Assembly (NCBI GenBank): GCA_009711825.1
Contig: VEMY01000033.1
Coordinates: forward strand, 1 to 51,282
Reading direction: 5' to 3'
From: Bacillota bacterium
GTDB taxonomy: Bacteria > Bacillota > Proteinivoracia > UBA4975 > VEMY01
Length of the DNA: 51,282 bases
The translations under genes and the position numbers were made by a program. Of this stretch, positions 1 through 51,282 are shown piece by piece (positions within the stretch are counted from its first letter, which is position 1; the number at the start of each line of letters is the position of its first letter). Below the pieces are notes generated by a model. The model did no database searches and was not told the DNA's origin. It worked only from the letters and a program-made list of their open reading frames with translations.

Positions 1-380
1 GACAGGTTGCCGGAATACGACAGGGGGCCGGCGGTCCTGGGACACACAGCACATCGCAGGGGAAAATCACGTTGGGATTGGGGATGTGGGGGTTGGCGGC
101 GATCAGCGCATTGAGGCTGACACCAAACCGTTGGGCAATCAGGAACATGGTGTCTCCCGGCTGAACGGTGTACCTACCCTGGAATCCGGGGGGACAGGTC
201 GCCGGAACACGACATGTAGGCGGCGGCGCCACACCAGGCACGCAAAGCACATCGCCGGGGAAAATCAAGCTGGGATTTGGAATATGCGGGTTGGACGCAA
301 TCAAAGCGTTGAGACTGACACCAAACCGGCGGGCAATGAAGAACATGGTATCCCCAGGCCGGACGGTGTACCGACCCTGA
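1..380. repeat. 198-bp tandem repeat encoding LysM units
   Basis: The sequence around 167-180 recurs at about 365-378, a period of 198 bp (66 codons), with high DNA identity through the LysM core and the Pro/Cys-rich linker (CRVPATCPPGFQ and CRIPATC). This points to recent in-frame duplication of whole LysM modules. A further unit starts at position 1-30. Confidence 0.75.
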
Positions 381-475
381 AACCCTGGCGGGCAGGATGC
401 AGGCACCCGACCGCCCTGACGCATTTGCTGGTCATCGCTGATGTTCTGACAGCAGCTGGTAAGTTTCTCATCCAT
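1..475 (-). CDS. LysM-repeat protein (partial, 3' end outside window)
   Basis: Reading the minus strand from about 475 gives a protein with a short Cys-containing N-terminus (TSCCQN) and no signal peptide, then tandem LysM domains. Each LysM carries the YTVxPGDTMFxIAxRFGVS core, the NPHIPNP turn and an FPxDVLCVPG end. One full unit and most of a second are visible, and a third begins at the edge. LysM binds N-acetylglucosamine polymers such as peptidoglycan or chitin; in Bacillota such repeats occur in cell-wall and spore-coat proteins. Two ATGs are available, at 481 and 475; the latter has the better spacing (9 nt) from GGGAGG, so I use it. The frame is open to the window edge. The domain call is firm; the role is not known. 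Confidence 0.85.
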   Translation of the reverse strand, partial: MDEKLTSCCQNISDDQQMRQGGRVPASCPPGFQGRYTVRPGDTMFFIARRFGVSLNALIASNPHIPNPSLIFPGDVLCVPGVAPPPTCRVPATCPPGFQGRYTVQPGDTMFLIAQRFGVSLNALIAANPHIPNPNVIFPCDVLCVPGPPAPCRIPATC

Positions 476-625
476 CTGCATGTACCTCCCTTCTCTTCTG
501 CGCAAGCCTTGTATGGCCTGTGCTCCCTACATACTATGAATCTGAATCGTAAAAGGTAAGTGGGCGATTTTCCCGGTTGACGGCATTTGTTGAGCTCTCA
601 ACTGTAATAATCGGCATGGAAAATA

Positions 626-653
626 TTTACCGCTTTAATGGAATATCTATAGT
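626..653 (+). promoter_or_regulatory. possible sigma-70 promoter of the liv operon
   Basis: TTTACC (626-631), a 16-nt spacer and TATAGT (648-653) lie about 100 nt upstream of the livK start. The match is moderate and other AT-rich hexamers lie nearby, so this is only a candidate. Confidence 0.3.
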
Positions 654-756
654 AGTGGATAATTGCCTGAAGGATTACAAAGGGGTGATGTTTCAGAAAT
701 TAGTCGTGCAGGTCGCGCAGGTCTCAATTTCATTTCAATCTCAAGGAGGAGAGGGT

Positions 757-1896
757 ATGTTTAAGAAGCTTGGTTTTGCGGTACTGGCTCTTGCCCTAAT
801 CGCCTTCCCCCTGGCCGGATGCGGCGGGGGAGACGATGATGTGATTCGCATCGGCGTCTATGAACCGATGACCGGCGTCAATGCCGCTGGCGGGGAAATG
901 ACTGTAGAAGGTATTGAGCTGGCTAATGAACTGTTTCCGGAAATCCTGGGCAAGCAAATTGAGATCATCGTGGTGGACAATAAATCTGAACCTCAAGAAG
1001 CTGCCAACGCTGTTTCGCGTCTGATTGACCGGGATAATGTGCACGCTATCATCGGCAGCTATGGCAGTTCGTTATCCATGGCCGGTGGCCCCGTGGCGGA
1101 AGAAGCTGGCATTCCCGTGGTCGGATGCTCCCCCACCAACCCCCTAGTCACCCTGGGCAATGATTACTATTTCCGGGTCTGCTTCATCGACCCCTTCCAG
1201 GGCACCGTCATGGCTAACTACGCTGTCAATGAACTGGGTGCAAAGACAGCGGCAATCATCAAGGATGTAACCCAGGATTACTCAGTCGGTCTGAGCAACT
1301 TTTTCAAGCAGGCGTTTGTCGAATTGACCGGCGATGCCGACTCCATCGTCGCCGAAATCAATTACAACACCGGTGACCAGGACTTTACTCCCCAGTTGCA
1401 GACAGCAAAAGCCGCCAACCCCGACGTTATCTTTGCCCCTGGGAACTATGCTGAATCAGCACTGCTGATCAAGCAAGCCCGGGAGGCGGATATTACCGTC
1501 CCGATTCTCGGCGGCGATACCTGGGAAGCGCCAGATTTCCTGGACGTGGGCGGCGACGCAGTTGAAGGTGTTGTATACAGCACCCACTTTACTGCCCAGG
1601 CACCAGTCACTGCCAGGTCCAATGAGTTCCTCGATGCATATCGGAATAAGTTTGGGGCGGAAGCGAACGCATTTGCCGCTCTCGGCTATGATGCCTATCT
1701 GGTGATTTTGGACGCCATCGAGCGGGCAAACAGCCATGACCCCGGGGATATCCGGGATGCCCTGGCTGACACCCAAATCTTCGAGGGCGCAACCGGGATA
1801 ATCACCCTTGATGAAAATGGTGATGCCACCAAGAGTGCGATTATCAATACGGTAGAAAACGGTGAATTTGTCTACCTGACTACGGTGCACCCGTAA
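757..1896 (+). CDS. livK: Branched-chain amino acid-type ABC transporter substrate-binding lipoprotein
   Basis: This 379-residue type I periplasmic-binding protein is predicted to be anchored outside the membrane through Cys22 of a lipobox (FPLAGC) after a hydrophobic signal, and to deliver ligand to LivHM. The N-terminal IRIGVYEPMTG strand, the GSYGSSLSMA ligand-binding turn and the C-terminal GATGIITLDENGD motif are typical of the LivK/AmiC family. The open frame extends upstream to 577, but ATG 757 has a strong AAGGAGGA site 7-8 nt before it and starts the lipoprotein signal. It is the first gene of livKHMGF. The family also binds amides, urea and other compounds, so the substrate is not certain; the downstream guanidine-modifying enzyme makes an arginine-like ligand possible. 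Confidence 0.9.
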   Translation: MFKKLGFAVLALALIAFPLAGCGGGDDDVIRIGVYEPMTGVNAAGGEMTVEGIELANELFPEILGKQIEIIVVDNKSEPQEAANAVSRLIDRDNVHAIIGSYGSSLSMAGGPVAEEAGIPVVGCSPTNPLVTLGNDYYFRVCFIDPFQGTVMANYAVNELGAKTAAIIKDVTQDYSVGLSNFFKQAFVELTGDADSIVAEINYNTGDQDFTPQLQTAKAANPDVIFAPGNYAESALLIKQAREADITVPILGGDTWEAPDFLDVGGDAVEGVVYSTHFTAQAPVTARSNEFLDAYRNKFGAEANAFAALGYDAYLVILDAIERANSHDPGDIRDALADTQIFEGATGIITLDENGDATKSAIINTVENGEFVYLTTVHP

Positions 1897-1906
1897 TAAT
1901 CTGAAC

Positions 1907-1932
1907 AGCTCCCCCTCCACCGAGGGGGGGCT
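1907..1932 (+). terminator. stem-loop between livK and livH
   Basis: An 11-bp GC-rich stem (AGCTCCCCCTC / GAGGGGGGGCT, one G-T pair) with a 4-nt loop sits between the binding-protein gene and the first permease gene, without a good U-run. Such hairpins often protect the binding-protein mRNA or partly terminate transcription so that the binding protein exceeds the permease. That role is inferred. Confidence 0.6.
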
Positions 1933-1957
1933 ATTCTTCCAAGGGGGGGTATATACG

Positions 1958-2854
1958 ATGAGCGGCACCGAGTTCACTCAACACATATTCAATGGAATCG
2001 CTCTGGGTAGCCTTTACGCGTTAATCGCCATTGGCTATACCATGGTATACGGAATACTGCGCCTGATAAATTTTGCCCATGGCGAAATTCTGATGTCGGC
2101 AATGTTTTTTGCGATGTTTGGCGTCACCTTATTTTCCCTGCCCTGGCCAGTGGCATTTTTGCTGGCTATCCTTTTGACAGCTGCCTTTGGTATCTCAATT
2201 GAGCGCATGGCTTACCGCCCACTCCGTAACGCGCCACGGATATCTGTCTTAATATCAGCGATTGGTGTTTCTTTTTTGCTCCAAAACCTTGGTCTGGTTG
2301 TGTTTGGAGCCCGGCCCAAAGCTTTTCCCCGTCCAGACATGTTCAACCAACTCTGGCATTTGGGAGATGTTTCTGTTCTCAGTCTCAACCTGTATATTCC
2401 AATATTCACCGTACTGCTGTTAATCGGTCTTACTTGGTTTATCAACAAAACCCGGACGGGAATGGCGATGCGGGCAGCATCCAAAGATCTAGATACCGCC
2501 CGGTTAATGGGCATTGATGTCGATAAAATCATCTCCATCACCTTTGGCATCGGCTCCGCCCTGGCTGCATTCGGCGGCATCATGTGGGCAATGAAGTACC
2601 CTTCGATTCATCCGCTGGTCGGCTTGTTTCCGGGCCTAAAATGCTTTATTGCTGCCGTCGTTGGCGGTATTGGCAACGTCCCTGGCGCCATGCTGGGCGG
2701 ATTTATCCTCGGCGTAGGTGAAATAATGTTGGTCGCCTTTATGCCAGAACTCTCCGGATATCGGGATGCCTTCGCCTTCGTTCTGCTGATTTTCATTTTG
2801 CTGGCCAAGCCCACCGGTATTCTCGGGGAAAAGACAGCTGAGGTGAAGTCATGA
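1958..2854 (+). CDS. livH: ABC transporter permease, LivH type
   Basis: This 298-residue inner-membrane permease has about eight hydrophobic segments. Hallmarks are YGILRLINFAHGE in the N-terminal third and an EAA-like cytoplasmic loop (KDLDTARLMGIDVDKI) that contacts the ATPases. It pairs with LivM to form the channel. ATG 1958 follows a G-rich site (AAGGGGGGG). Its end overlaps the livM start by 4 nt, implying translational coupling. Confidence 0.9.
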   Translation: MSGTEFTQHIFNGIALGSLYALIAIGYTMVYGILRLINFAHGEILMSAMFFAMFGVTLFSLPWPVAFLLAILLTAAFGISIERMAYRPLRNAPRISVLISAIGVSFLLQNLGLVVFGARPKAFPRPDMFNQLWHLGDVSVLSLNLYIPIFTVLLLIGLTWFINKTRTGMAMRAASKDLDTARLMGIDVDKIISITFGIGSALAAFGGIMWAMKYPSIHPLVGLFPGLKCFIAAVVGGIGNVPGAMLGGFILGVGEIMLVAFMPELSGYRDAFAFVLLIFILLAKPTGILGEKTAEVKS

Positions 2855-3939
2855 AAATCGGCAAAATTCACTTACACAAACACTGCTTGCTGACAATTGG
2901 CTCTACTTTATTGCTCCTGGTGGCAATTATTCTGGTCAGCGAGTTCAGATTGCTGGATGCATATAAAGTCCGTGTCCTCAACCTCTGTGCCATTTACGTG
3001 ATTCTTGGTCTGAGCATGAACTTGACTTTGGGCTACGGCGGACTCCTGGCCCTGGGCACCGCCGGATTTATGTGCGTGGGCGCCTATATTTCCGCACTGC
3101 TCACCATGTCTCCCGAACAAAAAGTGGCGAACTTCTTTTTAGAACCAATTGTTCCCTGGCTGGCCAATGTGGAAGTCGCATTTGTTATCGCCATCATAGC
3201 TGCCGGCATCGGCGCCGCCATTTTCGGTTTCGTAATTGGCGCACCGGCCCTGAAGTTGCGGGGGGATTACCTGGCCATTGCCACCCTGGGCTTCGCCGAG
3301 ATTATCCGAGTTGTGTTCACGAATACCCAGAGTTTAACCAACGGCGCCCTCGGCCTGAAGGGCATCCCCAGTCACACCAACCTTTACTGGAGCTGGGGGC
3401 TGGCAATATTGGCGGTCATTCTTGCCCGGACAATGGTTACCAGTAGCTATGGCCGCGCCTTCAAGGCAATCCGGGACGACCAGACTGCCGCCGAGGCCAT
3501 GGGCATCAACCTGTTTAAGCATAAAGTAACTATCTTTGTAATCAGCGCCTTTATGGCCGGGATCGGTGGCGCCCTGATGGGCAACTTAATAGTCACTGTC
3601 AATCCCACCTTTTTCCGGTTTATGCTTACCTTCCAGGTGCTACTAATCGCAGTTATTGGTGGCCTCGGCAGCATTAGTGGTACGGTAATTGCCGGGATTA
3701 TTGTTACCATCGCCACCGAATGGCTGCGCATCTTTGAATCGCCAATGGACTTAGGCTTTATGCGCATCCCAGGAATTCCCGGCATGCGTATGGTCATCTT
3801 CGCCGTGCTGCTGATGGCGGTGATTATCTTCTGGCGTCAGGGCCTAATGGGCCGCACTGAGGTAAGCTGGGAGCGGACATTTGCCTTCTTGAACCGTGTC
3901 CGCACCCGCTTTCAAAGCGGAAGGGGGGTTGGGCAATGA
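2851..3939 (+). CDS. livM: ABC transporter permease, LivM type
   Basis: This 362-residue membrane protein is the second permease of the Liv-type importer. It contains the family signature [18 protein letters not shown] and the coupling-loop motif [15 protein letters not shown]. It is longer than LivH because of extra N-terminal hydrophobic segments, as usual for LivM. It overlaps livH (ATGA) and livG by 4 nt each, so all three should be made from one message. Confidence 0.9.
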
Positions 3940-4727
3940 ATATCTTGCGTATTGAAGGCATTACCAAGAAGTTCGGCGGCCTGACAGCGGTCAAAGACTT
4001 TAACCTCGAACTCAAAGACGGAGAAATTGTCGGCCTTATCGGCCCCAATGGCGCCGGCAAGACCACCGCATTCAACATGATTACGGGCATCTACCGCCCC
4101 ACCAGCGGAACGGTCTGGCTACGCTCACCCCAACAGCCCAAACAACTGATTGACCTTACCAAGCTTAAACCCCATGTTGTCACCGGCTTGGGCATTGCCC
4201 GCACGTTCCAGAACATCCGCTTGTTCGCGGGCATGAGTGTGCTGGAAAATGTTATGGCTGCCTGCCACCTACGCATGCAGGCCAGCCTCGCGGAAGCAGT
4301 CCTGCGCCTGCCCCGTTATCGGCGCGAAGACCGTCAAATCAGGGAAAAGGCGTTGGAGCTGTTAACAGCGCTTAATTTGGAAGATGCATTGCACGAGCCA
4401 TCCGTCTCCCTGCCCTATGGCAAACAACGGCGCCTGGAGATAGCCCGGGCCCTGGCCACCGAACCGCGGATCCTGCTTTTAGACGAACCGGCAGCCGGCA
4501 TGAATCCCCAGGAATCCAATGAGTTGATGGACTTCATTCGCCACATTCGCGACGAGTTCAAGCTCACCATCTTCATGATTGAACATCATATGCGGGTGGT
4601 AATGGGCGTTTGTGAACGGATAAAGGTCATCGACCACGGCGTGACAATTGCCGAAGGCAACCCAAAGGAAATCCAAAACAATGAGCAGGTTATCAAGGCT
4701 TATCTGGGGGTGGATGCCGGTGCTTAA
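3936..4727 (+). CDS. livG: ABC transporter ATP-binding protein, LivG type
   Basis: This 263-residue ATPase has Walker A GPNGAGKT (residues 36-43), the LivG-type signature [15 protein letters not shown] in place of LSGGQ, Walker B RILLLDEP and the AGMNP D-loop, followed by a switch histidine (MIEHHMR). It powers transport with LivF on the cytoplasmic side of LivHM. The modified signature is normal for LivG. Confidence 0.92.
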
Positions 4728-5424
4728 AATCGAGAACCTCCATGTCCGCTATGGCGGCATCCATGCGCTCAAGGGGATTAGCTTTGAAGTACCCAGTGGT
4801 AAAATTGTCACTCTGATTGGCGCCAACGGCGCCGGCAAGAGCACAACCCTGCGGGCCATCGTCGGCCTGGAGAAAATATATAGCGGCACTGTGACCTTTC
4901 AAGATACGGAGATCACCAACCAGAAAACTATCGCCACCATCGGCGCCGGCATCACTATGGTACCGGAAGGGCGCCGGGTCTTTCCCGATATGACCGTTTA
5001 TGAGAACCTCTGCATGGGGGCTTACGGGCGCCGCGAGAGCAAAGAAATTCGCCGGGATATGGACTGGGTTTATGAACTGTTCCCCCGGTTGCTGGAACGC
5101 AAAACCCAGCTGGCAGGTACCCTATCGGGCGGTGAACAACAGATGCTGGCCATCGGACGCGCATTGATGAGTCGGCCACAACTGATGATGATGGATGAAC
5201 CTTCTCTGGGCCTAGCGCCGCTTTTGGTCCGGGACGTATTTAACATTATCCGGCAGATTCATCAGGAAGGCGTAACGATATTGCTCATCGAACAAAACGC
5301 CCGGGCCGCATTGCAACTTGCCGATTACGGCTATGTGCTGGAAACAGGTAATGTCGTCCTGGAAGGCAAAGGCAGCGACCTGGCGGCCAACGACCAGGTG
5401 CGCAAAGCCTACCTAGGGGAATAA
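4714..5424 (+). CDS. livF: ABC transporter ATP-binding protein, LivF type
   Basis: This 236-residue second ATPase of the importer has Walker A GANGAGKS (36-43), signature LSGGEQQMLAIGRAL and Walker B LMMMDEPSLGLAP. The frame is open from 4648, but that start would add 22 residues not found in LivF proteins. ATG 4714 follows a GGGGGTGG site and gives the normal [16 protein letters not shown]-terminus, overlapping livG by 14 nt. Confidence 0.92.
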   Translation: MPVLKIENLHVRYGGIHALKGISFEVPSGKIVTLIGANGAGKSTTLRAIVGLEKIYSGTVTFQDTEITNQKTIATIGAGITMVPEGRRVFPDMTVYENLCMGAYGRRESKEIRRDMDWVYELFPRLLERKTQLAGTLSGGEQQMLAIGRALMSRPQLMMMDEPSLGLAPLLVRDVFNIIRQIHQEGVTILLIEQNARAALQLADYGYVLETGNVVLEGKGSDLAANDQVRKAYLGE

Positions 5425-5458
5425 CCTGCCCCAGGACTGTACGGACCTTACCTGCAGG

Positions 5459-5513
5459 AAAATGCCCCCTGTCCATGGAAGTAAGCAATAACCACTGGAC
5501 AGGAGGGCATTTT
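5459..5513 (+). promoter_or_regulatory. long hairpin containing the RBS of the next gene
   Basis: AAAATGCCCCCTGTCCA (5459-5475) pairs with TGGACAGGAGGGCATTTT (5496-5513) with a single bulge; three further TGG/CCA pairs can form inside. The 3' arm contains the GGAGGG ribosome-binding site and ends at the base before ATG 5514. The structure could terminate the liv transcript (it ends in TTTT) and would hide the ribosome-binding site when folded. The pairing is seen; the function is inferred. Confidence 0.7.
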
Positions 5514-6452
5514 ATGACATCAAGAGATATAGAAGCTATTCCCGGAGAACGTTGGTTTCCCAATGAAGAAGAGTTCCAGAACGATATGCCGGATTTCTGG
5601 GGCGACTGGGGCGTGGCATCAGAGGTAGAGCCACTGAAAGCGGTGCTGTTGCGCCGACCGGGCCCAGAGATTGAATCCTTCGACCATGCCCATGTCCGCT
5701 TTAAAGCGCCTGTAGACCCGGAAAAATTCCGGGCCCAACATGACGCCCTGGCTGCAATCTACCGAGACCACGGTGTTCAGGTATATTATGTCGATAATCA
5801 GCGCCCTGACCGACCCAATGCTGTGTTCATGCGTGATTTGGTATTCATGACGCCGGAAGGTGCGATAATCGGACGCCCGGCTATGCGCGAGCGCCGGGGC
5901 GAAGAACGCTACGCCGCCGAGGCCCTGGCCGCCTTGGGCGTGCCGATTCTCCGCACGATCAATGGCGCAGGAATTTTTGAGGGCGCCAACGCCCTCTGGG
6001 TAGATTGCCAGACAGTGATTCTTGCCACCGGCTCCCGCACCAACCGGGACGGCTATGAGCAGGTGGAGTATGAACTGCGTCGCCTGGGTGTAAACGAAAT
6101 CATCCCGATGCAAATTCCGTACGGCCATGCCCATATCGACGGCCTGTTGAACCTGGCAAGCCAAGAGATTGCCATGGTTCACGCCCCTCAGGTTCCTTAT
6201 GACGTCTGCGCCGCCCTGCGTAAACGCGGTTATCGAATTCTGGAAGCTCCTTCCCAAACTGAAGCCAAGGAGACCTTGGGCGTAAACTTTGTCGCCATCC
6301 GTCCCGGGCTGGTTGTGCAGCCCTCTGGTAATCCCCGCTGCCGGGAAGAGCTGGAGAAACACGGCGTCGAGGTTATCACTGCGGAGTTTGACGAGATTCT
6401 CAAGGGTTGGGGGGCCGTCCACTGTGTGACGGCGTTCCTTAAACGCGGCTAG
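5514..6452 (+). CDS. Guanidine-modifying enzyme (DDAH / arginine deiminase / amidinotransferase superfamily)
   Basis: This 312-residue predicted cytosolic enzyme of the pentein fold acts on guanidino compounds through a cysteine nucleophile. Visible catalytic elements are Glu156 (GIFEGAN), His207-x-Asp209 (GHAHIDG) and Cys304 near the C-terminus (GAVHCVT), plus MRDLVF and the substrate-loop ATGSRTNRDGYEQ. Size and layout fit dimethylarginine dimethylaminohydrolase-like proteins better than full-length arginine deiminase (about 410 residues). The frame is open from 5475, but that region is the hairpin; ATG 5514 has the GGAGGG site. Its place directly after livKHMGF suggests the importer may bring in arginine or a derivative. 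Whether it hydrolyses or transfers the amidino group cannot be told from sequence. Confidence 0.8.
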   Translation: MTSRDIEAIPGERWFPNEEEFQNDMPDFWGDWGVASEVEPLKAVLLRRPGPEIESFDHAHVRFKAPVDPEKFRAQHDALAAIYRDHGVQVYYVDNQRPDRPNAVFMRDLVFMTPEGAIIGRPAMRERRGEERYAAEALAALGVPILRTINGAGIFEGANALWVDCQTVILATGSRTNRDGYEQVEYELRRLGVNEIIPMQIPYGHAHIDGLLNLASQEIAMVHAPQVPYDVCAALRKRGYRILEAPSQTEAKETLGVNFVAIRPGLVVQPSGNPRCREELEKHGVEVITAEFDEILKGWGAVHCVTAFLKRG

Positions 6453-6495
6453 GAATCTCGGTTTCGGCGAACTCCACACCGCTCTCCGCGCGGAG

Positions 6496-6789
6496 ATGCA
6501 CCGGACCTACGAATTTAGCTTGCTGTTCAGAACTCACTTCTTTGTTGCCGGCCTGGCCCTGGGGTTGTTGCCTGGCCTGGAAGCAAGTGCAGGCAAGCGG
6601 GGCGCAAAACCGATTTGGCCGCGGCTGTTACTCCTCGGCCTGCCGTTTTTAATCCTTGGCCTGCTTATGGTTTGGCCAGCTTGGATTGGACACATCTTTC
6701 CCAGATTTTTATGGCTATACAGCGAATACACCCAGCTATTCGCTGGCGCGGTGGTGGGTTATGTGCTGCCAACCAGTTTCCGCAAGTAA
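6496..6789 (+). CDS. Small hypothetical membrane protein
   Basis: This 97-residue protein has three hydrophobic stretches: roughly residues 10-26 (HFFVAGLALGLLPGL), 43-62 (RLLLLGLPFLILGLLMVWPA) and 75-92 (YTQLFAGAVVGYVLPTS). I do not recognise the family. ATG 6496 has GGAG abutting it, so the ribosome-binding site is poor. It lies 43 nt after the guanidine enzyme and ends just before a bidirectional terminator, so it may be the last gene of that transcript. Confidence 0.55.
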   Translation: MHRTYEFSLLFRTHFFVAGLALGLLPGLEASAGKRGAKPIWPRLLLLGLPFLILGLLMVWPAWIGHIFPRFLWLYSEYTQLFAGAVVGYVLPTSFRK

Positions 6790-6790
6790 T

Positions 6791-6822
6791 TCAAAAAGAC
6801 GTGGGAGACCACGTCTTTTTGA
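6791..6822. terminator. bidirectional intrinsic terminator
   Basis: A perfect 14-bp inverted repeat (TCAAAAAGACGTGG / CCACGTCTTTTTGA) with a GAGA loop separates the convergent small membrane protein gene and the MocR gene. T-runs lie in both directions. Confidence 0.9.
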
Positions 6823-6854
6823 TTGCAGGCAGATGCGGAACTGCCCGGGGCAAG

Positions 6855-8252
6855 TTAGAGCAGGGGGCTGGCGGATGCGGGACGGGCCAGGGTCTCAAGG
6901 GCTTGGGCGATGAGCTTGATGCCAGGCTCAATCTCGTCCTCATGGACAGCTGCAAAGCTGAGGCGGAACCAACGCTGCTGGGCGCCAAAATAGCTGCCAG
7001 GGCTGATGAGCACGTTTTTTTGCAGACAGAGCTCATAGAGCGAATTGCTGTCAAAGCGATCGGGAAGCTGCAGCCAGAGGTGCAGACCGCCTTCAGGAGC
7101 GGTAAACCGCAATTGGGGTAAATACGTCTCCACAGCCCCAATCAATACTTGATAGCGCTGGGCATAAATCTCTTTCATCGATTGCAAATGCTTGTGCCAT
7201 GCCTGTTGGCGCAGGTAAAGGTCGAGGGTCCGCTGCAACAAGCCAGAACTGGAAATATCCGAGTATTGCTTGGCGGCGCTGACGGTGGCTGTCAGCTGGT
7301 CGGGTACAGCCAGGACCCCCAGGCGCAGGCCCGGCATCAGGATCTTGGAGAAGCTCTTAATAAAGAATACTGCCCCTTCCCGATCCAGGGCTTTTAAGGG
7401 CTGCCGGGGCGGACCACTAAATGACATTTCGCTCAGATAGTCATCCTCAACGATGGTAAATCCATGTTTAGCTGCTAAATAGAGCAGCTTTTCTTTTTTC
7501 ATTTGCGAATAACTGTAACCGGTAGGGTTCTGATAATTGGGCATTACATAGAACAGTTTTGGCCGGTGAGTCCTCAGTTTGTAGGCGATGGCAGCCAGAT
7601 CCGGTCCATCTTTCTCCAGGGGAACCTCAATTATCCGGGCGCCCCGGGACATGAAGGAAGCGATTGCTCCTTGATACGTCGGACTTTCCACCATGATTTC
7701 ATCACCATGATTGATCAGGGTTTTGGCAGCCAGGTCGATCCCCTGCTGAGCACCGGAGATAACTTGTACATTTTCGATTTTTACGTCGACACCGGCAGTG
7801 GCCAGATATTCTTGAAGGGACTGCCGCAACGGATAATAGCCCTCGCTTTCCTGGTAGCCAAAGGCATGGCCGCCATCCCGGTCCAGCACCTGATTCAGGA
7901 GGTCGCGGCAAACCTCGATCGGAAAAATTTCCGGCGTCGGCGTACCACTGGCGAAGTTAATCCCTTCGTGGGGCACCGAAATTTGCCGGGTCGGTTCTGG
8001 AGCAGGCGCCACCCGCACATAGGTGCCGCTACCCGGCCGGGGCCAGGCATAACCTTCCTGCTCCAACAGCCGGTAGGCCGTAACTATGGTTACTGAATTA
8101 ACCTGCAGTTCCCCCGATAATTGGCGAATTGAAGGCAATTTGCTGCCCGGCGCCAAACTGCCGGCATCGATTGCCTGACGCAGCTGATCGGCAATTTGTC
8201 TATACAGGGGGATATCGCTATCGTGGTCCAAGCGTACTGGTACACTATCCAT
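6855..8252 (-). CDS. MocR/GntR-type PLP-dependent transcriptional regulator
   Basis: This 465-residue protein has an N-terminal GntR winged helix (about 12-80; PLYRQIADQLRQAI, GSKLPSIRQL, VTAYRLLEQEGY) joined to a class I aminotransferase-like domain (about 105-455). The domain retains PNYQNPTGY and the PLP lysine in SFSKILMPGLRLG near residue 300. MocR proteins usually sense an amino or vitamin-B6-type metabolite and control an adjacent gene. It is divergent from the phnD-like gene with 137 nt between the starts, in a spacer containing repeated GAAGCAT and CATACCCAT elements, so it probably controls that importer and itself. A true aminotransferase is less likely because of the DNA-binding domain. 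Confidence 0.88.
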   Translation of the reverse strand: MDSVPVRLDHDSDIPLYRQIADQLRQAIDAGSLAPGSKLPSIRQLSGELQVNSVTIVTAYRLLEQEGYAWPRPGSGTYVRVAPAPEPTRQISVPHEGINFASGTPTPEIFPIEVCRDLLNQVLDRDGGHAFGYQESEGYYPLRQSLQEYLATAGVDVKIENVQVISGAQQGIDLAAKTLINHGDEIMVESPTYQGAIASFMSRGARIIEVPLEKDGPDLAAIAYKLRTHRPKLFYVMPNYQNPTGYSYSQMKKEKLLYLAAKHGFTIVEDDYLSEMSFSGPPRQPLKALDREGAVFFIKSFSKILMPGLRLGVLAVPDQLTATVSAAKQYSDISSSGLLQRTLDLYLRQQAWHKHLQSMKEIYAQRYQVLIGAVETYLPQLRFTAPEGGLHLWLQLPDRFDSNSLYELCLQKNVLISPGSYFGAQQRWFRLSFAAVHEDEIEPGIKLIAQALETLARPASASPLL

Positions 8253-8268
8253 AATTCTTCTCTCCTTA

Positions 8269-8298
8269 TTGACAAAGCTGATGGGACGGTGCCATAAT
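8269..8298 (+). promoter_or_regulatory. sigma-70-like promoter for the phosphonate-type importer
   Basis: TTGACA (8269-8274), an 18-nt spacer and CATAAT (8293-8298) lie about 90 nt upstream of the phnD-like start. The repeat elements at 8316-8359 lie just downstream, well placed for a repressor. Confidence 0.45.
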
Positions 8299-8315
8299 TA
8301 ATATAGCAAAACATA

Positions 8316-8360
8316 GAAGCATACCCATACACTTATTTTACCCGGGAAGCATGGGTATGT
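8316..8360. promoter_or_regulatory. candidate MocR operator repeats
   Basis: CATACCCAT (8320-8328) and ATGGGTATG (8351-8359) form a 9-bp inverted repeat. GAAGCAT also recurs directly at 8316 and 8346, a 30-bp spacing close to three helical turns. MocR regulators commonly bind direct repeats on one DNA face. The repeats are seen; the binding is inferred. Confidence 0.45.
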
Positions 8361-8389
8361 AAAGCACATACTGAAAAGAGGTCTTGAGT

Positions 8390-9253
8390 ATGAAAAAACT
8401 TGCTTTAATTATCGTTTTAGTAGTTGCCTTCAGCTTGGCTGGCTGCGCCCAGCCCGAAGAAGAACTGGTGATGGGCTTTGTCCCGATGCGTGATGCCGAG
8501 TCATTGATTGAAAGCGTCGAACCACTGGCGGAAATGCTCAGCGAAGAACTAGGCGTTAAGGTCCGGCCATTTACGGCAGTGAACTATGTGTCGGTTGTTG
8601 AGGGACTGGGTTCCGGGCAGGTGGACTTTGGTTTTATCCCGCCTTTCAGCTATCTGCTGGCCAACAGCGAAAGTGAGGCCCAGGTCATCCTCACCGCCCT
8701 GCGCAGCGACGGTCTCCCCTTTTATCGGTCGCAAATCCTTGCCCGGGCAGACAGCGATATCAGCATTGAAGATCTTTATGGCCTGCGGGTTGCCTTTGTC
8801 GATCCTGCATCCACTTCCGGCTATCTATATCCTGCAGCCCATCTAATTAATCTTGGTTATGATATCGACAAGGATTTCAACCTGGTTTATGCCGGTGGCC
8901 ATGATCGCGGCCTGCAGGCATTACTCAACGGCGATGTAGACGTGGCAGCTGTCTTCCTCGATGCCAGAGAGCGCTATAAAGCAGAGTTTCCCCAGGCCAT
9001 GGATGACACAGTGCAATTGGCTGTCACCGATCCGATTCCCAACATCTCCGTGACCGTGGCCGGGGGAATGGATGAAGAGATGGCCCAGCGACTGGCAACA
9101 GCGCTTTTGAACATTGCCGAAGACGAAGCCGGCGCCGAAATGCTTCGAGAATTGTTTGACATGTATGGATTTGTTCCGGCTACCGACAGCGATTACGACA
9201 TCGTCCGGCAAACAGCCCGGACCCTGGATGTTGACCTCAGGGAGGCAGAGTGA
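8390..9253 (+). CDS. phnD: Phosphonate/phosphite-type ABC transporter substrate-binding lipoprotein (PhnD-like)
   Basis: This 287-residue lipoprotein has a signal ending in the lipobox SLAGC (Cys19), followed by the PhnD-family fold: LVMGFVPMRDAESL, GSGQVDFGFIPPFSYLLA, VDPASTSGYLYPA and the hinge GDVDVAAVF. PhnD-like proteins bind phosphonates, phosphite or related oxyanions outside the cell. TTG 8384 is possible, but ATG 8390 has better spacing from AGAGG (8 nt). It heads a three-gene transcript with the ATPase and fused permease. No C-P lyase or phosphite dehydrogenase is in the window, so the exact ligand is open. Confidence 0.85.
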   Translation: MKKLALIIVLVVAFSLAGCAQPEEELVMGFVPMRDAESLIESVEPLAEMLSEELGVKVRPFTAVNYVSVVEGLGSGQVDFGFIPPFSYLLANSESEAQVILTALRSDGLPFYRSQILARADSDISIEDLYGLRVAFVDPASTSGYLYPAAHLINLGYDIDKDFNLVYAGGHDRGLQALLNGDVDVAAVFLDARERYKAEFPQAMDDTVQLAVTDPIPNISVTVAGGMDEEMAQRLATALLNIAEDEAGAEMLRELFDMYGFVPATDSDYDIVRQTARTLDVDLREAE

Positions 9254-9268
9254 CAGGAGGCGGTGCTA

Positions 9269-10045
9269 ATGATCCAGTTTGAGGCAGTAAACAAAACTTT
9301 CCCCGGCGGGGTCAAGGCCCTGTCCGGGGTCAATCTTACTATTGAGAAGGGCGATTTTGTCGCCGTGGTCGGACTAAGCGGCGCCGGTAAATCCACTTTG
9401 CTCCGGGCAGTGAACGGTCTGGTACGCCCAGAAAGTGGCAGGGTGCTGGTGGACGGCAGTGATGTGGCGGCCATGGCAGGCAAGGAACTGCGGAGATTGC
9501 GTCGGCGCATCGGCCTGATTTTCCAGGACTATAATTTGGTGGACCAGTCGCCGGTGCTCACCAATGTCCTGGCCGGCCGTCTCGGCTACAACTCTGGTTG
9601 GGGCTCGCTTGTGGGCAAGTTTCCCCCGCAAGATGTGGACTTGGCAAAGCGCTGCTTGGCGCAAGTTGAGCTTACCGATAAAACCTATGAGCGGGCAGGC
9701 AATTTGAGCGGCGGCCAGAAACAACGGGTGAGCATCGCCCGGGCCCTCGCCCAGGAGCCGGCAATCATCCTTGCCGACGAACCGGTGGCCAGCCTCGACC
9801 CCCCTACCGCACATGACATTATGCAATACTTTAAACGCATCAATCGTCAACAGGGAATTACCATCCTCATCAACCTGCATGACATCAACCTGGCCTGTCA
9901 GTATGCCCGCCGAATCATCGGCATGCGTCAGGGCCAGATTGTCCACGACGGTCCCAGCGACTCGGTGTGCAGCGAGACCTTCTCTGAAATTTACGGTCGC
10001 TCCCCGCACCCGGCAGAAATAGAGGCAGGCCATGCGGCGTCTTAA
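9269..10045 (+). CDS. phnC: Phosphonate-type ABC transporter ATP-binding protein (PhnC-like)
   Basis: This 258-residue ATPase shows Walker [11 protein letters not shown]-loop IFQDYNLV, signature [15 protein letters not shown] and Walker [15 protein letters not shown]. The [17 protein letters not shown] stretch after the Q-loop is typical of PhnC. GTG 9263 lies only 2 nt from GGAGG, so ATG 9269 (8 nt) is chosen. It overlaps the permease gene by 14 nt and follows phnD by 15 nt. Confidence 0.9.
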
Positions 10046-11582
10046 GCCGGCGCTGGTCCTTGCCTTTTTGCTGTTCTGCGGCTATCAGGTGGGCTTTAAC
10101 CCCGTTCGCATCTGGCAAGGTTTGCCGCAAATGGGCGCATTACTGGAGCGAATGCTCAGTCCCGACTGGGGCTATGTCATGGAAGTCATGGACAGCCTGC
10201 TGGAAACCCTACAGATGGCGCTGGTGGGCTCGATTCTTGGCACCGTCTTCGCCCTGCCCCTGAGTCTGTTGGCCGCAGAAAACATTACGCCACATCCGGC
10301 CATCTACCGGGTTATCCGCAGTATCATGGCCGCTGTCCGGGCCCTGCCCCATGTGTTCTGGGCAGCATTCCTGGTTACCTTGTTCAGCATCGGCCCCGGC
10401 GCCGGCATCCTTGCCCTGGCAATCACCAGCTGCAATCTGGTCGCCAAACTATTGAGCGAGTATATTGAGGGGCTGGAAGCCCGTGAGCTGGAAGCCATCC
10501 ATGCCGTGGGCGCCGGCCGTGCCGCATTGATTGTCTACGCTGTCCTGCCCCGCATCGGCGGGCGTCTCTGGTCTTTGTTTTTCTTCAGCCTGGAAGTCAA
10601 CACCCGGGCTTCCACCGTCCTGGGCATGGTGGGCGCCGGTGGCATTGGTCAACTCTTGTGGCGGGATTTGAACTTTTTGCGCTACGACCGCTTGGCCACC
10701 CTGATACTCTTGCTCTTTGCCACAATCGCCTTGATTGACATCGCCGGCTGGCTCGCCCGCCGCCTGCAATTGGTGCAGCTCCCGGGGCTGAATTTCAAAA
10801 CCTACCGCAGCTTTCGTCTCTGGTCCGGCCTGAAATTGGCCAGCGGCCTGGTGGCGTTGACGATTGCACTGGTTTGGGGCCTGTCGCTTCTGGACATGGG
10901 CTGGGAGCGCCTTTTCCTGGGGCTCGAACAGGGTACCGTCATGGTCAGGCGCATGCTGCAACCAGACTGGACGTATTTTTACCGCCTGCGGCAAGGTCTT
11001 GCGGAAAGCTTCTACATCGCTGTCTTTGCCACCGGGATTGGTTCCTTAGCAGCAATACCAGCGGCACTTATGGGCGCCGGCAATCTCTGGCGGTTTCAGG
11101 CCTGGCCGCTGTTTAATAAACTCCTGGTGAACCTGATTCGCACCTTCCCCTCGCTGATTTTGGCGATTATGTTTTTCCGAGGCGTCGGTCCCGGGCCACT
11201 GGCAGGCGCCTTGGCCCTGACCATCTACACCAGCGGCGTCCTGGGCAAGCTCTATACCGATATTGTCGAAAGCATGGACAGCCGGGCGCTCCTGGCCCTG
11301 CGCGCCACCGGCGCCACATCAGTCCAGGTCCTACGCTTCGCTGTGCTGCCCCGGGTGCTGCCCGATTTCCTGGCCGCATCCCTCTATCGTCTGGAATCCA
11401 ACATTCGTACCGCCACCATCCTTGGTATCATTGGCGCCGGCGGCATCGGCACCTACCTAATGATGAACCTGGAAGCCCGCAATTGGGAACGGGTCGGCTT
11501 ACTCCTAGGAGGGATGATCGTTCTCGTCCTGGCCGTAGACGCCTTCAGCGGTATCATACGCAAACGGATATCCACACGCTAA
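10032..11582 (+). CDS. phnE: Fused duplicated phosphonate-type ABC permease (PhnE-PhnE)
   Basis: At 516 residues this is twice the usual PhnE length, and its two halves are homologous. Each has an EAA-type coupling loop (ELEAIHAVGAGRAALIVYAVLP and LLALRATGATSVQVLRFAVLP) and a GAGGIG segment (NTRASTVLGMVGAGGIGQLL and NIRTATILGIIGAGGIGTYL). One polypeptide can thus supply both permease halves of the importer, replacing a homodimer or a PhnE1/PhnE2 pair. ATG 10032 lies inside the phnC end and is followed by a basic N-terminus and a hydrophobic segment. Confidence 0.9.
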   Translation: MRRLKPALVLAFLLFCGYQVGFNPVRIWQGLPQMGALLERMLSPDWGYVMEVMDSLLETLQMALVGSILGTVFALPLSLLAAENITPHPAIYRVIRSIMAAVRALPHVFWAAFLVTLFSIGPGAGILALAITSCNLVAKLLSEYIEGLEARELEAIHAVGAGRAALIVYAVLPRIGGRLWSLFFFSLEVNTRASTVLGMVGAGGIGQLLWRDLNFLRYDRLATLILLLFATIALIDIAGWLARRLQLVQLPGLNFKTYRSFRLWSGLKLASGLVALTIALVWGLSLLDMGWERLFLGLEQGTVMVRRMLQPDWTYFYRLRQGLAESFYIAVFATGIGSLAAIPAALMGAGNLWRFQAWPLFNKLLVNLIRTFPSLILAIMFFRGVGPGPLAGALALTIYTSGVLGKLYTDIVESMDSRALLALRATGATSVQVLRFAVLPRVLPDFLAASLYRLESNIRTATILGIIGAGGIGTYLMMNLEARNWERVGLLLGGMIVLVLAVDAFSGIIRKRISTR

Positions 11583-11583
11583 C

Positions 11584-11609
11584 GGGACGCGCCACGCGTC
11601 CTGTTTTTT
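11584..11609 (+). terminator. intrinsic terminator after the phnE fusion
   Basis: GGACGCG (11585-11591), loop CCA and CGCGTCC (11595-11601) are followed by TGTTTTTT. The hairpin begins 3 nt after the permease stop codon. Confidence 0.85.
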
Positions 11610-11695
11610 AATGGGTACCACTGTTTCAGAGTGTGAAAAAAAGAATTTGCCAATTTGGCAGGATTATTCCTCCCCCGTGTCTAATTAGTTACCAA

Positions 11696-11711
11696 CCACA
11701 ATATATTGTGG
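11696..11711. promoter_or_regulatory. NrdR box 1
   Basis: The 16-bp palindrome CCACAATATATTGTGG matches the NrdR box form (acaCwATATaTwGtgt). It lies next to a -35-like TTTACA (11712-11717) and 32 bp, centre to centre, from box 2. This is the standard tandem layout by which the ATP-cone repressor NrdR binds ribonucleotide reductase promoters. Confidence 0.85.
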
Positions 11712-11741
11712 TTTACATAATCGGTAAACACAATTTATAGT
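11712..11741 (+). promoter_or_regulatory. nrdDG promoter
   Basis: TTTACA (11712-11717) is followed at 17-18 nt by TTATAG/TATAGT (11735-11741). The -10 lies inside NrdR box 2 and the -35 abuts box 1, so NrdR binding would block RNA polymerase. Confidence 0.6.
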
Positions 11742-11743
11742 GT
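11728..11743. promoter_or_regulatory. NrdR box 2
   Basis: ACACAATTTATAGTGT is the second 16-bp imperfect palindrome of the NrdR pair, overlapping the predicted -10 element 23 nt upstream of the nrdD start. Spacing to box 1 is about three helical turns. Confidence 0.85.
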
Positions 11744-11765
11744 TCTAGCGAGGGAGGTTATTCAG

Positions 11766-13886
11766 ATGTTTGTAAAAATTAAAAAGAGAGACGGGTCAAT
11801 TGTTGAATTTGAACAGCCGAAGATTACCCGGGCAATCCGGGCCGCCCTGACTGCCAACTATCCTGAGCGCAGTCGGGAAGAGCTGATTAAACTAGCAGAA
11901 GTGATCTCCGACCGGGTGTTGTATCGACTGGGTCAAATTAAGCTGGCCAACGGCTACCCAACGGTTGAAGAAGTCCAAGACACTGTCGAAGAAACTTTGA
12001 TGGAGGTCGGTGAACGCCAAACTGCCCGCCGGTACATTCGCTACCGACTTCAGCACGAGTACATGCGGGAATATAAGCAAACTTATGTGGACGCCCAGAA
12101 GCTGGTGACCGAATATGTCACCAAAGAGGATTGGAAGGTCACCGAGAACTCCAACATGGATTTCTCGCTCCAGGGACTGAACAATCACGTAATTTCTGAA
12201 GTCACCAAGGGTTTTTGGCTTAACCAGATTTACCCGCCGGAAATCAAAGAGTGCCATCAAAACGGCGATTTCCACATCCACGACATGGGCCTATTGGCGC
12301 CCTACTGCTGCGGTTGGTCCTTAGAAGACCTGCTGATCGACGGATTCCGGGGTGTGCACGGCAAAGTAGAGAGCTCGCCGCCCCGCCACTTCCGCACCGC
12401 CCTCGGTCAGCTGGTGAACTTCTTTTACACACTGCAGGGCGAGGCGGCCGGAGCCCAGGCAATCAGCTCCTTTGATACCTACCTTGCCCCCTTTGTGCGC
12501 CACGACAAGCTCTCCCAAACGGAAGTGCGCCAGGCAATTCAGGAATTTGTCTATAACCTAAACGTCCCCACCCGGGTCGGCTTCCAGACCCCGTTTGTCA
12601 ATCTGACCATGGACTTGGTCTGCCCTTCTACCCTCGCCGACCAGCCGGTGATCATCGGCGGCGAACCCAAGGACAATAAATACCAGGACTATCAGAAAGA
12701 AATGGACATGATCAACCTCGCCTTCTGCGATGTAATGATGCAGGGCGATGCCCGGGGACGAATATTTACCTTTCCCATCCCCACTTACAATGTCACCAAA
12801 GACTTTGACTGGGACAACCCGGTGGTCAACGCTGTCATGGAAATGACCGCCCGCTACGGCATCCCCTACTTCGCCAACTTCATCAACAGCGACATGTCTC
12901 CCGAGGACACCCGCAGCATGTGCTGCCGGCTGCGTCTGGACAACCGGGAATTGCGCAAGCGGGGCGGCGGCCTGTTTGGCGCCAACCCCCTGACCGGCTC
13001 GATTGGCGTTGTCACCGTCAATTTGGCCCGCCTCGGCTACCTCTCCCGCAACGAAGAGGAGTTCATCAACCGCTTGCACCGGTTGATGGATTTGGCCAAG
13101 TCTTCGCTGGTGATAAAACGCAAAGTCATCGAGAAGAACACCGAACTGGGTCTCTACCCCTACAGTCGCTTCTACCTGCGCACTGTCCATGAGCGTTTCG
13201 GCGAGTATTGGAAAAACCACTTCAACACCATCGGCATCAATGGCATGAATGAAGCAATTGCCAACCTGTTTGGCACCGGTGAAAGTATTGCCACACCCCG
13301 GGGTCAGGCCTTCGCAAACAAGGTTCTGGAATACATGCGGGCGGTGATGATTGAATACCAGGAGGAAACCGGCGATCTGTTTAACCTGGAGGCGACTCCG
13401 GCAGAAGGCACCGCTTACCGTCTGGCCCGCATCGACCGGCGCGCCTATCCCGAAATCCACACCGCCGGCGAAGACGAGCCCTATTACACCAACTCCAGCC
13501 AGTTGCCGGTCGGTCTCACCGAAGACGTATTTGATGCCCTGGATTTGCAAGATGATTTGCAGACCAAATATACCGGCGGCACTGTGTTCCACGCTTTCCT
13601 CAATGAGTCCATCGATGACTTGGAGACCTGCAAAAACCTAGTCAAATCAATTCTGGAAAACTACCACATTCCCTACCTGACCATCTCCCCCACCTTCTCC
13701 ATCTGTCCCGACCACGGCTTCATCAAGGGCGAGCAATTCAGTTGCCCCACCTGCGGCCGGGATACTGAAATCTGGACCCGGGTGGTTGGTTTCCACCGGC
13801 CGGTGCAGAACTGGAACCCGGGGAAGAAGGAAGAATACAAGGACCGGCTGGAATTTGAGTACAGCCAGAAGGCCGGTAATGAGTAA
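11766..13886 (+). CDS. nrdD: Anaerobic (class III) ribonucleoside-triphosphate reductase
   Basis: This 706-residue glycyl-radical enzyme converts ribonucleoside triphosphates to deoxy forms without oxygen. The N-terminal 90 residues are an ATP-cone (VKIKKRDGSIVEFE, RAIRAAL), the allosteric activity domain. The C-terminus has a metal site with Cys647 and His650 (CPDHGF), then Cys660 and Cys663 (CPTCG), and the glycyl-radical loop RVVGF with Gly675. The first metal-ligand pair is CxxH rather than CxxC. ATG 11766 follows GGGAGG by 8 nt. It overlaps nrdG by 8 nt and sits behind two NrdR boxes. Confidence 0.96.
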   Translation: MFVKIKKRDGSIVEFEQPKITRAIRAALTANYPERSREELIKLAEVISDRVLYRLGQIKLANGYPTVEEVQDTVEETLMEVGERQTARRYIRYRLQHEYMREYKQTYVDAQKLVTEYVTKEDWKVTENSNMDFSLQGLNNHVISEVTKGFWLNQIYPPEIKECHQNGDFHIHDMGLLAPYCCGWSLEDLLIDGFRGVHGKVESSPPRHFRTALGQLVNFFYTLQGEAAGAQAISSFDTYLAPFVRHDKLSQTEVRQAIQEFVYNLNVPTRVGFQTPFVNLTMDLVCPSTLADQPVIIGGEPKDNKYQDYQKEMDMINLAFCDVMMQGDARGRIFTFPIPTYNVTKDFDWDNPVVNAVMEMTARYGIPYFANFINSDMSPEDTRSMCCRLRLDNRELRKRGGGLFGANPLTGSIGVVTVNLARLGYLSRNEEEFINRLHRLMDLAKSSLVIKRKVIEKNTELGLYPYSRFYLRTVHERFGEYWKNHFNTIGINGMNEAIANLFGTGESIATPRGQAFANKVLEYMRAVMIEYQEETGDLFNLEATPAEGTAYRLARIDRRAYPEIHTAGEDEPYYTNSSQLPVGLTEDVFDALDLQDDLQTKYTGGTVFHAFLNESIDDLETCKNLVKSILENYHIPYLTISPTFSICPDHGFIKGEQFSCPTCGRDTEIWTRVVGFHRPVQNWNPGKKEEYKDRLEFEYSQKAGNE

Positions 13887-14574
13887 AGATTATTGCTTCC
13901 GGGGCGTGCAGAAGACCAGCGTCATCGATTTTCCCGGCAAGGTTGCCTGTGTGTTCTTCGTCGGCGGCTGCAATTTTCGCTGTCCTTTCTGCTACAACAT
14001 TTCGCTGGTGGAAAGGACATCACCGGAAATTCCCTGGGAAGAGATCTGGCAATTCCTGAACCGGCGCCGCACTGTCCTCCAGGGCGTTGTAATCAGCGGT
14101 GGCGAAGCGACTTTAGCCCCTTGGCTGGGTGATTTTCTGGCAAAGGTCAAAGGATCCGGGCTAGCAGTGAAACTTGACACCAACGGCTATAAGCCCGATG
14201 TACTGGCTGACCTGCTGGAGCGAAAACTGGTGGATTATGTGGCTATGGATATCAAAAACAGCCCCGGCAAATATGCCGAGACCGCAGGGCTGGAGCTAAT
14301 GGATATGGGTAAAATCACTGAGTCGGTGAAGCTGCTTAAAGATTCGGGAGTGGCCCATGAACACAGAACCACTGTTGCTGTCGAACTGCATACTGTTGCG
14401 GATATAGAGGAAATTGCCGCCTTCTGCCAGGGTGGTGAGCGCTTCTCCCTCCAGGCCGTGCAGCCGGAGCCCAACTTAAGTGGTAAAAAGTTTACCGCAC
14501 CAGCTCCTGCAACAATGCAGCAGATGGCCACAATACTACGCAAGACGTTTACCGAAGTTCACATCCGCCCATAA
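13879..14574 (+). CDS. nrdG: Anaerobic ribonucleotide reductase activating protein (radical SAM)
   Basis: This 231-residue radical SAM enzyme makes the glycyl radical on NrdD. Its 4Fe-4S motif is Cys31-x3-Cys35-x2-Cys38 (GGCNFRCPFCYN), followed by the GGE SAM-binding motif (VVISGGEAT). The frame is open from 13786, but that stretch lies within nrdD; ATG 13879 overlaps the nrdD end by 8 nt and gives the usual N-terminus (FRGVQKTSVIDFPGKVA). It is longer than E. coli NrdG and resembles the PflA-like NrdG of anaerobic Bacillota. Confidence 0.94.
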   Translation: MSKDYCFRGVQKTSVIDFPGKVACVFFVGGCNFRCPFCYNISLVERTSPEIPWEEIWQFLNRRRTVLQGVVISGGEATLAPWLGDFLAKVKGSGLAVKLDTNGYKPDVLADLLERKLVDYVAMDIKNSPGKYAETAGLELMDMGKITESVKLLKDSGVAHEHRTTVAVELHTVADIEEIAAFCQGGERFSLQAVQPEPNLSGKKFTAPAPATMQQMATILRKTFTEVHIRP

Positions 14575-14583
14575 TGTTCGAGA

Positions 14584-14616
14584 AAAAAGGAGCCCTAGCA
14601 GCAGCGGCTCCTTTTT
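14584..14616 (+). terminator. intrinsic terminator after nrdG
   Basis: AAAAAGGAGCC (14584-14594) pairs with GGCTCCTTTTT (14606-14616) around an 11-nt loop, 10 nt after the nrdG stop. Confidence 0.88.
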
Positions 14617-14719
14617 GGTTCAAAGATTTATTATGCTTTACAGAAATATCCAGTGTAACAGGCGGAGATTAACCAAAAAATATAGTGAAACGAATACAAT
14701 CCTGTGGAGGAGATAGTTA

Positions 14720-15490
14720 ATGTCCTTTCATAAAAAAATTGTCGTAATCACTGGTGCTGCTGGTGGAATCGGCAAAGAAACTGCCCGCCAGTTTGCTGAG
14801 GAAGGAGCGAGGCTCTGCCTGGTCGACTTAAAACAGGAGAGTATTGAGGAGATGGCAGAGGAGCTTCGCCTGAACAAGGACAATTATATCGCGGTTGCCG
14901 CAGATGTTTCCAGGGAAGAAAATGTAATTGATTATGTAAAACAAACTTTTATCAAATTCGGTACTATCGATGTCTTTGTTAATAATGCCGGTATTGAAGG
15001 AAAGGTTCAACCGATTACAGAAACCACCGATGACAACCTGTCCCTGGTTCTGAATGTAAATGTGAAGGGTGTTCTGTACGGAATGAAACATGTTCTGCCG
15101 GTAATGATGAAAAACATGCGGGGTAGTATAATCAATACCGCCTCAGTTGCCGGGTTTATTGGTTCACCGGGTATGGCCTCGTATGTTGCTTCCAAGCACG
15201 CTGTGCTAGGACTTACGAAAACAGCTGCTCTTGAAGCTGCCGAAGCCGGGGTCAGGGTCAACGCAGTTTGCCCATCCCCAGTAGACAACAGAATGATGCG
15301 CTCTATTGAAGAGGGCATTGCGCCTGGTAGCGGTGTAGAGATAAAAAAGCAATTTATCAATGCAATCCCTCTGCAACGCTATGCTTTGAATGAAGAGATT
15401 GCCCAGCTGATTCTATTCCTGGCTTCTGATAAATCAAAATTTATCACCGGCACTGCCTACCGAATTGATGGCGGAATGGCAGCGAAATAA
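14720..15490 (+). CDS. Short-chain dehydrogenase/reductase (SDR) family oxidoreductase
   Basis: This 256-residue classical SDR has the NAD(P)-binding TGAAGGIG motif near the N-terminus, an Asp at the end of beta-2 (LVDL; favours NAD), NNAG in the middle, and the catalytic Ser (NTASVAG), Tyr and Lys (YVASKHAVLG). The C-terminus FITGTAYRIDGGMA is typical of the FabG/3-hydroxyacyl or sugar dehydrogenase type. ATG 14720 follows GGAGGA. It is transcribed alone between two terminators, so context gives no substrate. Confidence 0.88.
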   Translation: MSFHKKIVVITGAAGGIGKETARQFAEEGARLCLVDLKQESIEEMAEELRLNKDNYIAVAADVSREENVIDYVKQTFIKFGTIDVFVNNAGIEGKVQPITETTDDNLSLVLNVNVKGVLYGMKHVLPVMMKNMRGSIINTASVAGFIGSPGMASYVASKHAVLGLTKTAALEAAEAGVRVNAVCPSPVDNRMMRSIEEGIAPGSGVEIKKQFINAIPLQRYALNEEIAQLILFLASDKSKFITGTAYRIDGGMAAK

Positions 15491-15520
15491 CATAACTCGA
15501 AGGACACCTTTTTCCAAAGT

Positions 15521-15556
15521 AAACGGAGCTGCGGTTCAAACCACAGCTCCGTTTTT
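15521..15556. terminator. terminator between the SDR gene and purD
   Basis: The hairpin AACGGAGCTGCGG...CCACAGCTCCGTTTTT (one bulge) lies between convergent genes. The T-run favours termination of the plus-strand SDR transcript, with an A-rich flank that could also serve the pur operon. Confidence 0.8.
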
Positions 15557-15590
15557 ATGTGGGCAAAATGGTTATCGTCCCCGAGACAAG

Positions 15591-16814
15591 TTAGAGGCCG
15601 ATGTCATTCCGATGGTGCATGCCGGGGAAACTGACCTGGGCAACGGCTTTGGACAGCTGTTTGCGGGCGGTTTCCACATCTGACGCGGCGGTGGTCAGGC
15701 TCAGCACCCGGCCGCCGTTGGTCACCAGCTTATCATCCTGCCAGGCGGTGCCCCCCTGATAGGCGGTGACTCCCGTTGGCAACTGGTCGAGACCAGCAAT
15801 CTCATCGCCTGTCCGCGGTTTGCCCGGATACCCTTCCGCCGCCAGAACCATGGTCAGGGCCACACCCTTGGACCAGGTCAGACAGCGAGGCAGTTCGCCC
15901 TTGGCGACTTTCAGCAATACCTTGAGCAGATCATCTTCCCACAGGGAAAGGATTGCTTGGGCTTCGGGGTCGCCAAAGCGGACGTTAAATTCCAGCACCT
16001 TGGGGCCCGCTTTGGTGAGCATCAGGCCGGCGTAGAGCACGCCGCTGAAGGGGCGGCCATCTGCATCCATGGCGGTGAGGGTGGGAGTGATGATTGTGTT
16101 GCAGATTTCGTGCTGCAATTCGTGGTCCACCAGTTCAAAACTGCTGACGGCGCCCATACCGCCGGTATTGGGGCCGGTGCCATTGTCTCCGACCCGTTTA
16201 TAATCGCGGCTGGGGGCAAGGAGCACATACTCGCGCCCCTGAGCCAGGACCATAAAGGAGAGTTCTTCCCCCTCTAAATATTCTTCAATCACTGCCGGAC
16301 CGGTGAGGGCTGAAGCGGCGGCCCTGGCTTCTTCCAGCGTTTGGGCCACAGTCACGCCTTTGCCTGCAGCAAGGCCGTCGGCCTTGATCACCACCGGCGC
16401 CTGCCAATTCTCCAGAGCCCGCAGGGCTTCCTCTTGGCCAGCCACCAGCTGATAGCGGGCGGTGGGAATGTTGTTGCTTACCATCAGTTCCTTGGCGAAG
16501 GCCTTGCTGCCCTCTAATTGGGCCGCCGCCTTTGAGGGACCGAAGCAGGGTATACCCACTTCCCGCAGACAATCGCTGACTCCGGCCAGAAGGGGCGCCT
16601 CAGGACCAATCACCGCCAGGTCTATCTCCATCCGCTGAGCATAGGTGGCCAGGGACGGACCGTCATTGGGATCAATATCTCGCACCTGTGTCACCCTGCC
16701 CTGAAGAGCGCCATTGCCGGGCAGCCAATACAGTTCGCAGGGCATCGGACTGGCGAGAATCTTTTCTGCCAAGGCATGCTCCCGGGCGCCTGCACCAATC
16801 ACTAGTATGCGCAT
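15591..16814 (-). CDS. purD: Phosphoribosylamine-glycine ligase
   Basis: This 407-residue ATP-grasp enzyme joins glycine to phosphoribosylamine (GAR synthesis, step 2 of purine synthesis). Motifs are the N-terminal VIGAGAREHAL, GPEAPLLAGV, the SKAFAKELM loop, KADGLAAGKGV in the ATP-grasp and EFNVRFGDPEAQ near the metal site. It is the last of eleven pur genes, 13 nt after purH, with a GGAGG site before ATG 16814. Length matches the family (about 420). Confidence 0.96.
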   Translation of the reverse strand: MRILVIGAGAREHALAEKILASPMPCELYWLPGNGALQGRVTQVRDIDPNDGPSLATYAQRMEIDLAVIGPEAPLLAGVSDCLREVGIPCFGPSKAAAQLEGSKAFAKELMVSNNIPTARYQLVAGQEEALRALENWQAPVVIKADGLAAGKGVTVAQTLEEARAAASALTGPAVIEEYLEGEELSFMVLAQGREYVLLAPSRDYKRVGDNGTGPNTGGMGAVSSFELVDHELQHEICNTIITPTLTAMDADGRPFSGVLYAGLMLTKAGPKVLEFNVRFGDPEAQAILSLWEDDLLKVLLKVAKGELPRCLTWSKGVALTMVLAAEGYPGKPRTGDEIAGLDQLPTGVTAYQGGTAWQDDKLVTNGGRVLSLTTAASDVETARKQLSKAVAQVSFPGMHHRNDIGL

Positions 16815-16827
16815 ATTGCTACCTCCT

Positions 16828-18309
16828 TTAATGGCGGAAATGCCTGATTCCGGTGAGAATCATTGTGATTCCAGCCTTTTCGGCTGCAGCCATAACTTCC
16901 GGGTCGCCTTTAGAACCGCCGGGCTGAACTATCGTCGCAATTCCAGCGGCAGCTGCGGCCTCAACGACATCGGGGAAGGGTATAAAACCGTCGGAGGCCA
17001 GCACAGCCCCCTTGGCAGCTTCTGCGGCTGAATTCAGGGCCACACGCGCCGCATCAATGCGGCTGGTGGCGCCGCTGCCAATACCCAGTGTGCGACCGTC
17101 TTTGGCAAGCACAATCGCGTTGGATTTGGCATGCTTGACGGTGAGCCAGGCCAAAAGAGCATCGGGGTCAAGTTCTTCATCGGTCTGGCCAAGATCGGCG
17201 TCCTGAACCAAGACACCACCTGCAATCGAGCGCAGCACGCGGCCGCCGTTCTTTTTAACCGGACACTGCAGGAGACGCAGATTCTTCTTTTTGGCCAGGA
17301 TTTCCCGGGCATCAGCATCGAACTCCGGGGCAATTATCACTTCCAGGAAAATCTCCTTGAGTAAGCTTGCAGTCTCAGCGTCCACGGACCGATTTAAGGC
17401 AATAATCCCCCCAAATATGGAGACAGGGTCGGAGTCCCGGGCGCGGCTAAAGGCCTGGGCTATTGTTTCGCCAATGCCGACGCCACAGGGCACTGCATGC
17501 TTCACCGCCACCGCAGCCGGCTGGTCAAACTCGGCCACAAGTCCGAACGCCGCATCTGCGTCGTTAAGATTATTGTAGGAAAGTTCCTTGCCCTGGAGCG
17601 GGGAGGTTGCCGCCAGGGTGCCTGCGCCGCCAGATAGAGTATATAGTGCAGCGTGCTGTTGGGGATTTTCCCCATAGCGCAGGTCCTGGCGTTTTTCCAG
17701 GGCAAGGGGGAGAATTTCAGGGTACTCGGTTTCCGTCAGCCAAGCGCTGACGGCAGCATCATAGGCGGCTGTGTGGGCAAAGGCCGCTGTCGCCAGTTCC
17801 CGGCGCAATTGTTGCTCAAAACCATTTCCGTGTTTCAGAGCAGATATCACCTGCCCATAGTCAGCAGGCCGGCATAGGGGCAAGACCCAGGGGAAGTTCT
17901 TGGCTGCAGCCCGGAGCATCGCAGGGCCGCCAATATCTATCATCTCCAGGGCCTGCTCCTGGGTGCAGTCTGGGTCGGCAATTGTCTGGGAGAAGGGATA
18001 AAGATTGACAACGACCAGATCAAAAGCTTGGATTTCATGGGCCTGCAGTTGATCCCGGTGAGCAGCCAAATCCCGGCGAGCGAGAATACCGCCATGAATC
18101 CGGGGGTGTAAAGACTTGACACGTCCATCAAGGATTTCCGGGCTTCCGGTTACCTGCTCTACAGAGGTAACTGCAAGTCCGGCTTTTTGCAGCGTGCTGG
18201 CGGTGCCGCCGGTGGAGACAATTTCAACGCCCAAGGCAGCCAACTCCCGGGCCAGTTCCACCACACCTGTTTTGTCAAAGACGCTGATCAGCGCCCGCTT
18301 TATTTCCAT
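16828..18309 (-). CDS. purH: Bifunctional AICAR transformylase / IMP cyclohydrolase
   Basis: This 493-residue enzyme catalyses the last two steps to IMP. The N-terminal MGS-like cyclohydrolase domain begins [17 protein letters not shown] and holds STGGTASTL; the C-terminal transformylase domain has [22 protein letters not shown] and [12 protein letters not shown]. The frame is open to GTG 18324, but ATG 18309 has GGAGG 8 nt upstream and fits the family start. It overlaps purN by 10 nt. Confidence 0.96.
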
Positions 18310-18869
18310 CGTTGATCCCTCCACATCAATACGGCCTCAGCCAGTAGTTTATGCTCCCAGGGCTTAATGCGCTGGTGCAGGGTCTCCGGGGTGTCATCAG
18401 TGAAAACCGGTACCGCAGCCTGCAGTAAGATTGGTCCGGTGTCCATCCCGGCATCAACTTGATGCACCGTGCAACCGCTTACCTTGACGCCATACTCAAT
18501 TGCCTGCCGCGGCGCATCCAGGCCGGGGAAGGCCGGCAGCAGCGAAGGATGGACATTTATTATTGCCGGGAAATGCTCCAAGAAACTCTCGGGTAAGATC
18601 CGCATGTAACCGGCCAGCACCAGCAGCTGCGGTTGATAGGGGTCTAGCACTGCTGCCAACCGCTGATGAAAGGCCTCGCGCCCCTCTCCCGCTGTAGGCG
18701 CTACTGCCTGGGCAGGAATTCCCGCTTTGCGGGCCCGCTCCAAGGCCGGGGCCTTGGGATTATCCGAAAGCACAGCGACAACCTCGGCCTCCCCCGGCGC
18801 ATGCACCTGATCAATCAGGGCCTGTAAATTGCTGCCCTGACCGGAAGCCAGCACCGCCAACTTAAACAT
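18300..18869 (-). CDS. purN: Phosphoribosylglycinamide formyltransferase
   Basis: This 189-residue GAR transformylase transfers formyl from 10-formyl-THF. Key features are the N-terminal LASGQGSNLQAL phosphate-binding turn and the catalytic Asn-His-Asp set in INVHPSLLPAF and the VDAGMDTGPIL loop. It overlaps purM by 8 nt and purH by 10 nt. Formate-dependent PurT is absent from the operon. Confidence 0.95.
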   Translation of the reverse strand: MFKLAVLASGQGSNLQALIDQVHAPGEAEVVAVLSDNPKAPALERARKAGIPAQAVAPTAGEGREAFHQRLAAVLDPYQPQLLVLAGYMRILPESFLEHFPAIINVHPSLLPAFPGLDAPRQAIEYGVKVSGCTVHQVDAGMDTGPILLQAAVPVFTDDTPETLHQRIKPWEHKLLAEAVLMWRDQRWK

Positions 18870-19884
18870 CTATCTTCACCTGGCCGCTGCCGGGGGACAG
18901 GTGGCCAATCTGCCAGGCCTCGCAACCCAAGTTGTTGCAGGCAGCGATTGCCTGCTCCGCCTCCTCTTTGCTGACCACCAGCGTATAGCCAATCCCCGCA
19001 TTAAAGGTAGCCATCAGTTCCGCCTCGTCAATGCCGGCCTTGGCCAGCAACTGATAGATGGCGGGGCGGGGCCAAGAATTACTCTGAACTATTACATCTA
19101 AGTGTTTCGGCACTGTCCGGGCCAGATTCCCCGGCAGACCGCCGCCGGTAACATTGGTCATCGCCTTGACGTTTACATCTTTCCTCACTTGCTCGACTAA
19201 GGCAGTGTAAAGTCTGGTTGGTTTAAGTGCCGCCTCCGCTAAACTGCCGTCAAGGCCCGGATAAGTCTCCTCCATGGCCAGCAGCCCCTCTGACAACAGT
19301 TTTCGAAACAGAGAGAAACCATTACTGTGGAGACCATTGCTGGCGAGGCCAATTACCACGTCACCCTCACAACAAGTGCTGCCGTCGACAATCTCGTCCC
19401 GCTCAACCACACCAACTGCGAAGCCGGCAATGTCGAAATCTCCCTGGGGGTAAAAACCCGGCATTTCAGCGGTCTCTCCCCCGAGCAACGTGCACTTGCT
19501 CTCGCGGCAATACTGGGCAAAACCGGCGACCACTCGCTTTGCCACATCAGGGGACAACTGACCGCAGGCCAGGTAATCCAACATGAACAGGGGGCGGGCG
19601 CCGGAGGTGGCGAGATCGTTGAGACACATCGCCGCCGCGTCCATCCCCGCTACCTCGGGCCGATCATGGTCAATCAATAGGCGCAGCTTGGTGCCGACAC
19701 CGTCTGTACAGCTGACCAGAACTGGCTGCCGGTAACCCTCGGGCAGGGCAAAGAAGCCGGCAAAACCGCCTACACCAGACAACACATGACTCTGGTCGGT
19801 CGCTTCAGCCAAATTACCGTATTCGGTCACCAGTTTGTCTGCAGCCTGGACATCGACGCCGCTGTCCTTGTAGGTGAGTTTCAT
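18862..19884 (-). CDS. purM: Phosphoribosylformylglycinamidine cyclo-ligase (AIR synthetase)
   Basis: This 340-residue ATP-dependent enzyme closes the imidazole ring to form AIR. It belongs to the PurM/PurL superfamily: SCTDGVGTKLRL phosphate/Mg motif, MDAAAMCLNDLATSGA, LLGGETAEMPG and TNVTGGGLPGNLAR are all present. It starts one base after the purF stop codon. Length is normal. Confidence 0.96.
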   Translation of the reverse strand: MKLTYKDSGVDVQAADKLVTEYGNLAEATDQSHVLSGVGGFAGFFALPEGYRQPVLVSCTDGVGTKLRLLIDHDRPEVAGMDAAAMCLNDLATSGARPLFMLDYLACGQLSPDVAKRVVAGFAQYCRESKCTLLGGETAEMPGFYPQGDFDIAGFAVGVVERDEIVDGSTCCEGDVVIGLASNGLHSNGFSLFRKLLSEGLLAMEETYPGLDGSLAEAALKPTRLYTALVEQVRKDVNVKAMTNVTGGGLPGNLARTVPKHLDVIVQSNSWPRPAIYQLLAKAGIDEAELMATFNAGIGYTLVVSKEEAEQAIAACNNLGCEAWQIGHLSPGSGQVKIDV

Positions 19885-21237
19885 CTAACCCCTCCTTACC
19901 GGATGGTTGCCGCTGAAACAACCGGTGCACAAAGAGTCAGGTGCAAGACCGGTGGCAGCAACTGTCTGCTCCTCAGACAAAAATACCAGAGAATCAGCAT
20001 CAATATATTTCCGGATTTCCTCCACATCCATCCGGGCTGCAATCAGATCATCCCGGGTATCAATCCCCAAACCGCAGGGGTAGCGTACCGGTGGCGAGGC
20101 GATCCGTAGATGCACTTCCCGGGCCCCCGCCTGGCGGAGCATGGTAACCAGCCGTTTGCTGGTTGTGCCCCGGACCAGAGAATCATCCACCAGCACAACC
20201 CGCTTGTCCGCCACCACGCCCTGGATCGGATTCAGTTTCAGGGACACGCCCTGATCCCGTTGTTCCTGGCTGGGACGGATAAAGGTGCGCCCGAGGTAAC
20301 GGTTGCGCACAAGACCGGTCTCGTAGGGAAGGCCGGAGCCTTCCGCATAACCGACGGCGGCGGAAAGGCTTGAGTCGGGAACGCCGGTGACAATATCGGC
20401 ATCGGCCGGCGCTTCCTTGGCTAGCAGATGGCCCATCTGGCGACGCACTGTATGCACATTACCGCCAGCGAAGGCGCTGTCTGGACGGGCAAAATATATA
20501 TATTCAAAGATGCAAAAGCTGTTCTTTTTGGCCGGGAGCAAGCTGCTGGCTTCAAGTCCTTGCTCAGTGATTGAGAGCATTTCCCCTGGTTCCACCTCCC
20601 GGACAAACTCGGCACCCACCGTATCCAGGGCACATGTCTCCGAAGCCACAACCCAGCCACCGTCGCTTAGCTTACCCAGGACCAAGGGTCGGATACCGTG
20701 GGGATCGCGAATCGCCAGCATCCGGCCCGGTGTGAGCAGGACCAGGGCATAGGCGCCCCTGACCTGGCCCAGGGCTGAAACGAGAGCGCTGTCCAACTCG
20801 GTGGTGGAGCGAGCAAGCAGGTGGGCAATAACTTCACTGTCAGAATCGGTCTGGAAGATTGAGCCCTGGAGTTCCAGCTGATCGCGGATCTCCTTGGCGT
20901 TCACCAGATTGCCGTTATGGGCAAGGGCCAGCGACCCCAGCCGGCTGTTAAAGAGCAAGGGTTGACCATTTGCCAGAGTGGCTGCGCCACAAGTAGAATA
21001 GCGGACATGACCAATGGCCGCCTGGGCCCGGTTCTCGCCGGGATGCCAACCGCGAAAAGCGTCTTCCACCAGGCCGAGCCCCTTCTTTATCCGCAGGCCG
21101 TCCTTGTCCCAGACAATGCCAGCGCTTTCCTGGCCCCGGTGCTGCAGGGCGACAAGACCGAACATGGTCATCAGGGTCGCCTCACCGCCGGGATGCCAAA
21201 TGCCAAACACGCCACATTCCTCATAAATTGGTCTCAT
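19885..21237 (-). CDS. purF: Amidophosphoribosyltransferase
   Basis: This 450-residue enzyme commits PRPP to purine synthesis using glutamine. After a 7-residue propeptide (MRPIYEE) comes Cys8, the Ntn-type glutaminase nucleophile, in ECGVFGI. The C-terminal half has the PRPP loop [13 protein letters not shown]. Four cysteines (NSFCIFE, RYPCGLG and CTGC near the end) match the 4Fe-4S ligands of the Bacillus-type enzyme, implying oxygen lability. It overlaps purL by 4 nt (ATGA). Confidence 0.96.
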
Positions 21238-23408
21238 TGGCCAAACACCGCTTCCAGGGGCGAGTGCCAGGCGGTGGCCAGTTCGCCTACACTCAGATTG
21301 ACTTGGTTGCCGATTTGGAGATGATTACCGCCAACTGTGCCCAAGATGCGGACGGGCAAATTATGCTCCGCTACCATTGACTGAAGCCCAGGCAATGATT
21401 CTCGCTCCACAGCCACCACCACAGCGCCGGGTGACTCGGCGAACAACCAACAGTCAGGTCGCACACCGACAGGAATCTCAACCGACATTCCCACCTTGCC
21501 ACTGATTGCCATTTCCGCCAGTGTTACGGCGATTCCGCCTTCGCTGACATCATGGGCAGCAGCCACCAGCCCATCGGCGATGGCCTGGGGCAGAAAATTG
21601 CAAAGCCGGCTCTCCAGCTCCAGATCCACCTTGGGAATCGGGCCGGTGAGACGCCCCAGTTTGTTATACAAGTACTCACTGCCGCCGAGGCGCGGTTGGA
21701 GATTGCCCACAAGCAACAACTGCTGACCTGCTGCCGGGATAATCGTACTGGTCTTATTTATGTCAGCGGTCAATCCCACCATCCCAATAACCGGGGTGGG
21801 GAAAATGGCGGTGCCGCCGCTTTCGTTGTAAAGGCTTACATTGCCCCCCACCACGGGGGTGTCCAACGCCCGACAGGCGTCAGCCATGCCAGAAATCGCC
21901 TCGGTCAAGGTCCAGTAGTGCTCGGGATTTTCCGGACTGGCGAAGTTAAGACAGTTGGTGACCGCCGCCGGCTTTGCGCCGGTGCAGGCCACATTCCGTG
22001 CAGCTTCGGCCACCGCCCGCCGCGCCCCTTCCCGGGGGTCCAGCTGACAATAGCGGGAGTTACAGTCGGTGGCAGCGACAATACCCTGGGTGCTGCCAGG
22101 GATGCGCAACACTGCCGCGCTCAGGCCCGGGGCCTGCACGGTGTTGGTGCCCACCATATGATCATACTGGCGGAACACCGGCGCCCGACTGCAGATATTG
22201 GCGCTGCCTAAAAGATTCAAAAGCTCTTTATTATAATCGGCTTCCGGTAAATTCCTGGCGCCGTCTTCGTCAGCCTGGACGAGCCACTGGGGGCGTTTGA
22301 CCGGCGGGTTGCGCCGGGGGACGCCATCGGCAAGAGCGGCTGCCGGCACCCGGCCCACCACATCGCCGTGCATACGCAGCACCATGTCGCCACCGTCGAT
22401 TACAGTGCCGATCGCCTCGGCCTCCAGGCCCCAACGGGCAAAGACTGCCTGAACTGCCTCCACCCCTTCTGGGGTAACTACAACCAGCATCCGCTCCTGG
22501 GATTCAGAGAGCATCAGCTCCACAGGTGTCATGTTTTCTTCCCGCACCGGCACCCGAGAAAGTTCCAAATCCAGGCCACATTCACCCCGAAACGCCATCT
22601 CGCAGGCCGAGGAGGTAATGCCAGCGGCGCCCAAATCCTGGACACCGATAATATATGGATTGTCCGCCAGTTCCAGACATGCTTCCAGCAACAGTTTTTC
22701 GGTAAACGGGTCGCCAACCTGCACTGCCGGCCGGTCGGCATCGGTGTCCTCCGCCAACTCGGTGGAAGCAAAGGCAGCGCCGGCAATACCGTCCCGTCCA
22801 GTGCGGGCGCCCACCAACAGAACCTGATTGCCTGGCCCGGCTGCGGTTCCTTTTTTCAGTCGGTCAAGGGGCACAAGCCCGATGCACATGGCATTGACCA
22901 GCGGGTTTTTTGTGTAACAATCATCAAAATAGACTTCGCCGCCCACTGTCGGGATGCCCAGACAGTTACCGTAACCGGCGATACCGCTAACCACACCTTT
23001 GAGCAGATAACGAGTGCGCTCCTGGCTTGGGTCTCCGAAGCGCAGAGAATCAAGGATGGCCACCGGCCGGGCGCCCATGCTAAACACATCCCGGACGATA
23101 CCGCCGACTCCGGTGGCGGCGCCCTGATAGGGCTCTACCGCTGAGGGGTGGTTGTGGCTTTCTATCTTAAAAGCAATGCCCAGATTTTCACCGGCCTTGA
23201 TGACACCGGCGTTTTCGCCGGGGCCCTGAACCACCAGCTCGCCGCTGGTGGGCAAGTTTTTCAGGAGATTGCGGGTGTGCTTATAGCTGCAGTGCTCTGA
23301 CCACATGACGCCAAACAGGGCCAGCTCCAGTTCGTTGGGCTCCCGTTGCAGCTGTTCGACAATTGCCTGGTATTCAGCTTCAATAAGTCCGTATTTCTGC
23401 CAATTCAT
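21234..23408 (-). CDS. purL: Phosphoribosylformylglycinamidine synthase, PurL subunit
   Basis: This 724-residue small-type PurL makes FGAM with PurQ (glutaminase) and PurS. Motifs include [48 protein letters not shown] and [10 protein letters not shown]. The frame opens at 23423, but ATG 23408 has GGGAGG 7 nt upstream, overlaps purQ by 4 nt and gives the standard N-terminus. The length (not about 1,300) shows the three-subunit form. Confidence 0.96.
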
Positions 23409-24097
23409 TGCCTGGCCTCCCATCCCCGAACAATTGCGGCAAACAGCCGCTGTCCGTCTGTACCGCCAAGAATCTTTTCTACTGCCCGCTCTGGATGGGG
23501 CATCATCCCCAGGACATTGCCCTCGGCGTTGGTGACAGCGGCCACATTGGCCACGGCGCCGTTGGGATTGGCAGCAGAGGAGACATTGCCTGCCTCATCG
23601 CAGTACCGGAAGACCACTCCACCCCGTGCTTCCAAACCCTTGAGCTCATCTGGAGGTAGATAATAGCTGCCGTCGCCGTGGGCGATTGGCAGGTGCAGTA
23701 ATTCCCCATCCAGATGACGAGTAAACATATTATCCCGGCCTTCTACACGCAGCCACTGCCACTGGCAGCGGAACTGGAGGTTGTCGTTCCGTTGCAGACT
23801 GCCGGGCAGCAGTCCTGCTTCGGTCAGGACTTGAAAACCATTGCAGATTCCAAGGACAAGACCGCCCTTATTGGCAAAGTCCGTCACTTGCTCCATGACT
23901 TTCGCGAACCGGGCGATGGCGCCGGGCCGCAGGTAATCACCGTAGGAGAAGCCACCGGGAAGCACCACACAATCCACCGCCGGCAGTTCGTCCTCGGCAT
24001 GCCAGAGGTAACTGACTTGGTGGCCGAGGTATTTCAGTGCGTTATAAGTGTCTGCATCGCAATTGGAGCCGGGAAATACCGCTACACCGAAGTGCAT
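23405..24097 (-). CDS. purQ: Phosphoribosylformylglycinamidine synthase, PurQ glutaminase subunit
   Basis: This 230-residue class I glutamine amidotransferase has its nucleophile in [12 protein letters not shown], an N-terminal [12 protein letters not shown], the [10 protein letters not shown] oxyanion region and the catalytic His-Glu pair at [11 protein letters not shown]. It feeds ammonia to PurL. It starts 4 nt after purS and overlaps purL by 4 nt. Confidence 0.96.
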
Positions 24098-24101
24098 CGT
24101 C

Positions 24102-24344
24102 CTACGCCTCCATCAGTTGACAGTGATAGTCTTCGGTGACGGGGTTAGCCAGAAGCTTCGCGGCCATTCTGCGGCCCTGTTCCAGGGCCGCTTCACCATT
24201 TTCAGCAGGGATGTCGACTATAATTTCTTTGCCTACCCGCACCGCGTCAACGTCAAAACCCAGCTCAGCCAGGGCCCCGGCTACTGCCTTCCCCTGGGGG
24301 TCGAGGATTCCGGATTTTAGCTGCACACTGATTTTCACCCACAT
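24102..24344 (-). CDS. purS: Phosphoribosylformylglycinamidine synthase, PurS subunit
   Basis: This 80-residue protein bridges PurL and PurQ. It shows the typical VQLKSGILDPQGKAVAGALAELGFD start, the VRVGKEI strand and the C-terminal AAKLLANPVTEDY. Its ATG shares one base with the purC stop (TGATG). Confidence 0.94.
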   Translation of the reverse strand: MWVKISVQLKSGILDPQGKAVAGALAELGFDVDAVRVGKEIIVDIPAENGEAALEQGRRMAAKLLANPVTEDYHCQLMEA

Positions 24345-25054
24345 CAGAAGCTGCCTCCTTCTAGACGCCGCAGCACTTCCCGGTATCCAGCCAGAACATC
24401 GCCACTGTCATTGCGGAACCGGTCTTTATCCAACCCCTCCATCGTTCCGGCCTGCCACAGGCGGCAGGTGTCAGGAGAGAACTCATCAATTAACAGTAAT
24501 TTTTCGCCGTCGCGGCCAAATTCCAGTTTAAAATCCACCAGCTCCAGGCCGATATCGGCGAACAGTGGCTTTAAGGCCTTGTTTACTGCCAACGCCTGCT
24601 CAGCCAGCTCCTGACATTCTTTCGCCGTAGCCAAGTCCAGCATCTCGACATGGTCGATAGTCAGCAGTGGATCGCCGAGATCATCATTTTTATAGAAAAA
24701 CTCCACCAGTGGCTTTTCCAAGGTCAGTCCCTGCTCCAGACCAAGCCGACGGCAGATGCTGCCGGCCGCCCGATTGCGGACCACCACTTCCAGGGCCACC
24801 AGCTCAGCGGCCCGCACCAGCTGGGACCGGTCATCCAACTTGCGCACAAAGTGATTGTCCACTCCCGCCTCATGCAAAGCTGTAAAAAGAATTGAGGAGA
24901 TGCGGTTTAACAGTTCGCCCTTGCCAGCCAGCACATCCCGCTTTGCGCCGTCGCCGGCGCTTATCGCATCACTATATTCGGCCACATAGAGCCCGGGATC
25001 TTCGGTCTTCCAGATTGACTTCACTTTACCTTTATACAGCAGTTCCTTTTTCAT
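24344..25054 (-). CDS. purC: SAICAR synthetase
   Basis: This 236-residue enzyme joins aspartate to CAIR with ATP. It begins KELLYKGKVKSIW and holds YSDAISAGDGAKRD, VVVRNRAAGSICRRLG, EFFYKNDDLGDP and LLIDEFSPDTCRLW, the SAICAR synthetase signatures. It starts directly after the purB stop. A typical short bacterial PurC. Confidence 0.96.
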   Translation of the reverse strand: MKKELLYKGKVKSIWKTEDPGLYVAEYSDAISAGDGAKRDVLAGKGELLNRISSILFTALHEAGVDNHFVRKLDDRSQLVRAAELVALEVVVRNRAAGSICRRLGLEQGLTLEKPLVEFFYKNDDLGDPLLTIDHVEMLDLATAKECQELAEQALAVNKALKPLFADIGLELVDFKLEFGRDGEKLLLIDEFSPDTCRLWQAGTMEGLDKDRFRNDSGDVLAGYREVLRRLEGGSF

Positions 25055-26359
25055 TTACGCATCCTCCTCTGGAATCGCCCGCGCCAGCACCTGATCAACC
25101 CGGGCCAGTAAGCGGTCAAGATTAAATATTTCCTGCAGCTCTTCCTCTGGAAGCTTGGCGGTCAGTTCCGGATCCGCCAACAAAACATCCTTTAGATGGC
25201 CACCCTGCTGCCAAACCTGCATTGCCGACTTTTGCACCAGATCATAGGCGTCCTCCCTGGTCATCCCTTTGTCCACCAGGGCCAAAAGCACACTGCCGGA
25301 GAAGGTAAGACCGCGGGAAAGGTCAATATTGTGCTCCATCTGTTCTGGGTAGACATGGAGATTACCAACGATACCGGTGAGCTTATGCAGCATATAGTCC
25401 ACGAGAATCGTGCTGTCGGGGAGAATTACCCGCTCCGCCGAGGAGTGAGAAATGTCCCGCTCATGCCAGAGTGCGACGTTTTCCAGCGCCGTGACCGAGT
25501 TGGCCCGCACCACCCGGGCGAGCCCGCAGAGTTGCTCACAGTTCACGGGGTTACGTTTATGGGGCATTGCAGAGGACCCCTTTTGCCCGGCCCGGAAGGG
25601 CTCTTCCAGCTCCCGGGTTTCGGTGCGCTGCAGATTGCGAATCTCCAAAGCCACCTTCTCAATCGAGGCTGCCACCAGAGCCAGTGCACTCACAGCCGCC
25701 GCGTGTCGGTCCCGCTGCAAAACCTGGGTGGAAACAGGCGCCGGATTCAAACCAAGTTTTTCGCAAACATATGCTTCAATTTCCGGCGGGATGTTAGCAA
25801 AACTACCCACAGCCCCCGAGAGCTTGCCCACAGCCACATCTTCCCGGGCCGCCAGCAACCGAGCACGCTGCCTGGTAAACTCCTGATACCAAAGGGCGAA
25901 TTTCAGACCCAATGTTGTCGGTTCTGCATGCACGCCATGGGTGCGGCCCATCATCACCGTGTGCCGGTATTTCTTAGCCTGGCTGGCCAACACCGGCAGC
26001 AATTTATCCAGGTCTGCAATGATGATATCCAAGGCCTGAACCAGCTGACAGGCCGTGGCAGTATCTACCACATCAGAAGAGGTAAGCCCATAATGAACGT
26101 AACGGGATTCCTCGCCCAGACTTTCGGAAACGCAGCGGGTAAAGGCGATTACGTCATGGCGGGTGCTTTCCTCGATTTCCAGAATCCGCTCCACGCTGAA
26201 CCGGGCATTGGCGCGGATCTTCTGCACCGCGTCTTCAGGGATTTTACCCAATTTCGCCCAGGCCTCGCAGGCAAGGATTTCGATATCCAGCCAAAGCTGA
26301 AACTTGTTTTCCAACTCCCAGATTGCTGCGATTTCCGGCCGTGAGTAGCGTTCAATCAT
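25055..26359 (-). CDS. purB: Adenylosuccinate lyase
   Basis: This 434-residue fumarase-superfamily enzyme cleaves SAICAR to AICAR and also adenylosuccinate to AMP. It carries the GSSAMPHKRNP signature, the GRTHGVHAEPTTLG active-site loop and HYGLTSSDVVDTA. It lies 5 nt after purE. Confidence 0.96.
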   Translation of the reverse strand: MIERYSRPEIAAIWELENKFQLWLDIEILACEAWAKLGKIPEDAVQKIRANARFSVERILEIEESTRHDVIAFTRCVSESLGEESRYVHYGLTSSDVVDTATACQLVQALDIIIADLDKLLPVLASQAKKYRHTVMMGRTHGVHAEPTTLGLKFALWYQEFTRQRARLLAAREDVAVGKLSGAVGSFANIPPEIEAYVCEKLGLNPAPVSTQVLQRDRHAAAVSALALVAASIEKVALEIRNLQRTETRELEEPFRAGQKGSSAMPHKRNPVNCEQLCGLARVVRANSVTALENVALWHERDISHSSAERVILPDSTILVDYMLHKLTGIVGNLHVYPEQMEHNIDLSRGLTFSGSVLLALVDKGMTREDAYDLVQKSAMQVWQQGGHLKDVLLADPELTAKLPEEELQEIFNLDRLLARVDQVLARAIPEEDA

Positions 26360-26364
26360 TTACA

Positions 26365-26856
26365 TCAACCCCCGATTTTTTCCTGCAACTTGGCGTCTTT
26401 GGCCAAAACCTGTTTCGCCTGCTCGCGTTTAAACTCTGCCAGCTTGCCGTCTAGAGCATCGTCGGCGACTGCCAGCATCTGCACCGCCAACAGGGCCGCG
26501 TTCTTGGCATTGTCGATACCAACGGTGGCCACCGGCACTCCCGGCGGCATTTGTACGATGGAAAGCAGTGCATCGTTACCATTCAGGGGACCGGCGCCAA
26601 TCGGCAAACCAATTACCGGCCGCCGCGTATGTGCAGCCACAACACCCGGCAGGTGAGCGGCCAACCCTGCCGCAGTGATAAACACTTTCACGCCCCGGTT
26701 TTCCGCGTCCCTGATGAACTCCACACATTCTCCCGGTGTCCGGTGGGCCGAAAGCACCCGGGCTTCAAACTCCACGCCAAACTCCCGTAAAACCTTAACC
26801 GCCGCTTCCAACCGTGGCCAATCTGAATCGCTTCCCATTAAAATCGCTATTTGCAT
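26365..26856 (-). CDS. purE: N5-carboxyaminoimidazole ribonucleotide mutase
   Basis: This 163-residue first structural gene of the operon produces CAIR. Motifs are MGSDSDW, SAHRTP, AAHLPGVVAA and the SIVQMPPGVPVATV loop. SAHRT and AHLPG are class I features, but the usual PurK partner does not follow; the C-terminal KNAALLA segment lacks the GxAGAxNAA form of E. coli PurE. PurK must be elsewhere, or the enzyme may work directly with CO2. ATG 26856 has GGAGG 8 nt upstream, better than the upstream open-frame start at 26886. Confidence 0.94.
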   Translation of the reverse strand: MQIAILMGSDSDWPRLEAAVKVLREFGVEFEARVLSAHRTPGECVEFIRDAENRGVKVFITAAGLAAHLPGVVAAHTRRPVIGLPIGAGPLNGNDALLSIVQMPPGVPVATVGIDNAKNAALLAVQMLAVADDALDGKLAEFKREQAKQVLAKDAKLQEKIGG

Positions 26857-26885
26857 ATTAAACACCTCCGTAATTAGTATAACCA

Positions 26886-26936
26886 AAAAGCCCAGGCCGG
26901 GTAGGTGTACGTGAGAAACCTACCCGCCTGGGCTTT
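26886..26936 (-). terminator. riboswitch-controlled terminator before purE
   Basis: AAAAGCCCAGGC-(C)-GGGTAGGT pairs with ACCTACCCGCCTGGGCTTTT, a stem of about 20 bp, ending in U-rich sequence just before the purE ribosome-binding site. It is the expression platform of the upstream guanine aptamer: ligand binding should favour it and shut down the operon. Confidence 0.88.
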
Positions 26937-27008
26937 TATCCCTTCGGTGTAGCCAAAAAGGCCTGCGCCACTTGGACCGGCCGCACCGGAACCCTAGGCG
27001 CACTTTCC

Positions 27009-27073
27009 CCGTAGTCAGGCAATTTACGGTTGCCTGGTAGATACTCCCGGGCCCTATCCCCAGGATTATACGG
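27009..27073 (-). promoter_or_regulatory. guanine (purine) riboswitch aptamer of the pur operon
   Basis: On the minus strand the sequence shows P1 (CCGTA / TACGG), the invariant TATAATC..GG.ATA.GGCCC core, P2, TCTACC, the P3 stem with ACCGTAAAT loop, and GACTACGG. The base equivalent to position 74 is C, which pairs with guanine or hypoxanthine, so it is a guanine-type rather than adenine-type aptamer. It lies between the promoter at 27094-27122 and the terminator at 26886-26936, a standard transcription-off switch. Confidence 0.95.
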
Positions 27074-27093
27074 CCAGTTCAATTTGTATCTCC

Positions 27094-27122
27094 ATCATAC
27101 CTCTGACGGTAGGACAAGTCAA
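27094..27122 (-). promoter_or_regulatory. sigma-70 promoter of the pur operon
   Basis: On the minus strand TTGACT (27122-27117), exactly 17 nt, then TATGAT (27099-27094). The start point would fall about 10-15 nt before the aptamer P1, as expected. Confidence 0.8.
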
Positions 27123-27173
27123 CGCCAAATCCGAACAAAAATCAACAATCTACCAAAAACATTCGCCCACCGC

Positions 27174-27205
27174 TGCCCACCCGGGGACGGAGGTTCATTG
27201 CGCCA
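27174..27205 (-). repeat. REP-like palindromic element, copy 1
   Basis: Read on the minus strand it contains GAACCTCCGTCCCC followed by GGGTGGGCA; the left arm is degenerate (GCGCAAT). It lies 12 nt beyond the 3' end of the RAYT gene, inverted relative to copy 2 on the other side of that gene. Confidence 0.65.
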
Positions 27206-27216
27206 AATCAATTCGG

Positions 27217-27975
27217 CTAAGCCCTGCTAATTGTCCTGCGGCTGATAGCCAACATCGCCGCCAGCTCACTTTGGGTCAAAGTGGTCTGGTTTTTCAACTC
27301 CCTCAGCACGCTGTCCCGTAATTCTTTTTTAAGATCTCTGACATCGCCTGGTTTCAATCCGAATTTCTGGTTGAGAAAATCTTCAATCACCTGGTGTGGG
27401 TCAACAGTTTCCTCAGTTGAATCATAGTCAATAAATTTATCGTCATTTGCAGCATTGGTGTAATCCAATAACCGGATAATGCTATCCTCGCAATATGCCA
27501 TTAGCGGAGTCTTATTTATCAAGCTGTCAGGGCCCCTTTGACAGTAACTCTGAAAGCTACTCCAGGCAAAATCTCCTGGCCTGTTTGCAAGTCCGGCCTT
27601 GACTGGATTGTTGTGGATATAGCGTGCGCAGGCAAGATATTGAGATTCGGACGTAATGGCTTGGCTTCTATACCGGTCCTGAAAGAGATGGCCTATTCGC
27701 TCATACTTTTTATTAAAATAAATTGAATAACGGATACCGATACTCTTCATTACCAAGGAAAGTGGAGTATCAGTTTCCTTAAGTAGCAAATGAACATGGT
27801 TATCCATCAAACAAAAGGCATTCAATTCGAAGGGATACTTCTCTTTGGCCGCTTGCAATACGTCGAGATATTTGTGGCGGTCATTATCATCGCGAAACAA
27901 AACCATTTTGTTAATGCCTCTGGTCATTACATGATAATAGCCGGAAGGGCTGTGCTCCCTCGCCTGCCGAGACAC
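27217..27975 (-). CDS. REP-associated tyrosine transposase (RAYT, IS200-like Y1 family)
   Basis: This 252-residue single-strand HUH endonuclease has the metal motif HVH (about residues 60-62, in MDNHVHLLLKE), the family hallmark GHLFQDRYRSQAI, and catalytic tyrosine candidates in YLACARYIHNNPVKAGL (113 or 119). Unlike many RAYTs it has a C-terminal helix-turn-helix-like end (LTQSELAAMLAISRRTISRA). RAYTs mobilise or maintain REP palindromes rather than acting as insertion sequences. GTG 27984 lies too close to AAGGGG; GTG 27975 gives the usual SRQAREHSPSGYYHVMTRG start. It is flanked by inverted REP-like copies. Confidence 0.85.
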   Translation of the reverse strand: MSRQAREHSPSGYYHVMTRGINKMVLFRDDNDRHKYLDVLQAAKEKYPFELNAFCLMDNHVHLLLKETDTPLSLVMKSIGIRYSIYFNKKYERIGHLFQDRYRSQAITSESQYLACARYIHNNPVKAGLANRPGDFAWSSFQSYCQRGPDSLINKTPLMAYCEDSIIRLLDYTNAANDDKFIDYDSTEETVDPHQVIEDFLNQKFGLKPGDVRDLKKELRDSVLRELKNQTTLTQSELAAMLAISRRTISRA

Positions 27976-28051
27976 GGTTTTCACCCCTTAATACTTATTA
28001 TCGCAAAGCAACTCAGGCCATTCTCGCAGCTGTTGCTCATGAGGTCGAAAG

Positions 28052-28082
28052 TGCCCACCGAACCTCCGTCCCCCAATGGGCA
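28052..28082 (+). repeat. REP-like palindromic element, copy 2
   Basis: TGCCCA, then GAACCTCCGTCCCC, then TGGGCA: short inverted arms around the same 14-base core as copies 1 and 3. The preceding GTCGAAAG is shared with copy 3 at 50118. Its right arm abuts the pbuG terminator. Confidence 0.75.
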
Positions 28083-28112
28083 AAAATGCCCGGGCGTTTT
28101 GCCCGGGCATTT
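28082..28112 (-). terminator. intrinsic terminator of the purine permease gene
   Basis: Perfect 12-bp stem AAATGCCCGGGC / GCCCGGGCATTT with a 5-nt loop; on the minus strand it is followed by a further TT. It is 34 nt beyond the permease stop. Confidence 0.88.
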
Positions 28113-28145
28113 GTAGTGCTAATTGGGTATTCGGTTTGACTTGGT

Positions 28146-29531
28146 TTAGGCGAAGAAGTGAATCAGGGAGATTGCTGCTAGCACGTAGATGAACCAGTTG
28201 ACTTCTTTGCCTCTGCCGGAAACCAATTTCACCAGCGGGTAGGAGATGAAACCGATGGCGATACCGTCAGCGATGCTGAAGGTGAAGGGCATGAAGGAGA
28301 TGGTCAGGAAGGCAGGCAGTGCTTCGGTGAAGTCTTCGAAGTTGATGCCGGAGATGGCACCCATCATCAGCACGCCAACGATGATCAGTGCAGGAGCAGT
28401 TGCGGCTCCAGGAATCATCAGGGCCAGCGGTGTGAAGAACAGGGCCAACAGGAAGAGAGCACCGGTAACAACTGCGGTCATTCCTGTGCGGCCACCTTCG
28501 GAGACACCGGCGGTACTTTCTACATAGGTGGTTACAGTTGAAGTACCCATGACAGCGCCAAAGCCGGTGCCAACTGCGTCAACGATCATTGCCTGCTTAA
28601 CCTTGGGCAAACGACCTTTGTCATCCAAGAAGCCGGCACGAGCGCCTGTGCCCAGCAAAGTGCCCATGGTGTCAAACAGGTCTACAAAGACAAGGGCGAA
28701 CAGAACCATAAAGCCCAAACTGATGGCGCCTCTGAAGTCCAGATGGAAGGCAACTTCGCCAAGAGCACTGAAGTTTTCTCCCAAATTGAGGGTAACAAAA
28801 CTGCCGAGGCCGCTTGGAATCTGGGTGACAGTTTCAGTGCCGGTACCAAAGAACCAGCCAATCAGCGGAGCACCTGCTTCATAAGCTTCTGCGGTGGGGA
28901 AGAACCAACCGAGGAAGGTTGTAATGATGATGCCGAGCAGAATTCCGCCACGAATTTTAGCTGCGATTAGCGCCGCGGTAATCGCCAGACCAACAATCGC
29001 CAGCAATACCGGAGGTGATGTCCAGTCACCTAGTGTTACCAAAGTATCAGGATATGGAAGTATCATACCAGCGTTTTTAAGGCCAATCAAAGCGATAAAC
29101 AGACCGATACCAGCAGCAACCGCCTTCTTGAGAGAACCGGGAACGGCGGCGTCAATCCAATTTATAATACCGGTTATTGCTAATACAAAGAATGCGATGC
29201 CAGAAATCAAAACTGCGCCCAAGGCTGCTTCCCAGCCGGCAATCGGCGCCACTGTGAAAGCAAAGAAGGCGTTTAGGCCCATACCACTTGCCAGGGCAAA
29301 GGGATAGTTAGTTACGAAGCCCATAAGTATGGTGGTCAGAGCGGCGGCCAGGATCGTGGCAGTCATAACCCCCTGGAAGGCGTTGGGGGTATCGATTGCC
29401 GCTGTCAGAATGCCCGGGTTGACAACAATAATGTAAGCCATGGTCATGAATGTTGTAATACCGGCAATGATTTCTGTACGAGTATTAGTGCGATGCTCTT
29501 TCAGTTTAAACTGCTTCTCGAAGAAACTCAT
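28146..29531 (-). CDS. pbuG: NCS2-family guanine/hypoxanthine permease (PbuG-type)
   Basis: This 461-residue protein has about 12-14 membrane segments and belongs to the AzgA/PbuG branch of nucleobase permeases: an N-terminal EIIAGITTFMTMAYIIVVNPG, ASGMGLNAFFAFTV, DLFDTMGTLLGTGARAG and TSTVTTYVESTAGVSEGGRTG. It imports purine bases with protons or sodium. The guanine riboswitch in its leader supports guanine/hypoxanthine as substrates. ATG 29531 follows AGGAGG. Confidence 0.92.
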   Translation of the reverse strand: MSFFEKQFKLKEHRTNTRTEIIAGITTFMTMAYIIVVNPGILTAAIDTPNAFQGVMTATILAAALTTILMGFVTNYPFALASGMGLNAFFAFTVAPIAGWEAALGAVLISGIAFFVLAITGIINWIDAAVPGSLKKAVAAGIGLFIALIGLKNAGMILPYPDTLVTLGDWTSPPVLLAIVGLAITAALIAAKIRGGILLGIIITTFLGWFFPTAEAYEAGAPLIGWFFGTGTETVTQIPSGLGSFVTLNLGENFSALGEVAFHLDFRGAISLGFMVLFALVFVDLFDTMGTLLGTGARAGFLDDKGRLPKVKQAMIVDAVGTGFGAVMGTSTVTTYVESTAGVSEGGRTGMTAVVTGALFLLALFFTPLALMIPGAATAPALIIVGVLMMGAISGINFEDFTEALPAFLTISFMPFTFSIADGIAIGFISYPLVKLVSGRGKEVNWFIYVLAAISLIHFFA

Positions 29532-29562
29532 GCAATTACCTCCTAAAAATTATTTTATAATA

Positions 29563-29609
29563 AAAATCCAGGTGTAAGGTTTCCAACGAGAAACCTGCAC
29601 CTGGATTTC
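29563..29609 (-). terminator. riboswitch-controlled terminator before pbuG
   Basis: AAATCCAGGTG (29565-29575) pairs with CACCTGGATTT (29599-29609); AAGGTTTC / GAAACCT extends the stem. On the minus strand it ends in TTTTTATT. It is the expression platform for the aptamer at 29676-29742. Confidence 0.88.
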
Positions 29610-29675
29610 TACCCAATTAAAGTGTACGGCATTATATGCCGCCCTGAACATGGGCACAAATATCACGGGCATTTT

Positions 29676-29742
29676 CTCGTAGTCAGACAATTTACGGTTG
29701 TCTGGTAGAGACTTTCGGGCCATATTCCCGAATTTATACGAG
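29676..29742 (-). promoter_or_regulatory. guanine riboswitch aptamer of pbuG
   Basis: On the minus strand: P1 CTCGTA/TACGAG, the conserved core ATA.GGCCC, TCTACC, an ACCGTAAAT loop and GACTACGAG. The position-74 equivalent is C, so it is guanine-type. It is closely similar to the pur-operon aptamer, and the two should shut off synthesis and import together when guanine is plentiful. Confidence 0.95.
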
Positions 29743-29770
29743 TGCTGCGAATTATTTTAGCTACAGTAAA

Positions 29771-29799
29771 ATAATAAACGCAGACACCGAACTCGTCAA
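29771..29799 (-). promoter_or_regulatory. sigma-70 promoter of pbuG
   Basis: On the minus strand TTGACG (29799-29794), 17 nt, then TATTAT (29776-29771), about 30 nt before the aptamer. Confidence 0.78.
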
Positions 29800-29980
29800 C
29801 AACAAAATGTCTATGCAGTCAAGCACAGAATAGAGCGTCAATTGTGTGCGAGTGTGCCGTGGATTAATAATGGCGTGTTCAGGTTTATTATTTACTCTAT
29901 TCGACAATCAGCAAAAAAATCCTTCCGAATTTAAACTAGATTTAAATAGTTCACGTTTTTTTATTTAATATTCAATAGCA
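29800..29980. other. AT-rich intergenic stretch
   Basis: Between the pbuG promoter and the hairpin after the DASS transporter gene I see no open frame with a ribosome-binding site, no RNA signature and no repeat. Confidence 0.5.
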
Positions 29981-29998
29981 GCCCCCGAAACCGGGGGC
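29981..29998 (-). terminator. hairpin after the DASS transporter gene
   Basis: GCCCCCG / CGGGGGC with a 4-nt loop, 19 nt beyond the transporter stop. The following bases on the minus strand are not a clean T-run, so termination may be partial. Confidence 0.6.
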
Positions 29999-30016
29999 CA
30001 CGATTAAAAGTTACAA

Positions 30017-31447
30017 TTAACCAAAAATCAGAAAGGAGATTGTTACACAGACCGCCGCAACCAACGTAATTGCACCGCCTGCTCGGGCGAAATCTTTAAT
30101 TGTAAAGTATCCGGCCGAATAGGGGATAACATTGGTGGGGCTGGATGTTACTAGGATGAAGGCCAGCGAAGTGGCAATTGCTGCCGGTCCGGCCACCAAC
30201 CAGGGGTTGAGACCCAGCTCCAATGACAGAGCAATCACTATCGGGATAATGATTAACCCCGTCACTGTATTGCTGGAGAAACAAATCTTCAGCAATTCAA
30301 CGATTAAGACGACCACAAAAATTCGCACAGCCGGCGACAGTGCGCCGATATTAGATAAGGTGGCCCAAGCCAGCCAACGGGCAGCACCGGTCTCGAACAT
30401 GCTCATGCCAATGGACAACCCGGCAGCGATGAGGACGATTGATCCCCAATCCACTGTCTTCTGGGCCTCCTTCCAGGTGAGAACACCGAGGCCCGGTAGA
30501 AACAGTAGGCAGGCGGCCAGTAATGCCACAACCTCCGTGGGCAGCGAGAAGCCAAGATAGGCATCCAAGAACGGATCAAAGAGCCATAGGGCGACGGCCA
30601 GCAGGAAAATGGCCAAGGTAGCCATCTCTTTTCGAGACAGCGCCCCCAACTCCCTCAGGTCACCTTTAATCTTATCCAGGGAAATAGGCAAGACTTCCAC
30701 TTCCGGCGGAAATATACGCACCAGAGACAGCCAGGACAAGGGCAGAATCATCAGCGTTGCCGGTAAGCCTACAGCCATCCAGCGCAGGAAGTTGATATCC
30801 ACTCCGGCCAAATCTCGCAGATATCCCATGGCAAGAATGTTGGCACCGTTGCCTACCGGAGTGGCGATCCCCCCCACAGCACAGCCCCAAGCGATTGAGA
30901 TCAGGAGGCACTTACCAAAATTGCTCTCTAGGGGTTTCATGCCGGCGCCCTTGAGAATGCCCACCGCTACCGGCAGGAGCATGGCGGCAACGGCCATGTT
31001 GGTCACCCACATCGATAGAACCGCGCCGGTGGTAATAAAGGCAAGAATTACCCGGCGGGAGTTGAGGCCAATCCGGCTGAAAATCATCAAGGTCAGGCGG
31101 TTGGTCAATCCAGAACTAGTGAGGGCCGCAGATATAATCATTACAGCGATGAAGAATACGACAATCGTATTCCCAAAACCCATCTCAACCGCGCTGTTGA
31201 AACTCAAGGGTCCCATCAAGGGCAAAAGTAGCAATGCAATGAGGCCGGTTACCGGAAATGGAATCGCCTCGGTAACCCAGAGCACGATGGAAAATGCCAG
31301 GACCGCCAGCGAGGCTTTGCCCTCACGGGAGAGGGCAATCGCCTCGCCGTCCCTGACAATCGCACCCGGCTCCGGGAGAAAATAAATCACCAGCAGCAGA
31401 AGCGCTGCCAAAGCGACAAACAAATAGCGTTTGCAGTTTTGAGTCAC
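30017..31447 (-). CDS. DASS/SLC13-family anion (dicarboxylate) transporter
   Basis: This 476-residue membrane protein has about 11-12 hydrophobic segments. Both halves carry the SLC13 signature regions: VGNGANILAMGYL in the middle and SSNTVTGLIIIP, then TSSPTNVIPYSAGYF near the end. Members move succinate, malate, citrate or sulfate with sodium. The GTG start at 31447 follows GGGAGG. As the last gene of the long minus-strand cluster, 21 nt after sucD, it could export or take up a carboxylate tied to the pathway. Direction and substrate are inferred. Confidence 0.85.
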   Translation of the reverse strand: MTQNCKRYLFVALAALLLLVIYFLPEPGAIVRDGEAIALSREGKASLAVLAFSIVLWVTEAIPFPVTGLIALLLLPLMGPLSFNSAVEMGFGNTIVVFFIAVMIISAALTSSGLTNRLTLMIFSRIGLNSRRVILAFITTGAVLSMWVTNMAVAAMLLPVAVGILKGAGMKPLESNFGKCLLISIAWGCAVGGIATPVGNGANILAMGYLRDLAGVDINFLRWMAVGLPATLMILPLSWLSLVRIFPPEVEVLPISLDKIKGDLRELGALSRKEMATLAIFLLAVALWLFDPFLDAYLGFSLPTEVVALLAACLLFLPGLGVLTWKEAQKTVDWGSIVLIAAGLSIGMSMFETGAARWLAWATLSNIGALSPAVRIFVVVLIVELLKICFSSNTVTGLIIIPIVIALSLELGLNPWLVAGPAAIATSLAFILVTSSPTNVIPYSAGYFTIKDFARAGGAITLVAAVCVTISFLIFG

Positions 31448-31468
31448 AGTTTATACGCCTCCCGATGT

Positions 31469-32335
31469 TTACGCCAGCAGCTCTTTGAGCAGACGACCGA
31501 TATCAAAAGGGGTGTCGGCAATGTGGGCACCATTTTCGGCGAGAATCTTTTGTTTGCTTTCAACTGAACCGGCCGTGCCTTCAACAATCGCACCGGCGTG
31601 GCCCATGGATACGCCCTGAGGGGCAGTCTTGCCACCGATTAAAGCGACGACCGGCTTTGTCATCTCCGGTATAAATTGGGCAGCCTGTTCTTCCATGTTG
31701 CCACCTAACTCACCAACGACAACAATCCCTTTGGTCTCTGGACAGCTCTCAAATTCCTTGAGCACCTCCACCGTAGTCGTGCCAATCAGCAAATCGCCTC
31801 CAATTCCAACAAAGTTGGAGATACCAAACCCAGCCTGAACAATCTGGAAACAAACCTCGTTACCGAGACTGCCACTGCGGGTAACTACCCCAATTGAACC
31901 GGGCTTAAACACATGGGGCAACCAGGATGGCATAATACCAATCAGGCTGTCGCCGGGAAACACCAGGCCCGGTGTGTTGGGACCGATGATCCGCGCCCCA
32001 TTTTGCTCGGCGTAGGCCATTATTTTCATTGTATCGTGGACCGGAACTCCATCGGCCAAGACGACAATCAGCTTGATGCCGGCTTCAACCGCTTCAAAGA
32101 CTGCGCTCTCCACCAGCCGGGGAGCGATGAACATAATCGATGCATCAATTTTGTGGGCAGAAACTGCTTCCTGGACAGAATCATAGACAGGAATGCCTTG
32201 GACTTCAGTGCCGCCCCGGCCCGGCGCCACGCCGGCGGGAACTTTGGTGCCATACTCCACCATTCTTTCCACCCAAAACCCGGCTTCCTTGCCGGTAATA
32301 CCCTGAACAAGTACATTCATTCCTTTTGATAGCAT
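31469..32335 (-). CDS. sucD: Succinate-CoA ligase (ADP-forming)-like, alpha subunit
   Basis: This 288-residue subunit has a CoA-binding Rossmann start (VLVQGITGKEAGFW), IIGPNTPGLVFPG, VTRSGSLGNEV and the phosphohistidine loop GGKTAPQGVSMGHAGAI. With SucC it interconverts acyl-CoA + ADP + Pi and acid + CoA + ATP. ATG 32335 follows GGGGGAG by 7 nt. In this cluster it may serve substrate-level ATP formation from succinyl-CoA or a related acyl-CoA (malyl-CoA-type ligases share this fold) rather than the citric acid cycle. Confidence 0.9.
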   Translation of the reverse strand: MLSKGMNVLVQGITGKEAGFWVERMVEYGTKVPAGVAPGRGGTEVQGIPVYDSVQEAVSAHKIDASIMFIAPRLVESAVFEAVEAGIKLIVVLADGVPVHDTMKIMAYAEQNGARIIGPNTPGLVFPGDSLIGIMPSWLPHVFKPGSIGVVTRSGSLGNEVCFQIVQAGFGISNFVGIGGDLLIGTTTVEVLKEFESCPETKGIVVVGELGGNMEEQAAQFIPEMTKPVVALIGGKTAPQGVSMGHAGAIVEGTAGSVESKQKILAENGAHIADTPFDIGRLLKELLA

Positions 32336-32339
32336 ATAT

Positions 32340-33452
32340 TTACTCCCCCTTAGCCTTGTACGCGGCTGCTTTTTGGACTATGTCTCGGGCGGCCTCGTCT
32401 AATGTTGTATGGGGAGAGATGCCCAGGTAATCCTGAACCAGCTCCCGAGCTCGTTCTTCGCCTGTGCCCATTACCCGGAATACAATTGGAATATTGATGT
32501 CATTGGCTTTCATTCCCCGAATGATTCCTTCCACAATCACATCAGTCCTTGCATAGGCACCAAACAGGTTGACGAGAATTCCGTTCAAATCGGAGCGAGT
32601 GGACAACAGATAGTTCAAGGCCTCCTCTGAGCGCTTGTAGAGCTCACCGCCCACTTCCAGGAAGTTGGCGGGCTCGCCACCCATGTGGGAAACCATGTCC
32701 ATGGTCATCATCGTATTACCAGCGCCATTGGCGAGGATGCCGATATCGCCGTCGAGTCCGACATAGCGCATGCCTTCTTCCTGCTCTGCTCCCATCAGTT
32801 TGACGCCACCACCGTTGGCATCCAGAATCATCTTGCCGTCAGCGGCCAGTAGTTTGCCATCGCCGGTGAGCACCAACGGATTGATTTCCACCAGTTCGCT
32901 CTCATAGCGGGTAAATAGTTTATATAAGTTCACGGCAATTCCTGACAGCTGCCGCAGGATTGTACCGCTGAAACCTGCCTGCTGAAATAAAACCAACGCG
33001 TGATGGGGATAGAGACCCGTGAGCGGATTAATCCAGTATTTCTGAATCGCCTCGGGATTGGAGTCAGCCAATTCCTCGATGTCCATGCCGCCAGCAGCAG
33101 ACACAATCAGCACCGGCTTCTTGGCTGCCCGGTCCATTGTGATGGACAGATAAATTTCTTGCTTGATGTCCAGTTTCTCTTCAATCAGCAAACGCTCAAC
33201 CGGTTCACCCTTGATGTCCATGGCCAACAGAGCAGCAGTGCGCTCCCGGACCTCTTCGACATCATCGGCAAACTTTATTCCGCCCGCTTTTCCCCGGCCC
33301 CCAGTGAGGACCTGGGACTTAAGAACTACAGGGTAACCTACTTCCGCCGCAGCTGTAACCGCTTCTTCGACAGTAGTTGCCGGCCGGCCGACGGGCGTGG
33401 TCAGCCCGGCGGCGGCAAACAACTCTTTGGCTTGATATTCAAATAAGCGCAT
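32340..33452 (-). CDS. sucC: Succinate-CoA ligase (ADP-forming)-like, beta subunit
   Basis: This 370-residue ATP-grasp subunit begins MRLFEYQAKELFAAAGL and contains KSQVLTGGRGKAGGI, LVEINPLVLTGDGKLLAADGKM and GILANGAGNTMMTMD. The open frame extends to TTG 33470, but ATG 33452 has AAAGGG upstream and fits the family start. It begins 4 nt after the isopropylmalate/homocitrate-synthase-like gene and is followed 4 nt later by sucD. Confidence 0.9.
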   Translation of the reverse strand: MRLFEYQAKELFAAAGLTTPVGRPATTVEEAVTAAAEVGYPVVLKSQVLTGGRGKAGGIKFADDVEEVRERTAALLAMDIKGEPVERLLIEEKLDIKQEIYLSITMDRAAKKPVLIVSAAGGMDIEELADSNPEAIQKYWINPLTGLYPHHALVLFQQAGFSGTILRQLSGIAVNLYKLFTRYESELVEINPLVLTGDGKLLAADGKMILDANGGGVKLMGAEQEEGMRYVGLDGDIGILANGAGNTMMTMDMVSHMGGEPANFLEVGGELYKRSEEALNYLLSTRSDLNGILVNLFGAYARTDVIVEGIIRGMKANDINIPIVFRVMGTGEERARELVQDYLGISPHTTLDEAARDIVQKAAAYKAKGE

Positions 33453-33456
33453 CGCT

Positions 33457-34701
33457 CTAAACCCTTTCAATTCCGGCGGCGTTGAGTATTTCTACGTATT
33501 CCTCATCAGTGAGTGGACCGTTCTTCTCGACCGCACGGTTTTTTACTGCCTGCACCAACTCGGCAATCACTTCATCGGTCGGCTTGGCGAAGCCCAGTTC
33601 ATCCAGCTTCCAAATTACATTGGCCTTGCCGGATTTCTTGCCCAGGACAATTTTATGGCTGCGGCCAAATACTTCTGGCTGCACAGGTTCGACAGTATGG
33701 GGGTTCTTCATCAGGGCAGCGGTGGGAATTCCTGCTTCCCAGGTGTAGATTCCATCACCGGATACCGGCTTGTTGGGCGGGAACTGCCATTTGGACATTT
33801 GCTGCACTTCTTTAGCTACTTCGTAGAGAGCCTTGAAATCGATTCCAGTCTCGCAACCATAGAGCAATTGGGCCGCTACCGCCAATTCTTCGGTGGGAGC
33901 GTTGCCTGCCCGCTGACCAAGGCCGTTGAGGGTGCTGGCGATAGAGTTGGCGCCAGCCTCTACTGCAGTCAGTGAGTTGGCAACTGCCAAGCCCATATCA
34001 TTATGGCAGTGAACTTCCAGGGGAATATCGCCAATCCAACCCTTAACCTGCTGGGCCAGGAAGCGCATGCCTGTGGGATTTATACAGCCGTTGGTATCTA
34101 CTAACGATACACGATCGACAATCCCCTCGGTTACTGCAGACTTCAACAGCTTCTCCATGAACCCATAGCGACCGCGGGTACTGTCAATCATGAACAGATA
34201 GGCATACAGTCCCTTTTCCTTGGCAAGATAGAGGGCATCAAGGGTTTTCTTGATTACCTGCTCTTCCTCCCAACCAAACTGGTATTTGAGTCGGGGATAG
34301 GATGCGGGCAATTCGATGATTGCGCCCCATACGCCCAGTTTATGAGCCAGCTCAATATCGCCGACGGTGGCCCGGGAAAGAACAGTAATTTTCGCATCCA
34401 GTCCTTCCTGAACAATCGCCTCGATTGTCTTCTGGTCAGCCTCGGATACAGCGGGAAATCCGGCTTCGATGTACTGAACACCGGCCTTGTCCAACAGTCG
34501 GGCAATGTGAAGCTTGTCTGCTTTGTTAAAGGCGACGCCCGCTGCCTGCTCACCGTCCCGGAGGGTGGAATCGTGAAATTCCACCTTCCGGCCGGCTGTA
34601 TTCAATTCATTTTCCTGAACGAAGTTATACTGGCTAACCCACCACTTATCGTTTACCCAGGGACCTCTTTCCAGATCCAGGGTGTCATGAATCTTAACCA
34701 T
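33457..34701 (-). CDS. Isopropylmalate/homocitrate synthase-like DRE-TIM metallolyase
   Basis: This 414-residue protein of the HMGL-like family condenses acetyl-CoA (or similar) with a 2-oxo acid. It has the DRE motif in FHDSTLRDGEQAAGVAF, the metal pair in VHCHNDMGLAVAN and the GLGQRAGNAPTEEL signature. It lacks the full C-terminal leucine-sensing domain of LeuA (about 510 residues), so it is closer to NifV/homocitrate-type or citramalate-type enzymes. The first 40 residues (a Trp-rich VNDKWWVSQYNFVQEN) are unusual. Its place between an aminotransferase and sucCD suggests use of the keto acid made by the aminotransferase, but the substrate is unknown. ATG 34701 follows GGAGG. Confidence 0.82.
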   Translation of the reverse strand: MVKIHDTLDLERGPWVNDKWWVSQYNFVQENELNTAGRKVEFHDSTLRDGEQAAGVAFNKADKLHIARLLDKAGVQYIEAGFPAVSEADQKTIEAIVQEGLDAKITVLSRATVGDIELAHKLGVWGAIIELPASYPRLKYQFGWEEEQVIKKTLDALYLAKEKGLYAYLFMIDSTRGRYGFMEKLLKSAVTEGIVDRVSLVDTNGCINPTGMRFLAQQVKGWIGDIPLEVHCHNDMGLAVANSLTAVEAGANSIASTLNGLGQRAGNAPTEELAVAAQLLYGCETGIDFKALYEVAKEVQQMSKWQFPPNKPVSGDGIYTWEAGIPTAALMKNPHTVEPVQPEVFGRSHKIVLGKKSGKANVIWKLDELGFAKPTDEVIAELVQAVKNRAVEKNGPLTDEEYVEILNAAGIERV

Positions 34702-34718
34702 TGTTGACCTCCTCGCGC

Positions 34719-35909
34719 TTATAGTTCCACTAGCAGTTTTTCAATCCGTTTAAAAGCCTCATCGATTTGTTCGGCTGGCGACAACAGGGAGATACGCAGA
34801 TGCCCTTCAGCTGCTTCGCCAAAAGCTGTGCCCGGGAATACCAGGACGTTAGCCTTCCGAAGGATCAGCATCGCCAACTCCAGAGAGGTCATGCCGTATT
34901 TCTCGATATTGGGATAAATGTAGAAGCTACCACCCGGTTCACAGTAATCCATGCCTAGCTTGTCCAACCATTTCATGGCCAGACGCCGGCGCTCATCGTA
35001 GATTTTGGTCGTCTCACGAACACAATCCTGGGGGCCGGTTAAGGCCGCCACCGCAGCCTGTTGCGACAGAGCAGGAGCGCAGATTGTGAATGAGTATTTG
35101 ATGTCGAGCATCTTTGAGCAAATAAACTCCGGCGCAATCAGGTAGCCAATTCGCCAGCCGGTCATGGAGTAGGTTTTGGAAATCCCGCCGATTGTAATTA
35201 CCCGATCACGAACTTCGGGGAAGACTGCAATGTTACAGTAGTCAACATTGTCGAAGATAATCCCGCCGTAAATCTCGTCAAATATAACTAGGATATCGCG
35301 CTTATTGGCAATCTCCATTACCTGCCTCAGACTCTCGCGGCTGAGGATGCAGCCGGTGGGGTTGTTGGGGCTGATTAAGAGCAGCGCTTTTGTGCGGGGA
35401 GTTATCAGCTTATCCAGCTTCTCCGGGTCAATCTGAAAGTCATTTTCCATATCGGTGGGCAGGGAAACAATCTTGCCGCCCGCCATCTCAACCAATGTAT
35501 CGTACGGAGTGTAGCGGGGCTCGGGGACAATGATCTCCTCGCCCGGGTTAAGCAAAGTGAACAGGGTGATGGCAATCGCTTCCTGGGCACCTGTTGTGAC
35601 CATGACGTTCTTGTCTGGGTTGACAACGTGACCGGTGCGGCTCTGATAGTCATCGGCAATCGCCTTCCGCAGCTCCGGTATTCCTATCCACGGGGTATAA
35701 TGGGTAGAAGGCTTGCCCAAATCCAAGGCCTCTTTGGCTGCGGCGATGATATGGGGCGGGGTCTCCAAGTCTGGGTCTCCCCGGCCAAGGCTGATTACAT
35801 CCTTCATTTGCCGGGCCAGGGAGATCATCTTCACCCGGTGGCTGTCAGGGGTCTCCAGGACACGCTTGGCAACGAAGCGGCTGCCCATTTCGTTTTGAAT
35901 TGTACTCAT
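34719..35909 (-). CDS. Class I/II PLP-dependent aminotransferase
   Basis: This 396-residue fold-type I aminotransferase has SLGRGDPDLETP at the N-terminus, ISPNNPTGCIL, FDEIYGGIIFD and the PLP-lysine motif GGISKTYSMTGWRIGY, with the C-terminal arginine region GHLRISLL. It resembles aspartate/aromatic/branched aminotransferases of the MalY/AspC-like type. It probably interconverts an amino acid intermediate of the cluster with its 2-oxo acid. ATG 35909 follows GAGGAGG by 7 nt. Confidence 0.85.
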   Translation of the reverse strand: MSTIQNEMGSRFVAKRVLETPDSHRVKMISLARQMKDVISLGRGDPDLETPPHIIAAAKEALDLGKPSTHYTPWIGIPELRKAIADDYQSRTGHVVNPDKNVMVTTGAQEAIAITLFTLLNPGEEIIVPEPRYTPYDTLVEMAGGKIVSLPTDMENDFQIDPEKLDKLITPRTKALLLISPNNPTGCILSRESLRQVMEIANKRDILVIFDEIYGGIIFDNVDYCNIAVFPEVRDRVITIGGISKTYSMTGWRIGYLIAPEFICSKMLDIKYSFTICAPALSQQAAVAALTGPQDCVRETTKIYDERRRLAMKWLDKLGMDYCEPGGSFYIYPNIEKYGMTSLELAMLILRKANVLVFPGTAFGEAAEGHLRISLLSPAEQIDEAFKRIEKLLVEL

Positions 35910-35936
35910 CTGTGTTCCTCCTCTCCCTAGCCGGGT

Positions 35937-36803
35937 TTAGAATCTTTCGGGGAAATCCTGCTTGGTGATTTCTACATCAACATCCTTGAGGCCGATTAAG
36001 AACTCGGCAAACAATTTGCTCATGCGCTCATAGATTTTTTCGCCCTTTTCACGGCTGGCCAACTGGGGATTCCCCATAACACCGCTCTCACTGTACTCAT
36101 CCTGGTTGAAGGCCATGCGAATCGGGTATTTTTTATACTCAAAGCCAAACCCGGAACCGGAATCCTTGACACTGCCCTCGGGCAGATATTTTGGTGTTGT
36201 CGGCATTGTGCGCTTAAAGCGGTCAGTACGAACCAGCTCCGGACAAATCAGAAGCCCAGCGGAAGTCTCGATTTCACCGGCGTGCCAACCTGGCAACTCG
36301 TCGGGAGCGTCCAGAAGGTCTTCACACAGCTCAGCAAATACCTCGGTGTCGGCAGCGTAATTGATGGCCAAAGCACCGGTCTCGTAGCGAAGGGCCCGCA
36401 CTACCCGGTCCAATGTGGGAGCATTGGAAGTATGACCGGTGGCAAAGACAACCTTCTTGAAGCCGTGGAAAATCAAGCTGCGGCCGATATCATACATCAC
36501 GTTAAAGAAAGTCTCATCCCGCAGGGTGATTGTGCCGGGAGCATCTTTACGCATGTGGAAGGGAGCGTATCCAACCGGAATCAGGGGAGCAACAGGAACC
36601 TGGGCAATCTTTGCCGCTTCAATCGCTACATGATAGCCGGCGTAACAATCAATTCCAGTGGGCAGATGGGGACCATGCTGTTCGGTGCTGCCAACGGGGA
36701 CAATAACCACATCGGTCTTTTTTAACCATTCCTGGACTTCCACCCAGGTCATATCAAAAATTCTCAACTCTTGCGCCTTTTTGTCTTTGTCTGTTGTGTT
36801 CAT
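35937..36803 (-). CDS. Creatininase-family amidohydrolase
   Basis: This 288-residue metal-dependent hydrolase has the creatininase metal residues Glu41 and His43 (GSTEQHGPHLP), Asp52 (GIDC), His124 (ATGHTSNAP) and Glu177 (HAGEIETS). The NGHGGN of typical members reads TGHTSN here, so the pocket differs. The family opens cyclic amides (creatinine) or removes formyl groups (ArfB). Next to a ring-hydroxylating molybdenum enzyme, a cyclic amide or lactam is a reasonable substrate; this is inference. The start overlaps the stop of the preceding gene (TAATG) with GGAGG 7 nt upstream. Confidence 0.85.
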   Translation of the reverse strand: MNTTDKDKKAQELRIFDMTWVEVQEWLKKTDVVIVPVGSTEQHGPHLPTGIDCYAGYHVAIEAAKIAQVPVAPLIPVGYAPFHMRKDAPGTITLRDETFFNVMYDIGRSLIFHGFKKVVFATGHTSNAPTLDRVVRALRYETGALAINYAADTEVFAELCEDLLDAPDELPGWHAGEIETSAGLLICPELVRTDRFKRTMPTTPKYLPEGSVKDSGSGFGFEYKKYPIRMAFNQDEYSESGVMGNPQLASREKGEKIYERMSKLFAEFLIGLKDVDVEITKQDFPERF

Positions 36804-37819
36804 TACATTTCCTCCTGTTTTTTAGATTGTTCGGCTAGTGCCTTTAGTATTTTATCGGGAGTGGCCGGCAAGTCGTAAATCCGGACTCCGATTGCATCGT
36901 AAATCGCGTTGATAATTGCTGGGGCCGTGGGCAACTGGGTAGGCTCAGAAATCCCCTTGGCGCCAAACGGGCCTTTTTCTTCGGGTTCTTCGATAAAGTC
37001 GACGATAATTTCTCCCGGAGCATCCATTGCGGTAGGGATTGCATAATCCACGAAGGAGTTATTCAACACCCCTCCCTGCACCTTATCCTCGAGAATTTCT
37101 TCCATCAAAGCATAGCCCTGGCCCATGACCACACCGCCTTCCACCTGCCCCTCGACCATAATCGGGTTTAACACCCGGCCGCAATCGTGAACAGCGACGA
37201 TTTTCAGCACATCCACCTCACCGGTTTCGGTATCTACCTCAACTTCCGCAATCTGGGTGGCATAAATATGGGTTTCAAACGGTTTTCCCTGGCCTGTTTC
37301 GGGGTCGAGACCGGTCAGAGCCGGGGTATAGGATTCGGCGACAATTATTGGCTTACCCAACTTCCGTTCACTGTGCCAGGCAGCCTCCTCCACAGTCATC
37401 GCCACCGTGGGATAGCCATCAAAAATAACCTTTCCCGCTTCCAGCTTCAGGTTTTCAGCGTTGGCAAGGCCGAGCTTGATTGCCGCTGACTCAAGGAGCA
37501 TCTGCTTAGCGACCTCCGCCGCTTTCTTTACGGCATTGCCTGCCACATATGTCACCCGACTAGCACCGGTTCCGTGATCGTAAGGCGTGGTCTCAGTATC
37601 GGCGGTTACCATGCGAATTGACTTAAAGGAAATCTGGAGCACCTCGGCTATAATCTGGCTCAGGGCTGTGGTTGCCCCCTGCCCTTTATCCACCATCCCT
37701 ACAAAGGCGGTCACACTCCCATCGTGATTGACCTTGAGAAAAGCTGAAGCAGGGTTGGGTTTGCCGGTGGAACCAATTGGATAAAACATTGTGCCAATGC
37801 CTTTACCTCTCTTCTTCAC
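36803..37819 (-). CDS. Molybdenum hydroxylase, C-terminal half of large subunit (NdhM-like)
   Basis: This 338-residue protein corresponds to the second half of the xanthine dehydrogenase-type molybdopterin subunit: MVDKGQGATTALSQI, GASRVTYVAGNA, HDCGRVLNPIMVEGQVEGGVVMG and the catalytic-glutamate loop AKGISEPTQLPTAPAI. The subunit is encoded as two genes, as in Eubacterium barkeri nicotinate dehydrogenase (L and M subunits). The start is GTG 37819, with GGGAGGGG 6 nt upstream, overlapping the L-like gene by 17 nt. A clean start and ribosome-binding site argue for a true split, not a frameshift. Confidence 0.88.
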   Translation of the reverse strand: MKKRGKGIGTMFYPIGSTGKPNPASAFLKVNHDGSVTAFVGMVDKGQGATTALSQIIAEVLQISFKSIRMVTADTETTPYDHGTGASRVTYVAGNAVKKAAEVAKQMLLESAAIKLGLANAENLKLEAGKVIFDGYPTVAMTVEEAAWHSERKLGKPIIVAESYTPALTGLDPETGQGKPFETHIYATQIAEVEVDTETGEVDVLKIVAVHDCGRVLNPIMVEGQVEGGVVMGQGYALMEEILEDKVQGGVLNNSFVDYAIPTAMDAPGEIIVDFIEEPEEKGPFGAKGISEPTQLPTAPAIINAIYDAIGVRIYDLPATPDKILKALAEQSKKQEEM

Positions 37820-39080
37820 ACGCGTCCCCTCCCTTTCCGCAGTAGTCAGCCAATTCAGCTGCCCGCCGCAGAGACTGGATTAGCGGCTTGCTCTGCAGCA
37901 TCTGACCGGTGGGCATAGTACCGATATCGCCATATAAAGTCCGGAGACGATATTCAAGGGGGTCAAGGCCCAGCTTTTCCGCAATCGAATCGGTATGGGA
38001 TTCGTAGGCAAAGCAGACTTGGGGCACACCAAAGCCCCGCATAGCACCGCCAACTGCGGCGTTGGTATAAACCAAAAAGGCATCAGTCTTGACATTGGCG
38101 ATCTTGTACGGACCGGCCGCATGCACAGCCGCCTTGGTCAGGGTTTGGTTACCCAAGCCTACGTAGGCGCCGTTATCACTAATCAGGCGTATTTCTCGGG
38201 CCAGCAAAGTGCCGTCCTTCTTGACCCCTGTCTTGTATTTCATCAAATACGGATGCCTGAGGGTTGATACCTCGAACTCCTCTTCCCGGGTAAAAACCAT
38301 ACGCACCGGGCGCTTAGTCTTCATCGCCAAAAGTGCTACCCAGGGCTCAAGAGTTACCTCGTTTTTCCCGCCGAACCCGCCACCAACAGCCGGCGTTTTC
38401 ATTTGATACTTATTCATCGGCAGCTTCAAAATTCGGGTGAGCTGGGTGGAGAAGGAGAAGGGACGGGATGTGGAAGTCCAAATAACAAGTTTGCCGTCGT
38501 TCTCCACCTCCGCCAAGGCGACATGGGGCTCGATATGACAGTGCTCATTCTTGGGGGTATAAAAATTCTCTTCTATAATCAGATCCGATTGGGCGAAACC
38601 TGCCTCCACATCTCCGGACCTGATTTTGATATGGGCAGCGATATTGCTATCCCCGTGAACCAGTGGCGCATCTTCGGCCATAGCAGCTACCGGATCCAAC
38701 ACCGGCTTCAGGGGCTTATATTCAACTTTTATTAGTTTCAGTGCTTTCTTGGCAATCTCCAAGGTATCAGCTGCGACAACGGCCAGGGCATCGCCCTTAA
38801 CTCGCACTTTGTCGTCTGCCAAAACAGGCTGATCTTTGTGCGAGAGCCCGTAACGATTGACCGGCACATCCTTATGGGTAATTATCCCCCGAACGCCGGC
38901 TAGCTTTTCTGCCTGGGTTGTGTCAATGCTGAGGATTTCAGCATGGGAGTGCTCGCTGTACAGGGCCTTGGCGTGGAGCATTCCCGGACGATACAAGTCC
39001 TCGCCATAGATTATCTTGCCCGTAACCTGCTGCTCTGCGTCATGCCTGGGAATCCTTTTGCCGATTATGTGGTAGCTCAT
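37803..39080 (-). CDS. Molybdenum hydroxylase, N-terminal half of large subunit (NdhL-like)
   Basis: This 425-residue protein begins YHIIGKRIPRHDAEQQVTGK and carries IEPHVALAEVE, the molybdopterin-contact loop TPAVGGGFGGK and the RGFGVPQ motif. It ends after DYCGKGGDACEEER, where one-piece enzymes would continue. Length and break point resemble the L subunit of E. barkeri nicotinate dehydrogenase. With the M-like, Fe-S and FAD subunits it should hydroxylate an aromatic N-heterocycle or aldehyde at an electron-poor carbon, using water. ATG 39080 follows GGGGAGG and overlaps the Fe-S gene by 4 nt. Confidence 0.88.
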   Translation of the reverse strand: MSYHIIGKRIPRHDAEQQVTGKIIYGEDLYRPGMLHAKALYSEHSHAEILSIDTTQAEKLAGVRGIITHKDVPVNRYGLSHKDQPVLADDKVRVKGDALAVVAADTLEIAKKALKLIKVEYKPLKPVLDPVAAMAEDAPLVHGDSNIAAHIKIRSGDVEAGFAQSDLIIEENFYTPKNEHCHIEPHVALAEVENDGKLVIWTSTSRPFSFSTQLTRILKLPMNKYQMKTPAVGGGFGGKNEVTLEPWVALLAMKTKRPVRMVFTREEEFEVSTLRHPYLMKYKTGVKKDGTLLAREIRLISDNGAYVGLGNQTLTKAAVHAAGPYKIANVKTDAFLVYTNAAVGGAMRGFGVPQVCFAYESHTDSIAEKLGLDPLEYRLRTLYGDIGTMPTGQMLQSKPLIQSLRRAAELADYCGKGGDACEEER

Positions 39081-39553
39081 TCAGACACCTCCCCGCGCAT
39101 TTCCCGGGCCGCCGCCTTGATGGCCCGAATCATCTTGACATACCCCGAACACCGACACAGGTGGCCGGAGATCGCCAGACGAATTTCTTGCTCGCTGGGG
39201 TCGGGGTTCTTGGCCAGGAGCGCTTTTGCAGTCAACAGAATGCCGGCGCCGCAAAATCCACACTGGAGGGCGCCTTCGCGCACAAATGCCTTCTGCAGTG
39301 GATGCAGATCATCAGCACTTCCCAACCCTTCCACAGTCATAATCTCTTTGCCGTCCGCCCGGGCAGCAGGATAAATGCAGGAGTTTACCGGCACCCCGTC
39401 CACCAGGACAGTACAGGCGCCACATTCACCGTTTTCACAGCCACGTTTGGTGCCTGTCAATTGCAGACGCTCCCGGATCATATCCAGCAACAATTCCCTA
39501 CCGGTTACTTCCACATCCATGGGTTCACCATTGATTGTGAACTTAATTAGCAT
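39077..39553 (-). CDS. Molybdenum hydroxylase 2x[2Fe-2S] subunit
   Basis: This 158-residue electron-transfer subunit has an N-terminal plant-type ferredoxin domain with CENGECGACTV and a later Cys (NSCIYP), and a C-terminal four-helix domain with CGFCGAG and GHLCRCSGY. It carries electrons from the molybdenum site to FAD. It overlaps the FAD subunit gene by 11 nt and the L-like gene by 4 nt. Confidence 0.93.
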   Translation of the reverse strand: MLIKFTINGEPMDVEVTGRELLLDMIRERLQLTGTKRGCENGECGACTVLVDGVPVNSCIYPAARADGKEIMTVEGLGSADDLHPLQKAFVREGALQCGFCGAGILLTAKALLAKNPDPSEQEIRLAISGHLCRCSGYVKMIRAIKAAAREMRGEVSE

Positions 39554-40433
39554 CCTGCTTCACCCCGCTTTCTCCTGCACGCTTGATGCTCAGCGTAACA
39601 GCGCGTTTTAGAAGCACCCGGGCAAGGTTTTGCCGATATTCCTTGGTTGCCGGAAGGCTGGTCCGCGGTTTAATCTCTGTTTCCATTATTGTTACCGCCT
39701 CGGCCTCTGTTTCAGAGTTCCATTGTTTTCCCTGTAGAAACGCTTCTGTCTTGGTCAACCGCAGGGGAACCGGCGCGGCGGTGCCCATGGCAAGTCGACA
39801 ACTGCTAATCGCACCAAACTGGGAATCCAGGCTGAGGGCAACTCCGATATTCATAATGCATAACCGCATCGCTTTCCGTTTACCAAACTTTATAAACGCA
39901 GAACCAAATTCCTCTGGCGGCAGAGCAAAACGAATTTCGGTCAAAAGCTCATCCGGACGCAGATCTATTTTCCGTGGGGCCAAAAAGAACTCGTCAGCAG
40001 GAACAATTCTTTCGCCCTCGGACCCGGAAAGAATAAACTCTGCTCCCAGCACCAGCAGGGGGATGGCCACATCGGCGGAAGGAAGCCCTGTACAAACGTT
40101 GCCACCGATGGTCCCCATATTTCGGGTCTGCAAGCCCCCGACCTCCTGGGCAGACTCACTAAGAACCTGGAATTGCTCTTTGAGTACCGGATGCTCAACA
40201 ATCGAGGTTAGGTCAGTCATTGCACCAATCGACACACCCTGATCGGTTACAAGGATCTTATCAAGACCAAGCCGGGAAATATCCAACAGCGTTTGCGGCG
40301 TCTCCTTGCCGTCCCGGACACGCACCATTAAGTCGGTGCCGCCGGCCAAAACTGCAGTAGTGTCCGGGTTACGGGCCAATACTGTCAGCGCTTCTTCCAG
40401 GGTTTTTGGACTTACATAACTGATTTCAGCCAC
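39543..40433 (-). CDS. Molybdenum hydroxylase FAD-binding subunit
   Basis: This 296-residue FAD subunit of the xanthine dehydrogenase/CoxM family has VLAGGTDLMVRVRDG, the FAD pyrophosphate-binding TIGGNVCTGLPSADVAIPLLVL and the LLTEIRFALP stretch. It passes electrons to NAD(P) or another acceptor. The start is GTG 40433 with GAGGTG 6 nt before it. It follows the tautomerase stop immediately. Confidence 0.92.
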   Translation of the reverse strand: MAEISYVSPKTLEEALTVLARNPDTTAVLAGGTDLMVRVRDGKETPQTLLDISRLGLDKILVTDQGVSIGAMTDLTSIVEHPVLKEQFQVLSESAQEVGGLQTRNMGTIGGNVCTGLPSADVAIPLLVLGAEFILSGSEGERIVPADEFFLAPRKIDLRPDELLTEIRFALPPEEFGSAFIKFGKRKAMRLCIMNIGVALSLDSQFGAISSCRLAMGTAAPVPLRLTKTEAFLQGKQWNSETEAEAVTIMETEIKPRTSLPATKEYRQNLARVLLKRAVTLSIKRAGESGVKQDAN

Positions 40434-40628
40434 TTATTTCACCTCTTCATCAACCCGGAGGGTGCCACCCCAGGCGAGATTGGTTTTGGGGATGTCTGTA
40501 AACTCCACTTTCACCCGCTCCGGCTTGGTCTGGGCAATCTCCGCCATCGAGGCAGTGATTGCCGCAGCCAGTTTCCGCTTCTGTTCCAGTGTCCTTCCTT
40601 CAACCCATTCAACTTTAATTGTCGGCAC
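40434..40628 (-). CDS. 4-oxalocrotonate tautomerase-like protein
   Basis: This 64-codon protein, after Met removal, starts with Pro1, the general base of the tautomerase superfamily. GTG 40628 (8 nt after AGGGGG) is preferred over GTG 40637, which would bury the proline. Arg11 is present (EGRT), but the residue at position 39 is Lys instead of Arg and position 50 is Leu instead of Phe compared with classical 4-OT. It therefore likely tautomerises a different enol, perhaps the hydroxylated ring product of the adjacent molybdenum enzyme. The family is clear; the substrate is not known. Confidence 0.82.
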   Translation of the reverse strand: MPTIKVEWVEGRTLEQKRKLAAAITASMAEIAQTKPERVKVEFTDIPKTNLAWGGTLRVDEEVK

Positions 40629-40647
40629 TACAAACACCCCCTTTTAT

Positions 40648-42513
40648 TTAAGCCTCTTGGATTTTAGCTTTTTTTTGAGTGTAGAAGGTTAGAGCGTAAG
40701 CAACGGCCAGCAGTCCGGCGCCAATCATGTCATTGATTGGGAAGAGCAGCAACAGCGAACCAGCAATCAACAGACCCCGTACCAGCCAGTTAGTGGTGCG
40801 CAACTGCAGACCCCGGGCCAACGAGTATACGGCAACCAGAGCAAGAATTGCAGTGTAAATGATTGTCGTAGTTTCACCCTGGGCAAGCAGCGCAGGCCGA
40901 TAGACAAAGAGAAATGGAACCATGAAGCCAACGATTGCCAGTTTCACTGCTTTCCAACCCGTTTCCATCGGTGGCGCGTCGGCGATACCCGCTGCAGTGA
41001 AGGACGATATCGCTATTGGTGGCGTTATCGTGGATATACAAGCATAGTAGAGAACAAACAAATGGGCTTCGAGAATCGGGATGCCAATCTGGGTAAGGGC
41101 GGGAGCAACAACAGCCGCGGCAACAACATAGGCAGGAATCGTTGACATACCCATCCCCAAAAGCAAGCTGAGGATCATTGCGAAGAACAGAACAAAGAAC
41201 AGCTCGCCGCCGGAAATCATAATTAAGAACCGGCCCAATTTGACGCCGACACCGGTCAGTGTGACAACACCGATGACGATACCGGCGGTCGCTGTAAGGG
41301 GCGCCAGTTTCATTGTTCCCACTGCACCGGCATAAAGACCATCGAGTATTTTTTTGATAATGACCTTGGGATTTCTAACCTTAACGGCGCCTAGAAGGAC
41401 AACTGTAAAGATTGTGTAGACTGCCGCCATTGTTACCGAAGACTTTTGCACAAAGAGGAGATAGAGCAGAACCGCAATCGCCGACAGGAAGACAAATCCG
41501 TGCTTCAGCGAACCTTTTACTGACGGCAACTGATCCTTGGGCAGACCAACTAAATTGAGGTTTACCGCCTCGAAATCAACCATAAAGAAGATGGATATAA
41601 AGTAGAGCAGCGCCGGCAGTGCGGCCGCCACAATCAGGCTGCCGTAGTTGATACCAGTAAGCTCAATCATAACGAAGATTACTGTGCCCATAACTGGGGG
41701 CAGGAACTGTCCACCGGCTGAAGATACAGACTCCACCGCGCCAGCAAAGCTGGGCTTATAGCCGATATCTTTCATCATTGGAATTGTAAAGGAACCAGTC
41801 GTGGCAACGTTACCAGCAGCGTGGCCGGAGATTGTGCCAAACAGGGCGCTGGCCAAAACTGCGACTTTGCCCGGACCACCCCGTGTATGACCGCTGACCG
41901 CCATTGAGAACTTATTGAAAAATTCGGCAGCGCCAAAGGCCTTAAAGAAAGCGCCTAGAGTAATAAACAGAATCGCAAACGACGCTGAAGCCCTTAGGGT
42001 GGAGCCATAGACACCTTCAGTGCTGAAGATAAAACTTACGGTGCGGCCAAGGCTATAACCACGGTGTCCCAGCAATCCGGGAATATATTCACCCACAAAC
42101 GGATAGGCCAGGGCAATCAGTGCCACCAAAGTAAAGGCCCAACCGGCCGTCCGACGGGATGCTTCGAGAATCAGGAAGATCAAGAGAATACCAAATACAA
42201 TATCCAATTGGGTCGGCATCGAGCCCGCCCGGTAAATCAGACCCTGAAGCTCAACATGCAGATATACCAACACCGCCACACTGGCCAAAGCCAGGACTAT
42301 GTCAAGGATGGCAGGACGGGTTTGCTGCAGCGTCTTTTCGTTTTTTGTTGCCGGCACCAGGGAAAAGACCATGACCAAGGCCAAGGTCAAGTGGGTGGCT
42401 CTGAATAACCAGGGATCTGTAGTAAATGCTGTTACCGAGAGGATGGTATAAAGAACCATCAGTACTCCGACGCAATAGATTATCGCCTTGGAGAGGCCTT
42501 GTAATTTTCGCAT
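40648..42513 (-). CDS. TRAP transporter fused permease (4TM/12TM)
   Basis: This 621-residue membrane protein unites the small (DctQ-like) and large (DctM-like) TRAP permease parts. The large-part hallmarks GTISGHAAGNVATTGSFTIP, SAGGQFLPPVMG and LLLGMGMSTIPAYV are visible, with about 16 hydrophobic segments. Fused permeases of this type pair with TAXI-family receptors, as here. It uses an ion gradient, not ATP. ATG 42513 has a weak GAGGG site. It is encoded 80 nt after the receptor gene. Confidence 0.92.
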   Translation of the reverse strand: MRKLQGLSKAIIYCVGVLMVLYTILSVTAFTTDPWLFRATHLTLALVMVFSLVPATKNEKTLQQTRPAILDIVLALASVAVLVYLHVELQGLIYRAGSMPTQLDIVFGILLIFLILEASRRTAGWAFTLVALIALAYPFVGEYIPGLLGHRGYSLGRTVSFIFSTEGVYGSTLRASASFAILFITLGAFFKAFGAAEFFNKFSMAVSGHTRGGPGKVAVLASALFGTISGHAAGNVATTGSFTIPMMKDIGYKPSFAGAVESVSSAGGQFLPPVMGTVIFVMIELTGINYGSLIVAAALPALLYFISIFFMVDFEAVNLNLVGLPKDQLPSVKGSLKHGFVFLSAIAVLLYLLFVQKSSVTMAAVYTIFTVVLLGAVKVRNPKVIIKKILDGLYAGAVGTMKLAPLTATAGIVIGVVTLTGVGVKLGRFLIMISGGELFFVLFFAMILSLLLGMGMSTIPAYVVAAAVVAPALTQIGIPILEAHLFVLYYACISTITPPIAISSFTAAGIADAPPMETGWKAVKLAIVGFMVPFLFVYRPALLAQGETTTIIYTAILALVAVYSLARGLQLRTTNWLVRGLLIAGSLLLLFPINDMIGAGLLAVAYALTFYTQKKAKIQEA

Positions 42514-42545
42514 TTGTCGACAACCCTCACATTCTATGTGTTATT

Positions 42546-42580
42546 AGAGGGAGGAGGAGAGAAGCAGGGCCTCTCCCCTC
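42546..42580 (-). promoter_or_regulatory. stem-loop between TRAP receptor and permease genes
   Basis: On the minus strand GAGGGGAGAG pairs imperfectly with CTCTCCTCC around CCCTGCTT. Like the livK-livH hairpin, it lies between a binding-protein gene and its permease and may stabilise the receptor mRNA. The pairing is imperfect. Confidence 0.4.
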
Positions 42581-42593
42581 ACTACCAAGTTAA

Positions 42594-43592
42594 TTAATCG
42601 ATGGGCAATACTTCAGCGGGGAGTTCAAGTCCTAATTCTTCGTAGTACCTGTACGCGCCCGGATGCAGGGGAATCATGCCTAAACCAATATCCTCGGGAT
42701 CGATTGTAGCAAATCCTTCGTATCCACTTGCCAATTGGTTTTTATTTTCATAAGTTGTCTTAACCATATCGTAGACGAAGTCTTCAGGCAGATCGCTGCT
42801 CGCAATCAGAATGCTGATTTCGCCTGCAGTAACAAAAGGTTCTTCGATGCCCTCGTAGATACCACCGTCCATAGTAACTTTGAACATATCAGTGTGTTCA
42901 AGGATAAATTCGTCGGTAAAATCACCAACACCGAAAACGTTCAAATCGTGTGACGCATTAAGTTCGATAATTGAGGGGTGGATACTACCCATAACTGCAG
43001 ATGCATCCAGACCGCCGTCCCGCATCAAGTCGTTTGCTTCGCCAGGGCTGAGGTTGCTGATTCGATCAGGCGTTATGCCAGCCGCTTCTAAAACTCTCCG
43101 TGCCCAGGTATCTGTTCCGGAACCAGCGCGACTGAGGTTAATATGTTTACCTTCGAGATCTTCAATCGAACTAATGCCGGAGCTTTCAAGGGCAAAAAAC
43201 TGCAAAACAAAGGAATCAAAGGTGAGAACAAGGCGAAGATCCTCCATCTTGGTGCCTTCTGCAAAACCAGTGCCCTCCAGGCCTTCCCGGGCCAAGTTAG
43301 GAGTAGTTGCTGAAATCTCCAACTCCCCGGTGTGAACCAGCTGAACATTTGCTACTGAACCGGCGGTGCCTTCCGGGGTAACATCCACATCAAGCTCATC
43401 ACTGATTAAACTGCTCCAAATAGTAAGCTTATTGTAAGATGAGGAACCAACACTACTTGCGCCTAGCGAAAGCCGGGCCAGTCCGCCGTACTTAGCGTCC
43501 GGGTCGAGTTCTTCAGAACACCCTGCGACAGCTACCATTGCAACAACCAGCATAAGAGATAGGACAACTAAAGAATACCGCTTTTTCGACAT
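42594..43592 (-). CDS. TAXI-family TRAP transporter solute receptor lipoprotein
   Basis: This 332-residue extracytoplasmic receptor has a signal ending in the lipobox VAVAGC (Cys25), then a TAXI-type domain: SLGASSVGSSSYNK, PEGTAGSVANVQLVHTGELE, LEGKHINLSRAGSGTDTWARRVLEAAGI and PGEANDLMRDGGLDA. It captures the substrate for the fused permease. The frame is open to 43661, but that region contains the sigma-54 promoter; ATG 43592 has GGGAGG 12 nt upstream and begins the signal. It is the first gene of the catabolic operon. Confidence 0.9.
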   Translation of the reverse strand: MSKKRYSLVVLSLMLVVAMVAVAGCSEELDPDAKYGGLARLSLGASSVGSSSYNKLTIWSSLISDELDVDVTPEGTAGSVANVQLVHTGELEISATTPNLAREGLEGTGFAEGTKMEDLRLVLTFDSFVLQFFALESSGISSIEDLEGKHINLSRAGSGTDTWARRVLEAAGITPDRISNLSPGEANDLMRDGGLDASAVMGSIHPSIIELNASHDLNVFGVGDFTDEFILEHTDMFKVTMDGGIYEGIEEPFVTAGEISILIASSDLPEDFVYDMVKTTYENKNQLASGYEGFATIDPEDIGLGMIPLHPGAYRYYEELGLELPAEVLPID

Positions 43593-43635
43593 AAGATTAA
43601 AATACCTCCCTGTAATGGTTTTCACATTATTTAAT

Positions 43636-43651
43636 TGCAAAGAGTATGCCA
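43636..43651 (-). promoter_or_regulatory. sigma-54 (-24/-12) promoter of the catabolic operon
   Basis: On the minus strand TGGCATACTCTTTGCA: GG and GC separated by exactly 10 nt, fitting TGGCACGNNNNTTGCW closely. Transcription would start near 43625, about 33 nt before the TAXI receptor ATG. The sigma-54 activator gene lies just upstream. Confidence 0.85.
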
Positions 43652-43682
43652 CACCCCGCAACCCGTAACTTCAGGGACAAGC

Positions 43683-43696
43683 TGCTCTTAAGCAAC
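43683..43696. promoter_or_regulatory. possible activator-binding half-sites
   Basis: TGCT-CTTA-AGCA (arms TGCT/AGCA) lies about 40 bp upstream of the -24 element, between it and the regulator terminator. It is a weak candidate for the activator's binding site. Confidence 0.25.
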
Positions 43697-43745
43697 AAAA
43701 AACTGGGGCAGCTTACCCCAGTTACAAGGGAAAGCTGCCCCAGTT
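43695..43745 (-). terminator. intrinsic terminator of the sigma-54 regulator gene
   Basis: AACTGGGGCAGCTT (43701-43714) and AAGCTGCCCCAGTT (43732-43745) form a perfect 14-bp stem; on the minus strand it runs into TTTTTTG. A shorter alternative AACTGGGG/CCCCAGTT hairpin uses the loop. It separates regulator transcription from the sigma-54 promoter. Confidence 0.9.
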
Positions 43746-43753
43746 CACCCCAT

Positions 43754-45859
43754 TCAATTTATTTTACCCTCCAGGGCACGTAACATAATCAGCCCCTTTT
43801 GTGTAATTACACTGCCTTTTCTACCCTGATGAACCTCGATGAACCCCCGCTGCGCGAGAACATCCAACTTGCGGCGCACAGTTTCCGGTGTTTCAGCAAA
43901 GCCAGAGCGATTCAATTGCTGAGTAAGACTGGTCCGCCCCATGCCAATACTGCCTCTGCGTCTTTGGGCCAACAGCCGCAGAATGGCCGCATACTCCTCC
44001 AATTCCTGCCCCTTAATCGCCCGGAGGAAATCGCTGATCTCACTTGCGCCCCCCTTGGTTGCCGTTGGCTTGGAGTAAAAATTCAGCAAGTCGACCGGTA
44101 AATCCTGAATCTCTACCTGGCGGCCCTCAACAGTGTACCATAGAGATTCGATTGTATTTTGCAGCTCACGTACATTGCCTGGCCACGAATATTGAACGAA
44201 TAAATCTGCAACCTCGGTGGCGAGAAAGGAGTTGATATCCAGACTGGAATCCAGTCGTTCGAGGAAAGTTTCCGCCAAGAAAAGGATATCCCCTTTACGC
44301 TGACGCAACGGTGGGATATAGAGAGGAAAGGCATTAAGTCGATAGTATAAATCCTCCCGGAAAAACCCATCTTCAATCATTTGTTTGAGGTCCCTGTTGG
44401 TAGCGGCAATTACCCTCACATCGACGGGGATTATATTTTCGCTTCCGACACGGATAACCTCTCGCTCCTGCAGCACCCGCAGCAACCGCATCTGTACATC
44501 AAGGGAAATATCGCCGATTTCGTCCAAGAAAATTGTGCCGGTGTGGGCTTGCTCAAAAAACCCTGCCTTACCGCCCTTTCTGGCGCCGGTAAACGCCCCT
44601 TCTTCATAACCAAAAAGTTCACTCTCAAGAAGGTCTCGGGGTAAAGCTGCACAGTTAACCGCCACAAATGGCCCCTCCGCCCGGGGAGAGTAGTTGTGCA
44701 CCGCACCGGCGAATAATTCTTTACCGGTGCCAGTTTCACCGATGATAAGCAAATTCGCGTTATTCTGGGCAATTTTCTTCCCCTTATTGATTAATTCAAT
44801 AGCCTGGGGCGACCGGGTTTTTATATCGTCAAAATTATATTTGGCGACATGACCTTTTTTAATCACGTCAGCCCGCAGTTTATGTTCAAGCTTTCGAAAA
44901 TCACCAAGCTTGTTCAGGCTGACAACCATACCCGAGTTGAGCGGAATTTTATTAACGATGTATTCCTGGCCGAAATGTTTTTCAATTGTATTCAATTCTT
45001 TTTTACCGCTTGCAAGCGTATTACCAATCTCTAAAGTTGGAATCAGGTCGGCGACTTTTTTCCCGCGAACGACACTTGCATCCAGGTCCAATTGCGCCCG
45101 GATTGCCTCATTAAAAATCTGAATCCGTCCCTCGGCGTCAACAGCGATAATCCCATCGCCAATGTTATTGATAATTGTCTCCATCAAATCATTAAGATCC
45201 TCAATTTCATTAAAGCTGGTGGATAACTTACCGCTGATTTCAATAACATCGCTGATATACCGAGCCGACAAACGGTTAGCCGAATTATCCAGCAGGTCCA
45301 GGCGCACCAATATCTCCATCATAGTCGAAAGGTCAATGGTCCGAACGCCAATATCAACCACGTTCTTTACCTCGGAGGGCACAGAGTCAGGTTCTGCGGG
45401 CGTAATCGCAGTATCAACCTCAGGAACGGGCGATAGCCCGGGATAAACCGGCACAAGTCGCAGGTTTTTAAACCCTAATGAATACAACAAAGAAACCAGT
45501 TCTTCAGCAGTCTCCCGCTGGTCATTAACCACCATGACCTTGGTCCCGGATCGAATTGAAAGGAGTTTATATATTTGAGAATAGTTTATTGAGCGCCTGG
45601 CTATCAGAACGTTCTCTAACCCTGGTTCTAAAAATGGCACCCGTCCCAGTAGAGATTGGGAAGACACAACTACCAAATCATGGTCAATAACTTTATGGGC
45701 ATTGACAGGCATGGTGTCGATACAAAAACTAGTTATTCCCACCTTGTCGCCAATCAAATTTTCCAATTGAGCCGCCAATATCCGCCTATTATGCTCCCCT
45801 TTTGTTAGCAGGAGCAGATTTTTTCCTTTATACTTATGTTCTACTCGCTGTGTGGTCAC
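43754..45859 (-). CDS. Sigma-54-dependent transcriptional activator with winged-helix C-terminus
   Basis: This 701-residue protein has an N-terminal sensing region (1-215, no recognised fold), a PAS domain (about 225-320; IGDGIIAVDAEGRIQIFN) and an AAA+ domain (about 345-575) with Walker A GETGTGKE (374-381), the sigma-54 contact loop GAFTGA (421-426) and Walker B TIFLDEIGD. In place of the usual Fis-type helix-turn-helix, residues about 630-701 look like a winged helix (TSLTQQLNRSGF, ETVRRKLDVLAQRGFI, GSVITQKGL). It probably activates the -24/-12 promoter just downstream in response to the pathway substrate. The start is GTG 45859, with GGAGGGG upstream. Confidence 0.9.
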   Translation of the reverse strand: MTTQRVEHKYKGKNLLLLTKGEHNRRILAAQLENLIGDKVGITSFCIDTMPVNAHKVIDHDLVVVSSQSLLGRVPFLEPGLENVLIARRSINYSQIYKLLSIRSGTKVMVVNDQRETAEELVSLLYSLGFKNLRLVPVYPGLSPVPEVDTAITPAEPDSVPSEVKNVVDIGVRTIDLSTMMEILVRLDLLDNSANRLSARYISDVIEISGKLSTSFNEIEDLNDLMETIINNIGDGIIAVDAEGRIQIFNEAIRAQLDLDASVVRGKKVADLIPTLEIGNTLASGKKELNTIEKHFGQEYIVNKIPLNSGMVVSLNKLGDFRKLEHKLRADVIKKGHVAKYNFDDIKTRSPQAIELINKGKKIAQNNANLLIIGETGTGKELFAGAVHNYSPRAEGPFVAVNCAALPRDLLESELFGYEEGAFTGARKGGKAGFFEQAHTGTIFLDEIGDISLDVQMRLLRVLQEREVIRVGSENIIPVDVRVIAATNRDLKQMIEDGFFREDLYYRLNAFPLYIPPLRQRKGDILFLAETFLERLDSSLDINSFLATEVADLFVQYSWPGNVRELQNTIESLWYTVEGRQVEIQDLPVDLLNFYSKPTATKGGASEISDFLRAIKGQELEEYAAILRLLAQRRRGSIGMGRTSLTQQLNRSGFAETPETVRRKLDVLAQRGFIEVHQGRKGSVITQKGLIMLRALEGKIN

Positions 45860-45881
45860 TACATCCCCTCCTAGTTTAAGT

Positions 45882-46616
45882 CTAGCAAAAACACTTTAAC
45901 TCATCAAAGGATTGAATTGCCAGAACAGACAAAATCCCCCGCCTTTTCTTGCGGGGGGATGCTCTTACTCCCTGAATATCAGGTTTATCGTTGTATTCGG
46001 CATCCTCGGCAATTGCCAGGTCATGGGTGACGACAATGATACAGTAGTTCTTATTGTGGGCCAGACGACGCAGGATTGACATGACCCGGTCGCCGTTGGC
46101 GGTATCTAGATTACCGGTGGGCTCGTCGGCCAGCAGCACCCGCGCCCCGCTGGAGAGGGCGCGGGCGATGGCCACCCGCTGCTGTTCCCCACCCGAGAGG
46201 TTGGCAAGATATCGCCGATACTTCTCTTTGGTGATGCCCACGGCCGCCAACAGCTCCTTTGCCCGTTCCTTGGCCTGAGCCAAGGGCACGCCGTTCAATT
46301 CCATGGGAAAGCAGACGTTTTCCAGCACCGTCAGCAACGGAAAGAGATGGTAGGCCTGAAAGATCATCGCCACCCGCTCCCGACGGTAGCGGTCGAGATC
46401 TAAGTCGGCCAAGTTCTCCTCACCGATGAAGAGCTTGCCCTCCCCGGGCTTATCCAGCCCGGCCATGAGGGAGAGCAGGGTGGTCTTGCCACTGCCCGAG
46501 GGGCCAATGACCGCTGAGAGGCTACCGCCTGCAAAATCACAGGTGACGCCCTGCAGCACGTCCCGATCCCCGTTCTTATACCGATAACCTACGTTTTCTA
46601 ATCTGAGTCCAGACAT
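45882..46616 (-). CDS. MacB/LolD-type ABC transporter ATP-binding protein
   Basis: This 244-residue ATPase partners the FtsX-like permease encoded upstream. Walker A is GPSGSGKTT, the Q-loop IFQAYHLFP, the signature [15 protein letters not shown], Walker [14 protein letters not shown] and the switch His VTHDLAIAE. The open frame extends to 46838 inside the permease gene, but ATG 46616 has AAGGAGGG upstream and the normal start. The C-terminus after [18 protein letters not shown] is odd: the last 25 or so codons run through a terminator-like hairpin and on to 45882, so the natural end may have been lost by mutation. Confidence 0.88.
45933..45961 (-). terminator. terminator-like hairpin inside the ATPase 3' end
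   Basis: ATCCCCCGC / GCGGGGGAT with an 8-nt loop, followed on the minus strand by TTTTGT. It is a good intrinsic terminator, but it lies upstream of the ATPase stop codon. Confidence 0.75.
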
Positions 46617-46627
46617 GGTATCCCTCC

Positions 46628-49600
46628 TTATTCCTTGACCTGCAAGAGTTCCAAGGGCATGCGGTTGGTGACGGATATGGCACTGAAGAGAGCACCCGCC
46701 AGACTTCCGGCCAGGTAGAAGCCAGCCGAGAGCATGGCCGGACCCATGAGAACACCAGAAACGTCCTGGCGCAGGATGACCAAGGCGGCCAGACCCAAAA
46801 TCAGGCCCACCATACATAGAGCTACCTGTTCCCAGCACAGCATGGCCCGGGCGCGGGCCTTGGTTGTGCCCAGGATCCGCAGGAGAGCGGCTGCCTTAGT
46901 GGCCTGGAAGATCAAGAGCACCGCTAGGCCCGCCGCGATGAGCACCGACACCGCCATGGTCACCGGGAAGAGCACCGCCATCAGTTGCAGGTTCTTCTCA
47001 AGCGGCTCCACAACATTGGCCAGTTCGCCATCCCAGAGGAGGTAGTGCAGGGGCACAGTGCCAGCGCCGGCGCTGAAGTCGGCGTGCATCTGGGCCCGGA
47101 ATTCCGGGAGCTCCCGGTTCTTGGCCGGATCCAAGACGAATTCTGCCACAGAATAGAAGAGACCACCCTCCTCTACTTGCCTCAGTACCGAGAGGGGCAG
47201 CAGGATGGGCTCGGAGGCATCGCCCTTGACCGATCCCATGTACCAACCGGCAATAATATAACTGTCCATTGTCCCCTTAAAGGAGATCATGACCTCTTCT
47301 CCGGGGTGCAGCCCCAGTCGCGCCAGCAAGGACGCAGGCATCAACACCGGCGACGCTTCCTCTTCTGGCCAGTCCCGGGCAAAGAGACCCTCGTCCCAGC
47401 CATCTGCATATTCCACTGAGATGTTGCTGCCACTCTTGACGAAGAACTGCTCTGGTTGGTCGAAGGCACGCAGTGCGATCATCGTCTCGGTTCGTTCGCT
47501 GTCCCAGCCCTCGCCCATGAATGACGCCTGCCGTGCAATTGACCCTCCCTCCAAGTAGGCGCTTTCCACGAATCCACTCCTCAGAATAGCGTTCACCGTA
47601 CGCTCCCCAATGAATCCGCCTAATGAAGGGCTCGAGGCCTGGGCCTTTACAATGGCCGCCTCCACCTGGGTGGTGCGATAGAGCCGGTCCAGTTCAGCCT
47701 CGTTTCGCTCCATGGTCCAGCTCATCCACCCCAAGGCCAGGGTAAAGCACAGGGCCACCGCCACTGTCAGGGCAGACTTGAGGCGGGCGCGGCGGATGTG
47801 CCTCAACACATAACGGGCGCCCTGGGCAAGGCCGAGCTTGGTAGCGCCAGCTGGGACCTGCCCCAGGCTGAAGGAGACAGTGGGCAAAGCAGGCAGCGAC
47901 TCCTGGCCCTCCGTCGCAGGTAATTTCCCGACGTCCCCGGCATCAGCTACTGTCTTTCTTCTGGCTGCCGCCCGTCCCGCCACATCCTGCAGCAGTTCCA
48001 GGACGGGGCGATGGGCCGTCAGCACCGTTCCGGCATGGGTAAAGAGCAAGAGCAGAGCCAAAGCCCCGGCAGAAAGCCCGACAAGCCAGAGGGGCGAGAG
48101 TGCGGTGGAGGGGTCGATTCCCCTGGGTACTTGAAGAGAGGCCAGGGTGTCGGCGGCCTGGCCCAGTGCGTATAACCAGGCAGTGATCCCACCTACTAAG
48201 ATACCGGCAGCTCCCACCAGAGCCATGGGTTGGAGCATTTGCCTGACGGCGACAAATTTCGGGACACCTAAGGAGCGAAGGATGGCAAAATTCCGTCGCT
48301 GCTGCCTCAGGTAGATGAAGGCTGCCAAAATCAAGGCCAGCACCAACACCAGAGCAAAAATCCCTGCACTCATGGCGGCAGATCGCTTTATTGGCCCGAC
48401 GGAAGCATAAAAATTTTCCCAGTCGCCGGCATCCAGGAAGGTAGACCGCATACCCAGCTCTATCAACGCCTCCTCATTTTCTGCCTGGAAAGCTTCGATA
48501 TCCCAGGGCGAACTGAGGACGAAACTGTAATATATTGCGCGGTTCCAATGCCAAGCATCATACTCAGCAGGCAGGCAAGAATCTGGGATATACATGAATA
48601 AGTTATACCCACCAGTAGAGGAGCCGAATACACCCACGATCTCGAACTCCTCGGTGTAAGTCTCATAATCCTGCCAGAGCCCCCAGTCATCCTGGCCGGG
48701 AATAATATAGCCATAAATGGGCTCCTTTAGATTCCTGAGCTCCAGCGTCAAGCTGTCTCCCAGCGCGAGACCGCGTAATTCAGCAAAATCTTGGTGCACC
48801 ACGGCGACGCGGCAGCCTTCGATGTCGTCCGTTCTGTCCAGCCAGCGCCCTTGGGTCAGGTAGAATTCCCGGGCGGATTCTTGCACGGCGGGCATGACGC
48901 CCATGTCCTTAGTTCCAATTACATGCAGGGCGCGTTGGTTTTCCCTGATAGCCGTGATCTCTTCCCCCAATCCTACCAAGGCGGGATCGGAGAAGGCCGC
49001 ATCTGTCCCGGGCACCACCGGCAACAGCCACAGTCCGTTGTCGTTAAGGGGCCTGAGGACGAGATTACTTGGTTCATGCGACAGTTCAGAGCGATACCAG
49101 GCCGTAAGCAAGTAGCGCTCCCCCACCTCAAGGGAAGCATAGGCTGTTTCTAAACCATCACCGTAATCTTCCGAAAGCCAGTCCACCTGGATGCGACTGC
49201 CCTCCCGGATATGCTCTGGGTAACCCGCCAGCACTTGATCCACTTGGAATGTGAGTATGTAGCCAGTAGGTTCAGTAGATTCAGTAGATATTTGGGACTT
49301 GGATCTCAATTCCCCGTAGGCCACCACAATATTGTTAAATAATGACATGTCGGGCCCGCCGCCTACATGTGCGTTATAGAGCCCTTGCAGGACCCCGGAG
49401 CAATGCCTGCGCCGGTCTTCTAAGGCTACATATTGGCTCTCGGCTACCAATTCCGCCCCTTCACTTAAGTCATCCCACTGACCGGCCCCTTCCAGGTAGC
49501 CGATGGTGCGGAAATAGCCGGCCAGGCGGTCGATCTCCCGGTCCACCACCAGGTATTCCACAGCCCGGGCGATAAAGGCGAAGGAAATTAGCCCCACTAG

Positions 49601-49684
49601 AAACAACAAAAAGAGAGTGCGCCCCCGTTGGCGCAAGGTGGACTGCCAGCAGATATTCCTAACCCTTACCCCTGTTCTTCTCAT
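46628..49684 (-). CDS. FtsX-like ABC transporter permease (large, two FtsX units)
   Basis: This 1018-residue membrane protein has a first transmembrane helix near residues 23-42, a large extracytoplasmic domain (about 45-440), a three-helix FtsX unit (about 440-570), another transmembrane start near 655, a second extracytoplasmic domain and a final FtsX unit (about 900-1010, ending ISVTNRMPLELLQVKE). This duplicated layout matches bacitracin-type or lipoprotein-type exporters of the MacB superfamily. It ends 11 nt before the ATPase start. Function (peptide resistance, lipoprotein or polysaccharide handling) cannot be decided. It starts at ATG 49684 with AAGGGGG upstream. Confidence 0.85.
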   Translation of the reverse strand: MRRTGVRVRNICWQSTLRQRGRTLFLLFLVGLISFAFIARAVEYLVVDREIDRLAGYFRTIGYLEGAGQWDDLSEGAELVAESQYVALEDRRRHCSGVLQGLYNAHVGGGPDMSLFNNIVVAYGELRSKSQISTESTEPTGYILTFQVDQVLAGYPEHIREGSRIQVDWLSEDYGDGLETAYASLEVGERYLLTAWYRSELSHEPSNLVLRPLNDNGLWLLPVVPGTDAAFSDPALVGLGEEITAIRENQRALHVIGTKDMGVMPAVQESAREFYLTQGRWLDRTDDIEGCRVAVVHQDFAELRGLALGDSLTLELRNLKEPIYGYIIPGQDDWGLWQDYETYTEEFEIVGVFGSSTGGYNLFMYIPDSCLPAEYDAWHWNRAIYYSFVLSSPWDIEAFQAENEEALIELGMRSTFLDAGDWENFYASVGPIKRSAAMSAGIFALVLVLALILAAFIYLRQQRRNFAILRSLGVPKFVAVRQMLQPMALVGAAGILVGGITAWLYALGQAADTLASLQVPRGIDPSTALSPLWLVGLSAGALALLLLFTHAGTVLTAHRPVLELLQDVAGRAAARRKTVADAGDVGKLPATEGQESLPALPTVSFSLGQVPAGATKLGLAQGARYVLRHIRRARLKSALTVAVALCFTLALGWMSWTMERNEAELDRLYRTTQVEAAIVKAQASSPSLGGFIGERTVNAILRSGFVESAYLEGGSIARQASFMGEGWDSERTETMIALRAFDQPEQFFVKSGSNISVEYADGWDEGLFARDWPEEEASPVLMPASLLARLGLHPGEEVMISFKGTMDSYIIAGWYMGSVKGDASEPILLPLSVLRQVEEGGLFYSVAEFVLDPAKNRELPEFRAQMHADFSAGAGTVPLHYLLWDGELANVVEPLEKNLQLMAVLFPVTMAVSVLIAAGLAVLLIFQATKAAALLRILGTTKARARAMLCWEQVALCMVGLILGLAALVILRQDVSGVLMGPAMLSAGFYLAGSLAGALFSAISVTNRMPLELLQVKE

Positions 49685-50117
49685 ACTTACTTGCCCCCTT
49701 CGATATCTATGTTAAAGAGACAGTTAACAATATGTTCGTCCAAATTGCTAAAATTCCTGTTTAATTATGGAAAGTTTTTGGTATTCAAAACAATCTTACC
49801 CTTCAGGAGCACAAAGGAGAGCTACAATTACTGCAAGACTTTCAGTAATAGCTTATCCCGAGGAATTGCGCGGTTCATGGAATGACTTGATTTCGAGCAA
49901 CTGGCGATAGATCATCGGGGCTTGCTTAATCAGCTTCTTTTGCCTTCGTTCTGCAAGTTACTACCTACATTCCCGGAATTTAAACGAGGGTTGATTCCAC
50001 ACCCAACGCAGTGTAGCGTGAATTCCCGTCCTTGCTGCTGCGCATGATTCGCCACACCCTGGGGGCAAGTAGCGGCCTAGACCAAAGCCTGCCATGCTGT
50101 CGAAGATTGTCGAAAAG
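49685..50117. other. intergenic stretch before the group II intron ORF
   Basis: No convincing gene is seen in 430 nt. If the intron is complete, its domains I-III should lie here, but I could not find a clear GTGYG 5' end, so the boundary is unresolved. The AT-rich first 100 nt may hold the promoter of the minus-strand permease. Confidence 0.5.
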
Positions 50118-50147
50118 TGCCCAGGGAACCTCCGTCCCCGGTGGGCA
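50118..50147 (+). repeat. REP-like palindromic element, copy 3
   Basis: TGCCCA, GGGAACCTCCGTCCCC, GGTGGGCA: same core and arms as the elements flanking the RAYT gene, including the preceding GTCGAAAAG. A second TGGGCAC at 50165-50171 offers an alternative pairing partner. It lies 5 nt before the maturase start codon. Confidence 0.7.
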
Positions 50148-50152
50148 GTTCA

Positions 50153-51282
50153 ATGGGAATCCATTGGGCACAAGTGGAACAGAACGTGAATAGGCTACAA
50201 TCCAGAATTGCTAAGGCAACAGTTCAGGGAAACAAAAACCGAGTCAAAAGGCTACAGCTGACCAACTCCTTTTATGCGAAGGCCTATGCGGTCAAGAAAG
50301 TAACCTCAAATAAAGGGAAGAACACCTCTGGAATAGACAAAAAGCTTTGGTCAACTTCGGCCTCGAAAATGAAAGCAGCCTTATCACTGACGAATAAGAT
50401 GTACAAAGCAAAACCCCTTAGGCGAGTTTACATTGAGAAAAAAGGCAAGAACAAGAAGCGACCGCTGGGAATCCCCACAATGTCTGACCGCGCAATGCAG
50501 ACACTCTATGCACTTGCTCTTGAACCAGTTGCTGAATCCACTGCAGACAACGTCTCCTTCGGTTTTCGCAAAGGCAGAAGTGCAAAGGATGCCTGTGAAC
50601 AGATATTTTGTGTGCTGGCGAGAAAGTGTTCTCCAACATGGATACTCGAAGGAGACATTAAGGGCTGTTTTGATAATATCAATCATGATTGGTTAAAACA
50701 GAACGTCCCCATGGATAAAAGGATAATGACACAATTCTTAGAATCAGGGTTTATTTACGAGGGCAATCTATTTCCTACGAGTAGCGGCTCACCTCAAGGA
50801 GGAGCTATCTCAAGTCTATATGCAAACATCACCTTGGATGGTCTCGAAAAGTTAATTCAAGATAAGTACCACAGAAACTCAAGAGGAAAAATTAAGAACC
50901 ATTTCCGAGCAAAAACTAAGGTGAATTTGGTGCGATACGCAGACGACTTTATCATCACCGCAAACACAAAAGAAACAGCAGAAGAGATTAAGGAGATTGT
51001 AAGCCAGTTCCTTAATACCAGGGGTCTTACGCTATCTGAAGAGAAAACCAGAATAACGCATATAGATGACGGTTTTGATTTCCTCGGATGGACATTTCGG
51101 AAATTCAAGGGGAAGCTCATCGTCAAACCATCAAAGGATTCAATAAAAACCCTTTTAAAGAAATGCTCCACCATTATTCTGAAAGAAGGAAAAGCTAGTA
51201 GTCAATCCGACCTTATCCGCAGGCTAAATCAAGTGATTAGAGGATGGTCTAACTATCACAAACATGTTGTGGCTAGCAAGGC
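50153..51282 (+). CDS. ltrA: Group II intron reverse transcriptase/maturase (partial, runs off right edge)
   Basis: The first 376 residues of an intron-encoded protein are visible. The RT0-like N-terminus (HWAQVEQNVNRLQSRIAKA, VKKVTSNKGKNTSGID), RPLGIPTMSDRAMQ, FGFRKGRSAKDA, the first catalytic Asp in LEGDIKGCFDNI, SPQGGAISSLYANI, the active-site YADD (262-265) and GFDFLGWTFRKF are in the correct order, and the thumb/X domain begins (VIRGWSNYHKH). It aids splicing and retrohoming of its intron. The frame is uninterrupted up to the edge. ATG 50153 is the likely start; upstream in-frame GTGs lie in the REP-like element. Confidence 0.92.
   Translation, partial: MGIHWAQVEQNVNRLQSRIAKATVQGNKNRVKRLQLTNSFYAKAYAVKKVTSNKGKNTSGIDKKLWSTSASKMKAALSLTNKMYKAKPLRRVYIEKKGKNKKRPLGIPTMSDRAMQTLYALALEPVAESTADNVSFGFRKGRSAKDACEQIFCVLARKCSPTWILEGDIKGCFDNINHDWLKQNVPMDKRIMTQFLESGFIYEGNLFPTSSGSPQGGAISSLYANITLDGLEKLIQDKYHRNSRGKIKNHFRAKTKVNLVRYADDFIITANTKETAEEIKEIVSQFLNTRGLTLSEEKTRITHIDDGFDFLGWTFRKFKGKLIVKPSKDSIKTLLKKCSTIILKEGKASSQSDLIRRLNQVIRGWSNYHKHVVASK

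Follow-up and report, generated by a model that had tools for sequence, protein, structure and literature searches.

A RAYT gene of subclass 2.1 type in a Bacillota genome, its dispersed inverted repeats, and a shared core with private pairing arms

The stretch of DNA analysed here (the window) is 51,282 nucleotides long and corresponds to the complete contig C33 of a Bacillota genome whose assembly has 77 contigs and totals 3.09 Mb. A RAYT (TnpA Y1) transposase gene lies in it between two inverted copies of a short repeat, termed family A, and a third copy adjoins a group II intron reading frame. The features referred to below are the following.

27174..27205, minus strand: downstream terminal inverted repeat of family A, a hybrid whose C-rich strand has TGGCGCA as its left and TGGGCA as its right arm
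27217..27984, minus strand: RAYT/TnpA Y1 transposase gene, 255 aa, with NHVH and YIHNNP motifs and a helical, possibly HTH-like, C-terminal domain
28044..28049, plus strand: GTCGAA, a 5' tag-like motif common before family A elements (strict tag-pattern count)
28052..28082, plus strand: upstream terminal inverted repeat of family A, TGCCCA, core, TGGGCA (arms 28052-28057 and 28077-28082)
49891..49951, minus strand: remnant of the 3' end of a transposase gene, 85% identical to sequences on contigs C2 and C60; the C2 ORF has rve, rve_2 and HTH_21
50016..50081, plus strand: remnant with similarity to the final part of lspA (80% identity, query 317-448)
50118..50147, plus strand: dispersed family A element (the third copy) with full TGCCCA and TGGGCA arms (50118-50123 and 50142-50147)
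50151..51282, plus strand: 5'-truncated group II intron fragment, an IEP reading frame without upstream intron RNA, running off the contig end

The identification of the gene as a RAYT in the first-pass annotation was confirmed by the curated family NF047646 (88.8 bits against a cut-off of 80), and PF01797 also matched the protein (58 bits). The AlphaFold model (mean pLDDT 91.9) showed five helices at residues 196-254, and the best match among solved folds was 4er8, TnpA_REP bound to a REP hairpin. The catalytic residues of the HUH and single-tyrosine motifs (N62, H63, H65 and Y122) were invariant in 34 aligned RAYTs, and the alignment placed FQ in the window protein at the position of WQ in E. 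coli TnpA_REP. The motifs NHVH, LFQDRY and YIHNNP (with N for the L of Y[IV]HLNP) and the length of 255 aa fitted the table given for TnpA Y1 subclass 2.1 (Quentin 2018, PMC6006769), for which the sections of that paper drawn on here likewise describe NHVH, FQ and Y-H-NP motifs and an extra C-terminal domain, and a length near 238 aa. By motifs, length and the extra C-terminal domain, as distinct from placement in a tree, the window RAYT thus appears to match subclass 2.1. None of the domains named for the subclass in the same paper (Bac_DnaA_C, HTH_23 and HTH_28) was matched in it; PF08279 reached 21.6 bits, below its cut-off of 25, and the RAYTs on contigs C5 and C75 gave no HTH match. The closest named relatives were mostly from Clostridia and other Firmicutes. 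The gene and its repeats are located between purE and permease-type purine riboswitch units, with one purine riboswitch ahead of purE (26992-27093, minus strand) and one ahead of a purine permease-type gene (29660-29761, minus strand), and where the permease gene ends a strong terminator-like inverted repeat (AAATGCCCGGGC/GCCCGGGCATTT, 28084-28112) directly adjoins the upstream repeat.

The three exact copies of the core GAACCTCCGTCCCC reported on first pass were all recovered by a scan of the window (27183-27196, minus; 28060-28073, plus; 50126-50139, plus), where about 0.0004 copies would be expected by chance (0.02 in the genome), and the opposite orientation of the two copies around the RAYT gene was borne out. 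TGCCCA and TGGGCA arms had been described on both sides of the gene; this is correct for the copy at 28052, but the copy at 27174 is a hybrid, with TGCCCA at 27174-27179 and TGCGCCA at 27199-27205 of the forward strand. A CGCCCA beside it (27164-27169) looks like an additional partial right arm, and the fold of this copy was no better than that of its own shuffles. The third copy is preceded by TGTCGAAAA at 50108-50116. Counting the core throughout the genome, as had been proposed, revealed an excess: with at most one mismatch, the 14-mer was found at 35 sites against 4 for the reversed-pattern control, and TCCCCNNNTGGGCA at 129 against 34. Within one mismatch of ACCTCCGTCCC there were 50 sites in the fetched loci, 33 with both arms (at most two mismatches) and 11 with neither. 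The arms paired at 6/6 positions in 21 of these 33 elements, and the left arm was GGCGCA in seven. The strict tag pattern was present before 12/33 elements, as compared with 1/33 and 2/33 further upstream and 0/33 downstream; the 5' tag GTCGA is at most a property of family A and its nearest relatives. Dense clusters of the family, with tandem copies and repeated right halves, were seen at L206 (G000:C8:49900-63500) and L197 (G000:C51:3000-5500). Some copies had long common left flanks, the similarity stopping sharply where the right arm ends. When neighbouring repeats are set aside, a shared left flank was seen in only two pairs (C8:60302/61070 and C33:50118/C34:14281) and a shared right flank in none, and one-ended movement of the elements is to be taken as a lead and not as a result.

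The genome contains two further RAYTs, 46% and 42% identical to that of the window, and no near-identical second copy of the window RAYT was found in it. Each of the three genes is flanked by a different inverted repeat with dispersed copies of its own: the flanks of the C75 RAYT have GGAGCA/TGCTCC arms and those of the C5 RAYT CCAAT/ATTGG arms, in both cases around GAACCGTCC. Two-armed elements among the fetched loci numbered 33 for family A, 23 for B and 37 for C, and the GAACCGTCCY core of families B and C occurred at 76 genome sites against 13 in the control. Where neighbouring B/C elements were no more than 110 bases apart (by picked core positions), the order was minus-plus in seven cases, tandem in four and plus-minus in none; the minus-plus order resembles the REP doublets of the literature. 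The proposal that a REP system is tied to the RAYT was therefore upheld as to the tie, by the core excess, the inverted copies and the two additional RAYTs with families, and had to be amended as to the type, which is that of TIRs and not of GTAG REPs. Present or recent activity of the system, also suggested on first pass, is a possibility at most.

Relatives of the window RAYT were present in 8/8 genomes of the order, none of which belong to the same genus, and a survey was made of 42 loci, 20 from the order and 22 from a 398-genome sample of the phylum, the latter being best-scoring hits, so that the sample leans to close relatives. The core GGGAC[AG][GT] pointed inward on both sides of the gene in 35/42 loci (36/42 if AGGAC is allowed). 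Near RAYT genes, 98 core sites were inward and 11 outward; far from genes the figures were 19 and 11. In seven loci (L131, L132, L134, which is partly masked, L135, L139, L223 and L235) the strict core was absent on one or both sides, L132 having the AGGAC variant. A contig scan gave 12 distant RAYT relatives outside this survey, in which a simple pattern revealed an evident core pair only in L111, where the pair reads in one direction, contrary to the inverted rule. In two other loci, L140 and L142, the core variant GGGGACAGTCCCC makes a nearly perfect palindrome through the core, and in L124, L125 and L126, which hold the closest RAYTs of other genera, TTTTCGACA, the reverse complement of the family A tag TGTCGAAAA, follows the repeat, at least its upstream copy, the arms and core of these loci being different.

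The arms around the core paired with each other and differed between families. The mean stem formed by an element's own arms was 6.03, against 4.18 for permuted arms and a permuted maximum of 4.57 (500 permutations of 95 core sites, with related loci counted as independent). The correlation of arm similarity with RAYT identity was small (Spearman 0.18 over 32 loci; 5/2000 permutations as high). A compensated change was seen in two related genera, in which the arms read AGACA/TGTCT (G034) and AAACA/TGTTT (G227), in the gene-flanking copies (L234 and L263) and in most of the dispersed copies read. By manual count, the ten dispersed sites of G034 had GACA before the core in 10/10 and TGTCT after it in 10/10, the nine of G227 had AAACA before in 7/9 and TGTTTG after in 6/9, as at its own RAYT, and the six of G251 had AGACA before in 6/6 and TGTCT after in 5/6. 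The G-rich strand folded slightly better in 25/34 TIRs and the C-rich strand in 7 (Wilcoxon 0.003; mean difference 0.5 kcal/mol; only loci with arm pairing of at least 5 bases), and we place little weight on a strand preference drawn from folding energies.

The abundance of the core was associated with the presence of the gene. At least five copies of the 12-mer GGGGACGGTTCT were found in 68/114 genomes with a relative of the window RAYT and in 17/284 without one (Fisher 8e-30), and after subtraction of three copies per RAYT in 48/114 and 17/284 (8e-17), p-values that are too small inasmuch as the 398 genomes are related. There was no GGGGACGGTTCT core in 15/114 RAYT-positive genomes; divergent or lost genes, or other core variants, could explain these genomes and the core-rich RAYT-negative ones.

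The third copy had been described as lying directly before the maturase start, with a possible link to intron insertion or intron RNA structure. The reading frame is that of a group II intron reverse transcriptase (TIGR04416, 338 bits), and its relatives, 73-85% identical to the window, become homologous at 50150-50151, 3 bases beyond the end of the repeat at 50147. The adjacency is thus real, but the intron is 5'-truncated there and its longest ORF starts inside the repeat, with a GTG at 50117 (an in-frame ATG follows at 50153). Three full-length relatives from three genomes (L240, L241 and L242) had D1-D4 and D5-D6 signals, and their approximately 614 nt before the aligned point were 84-87% identical to one another and 42-45% identical to the window, i.e. 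unrelated. In the full-length relatives the position taken up by the repeat in the window is filled by intron RNA, so the window intron has lost about 614 nt of its RNA; it also lacks the first residues of the protein and has a small deletion near the joint. A family A element was absent from the corresponding place in L240, L241, L242 and L245, which speaks against the repeat as a conserved part of the intron RNA, and an Rfam search of the junction gave no match. Nor could other intron copies in the genome be seen to carry the element at that place, as no second copy of the window intron was found. The lspA-like sequence before the third copy also precedes the family A element at G000:C34:14281, where the C34 gene is a Peptidase_A8 (70 bits), and the transposase remnant at 49891..49951 is one that we take to be of IS3 type. 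The surroundings of the third copy are a patch of broken mobile DNA, and the third copy itself is an ordinary dispersed family A element adjoining a broken intron, not a part of that intron.

An intron role for the repeat, as recognition site of the group II intron or as a piece of its RNA, which would connect REP sites to intron insertion, might still be argued from a second broken maturase piece (L079, G000:C50:4-331). No further group II piece was found in the genome, and this one has a family A element about 480 bases away; both pieces are therefore within 500 bases of an element, with a chance of about 1.6e-4 under uniform placement of some 39 elements. However, both are at contig ends among the debris of other mobile elements, a setting in which placement may not be uniform, and since the intact relatives have continuous intron sequence and no element at the place in question and the window copy is truncated, the link was rejected and we give it almost no credence. 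The repeats could instead be palindromes that serve the host in regulation or structure, such as terminators or sites for gyrase or polymerase, among which the RAYT merely happens to lie, as many elements are able to fold as hairpins and one adjoins the terminator-like repeat at 28084-28112. It is argued against by the separate stem of each RAYT within one genome, by the inward-pointing copies beside the gene and by the way core abundance goes together with the gene in the 398 genomes, and it seems very improbable. Rather less easily dismissed, though in our view unlikely, is that the gene with its two TIRs forms an ordinary insertion sequence moving as a whole, the dispersed elements being leftover ends or derived MITEs: the gene does lie between inverted ends at short distances, and several genomes have up to six or more RAYT matches. 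Against it, the two other RAYTs here are only 42-46% identical to the window copy and no near-identical one was found, each family of short elements has 23-37 fetched copies, and core-rich genomes with a single RAYT exist (G282, with 1 RAYT match and 111 cores).

We favour, with a probability of roughly 78%, a TIRtron in which a single-copy long RAYT of subclass 2.1 is flanked by two members of a family of short elements dispersed in the genome, on which it would act in trans. The sequences themselves establish how the locus is built, that the cores point inward, that the arms pair, that gene-flanking and dispersed arms match in several genomes, and that core abundance is associated with the gene. 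The kind of system is already known. The sections of Di Nocera (2013; PMC3733652) used here describe TIRYTs as RAYT-like genes between inverted repeats that are not GTAG REPs, with moderately abundant dispersed TIR families, often in dimers or clusters, and with a GGGGWSAS motif, to which the core found on both sides in 35/42 loci is related and from which the window core GGGGACGG deviates at position 7. In those sections some TIRs are variants of a small number of types, the rest have no relation to one another, and only some are self-complementary, whereas what was measured here is a rule of general validity, by which one core is framed by pairing arms that are private. The main text of that paper contains none of the words Firmicutes, Clostridi and Desulf.

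A classic GTAG REP system was rejected, since no shared GTAG/GTGG foot was present and the RAYT is a long one of subclass 2.1. The REPtron, in the parts of Nunvar (2010; PMC2817692) considered, is similar in its HUH transposase and cognate dispersed palindromes with inverted copies beside the gene, but the conserved part here is an internal core, and inspection by eye of 33 family A elements and the listed B and C elements revealed no shared foot 5' of the palindrome; the same parts place RAYTs meeting the authors' criteria only in gammaproteobacteria. The HUH/Y1 fold is also that of IS200/IS605 elements (IS608, ISDra2), from which the present system differs by its inverted-repeat flanks and extra C-terminal domain and by the lack of gene multiplication in the genome: a gene that multiplies with its ends is a trait of that family, and no near-identical RAYT accompanies the window copy. 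For subclass 2.1, the sections cited of Quentin (2018; PMC6006769) report no REP-like sequences by automatic or manual search, the automatic search having been confined to hairpins, long ones included, with GT[AG]G and a loop of 2-5 nt; in contrast, inverted and mostly hairpin-forming repeats were found here at most loci. Three things look new: the private-stem and shared-core rule as measured, how widely it holds in the phylum, and the existence of hairpin partners in a subclass for which none had been reported; a literature search, to which most subscription papers were out of reach, found no description of a private-stem rule in this phylum.

The elements of the favoured TIRtron consist of two parts, a core common to these transposases (GGGGAC[AG][GT].., whose other-strand reading in the window is AACCTCCGTCCCC) and mutually pairing arms that differ from one transposase to another. 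The RAYT may be an HUH endonuclease whose targets are the single-stranded hairpins of the family that belongs to it, and which in trans either copies its elements or moves them, with the core read by a conserved part of the protein and the stem giving cognate specificity. TnpA_REP cleaves single-stranded REP hairpins, and in the sections cited of Corneloup (2021; PMC8266576) the loop bases are essential in one REP group and only structural in another, the enzymes having co-evolved with their REPs. By this analogy, action of the RAYTs on hairpins of their own families is probable, and the combination of a conserved core and private stems would add another arrangement to those of the TnpA_REP groups, if the roles of the two parts are correctly assigned. 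It is a more doubtful idea, put forward tentatively, that the element carries a two-part address, in which a conserved surface, for instance that of the C-terminal domain, would recognise the clade-wide core and a variable surface the private stem, so that several transposases could coexist without cross-mobilising. Were this so, the difference between AGACA/TGTCT and AAACA/TGTTT would be a joint change of specificity in gene and repeats, and strand exchange within the core would have left its trace in the hybrid elements and the repeated right halves.

Most RAYTs are single-copy transposases whose maintenance calls for an explanation, and the large subclass 2.1 had been described as lacking any partner of REP type. 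Should its partners indeed be hairpins in which the stem is private and the core common, specificity would be directly testable in vitro by swapping stems and cores, and the three apparently separate pairs of RAYT and repeat in one genome would serve as ready controls.
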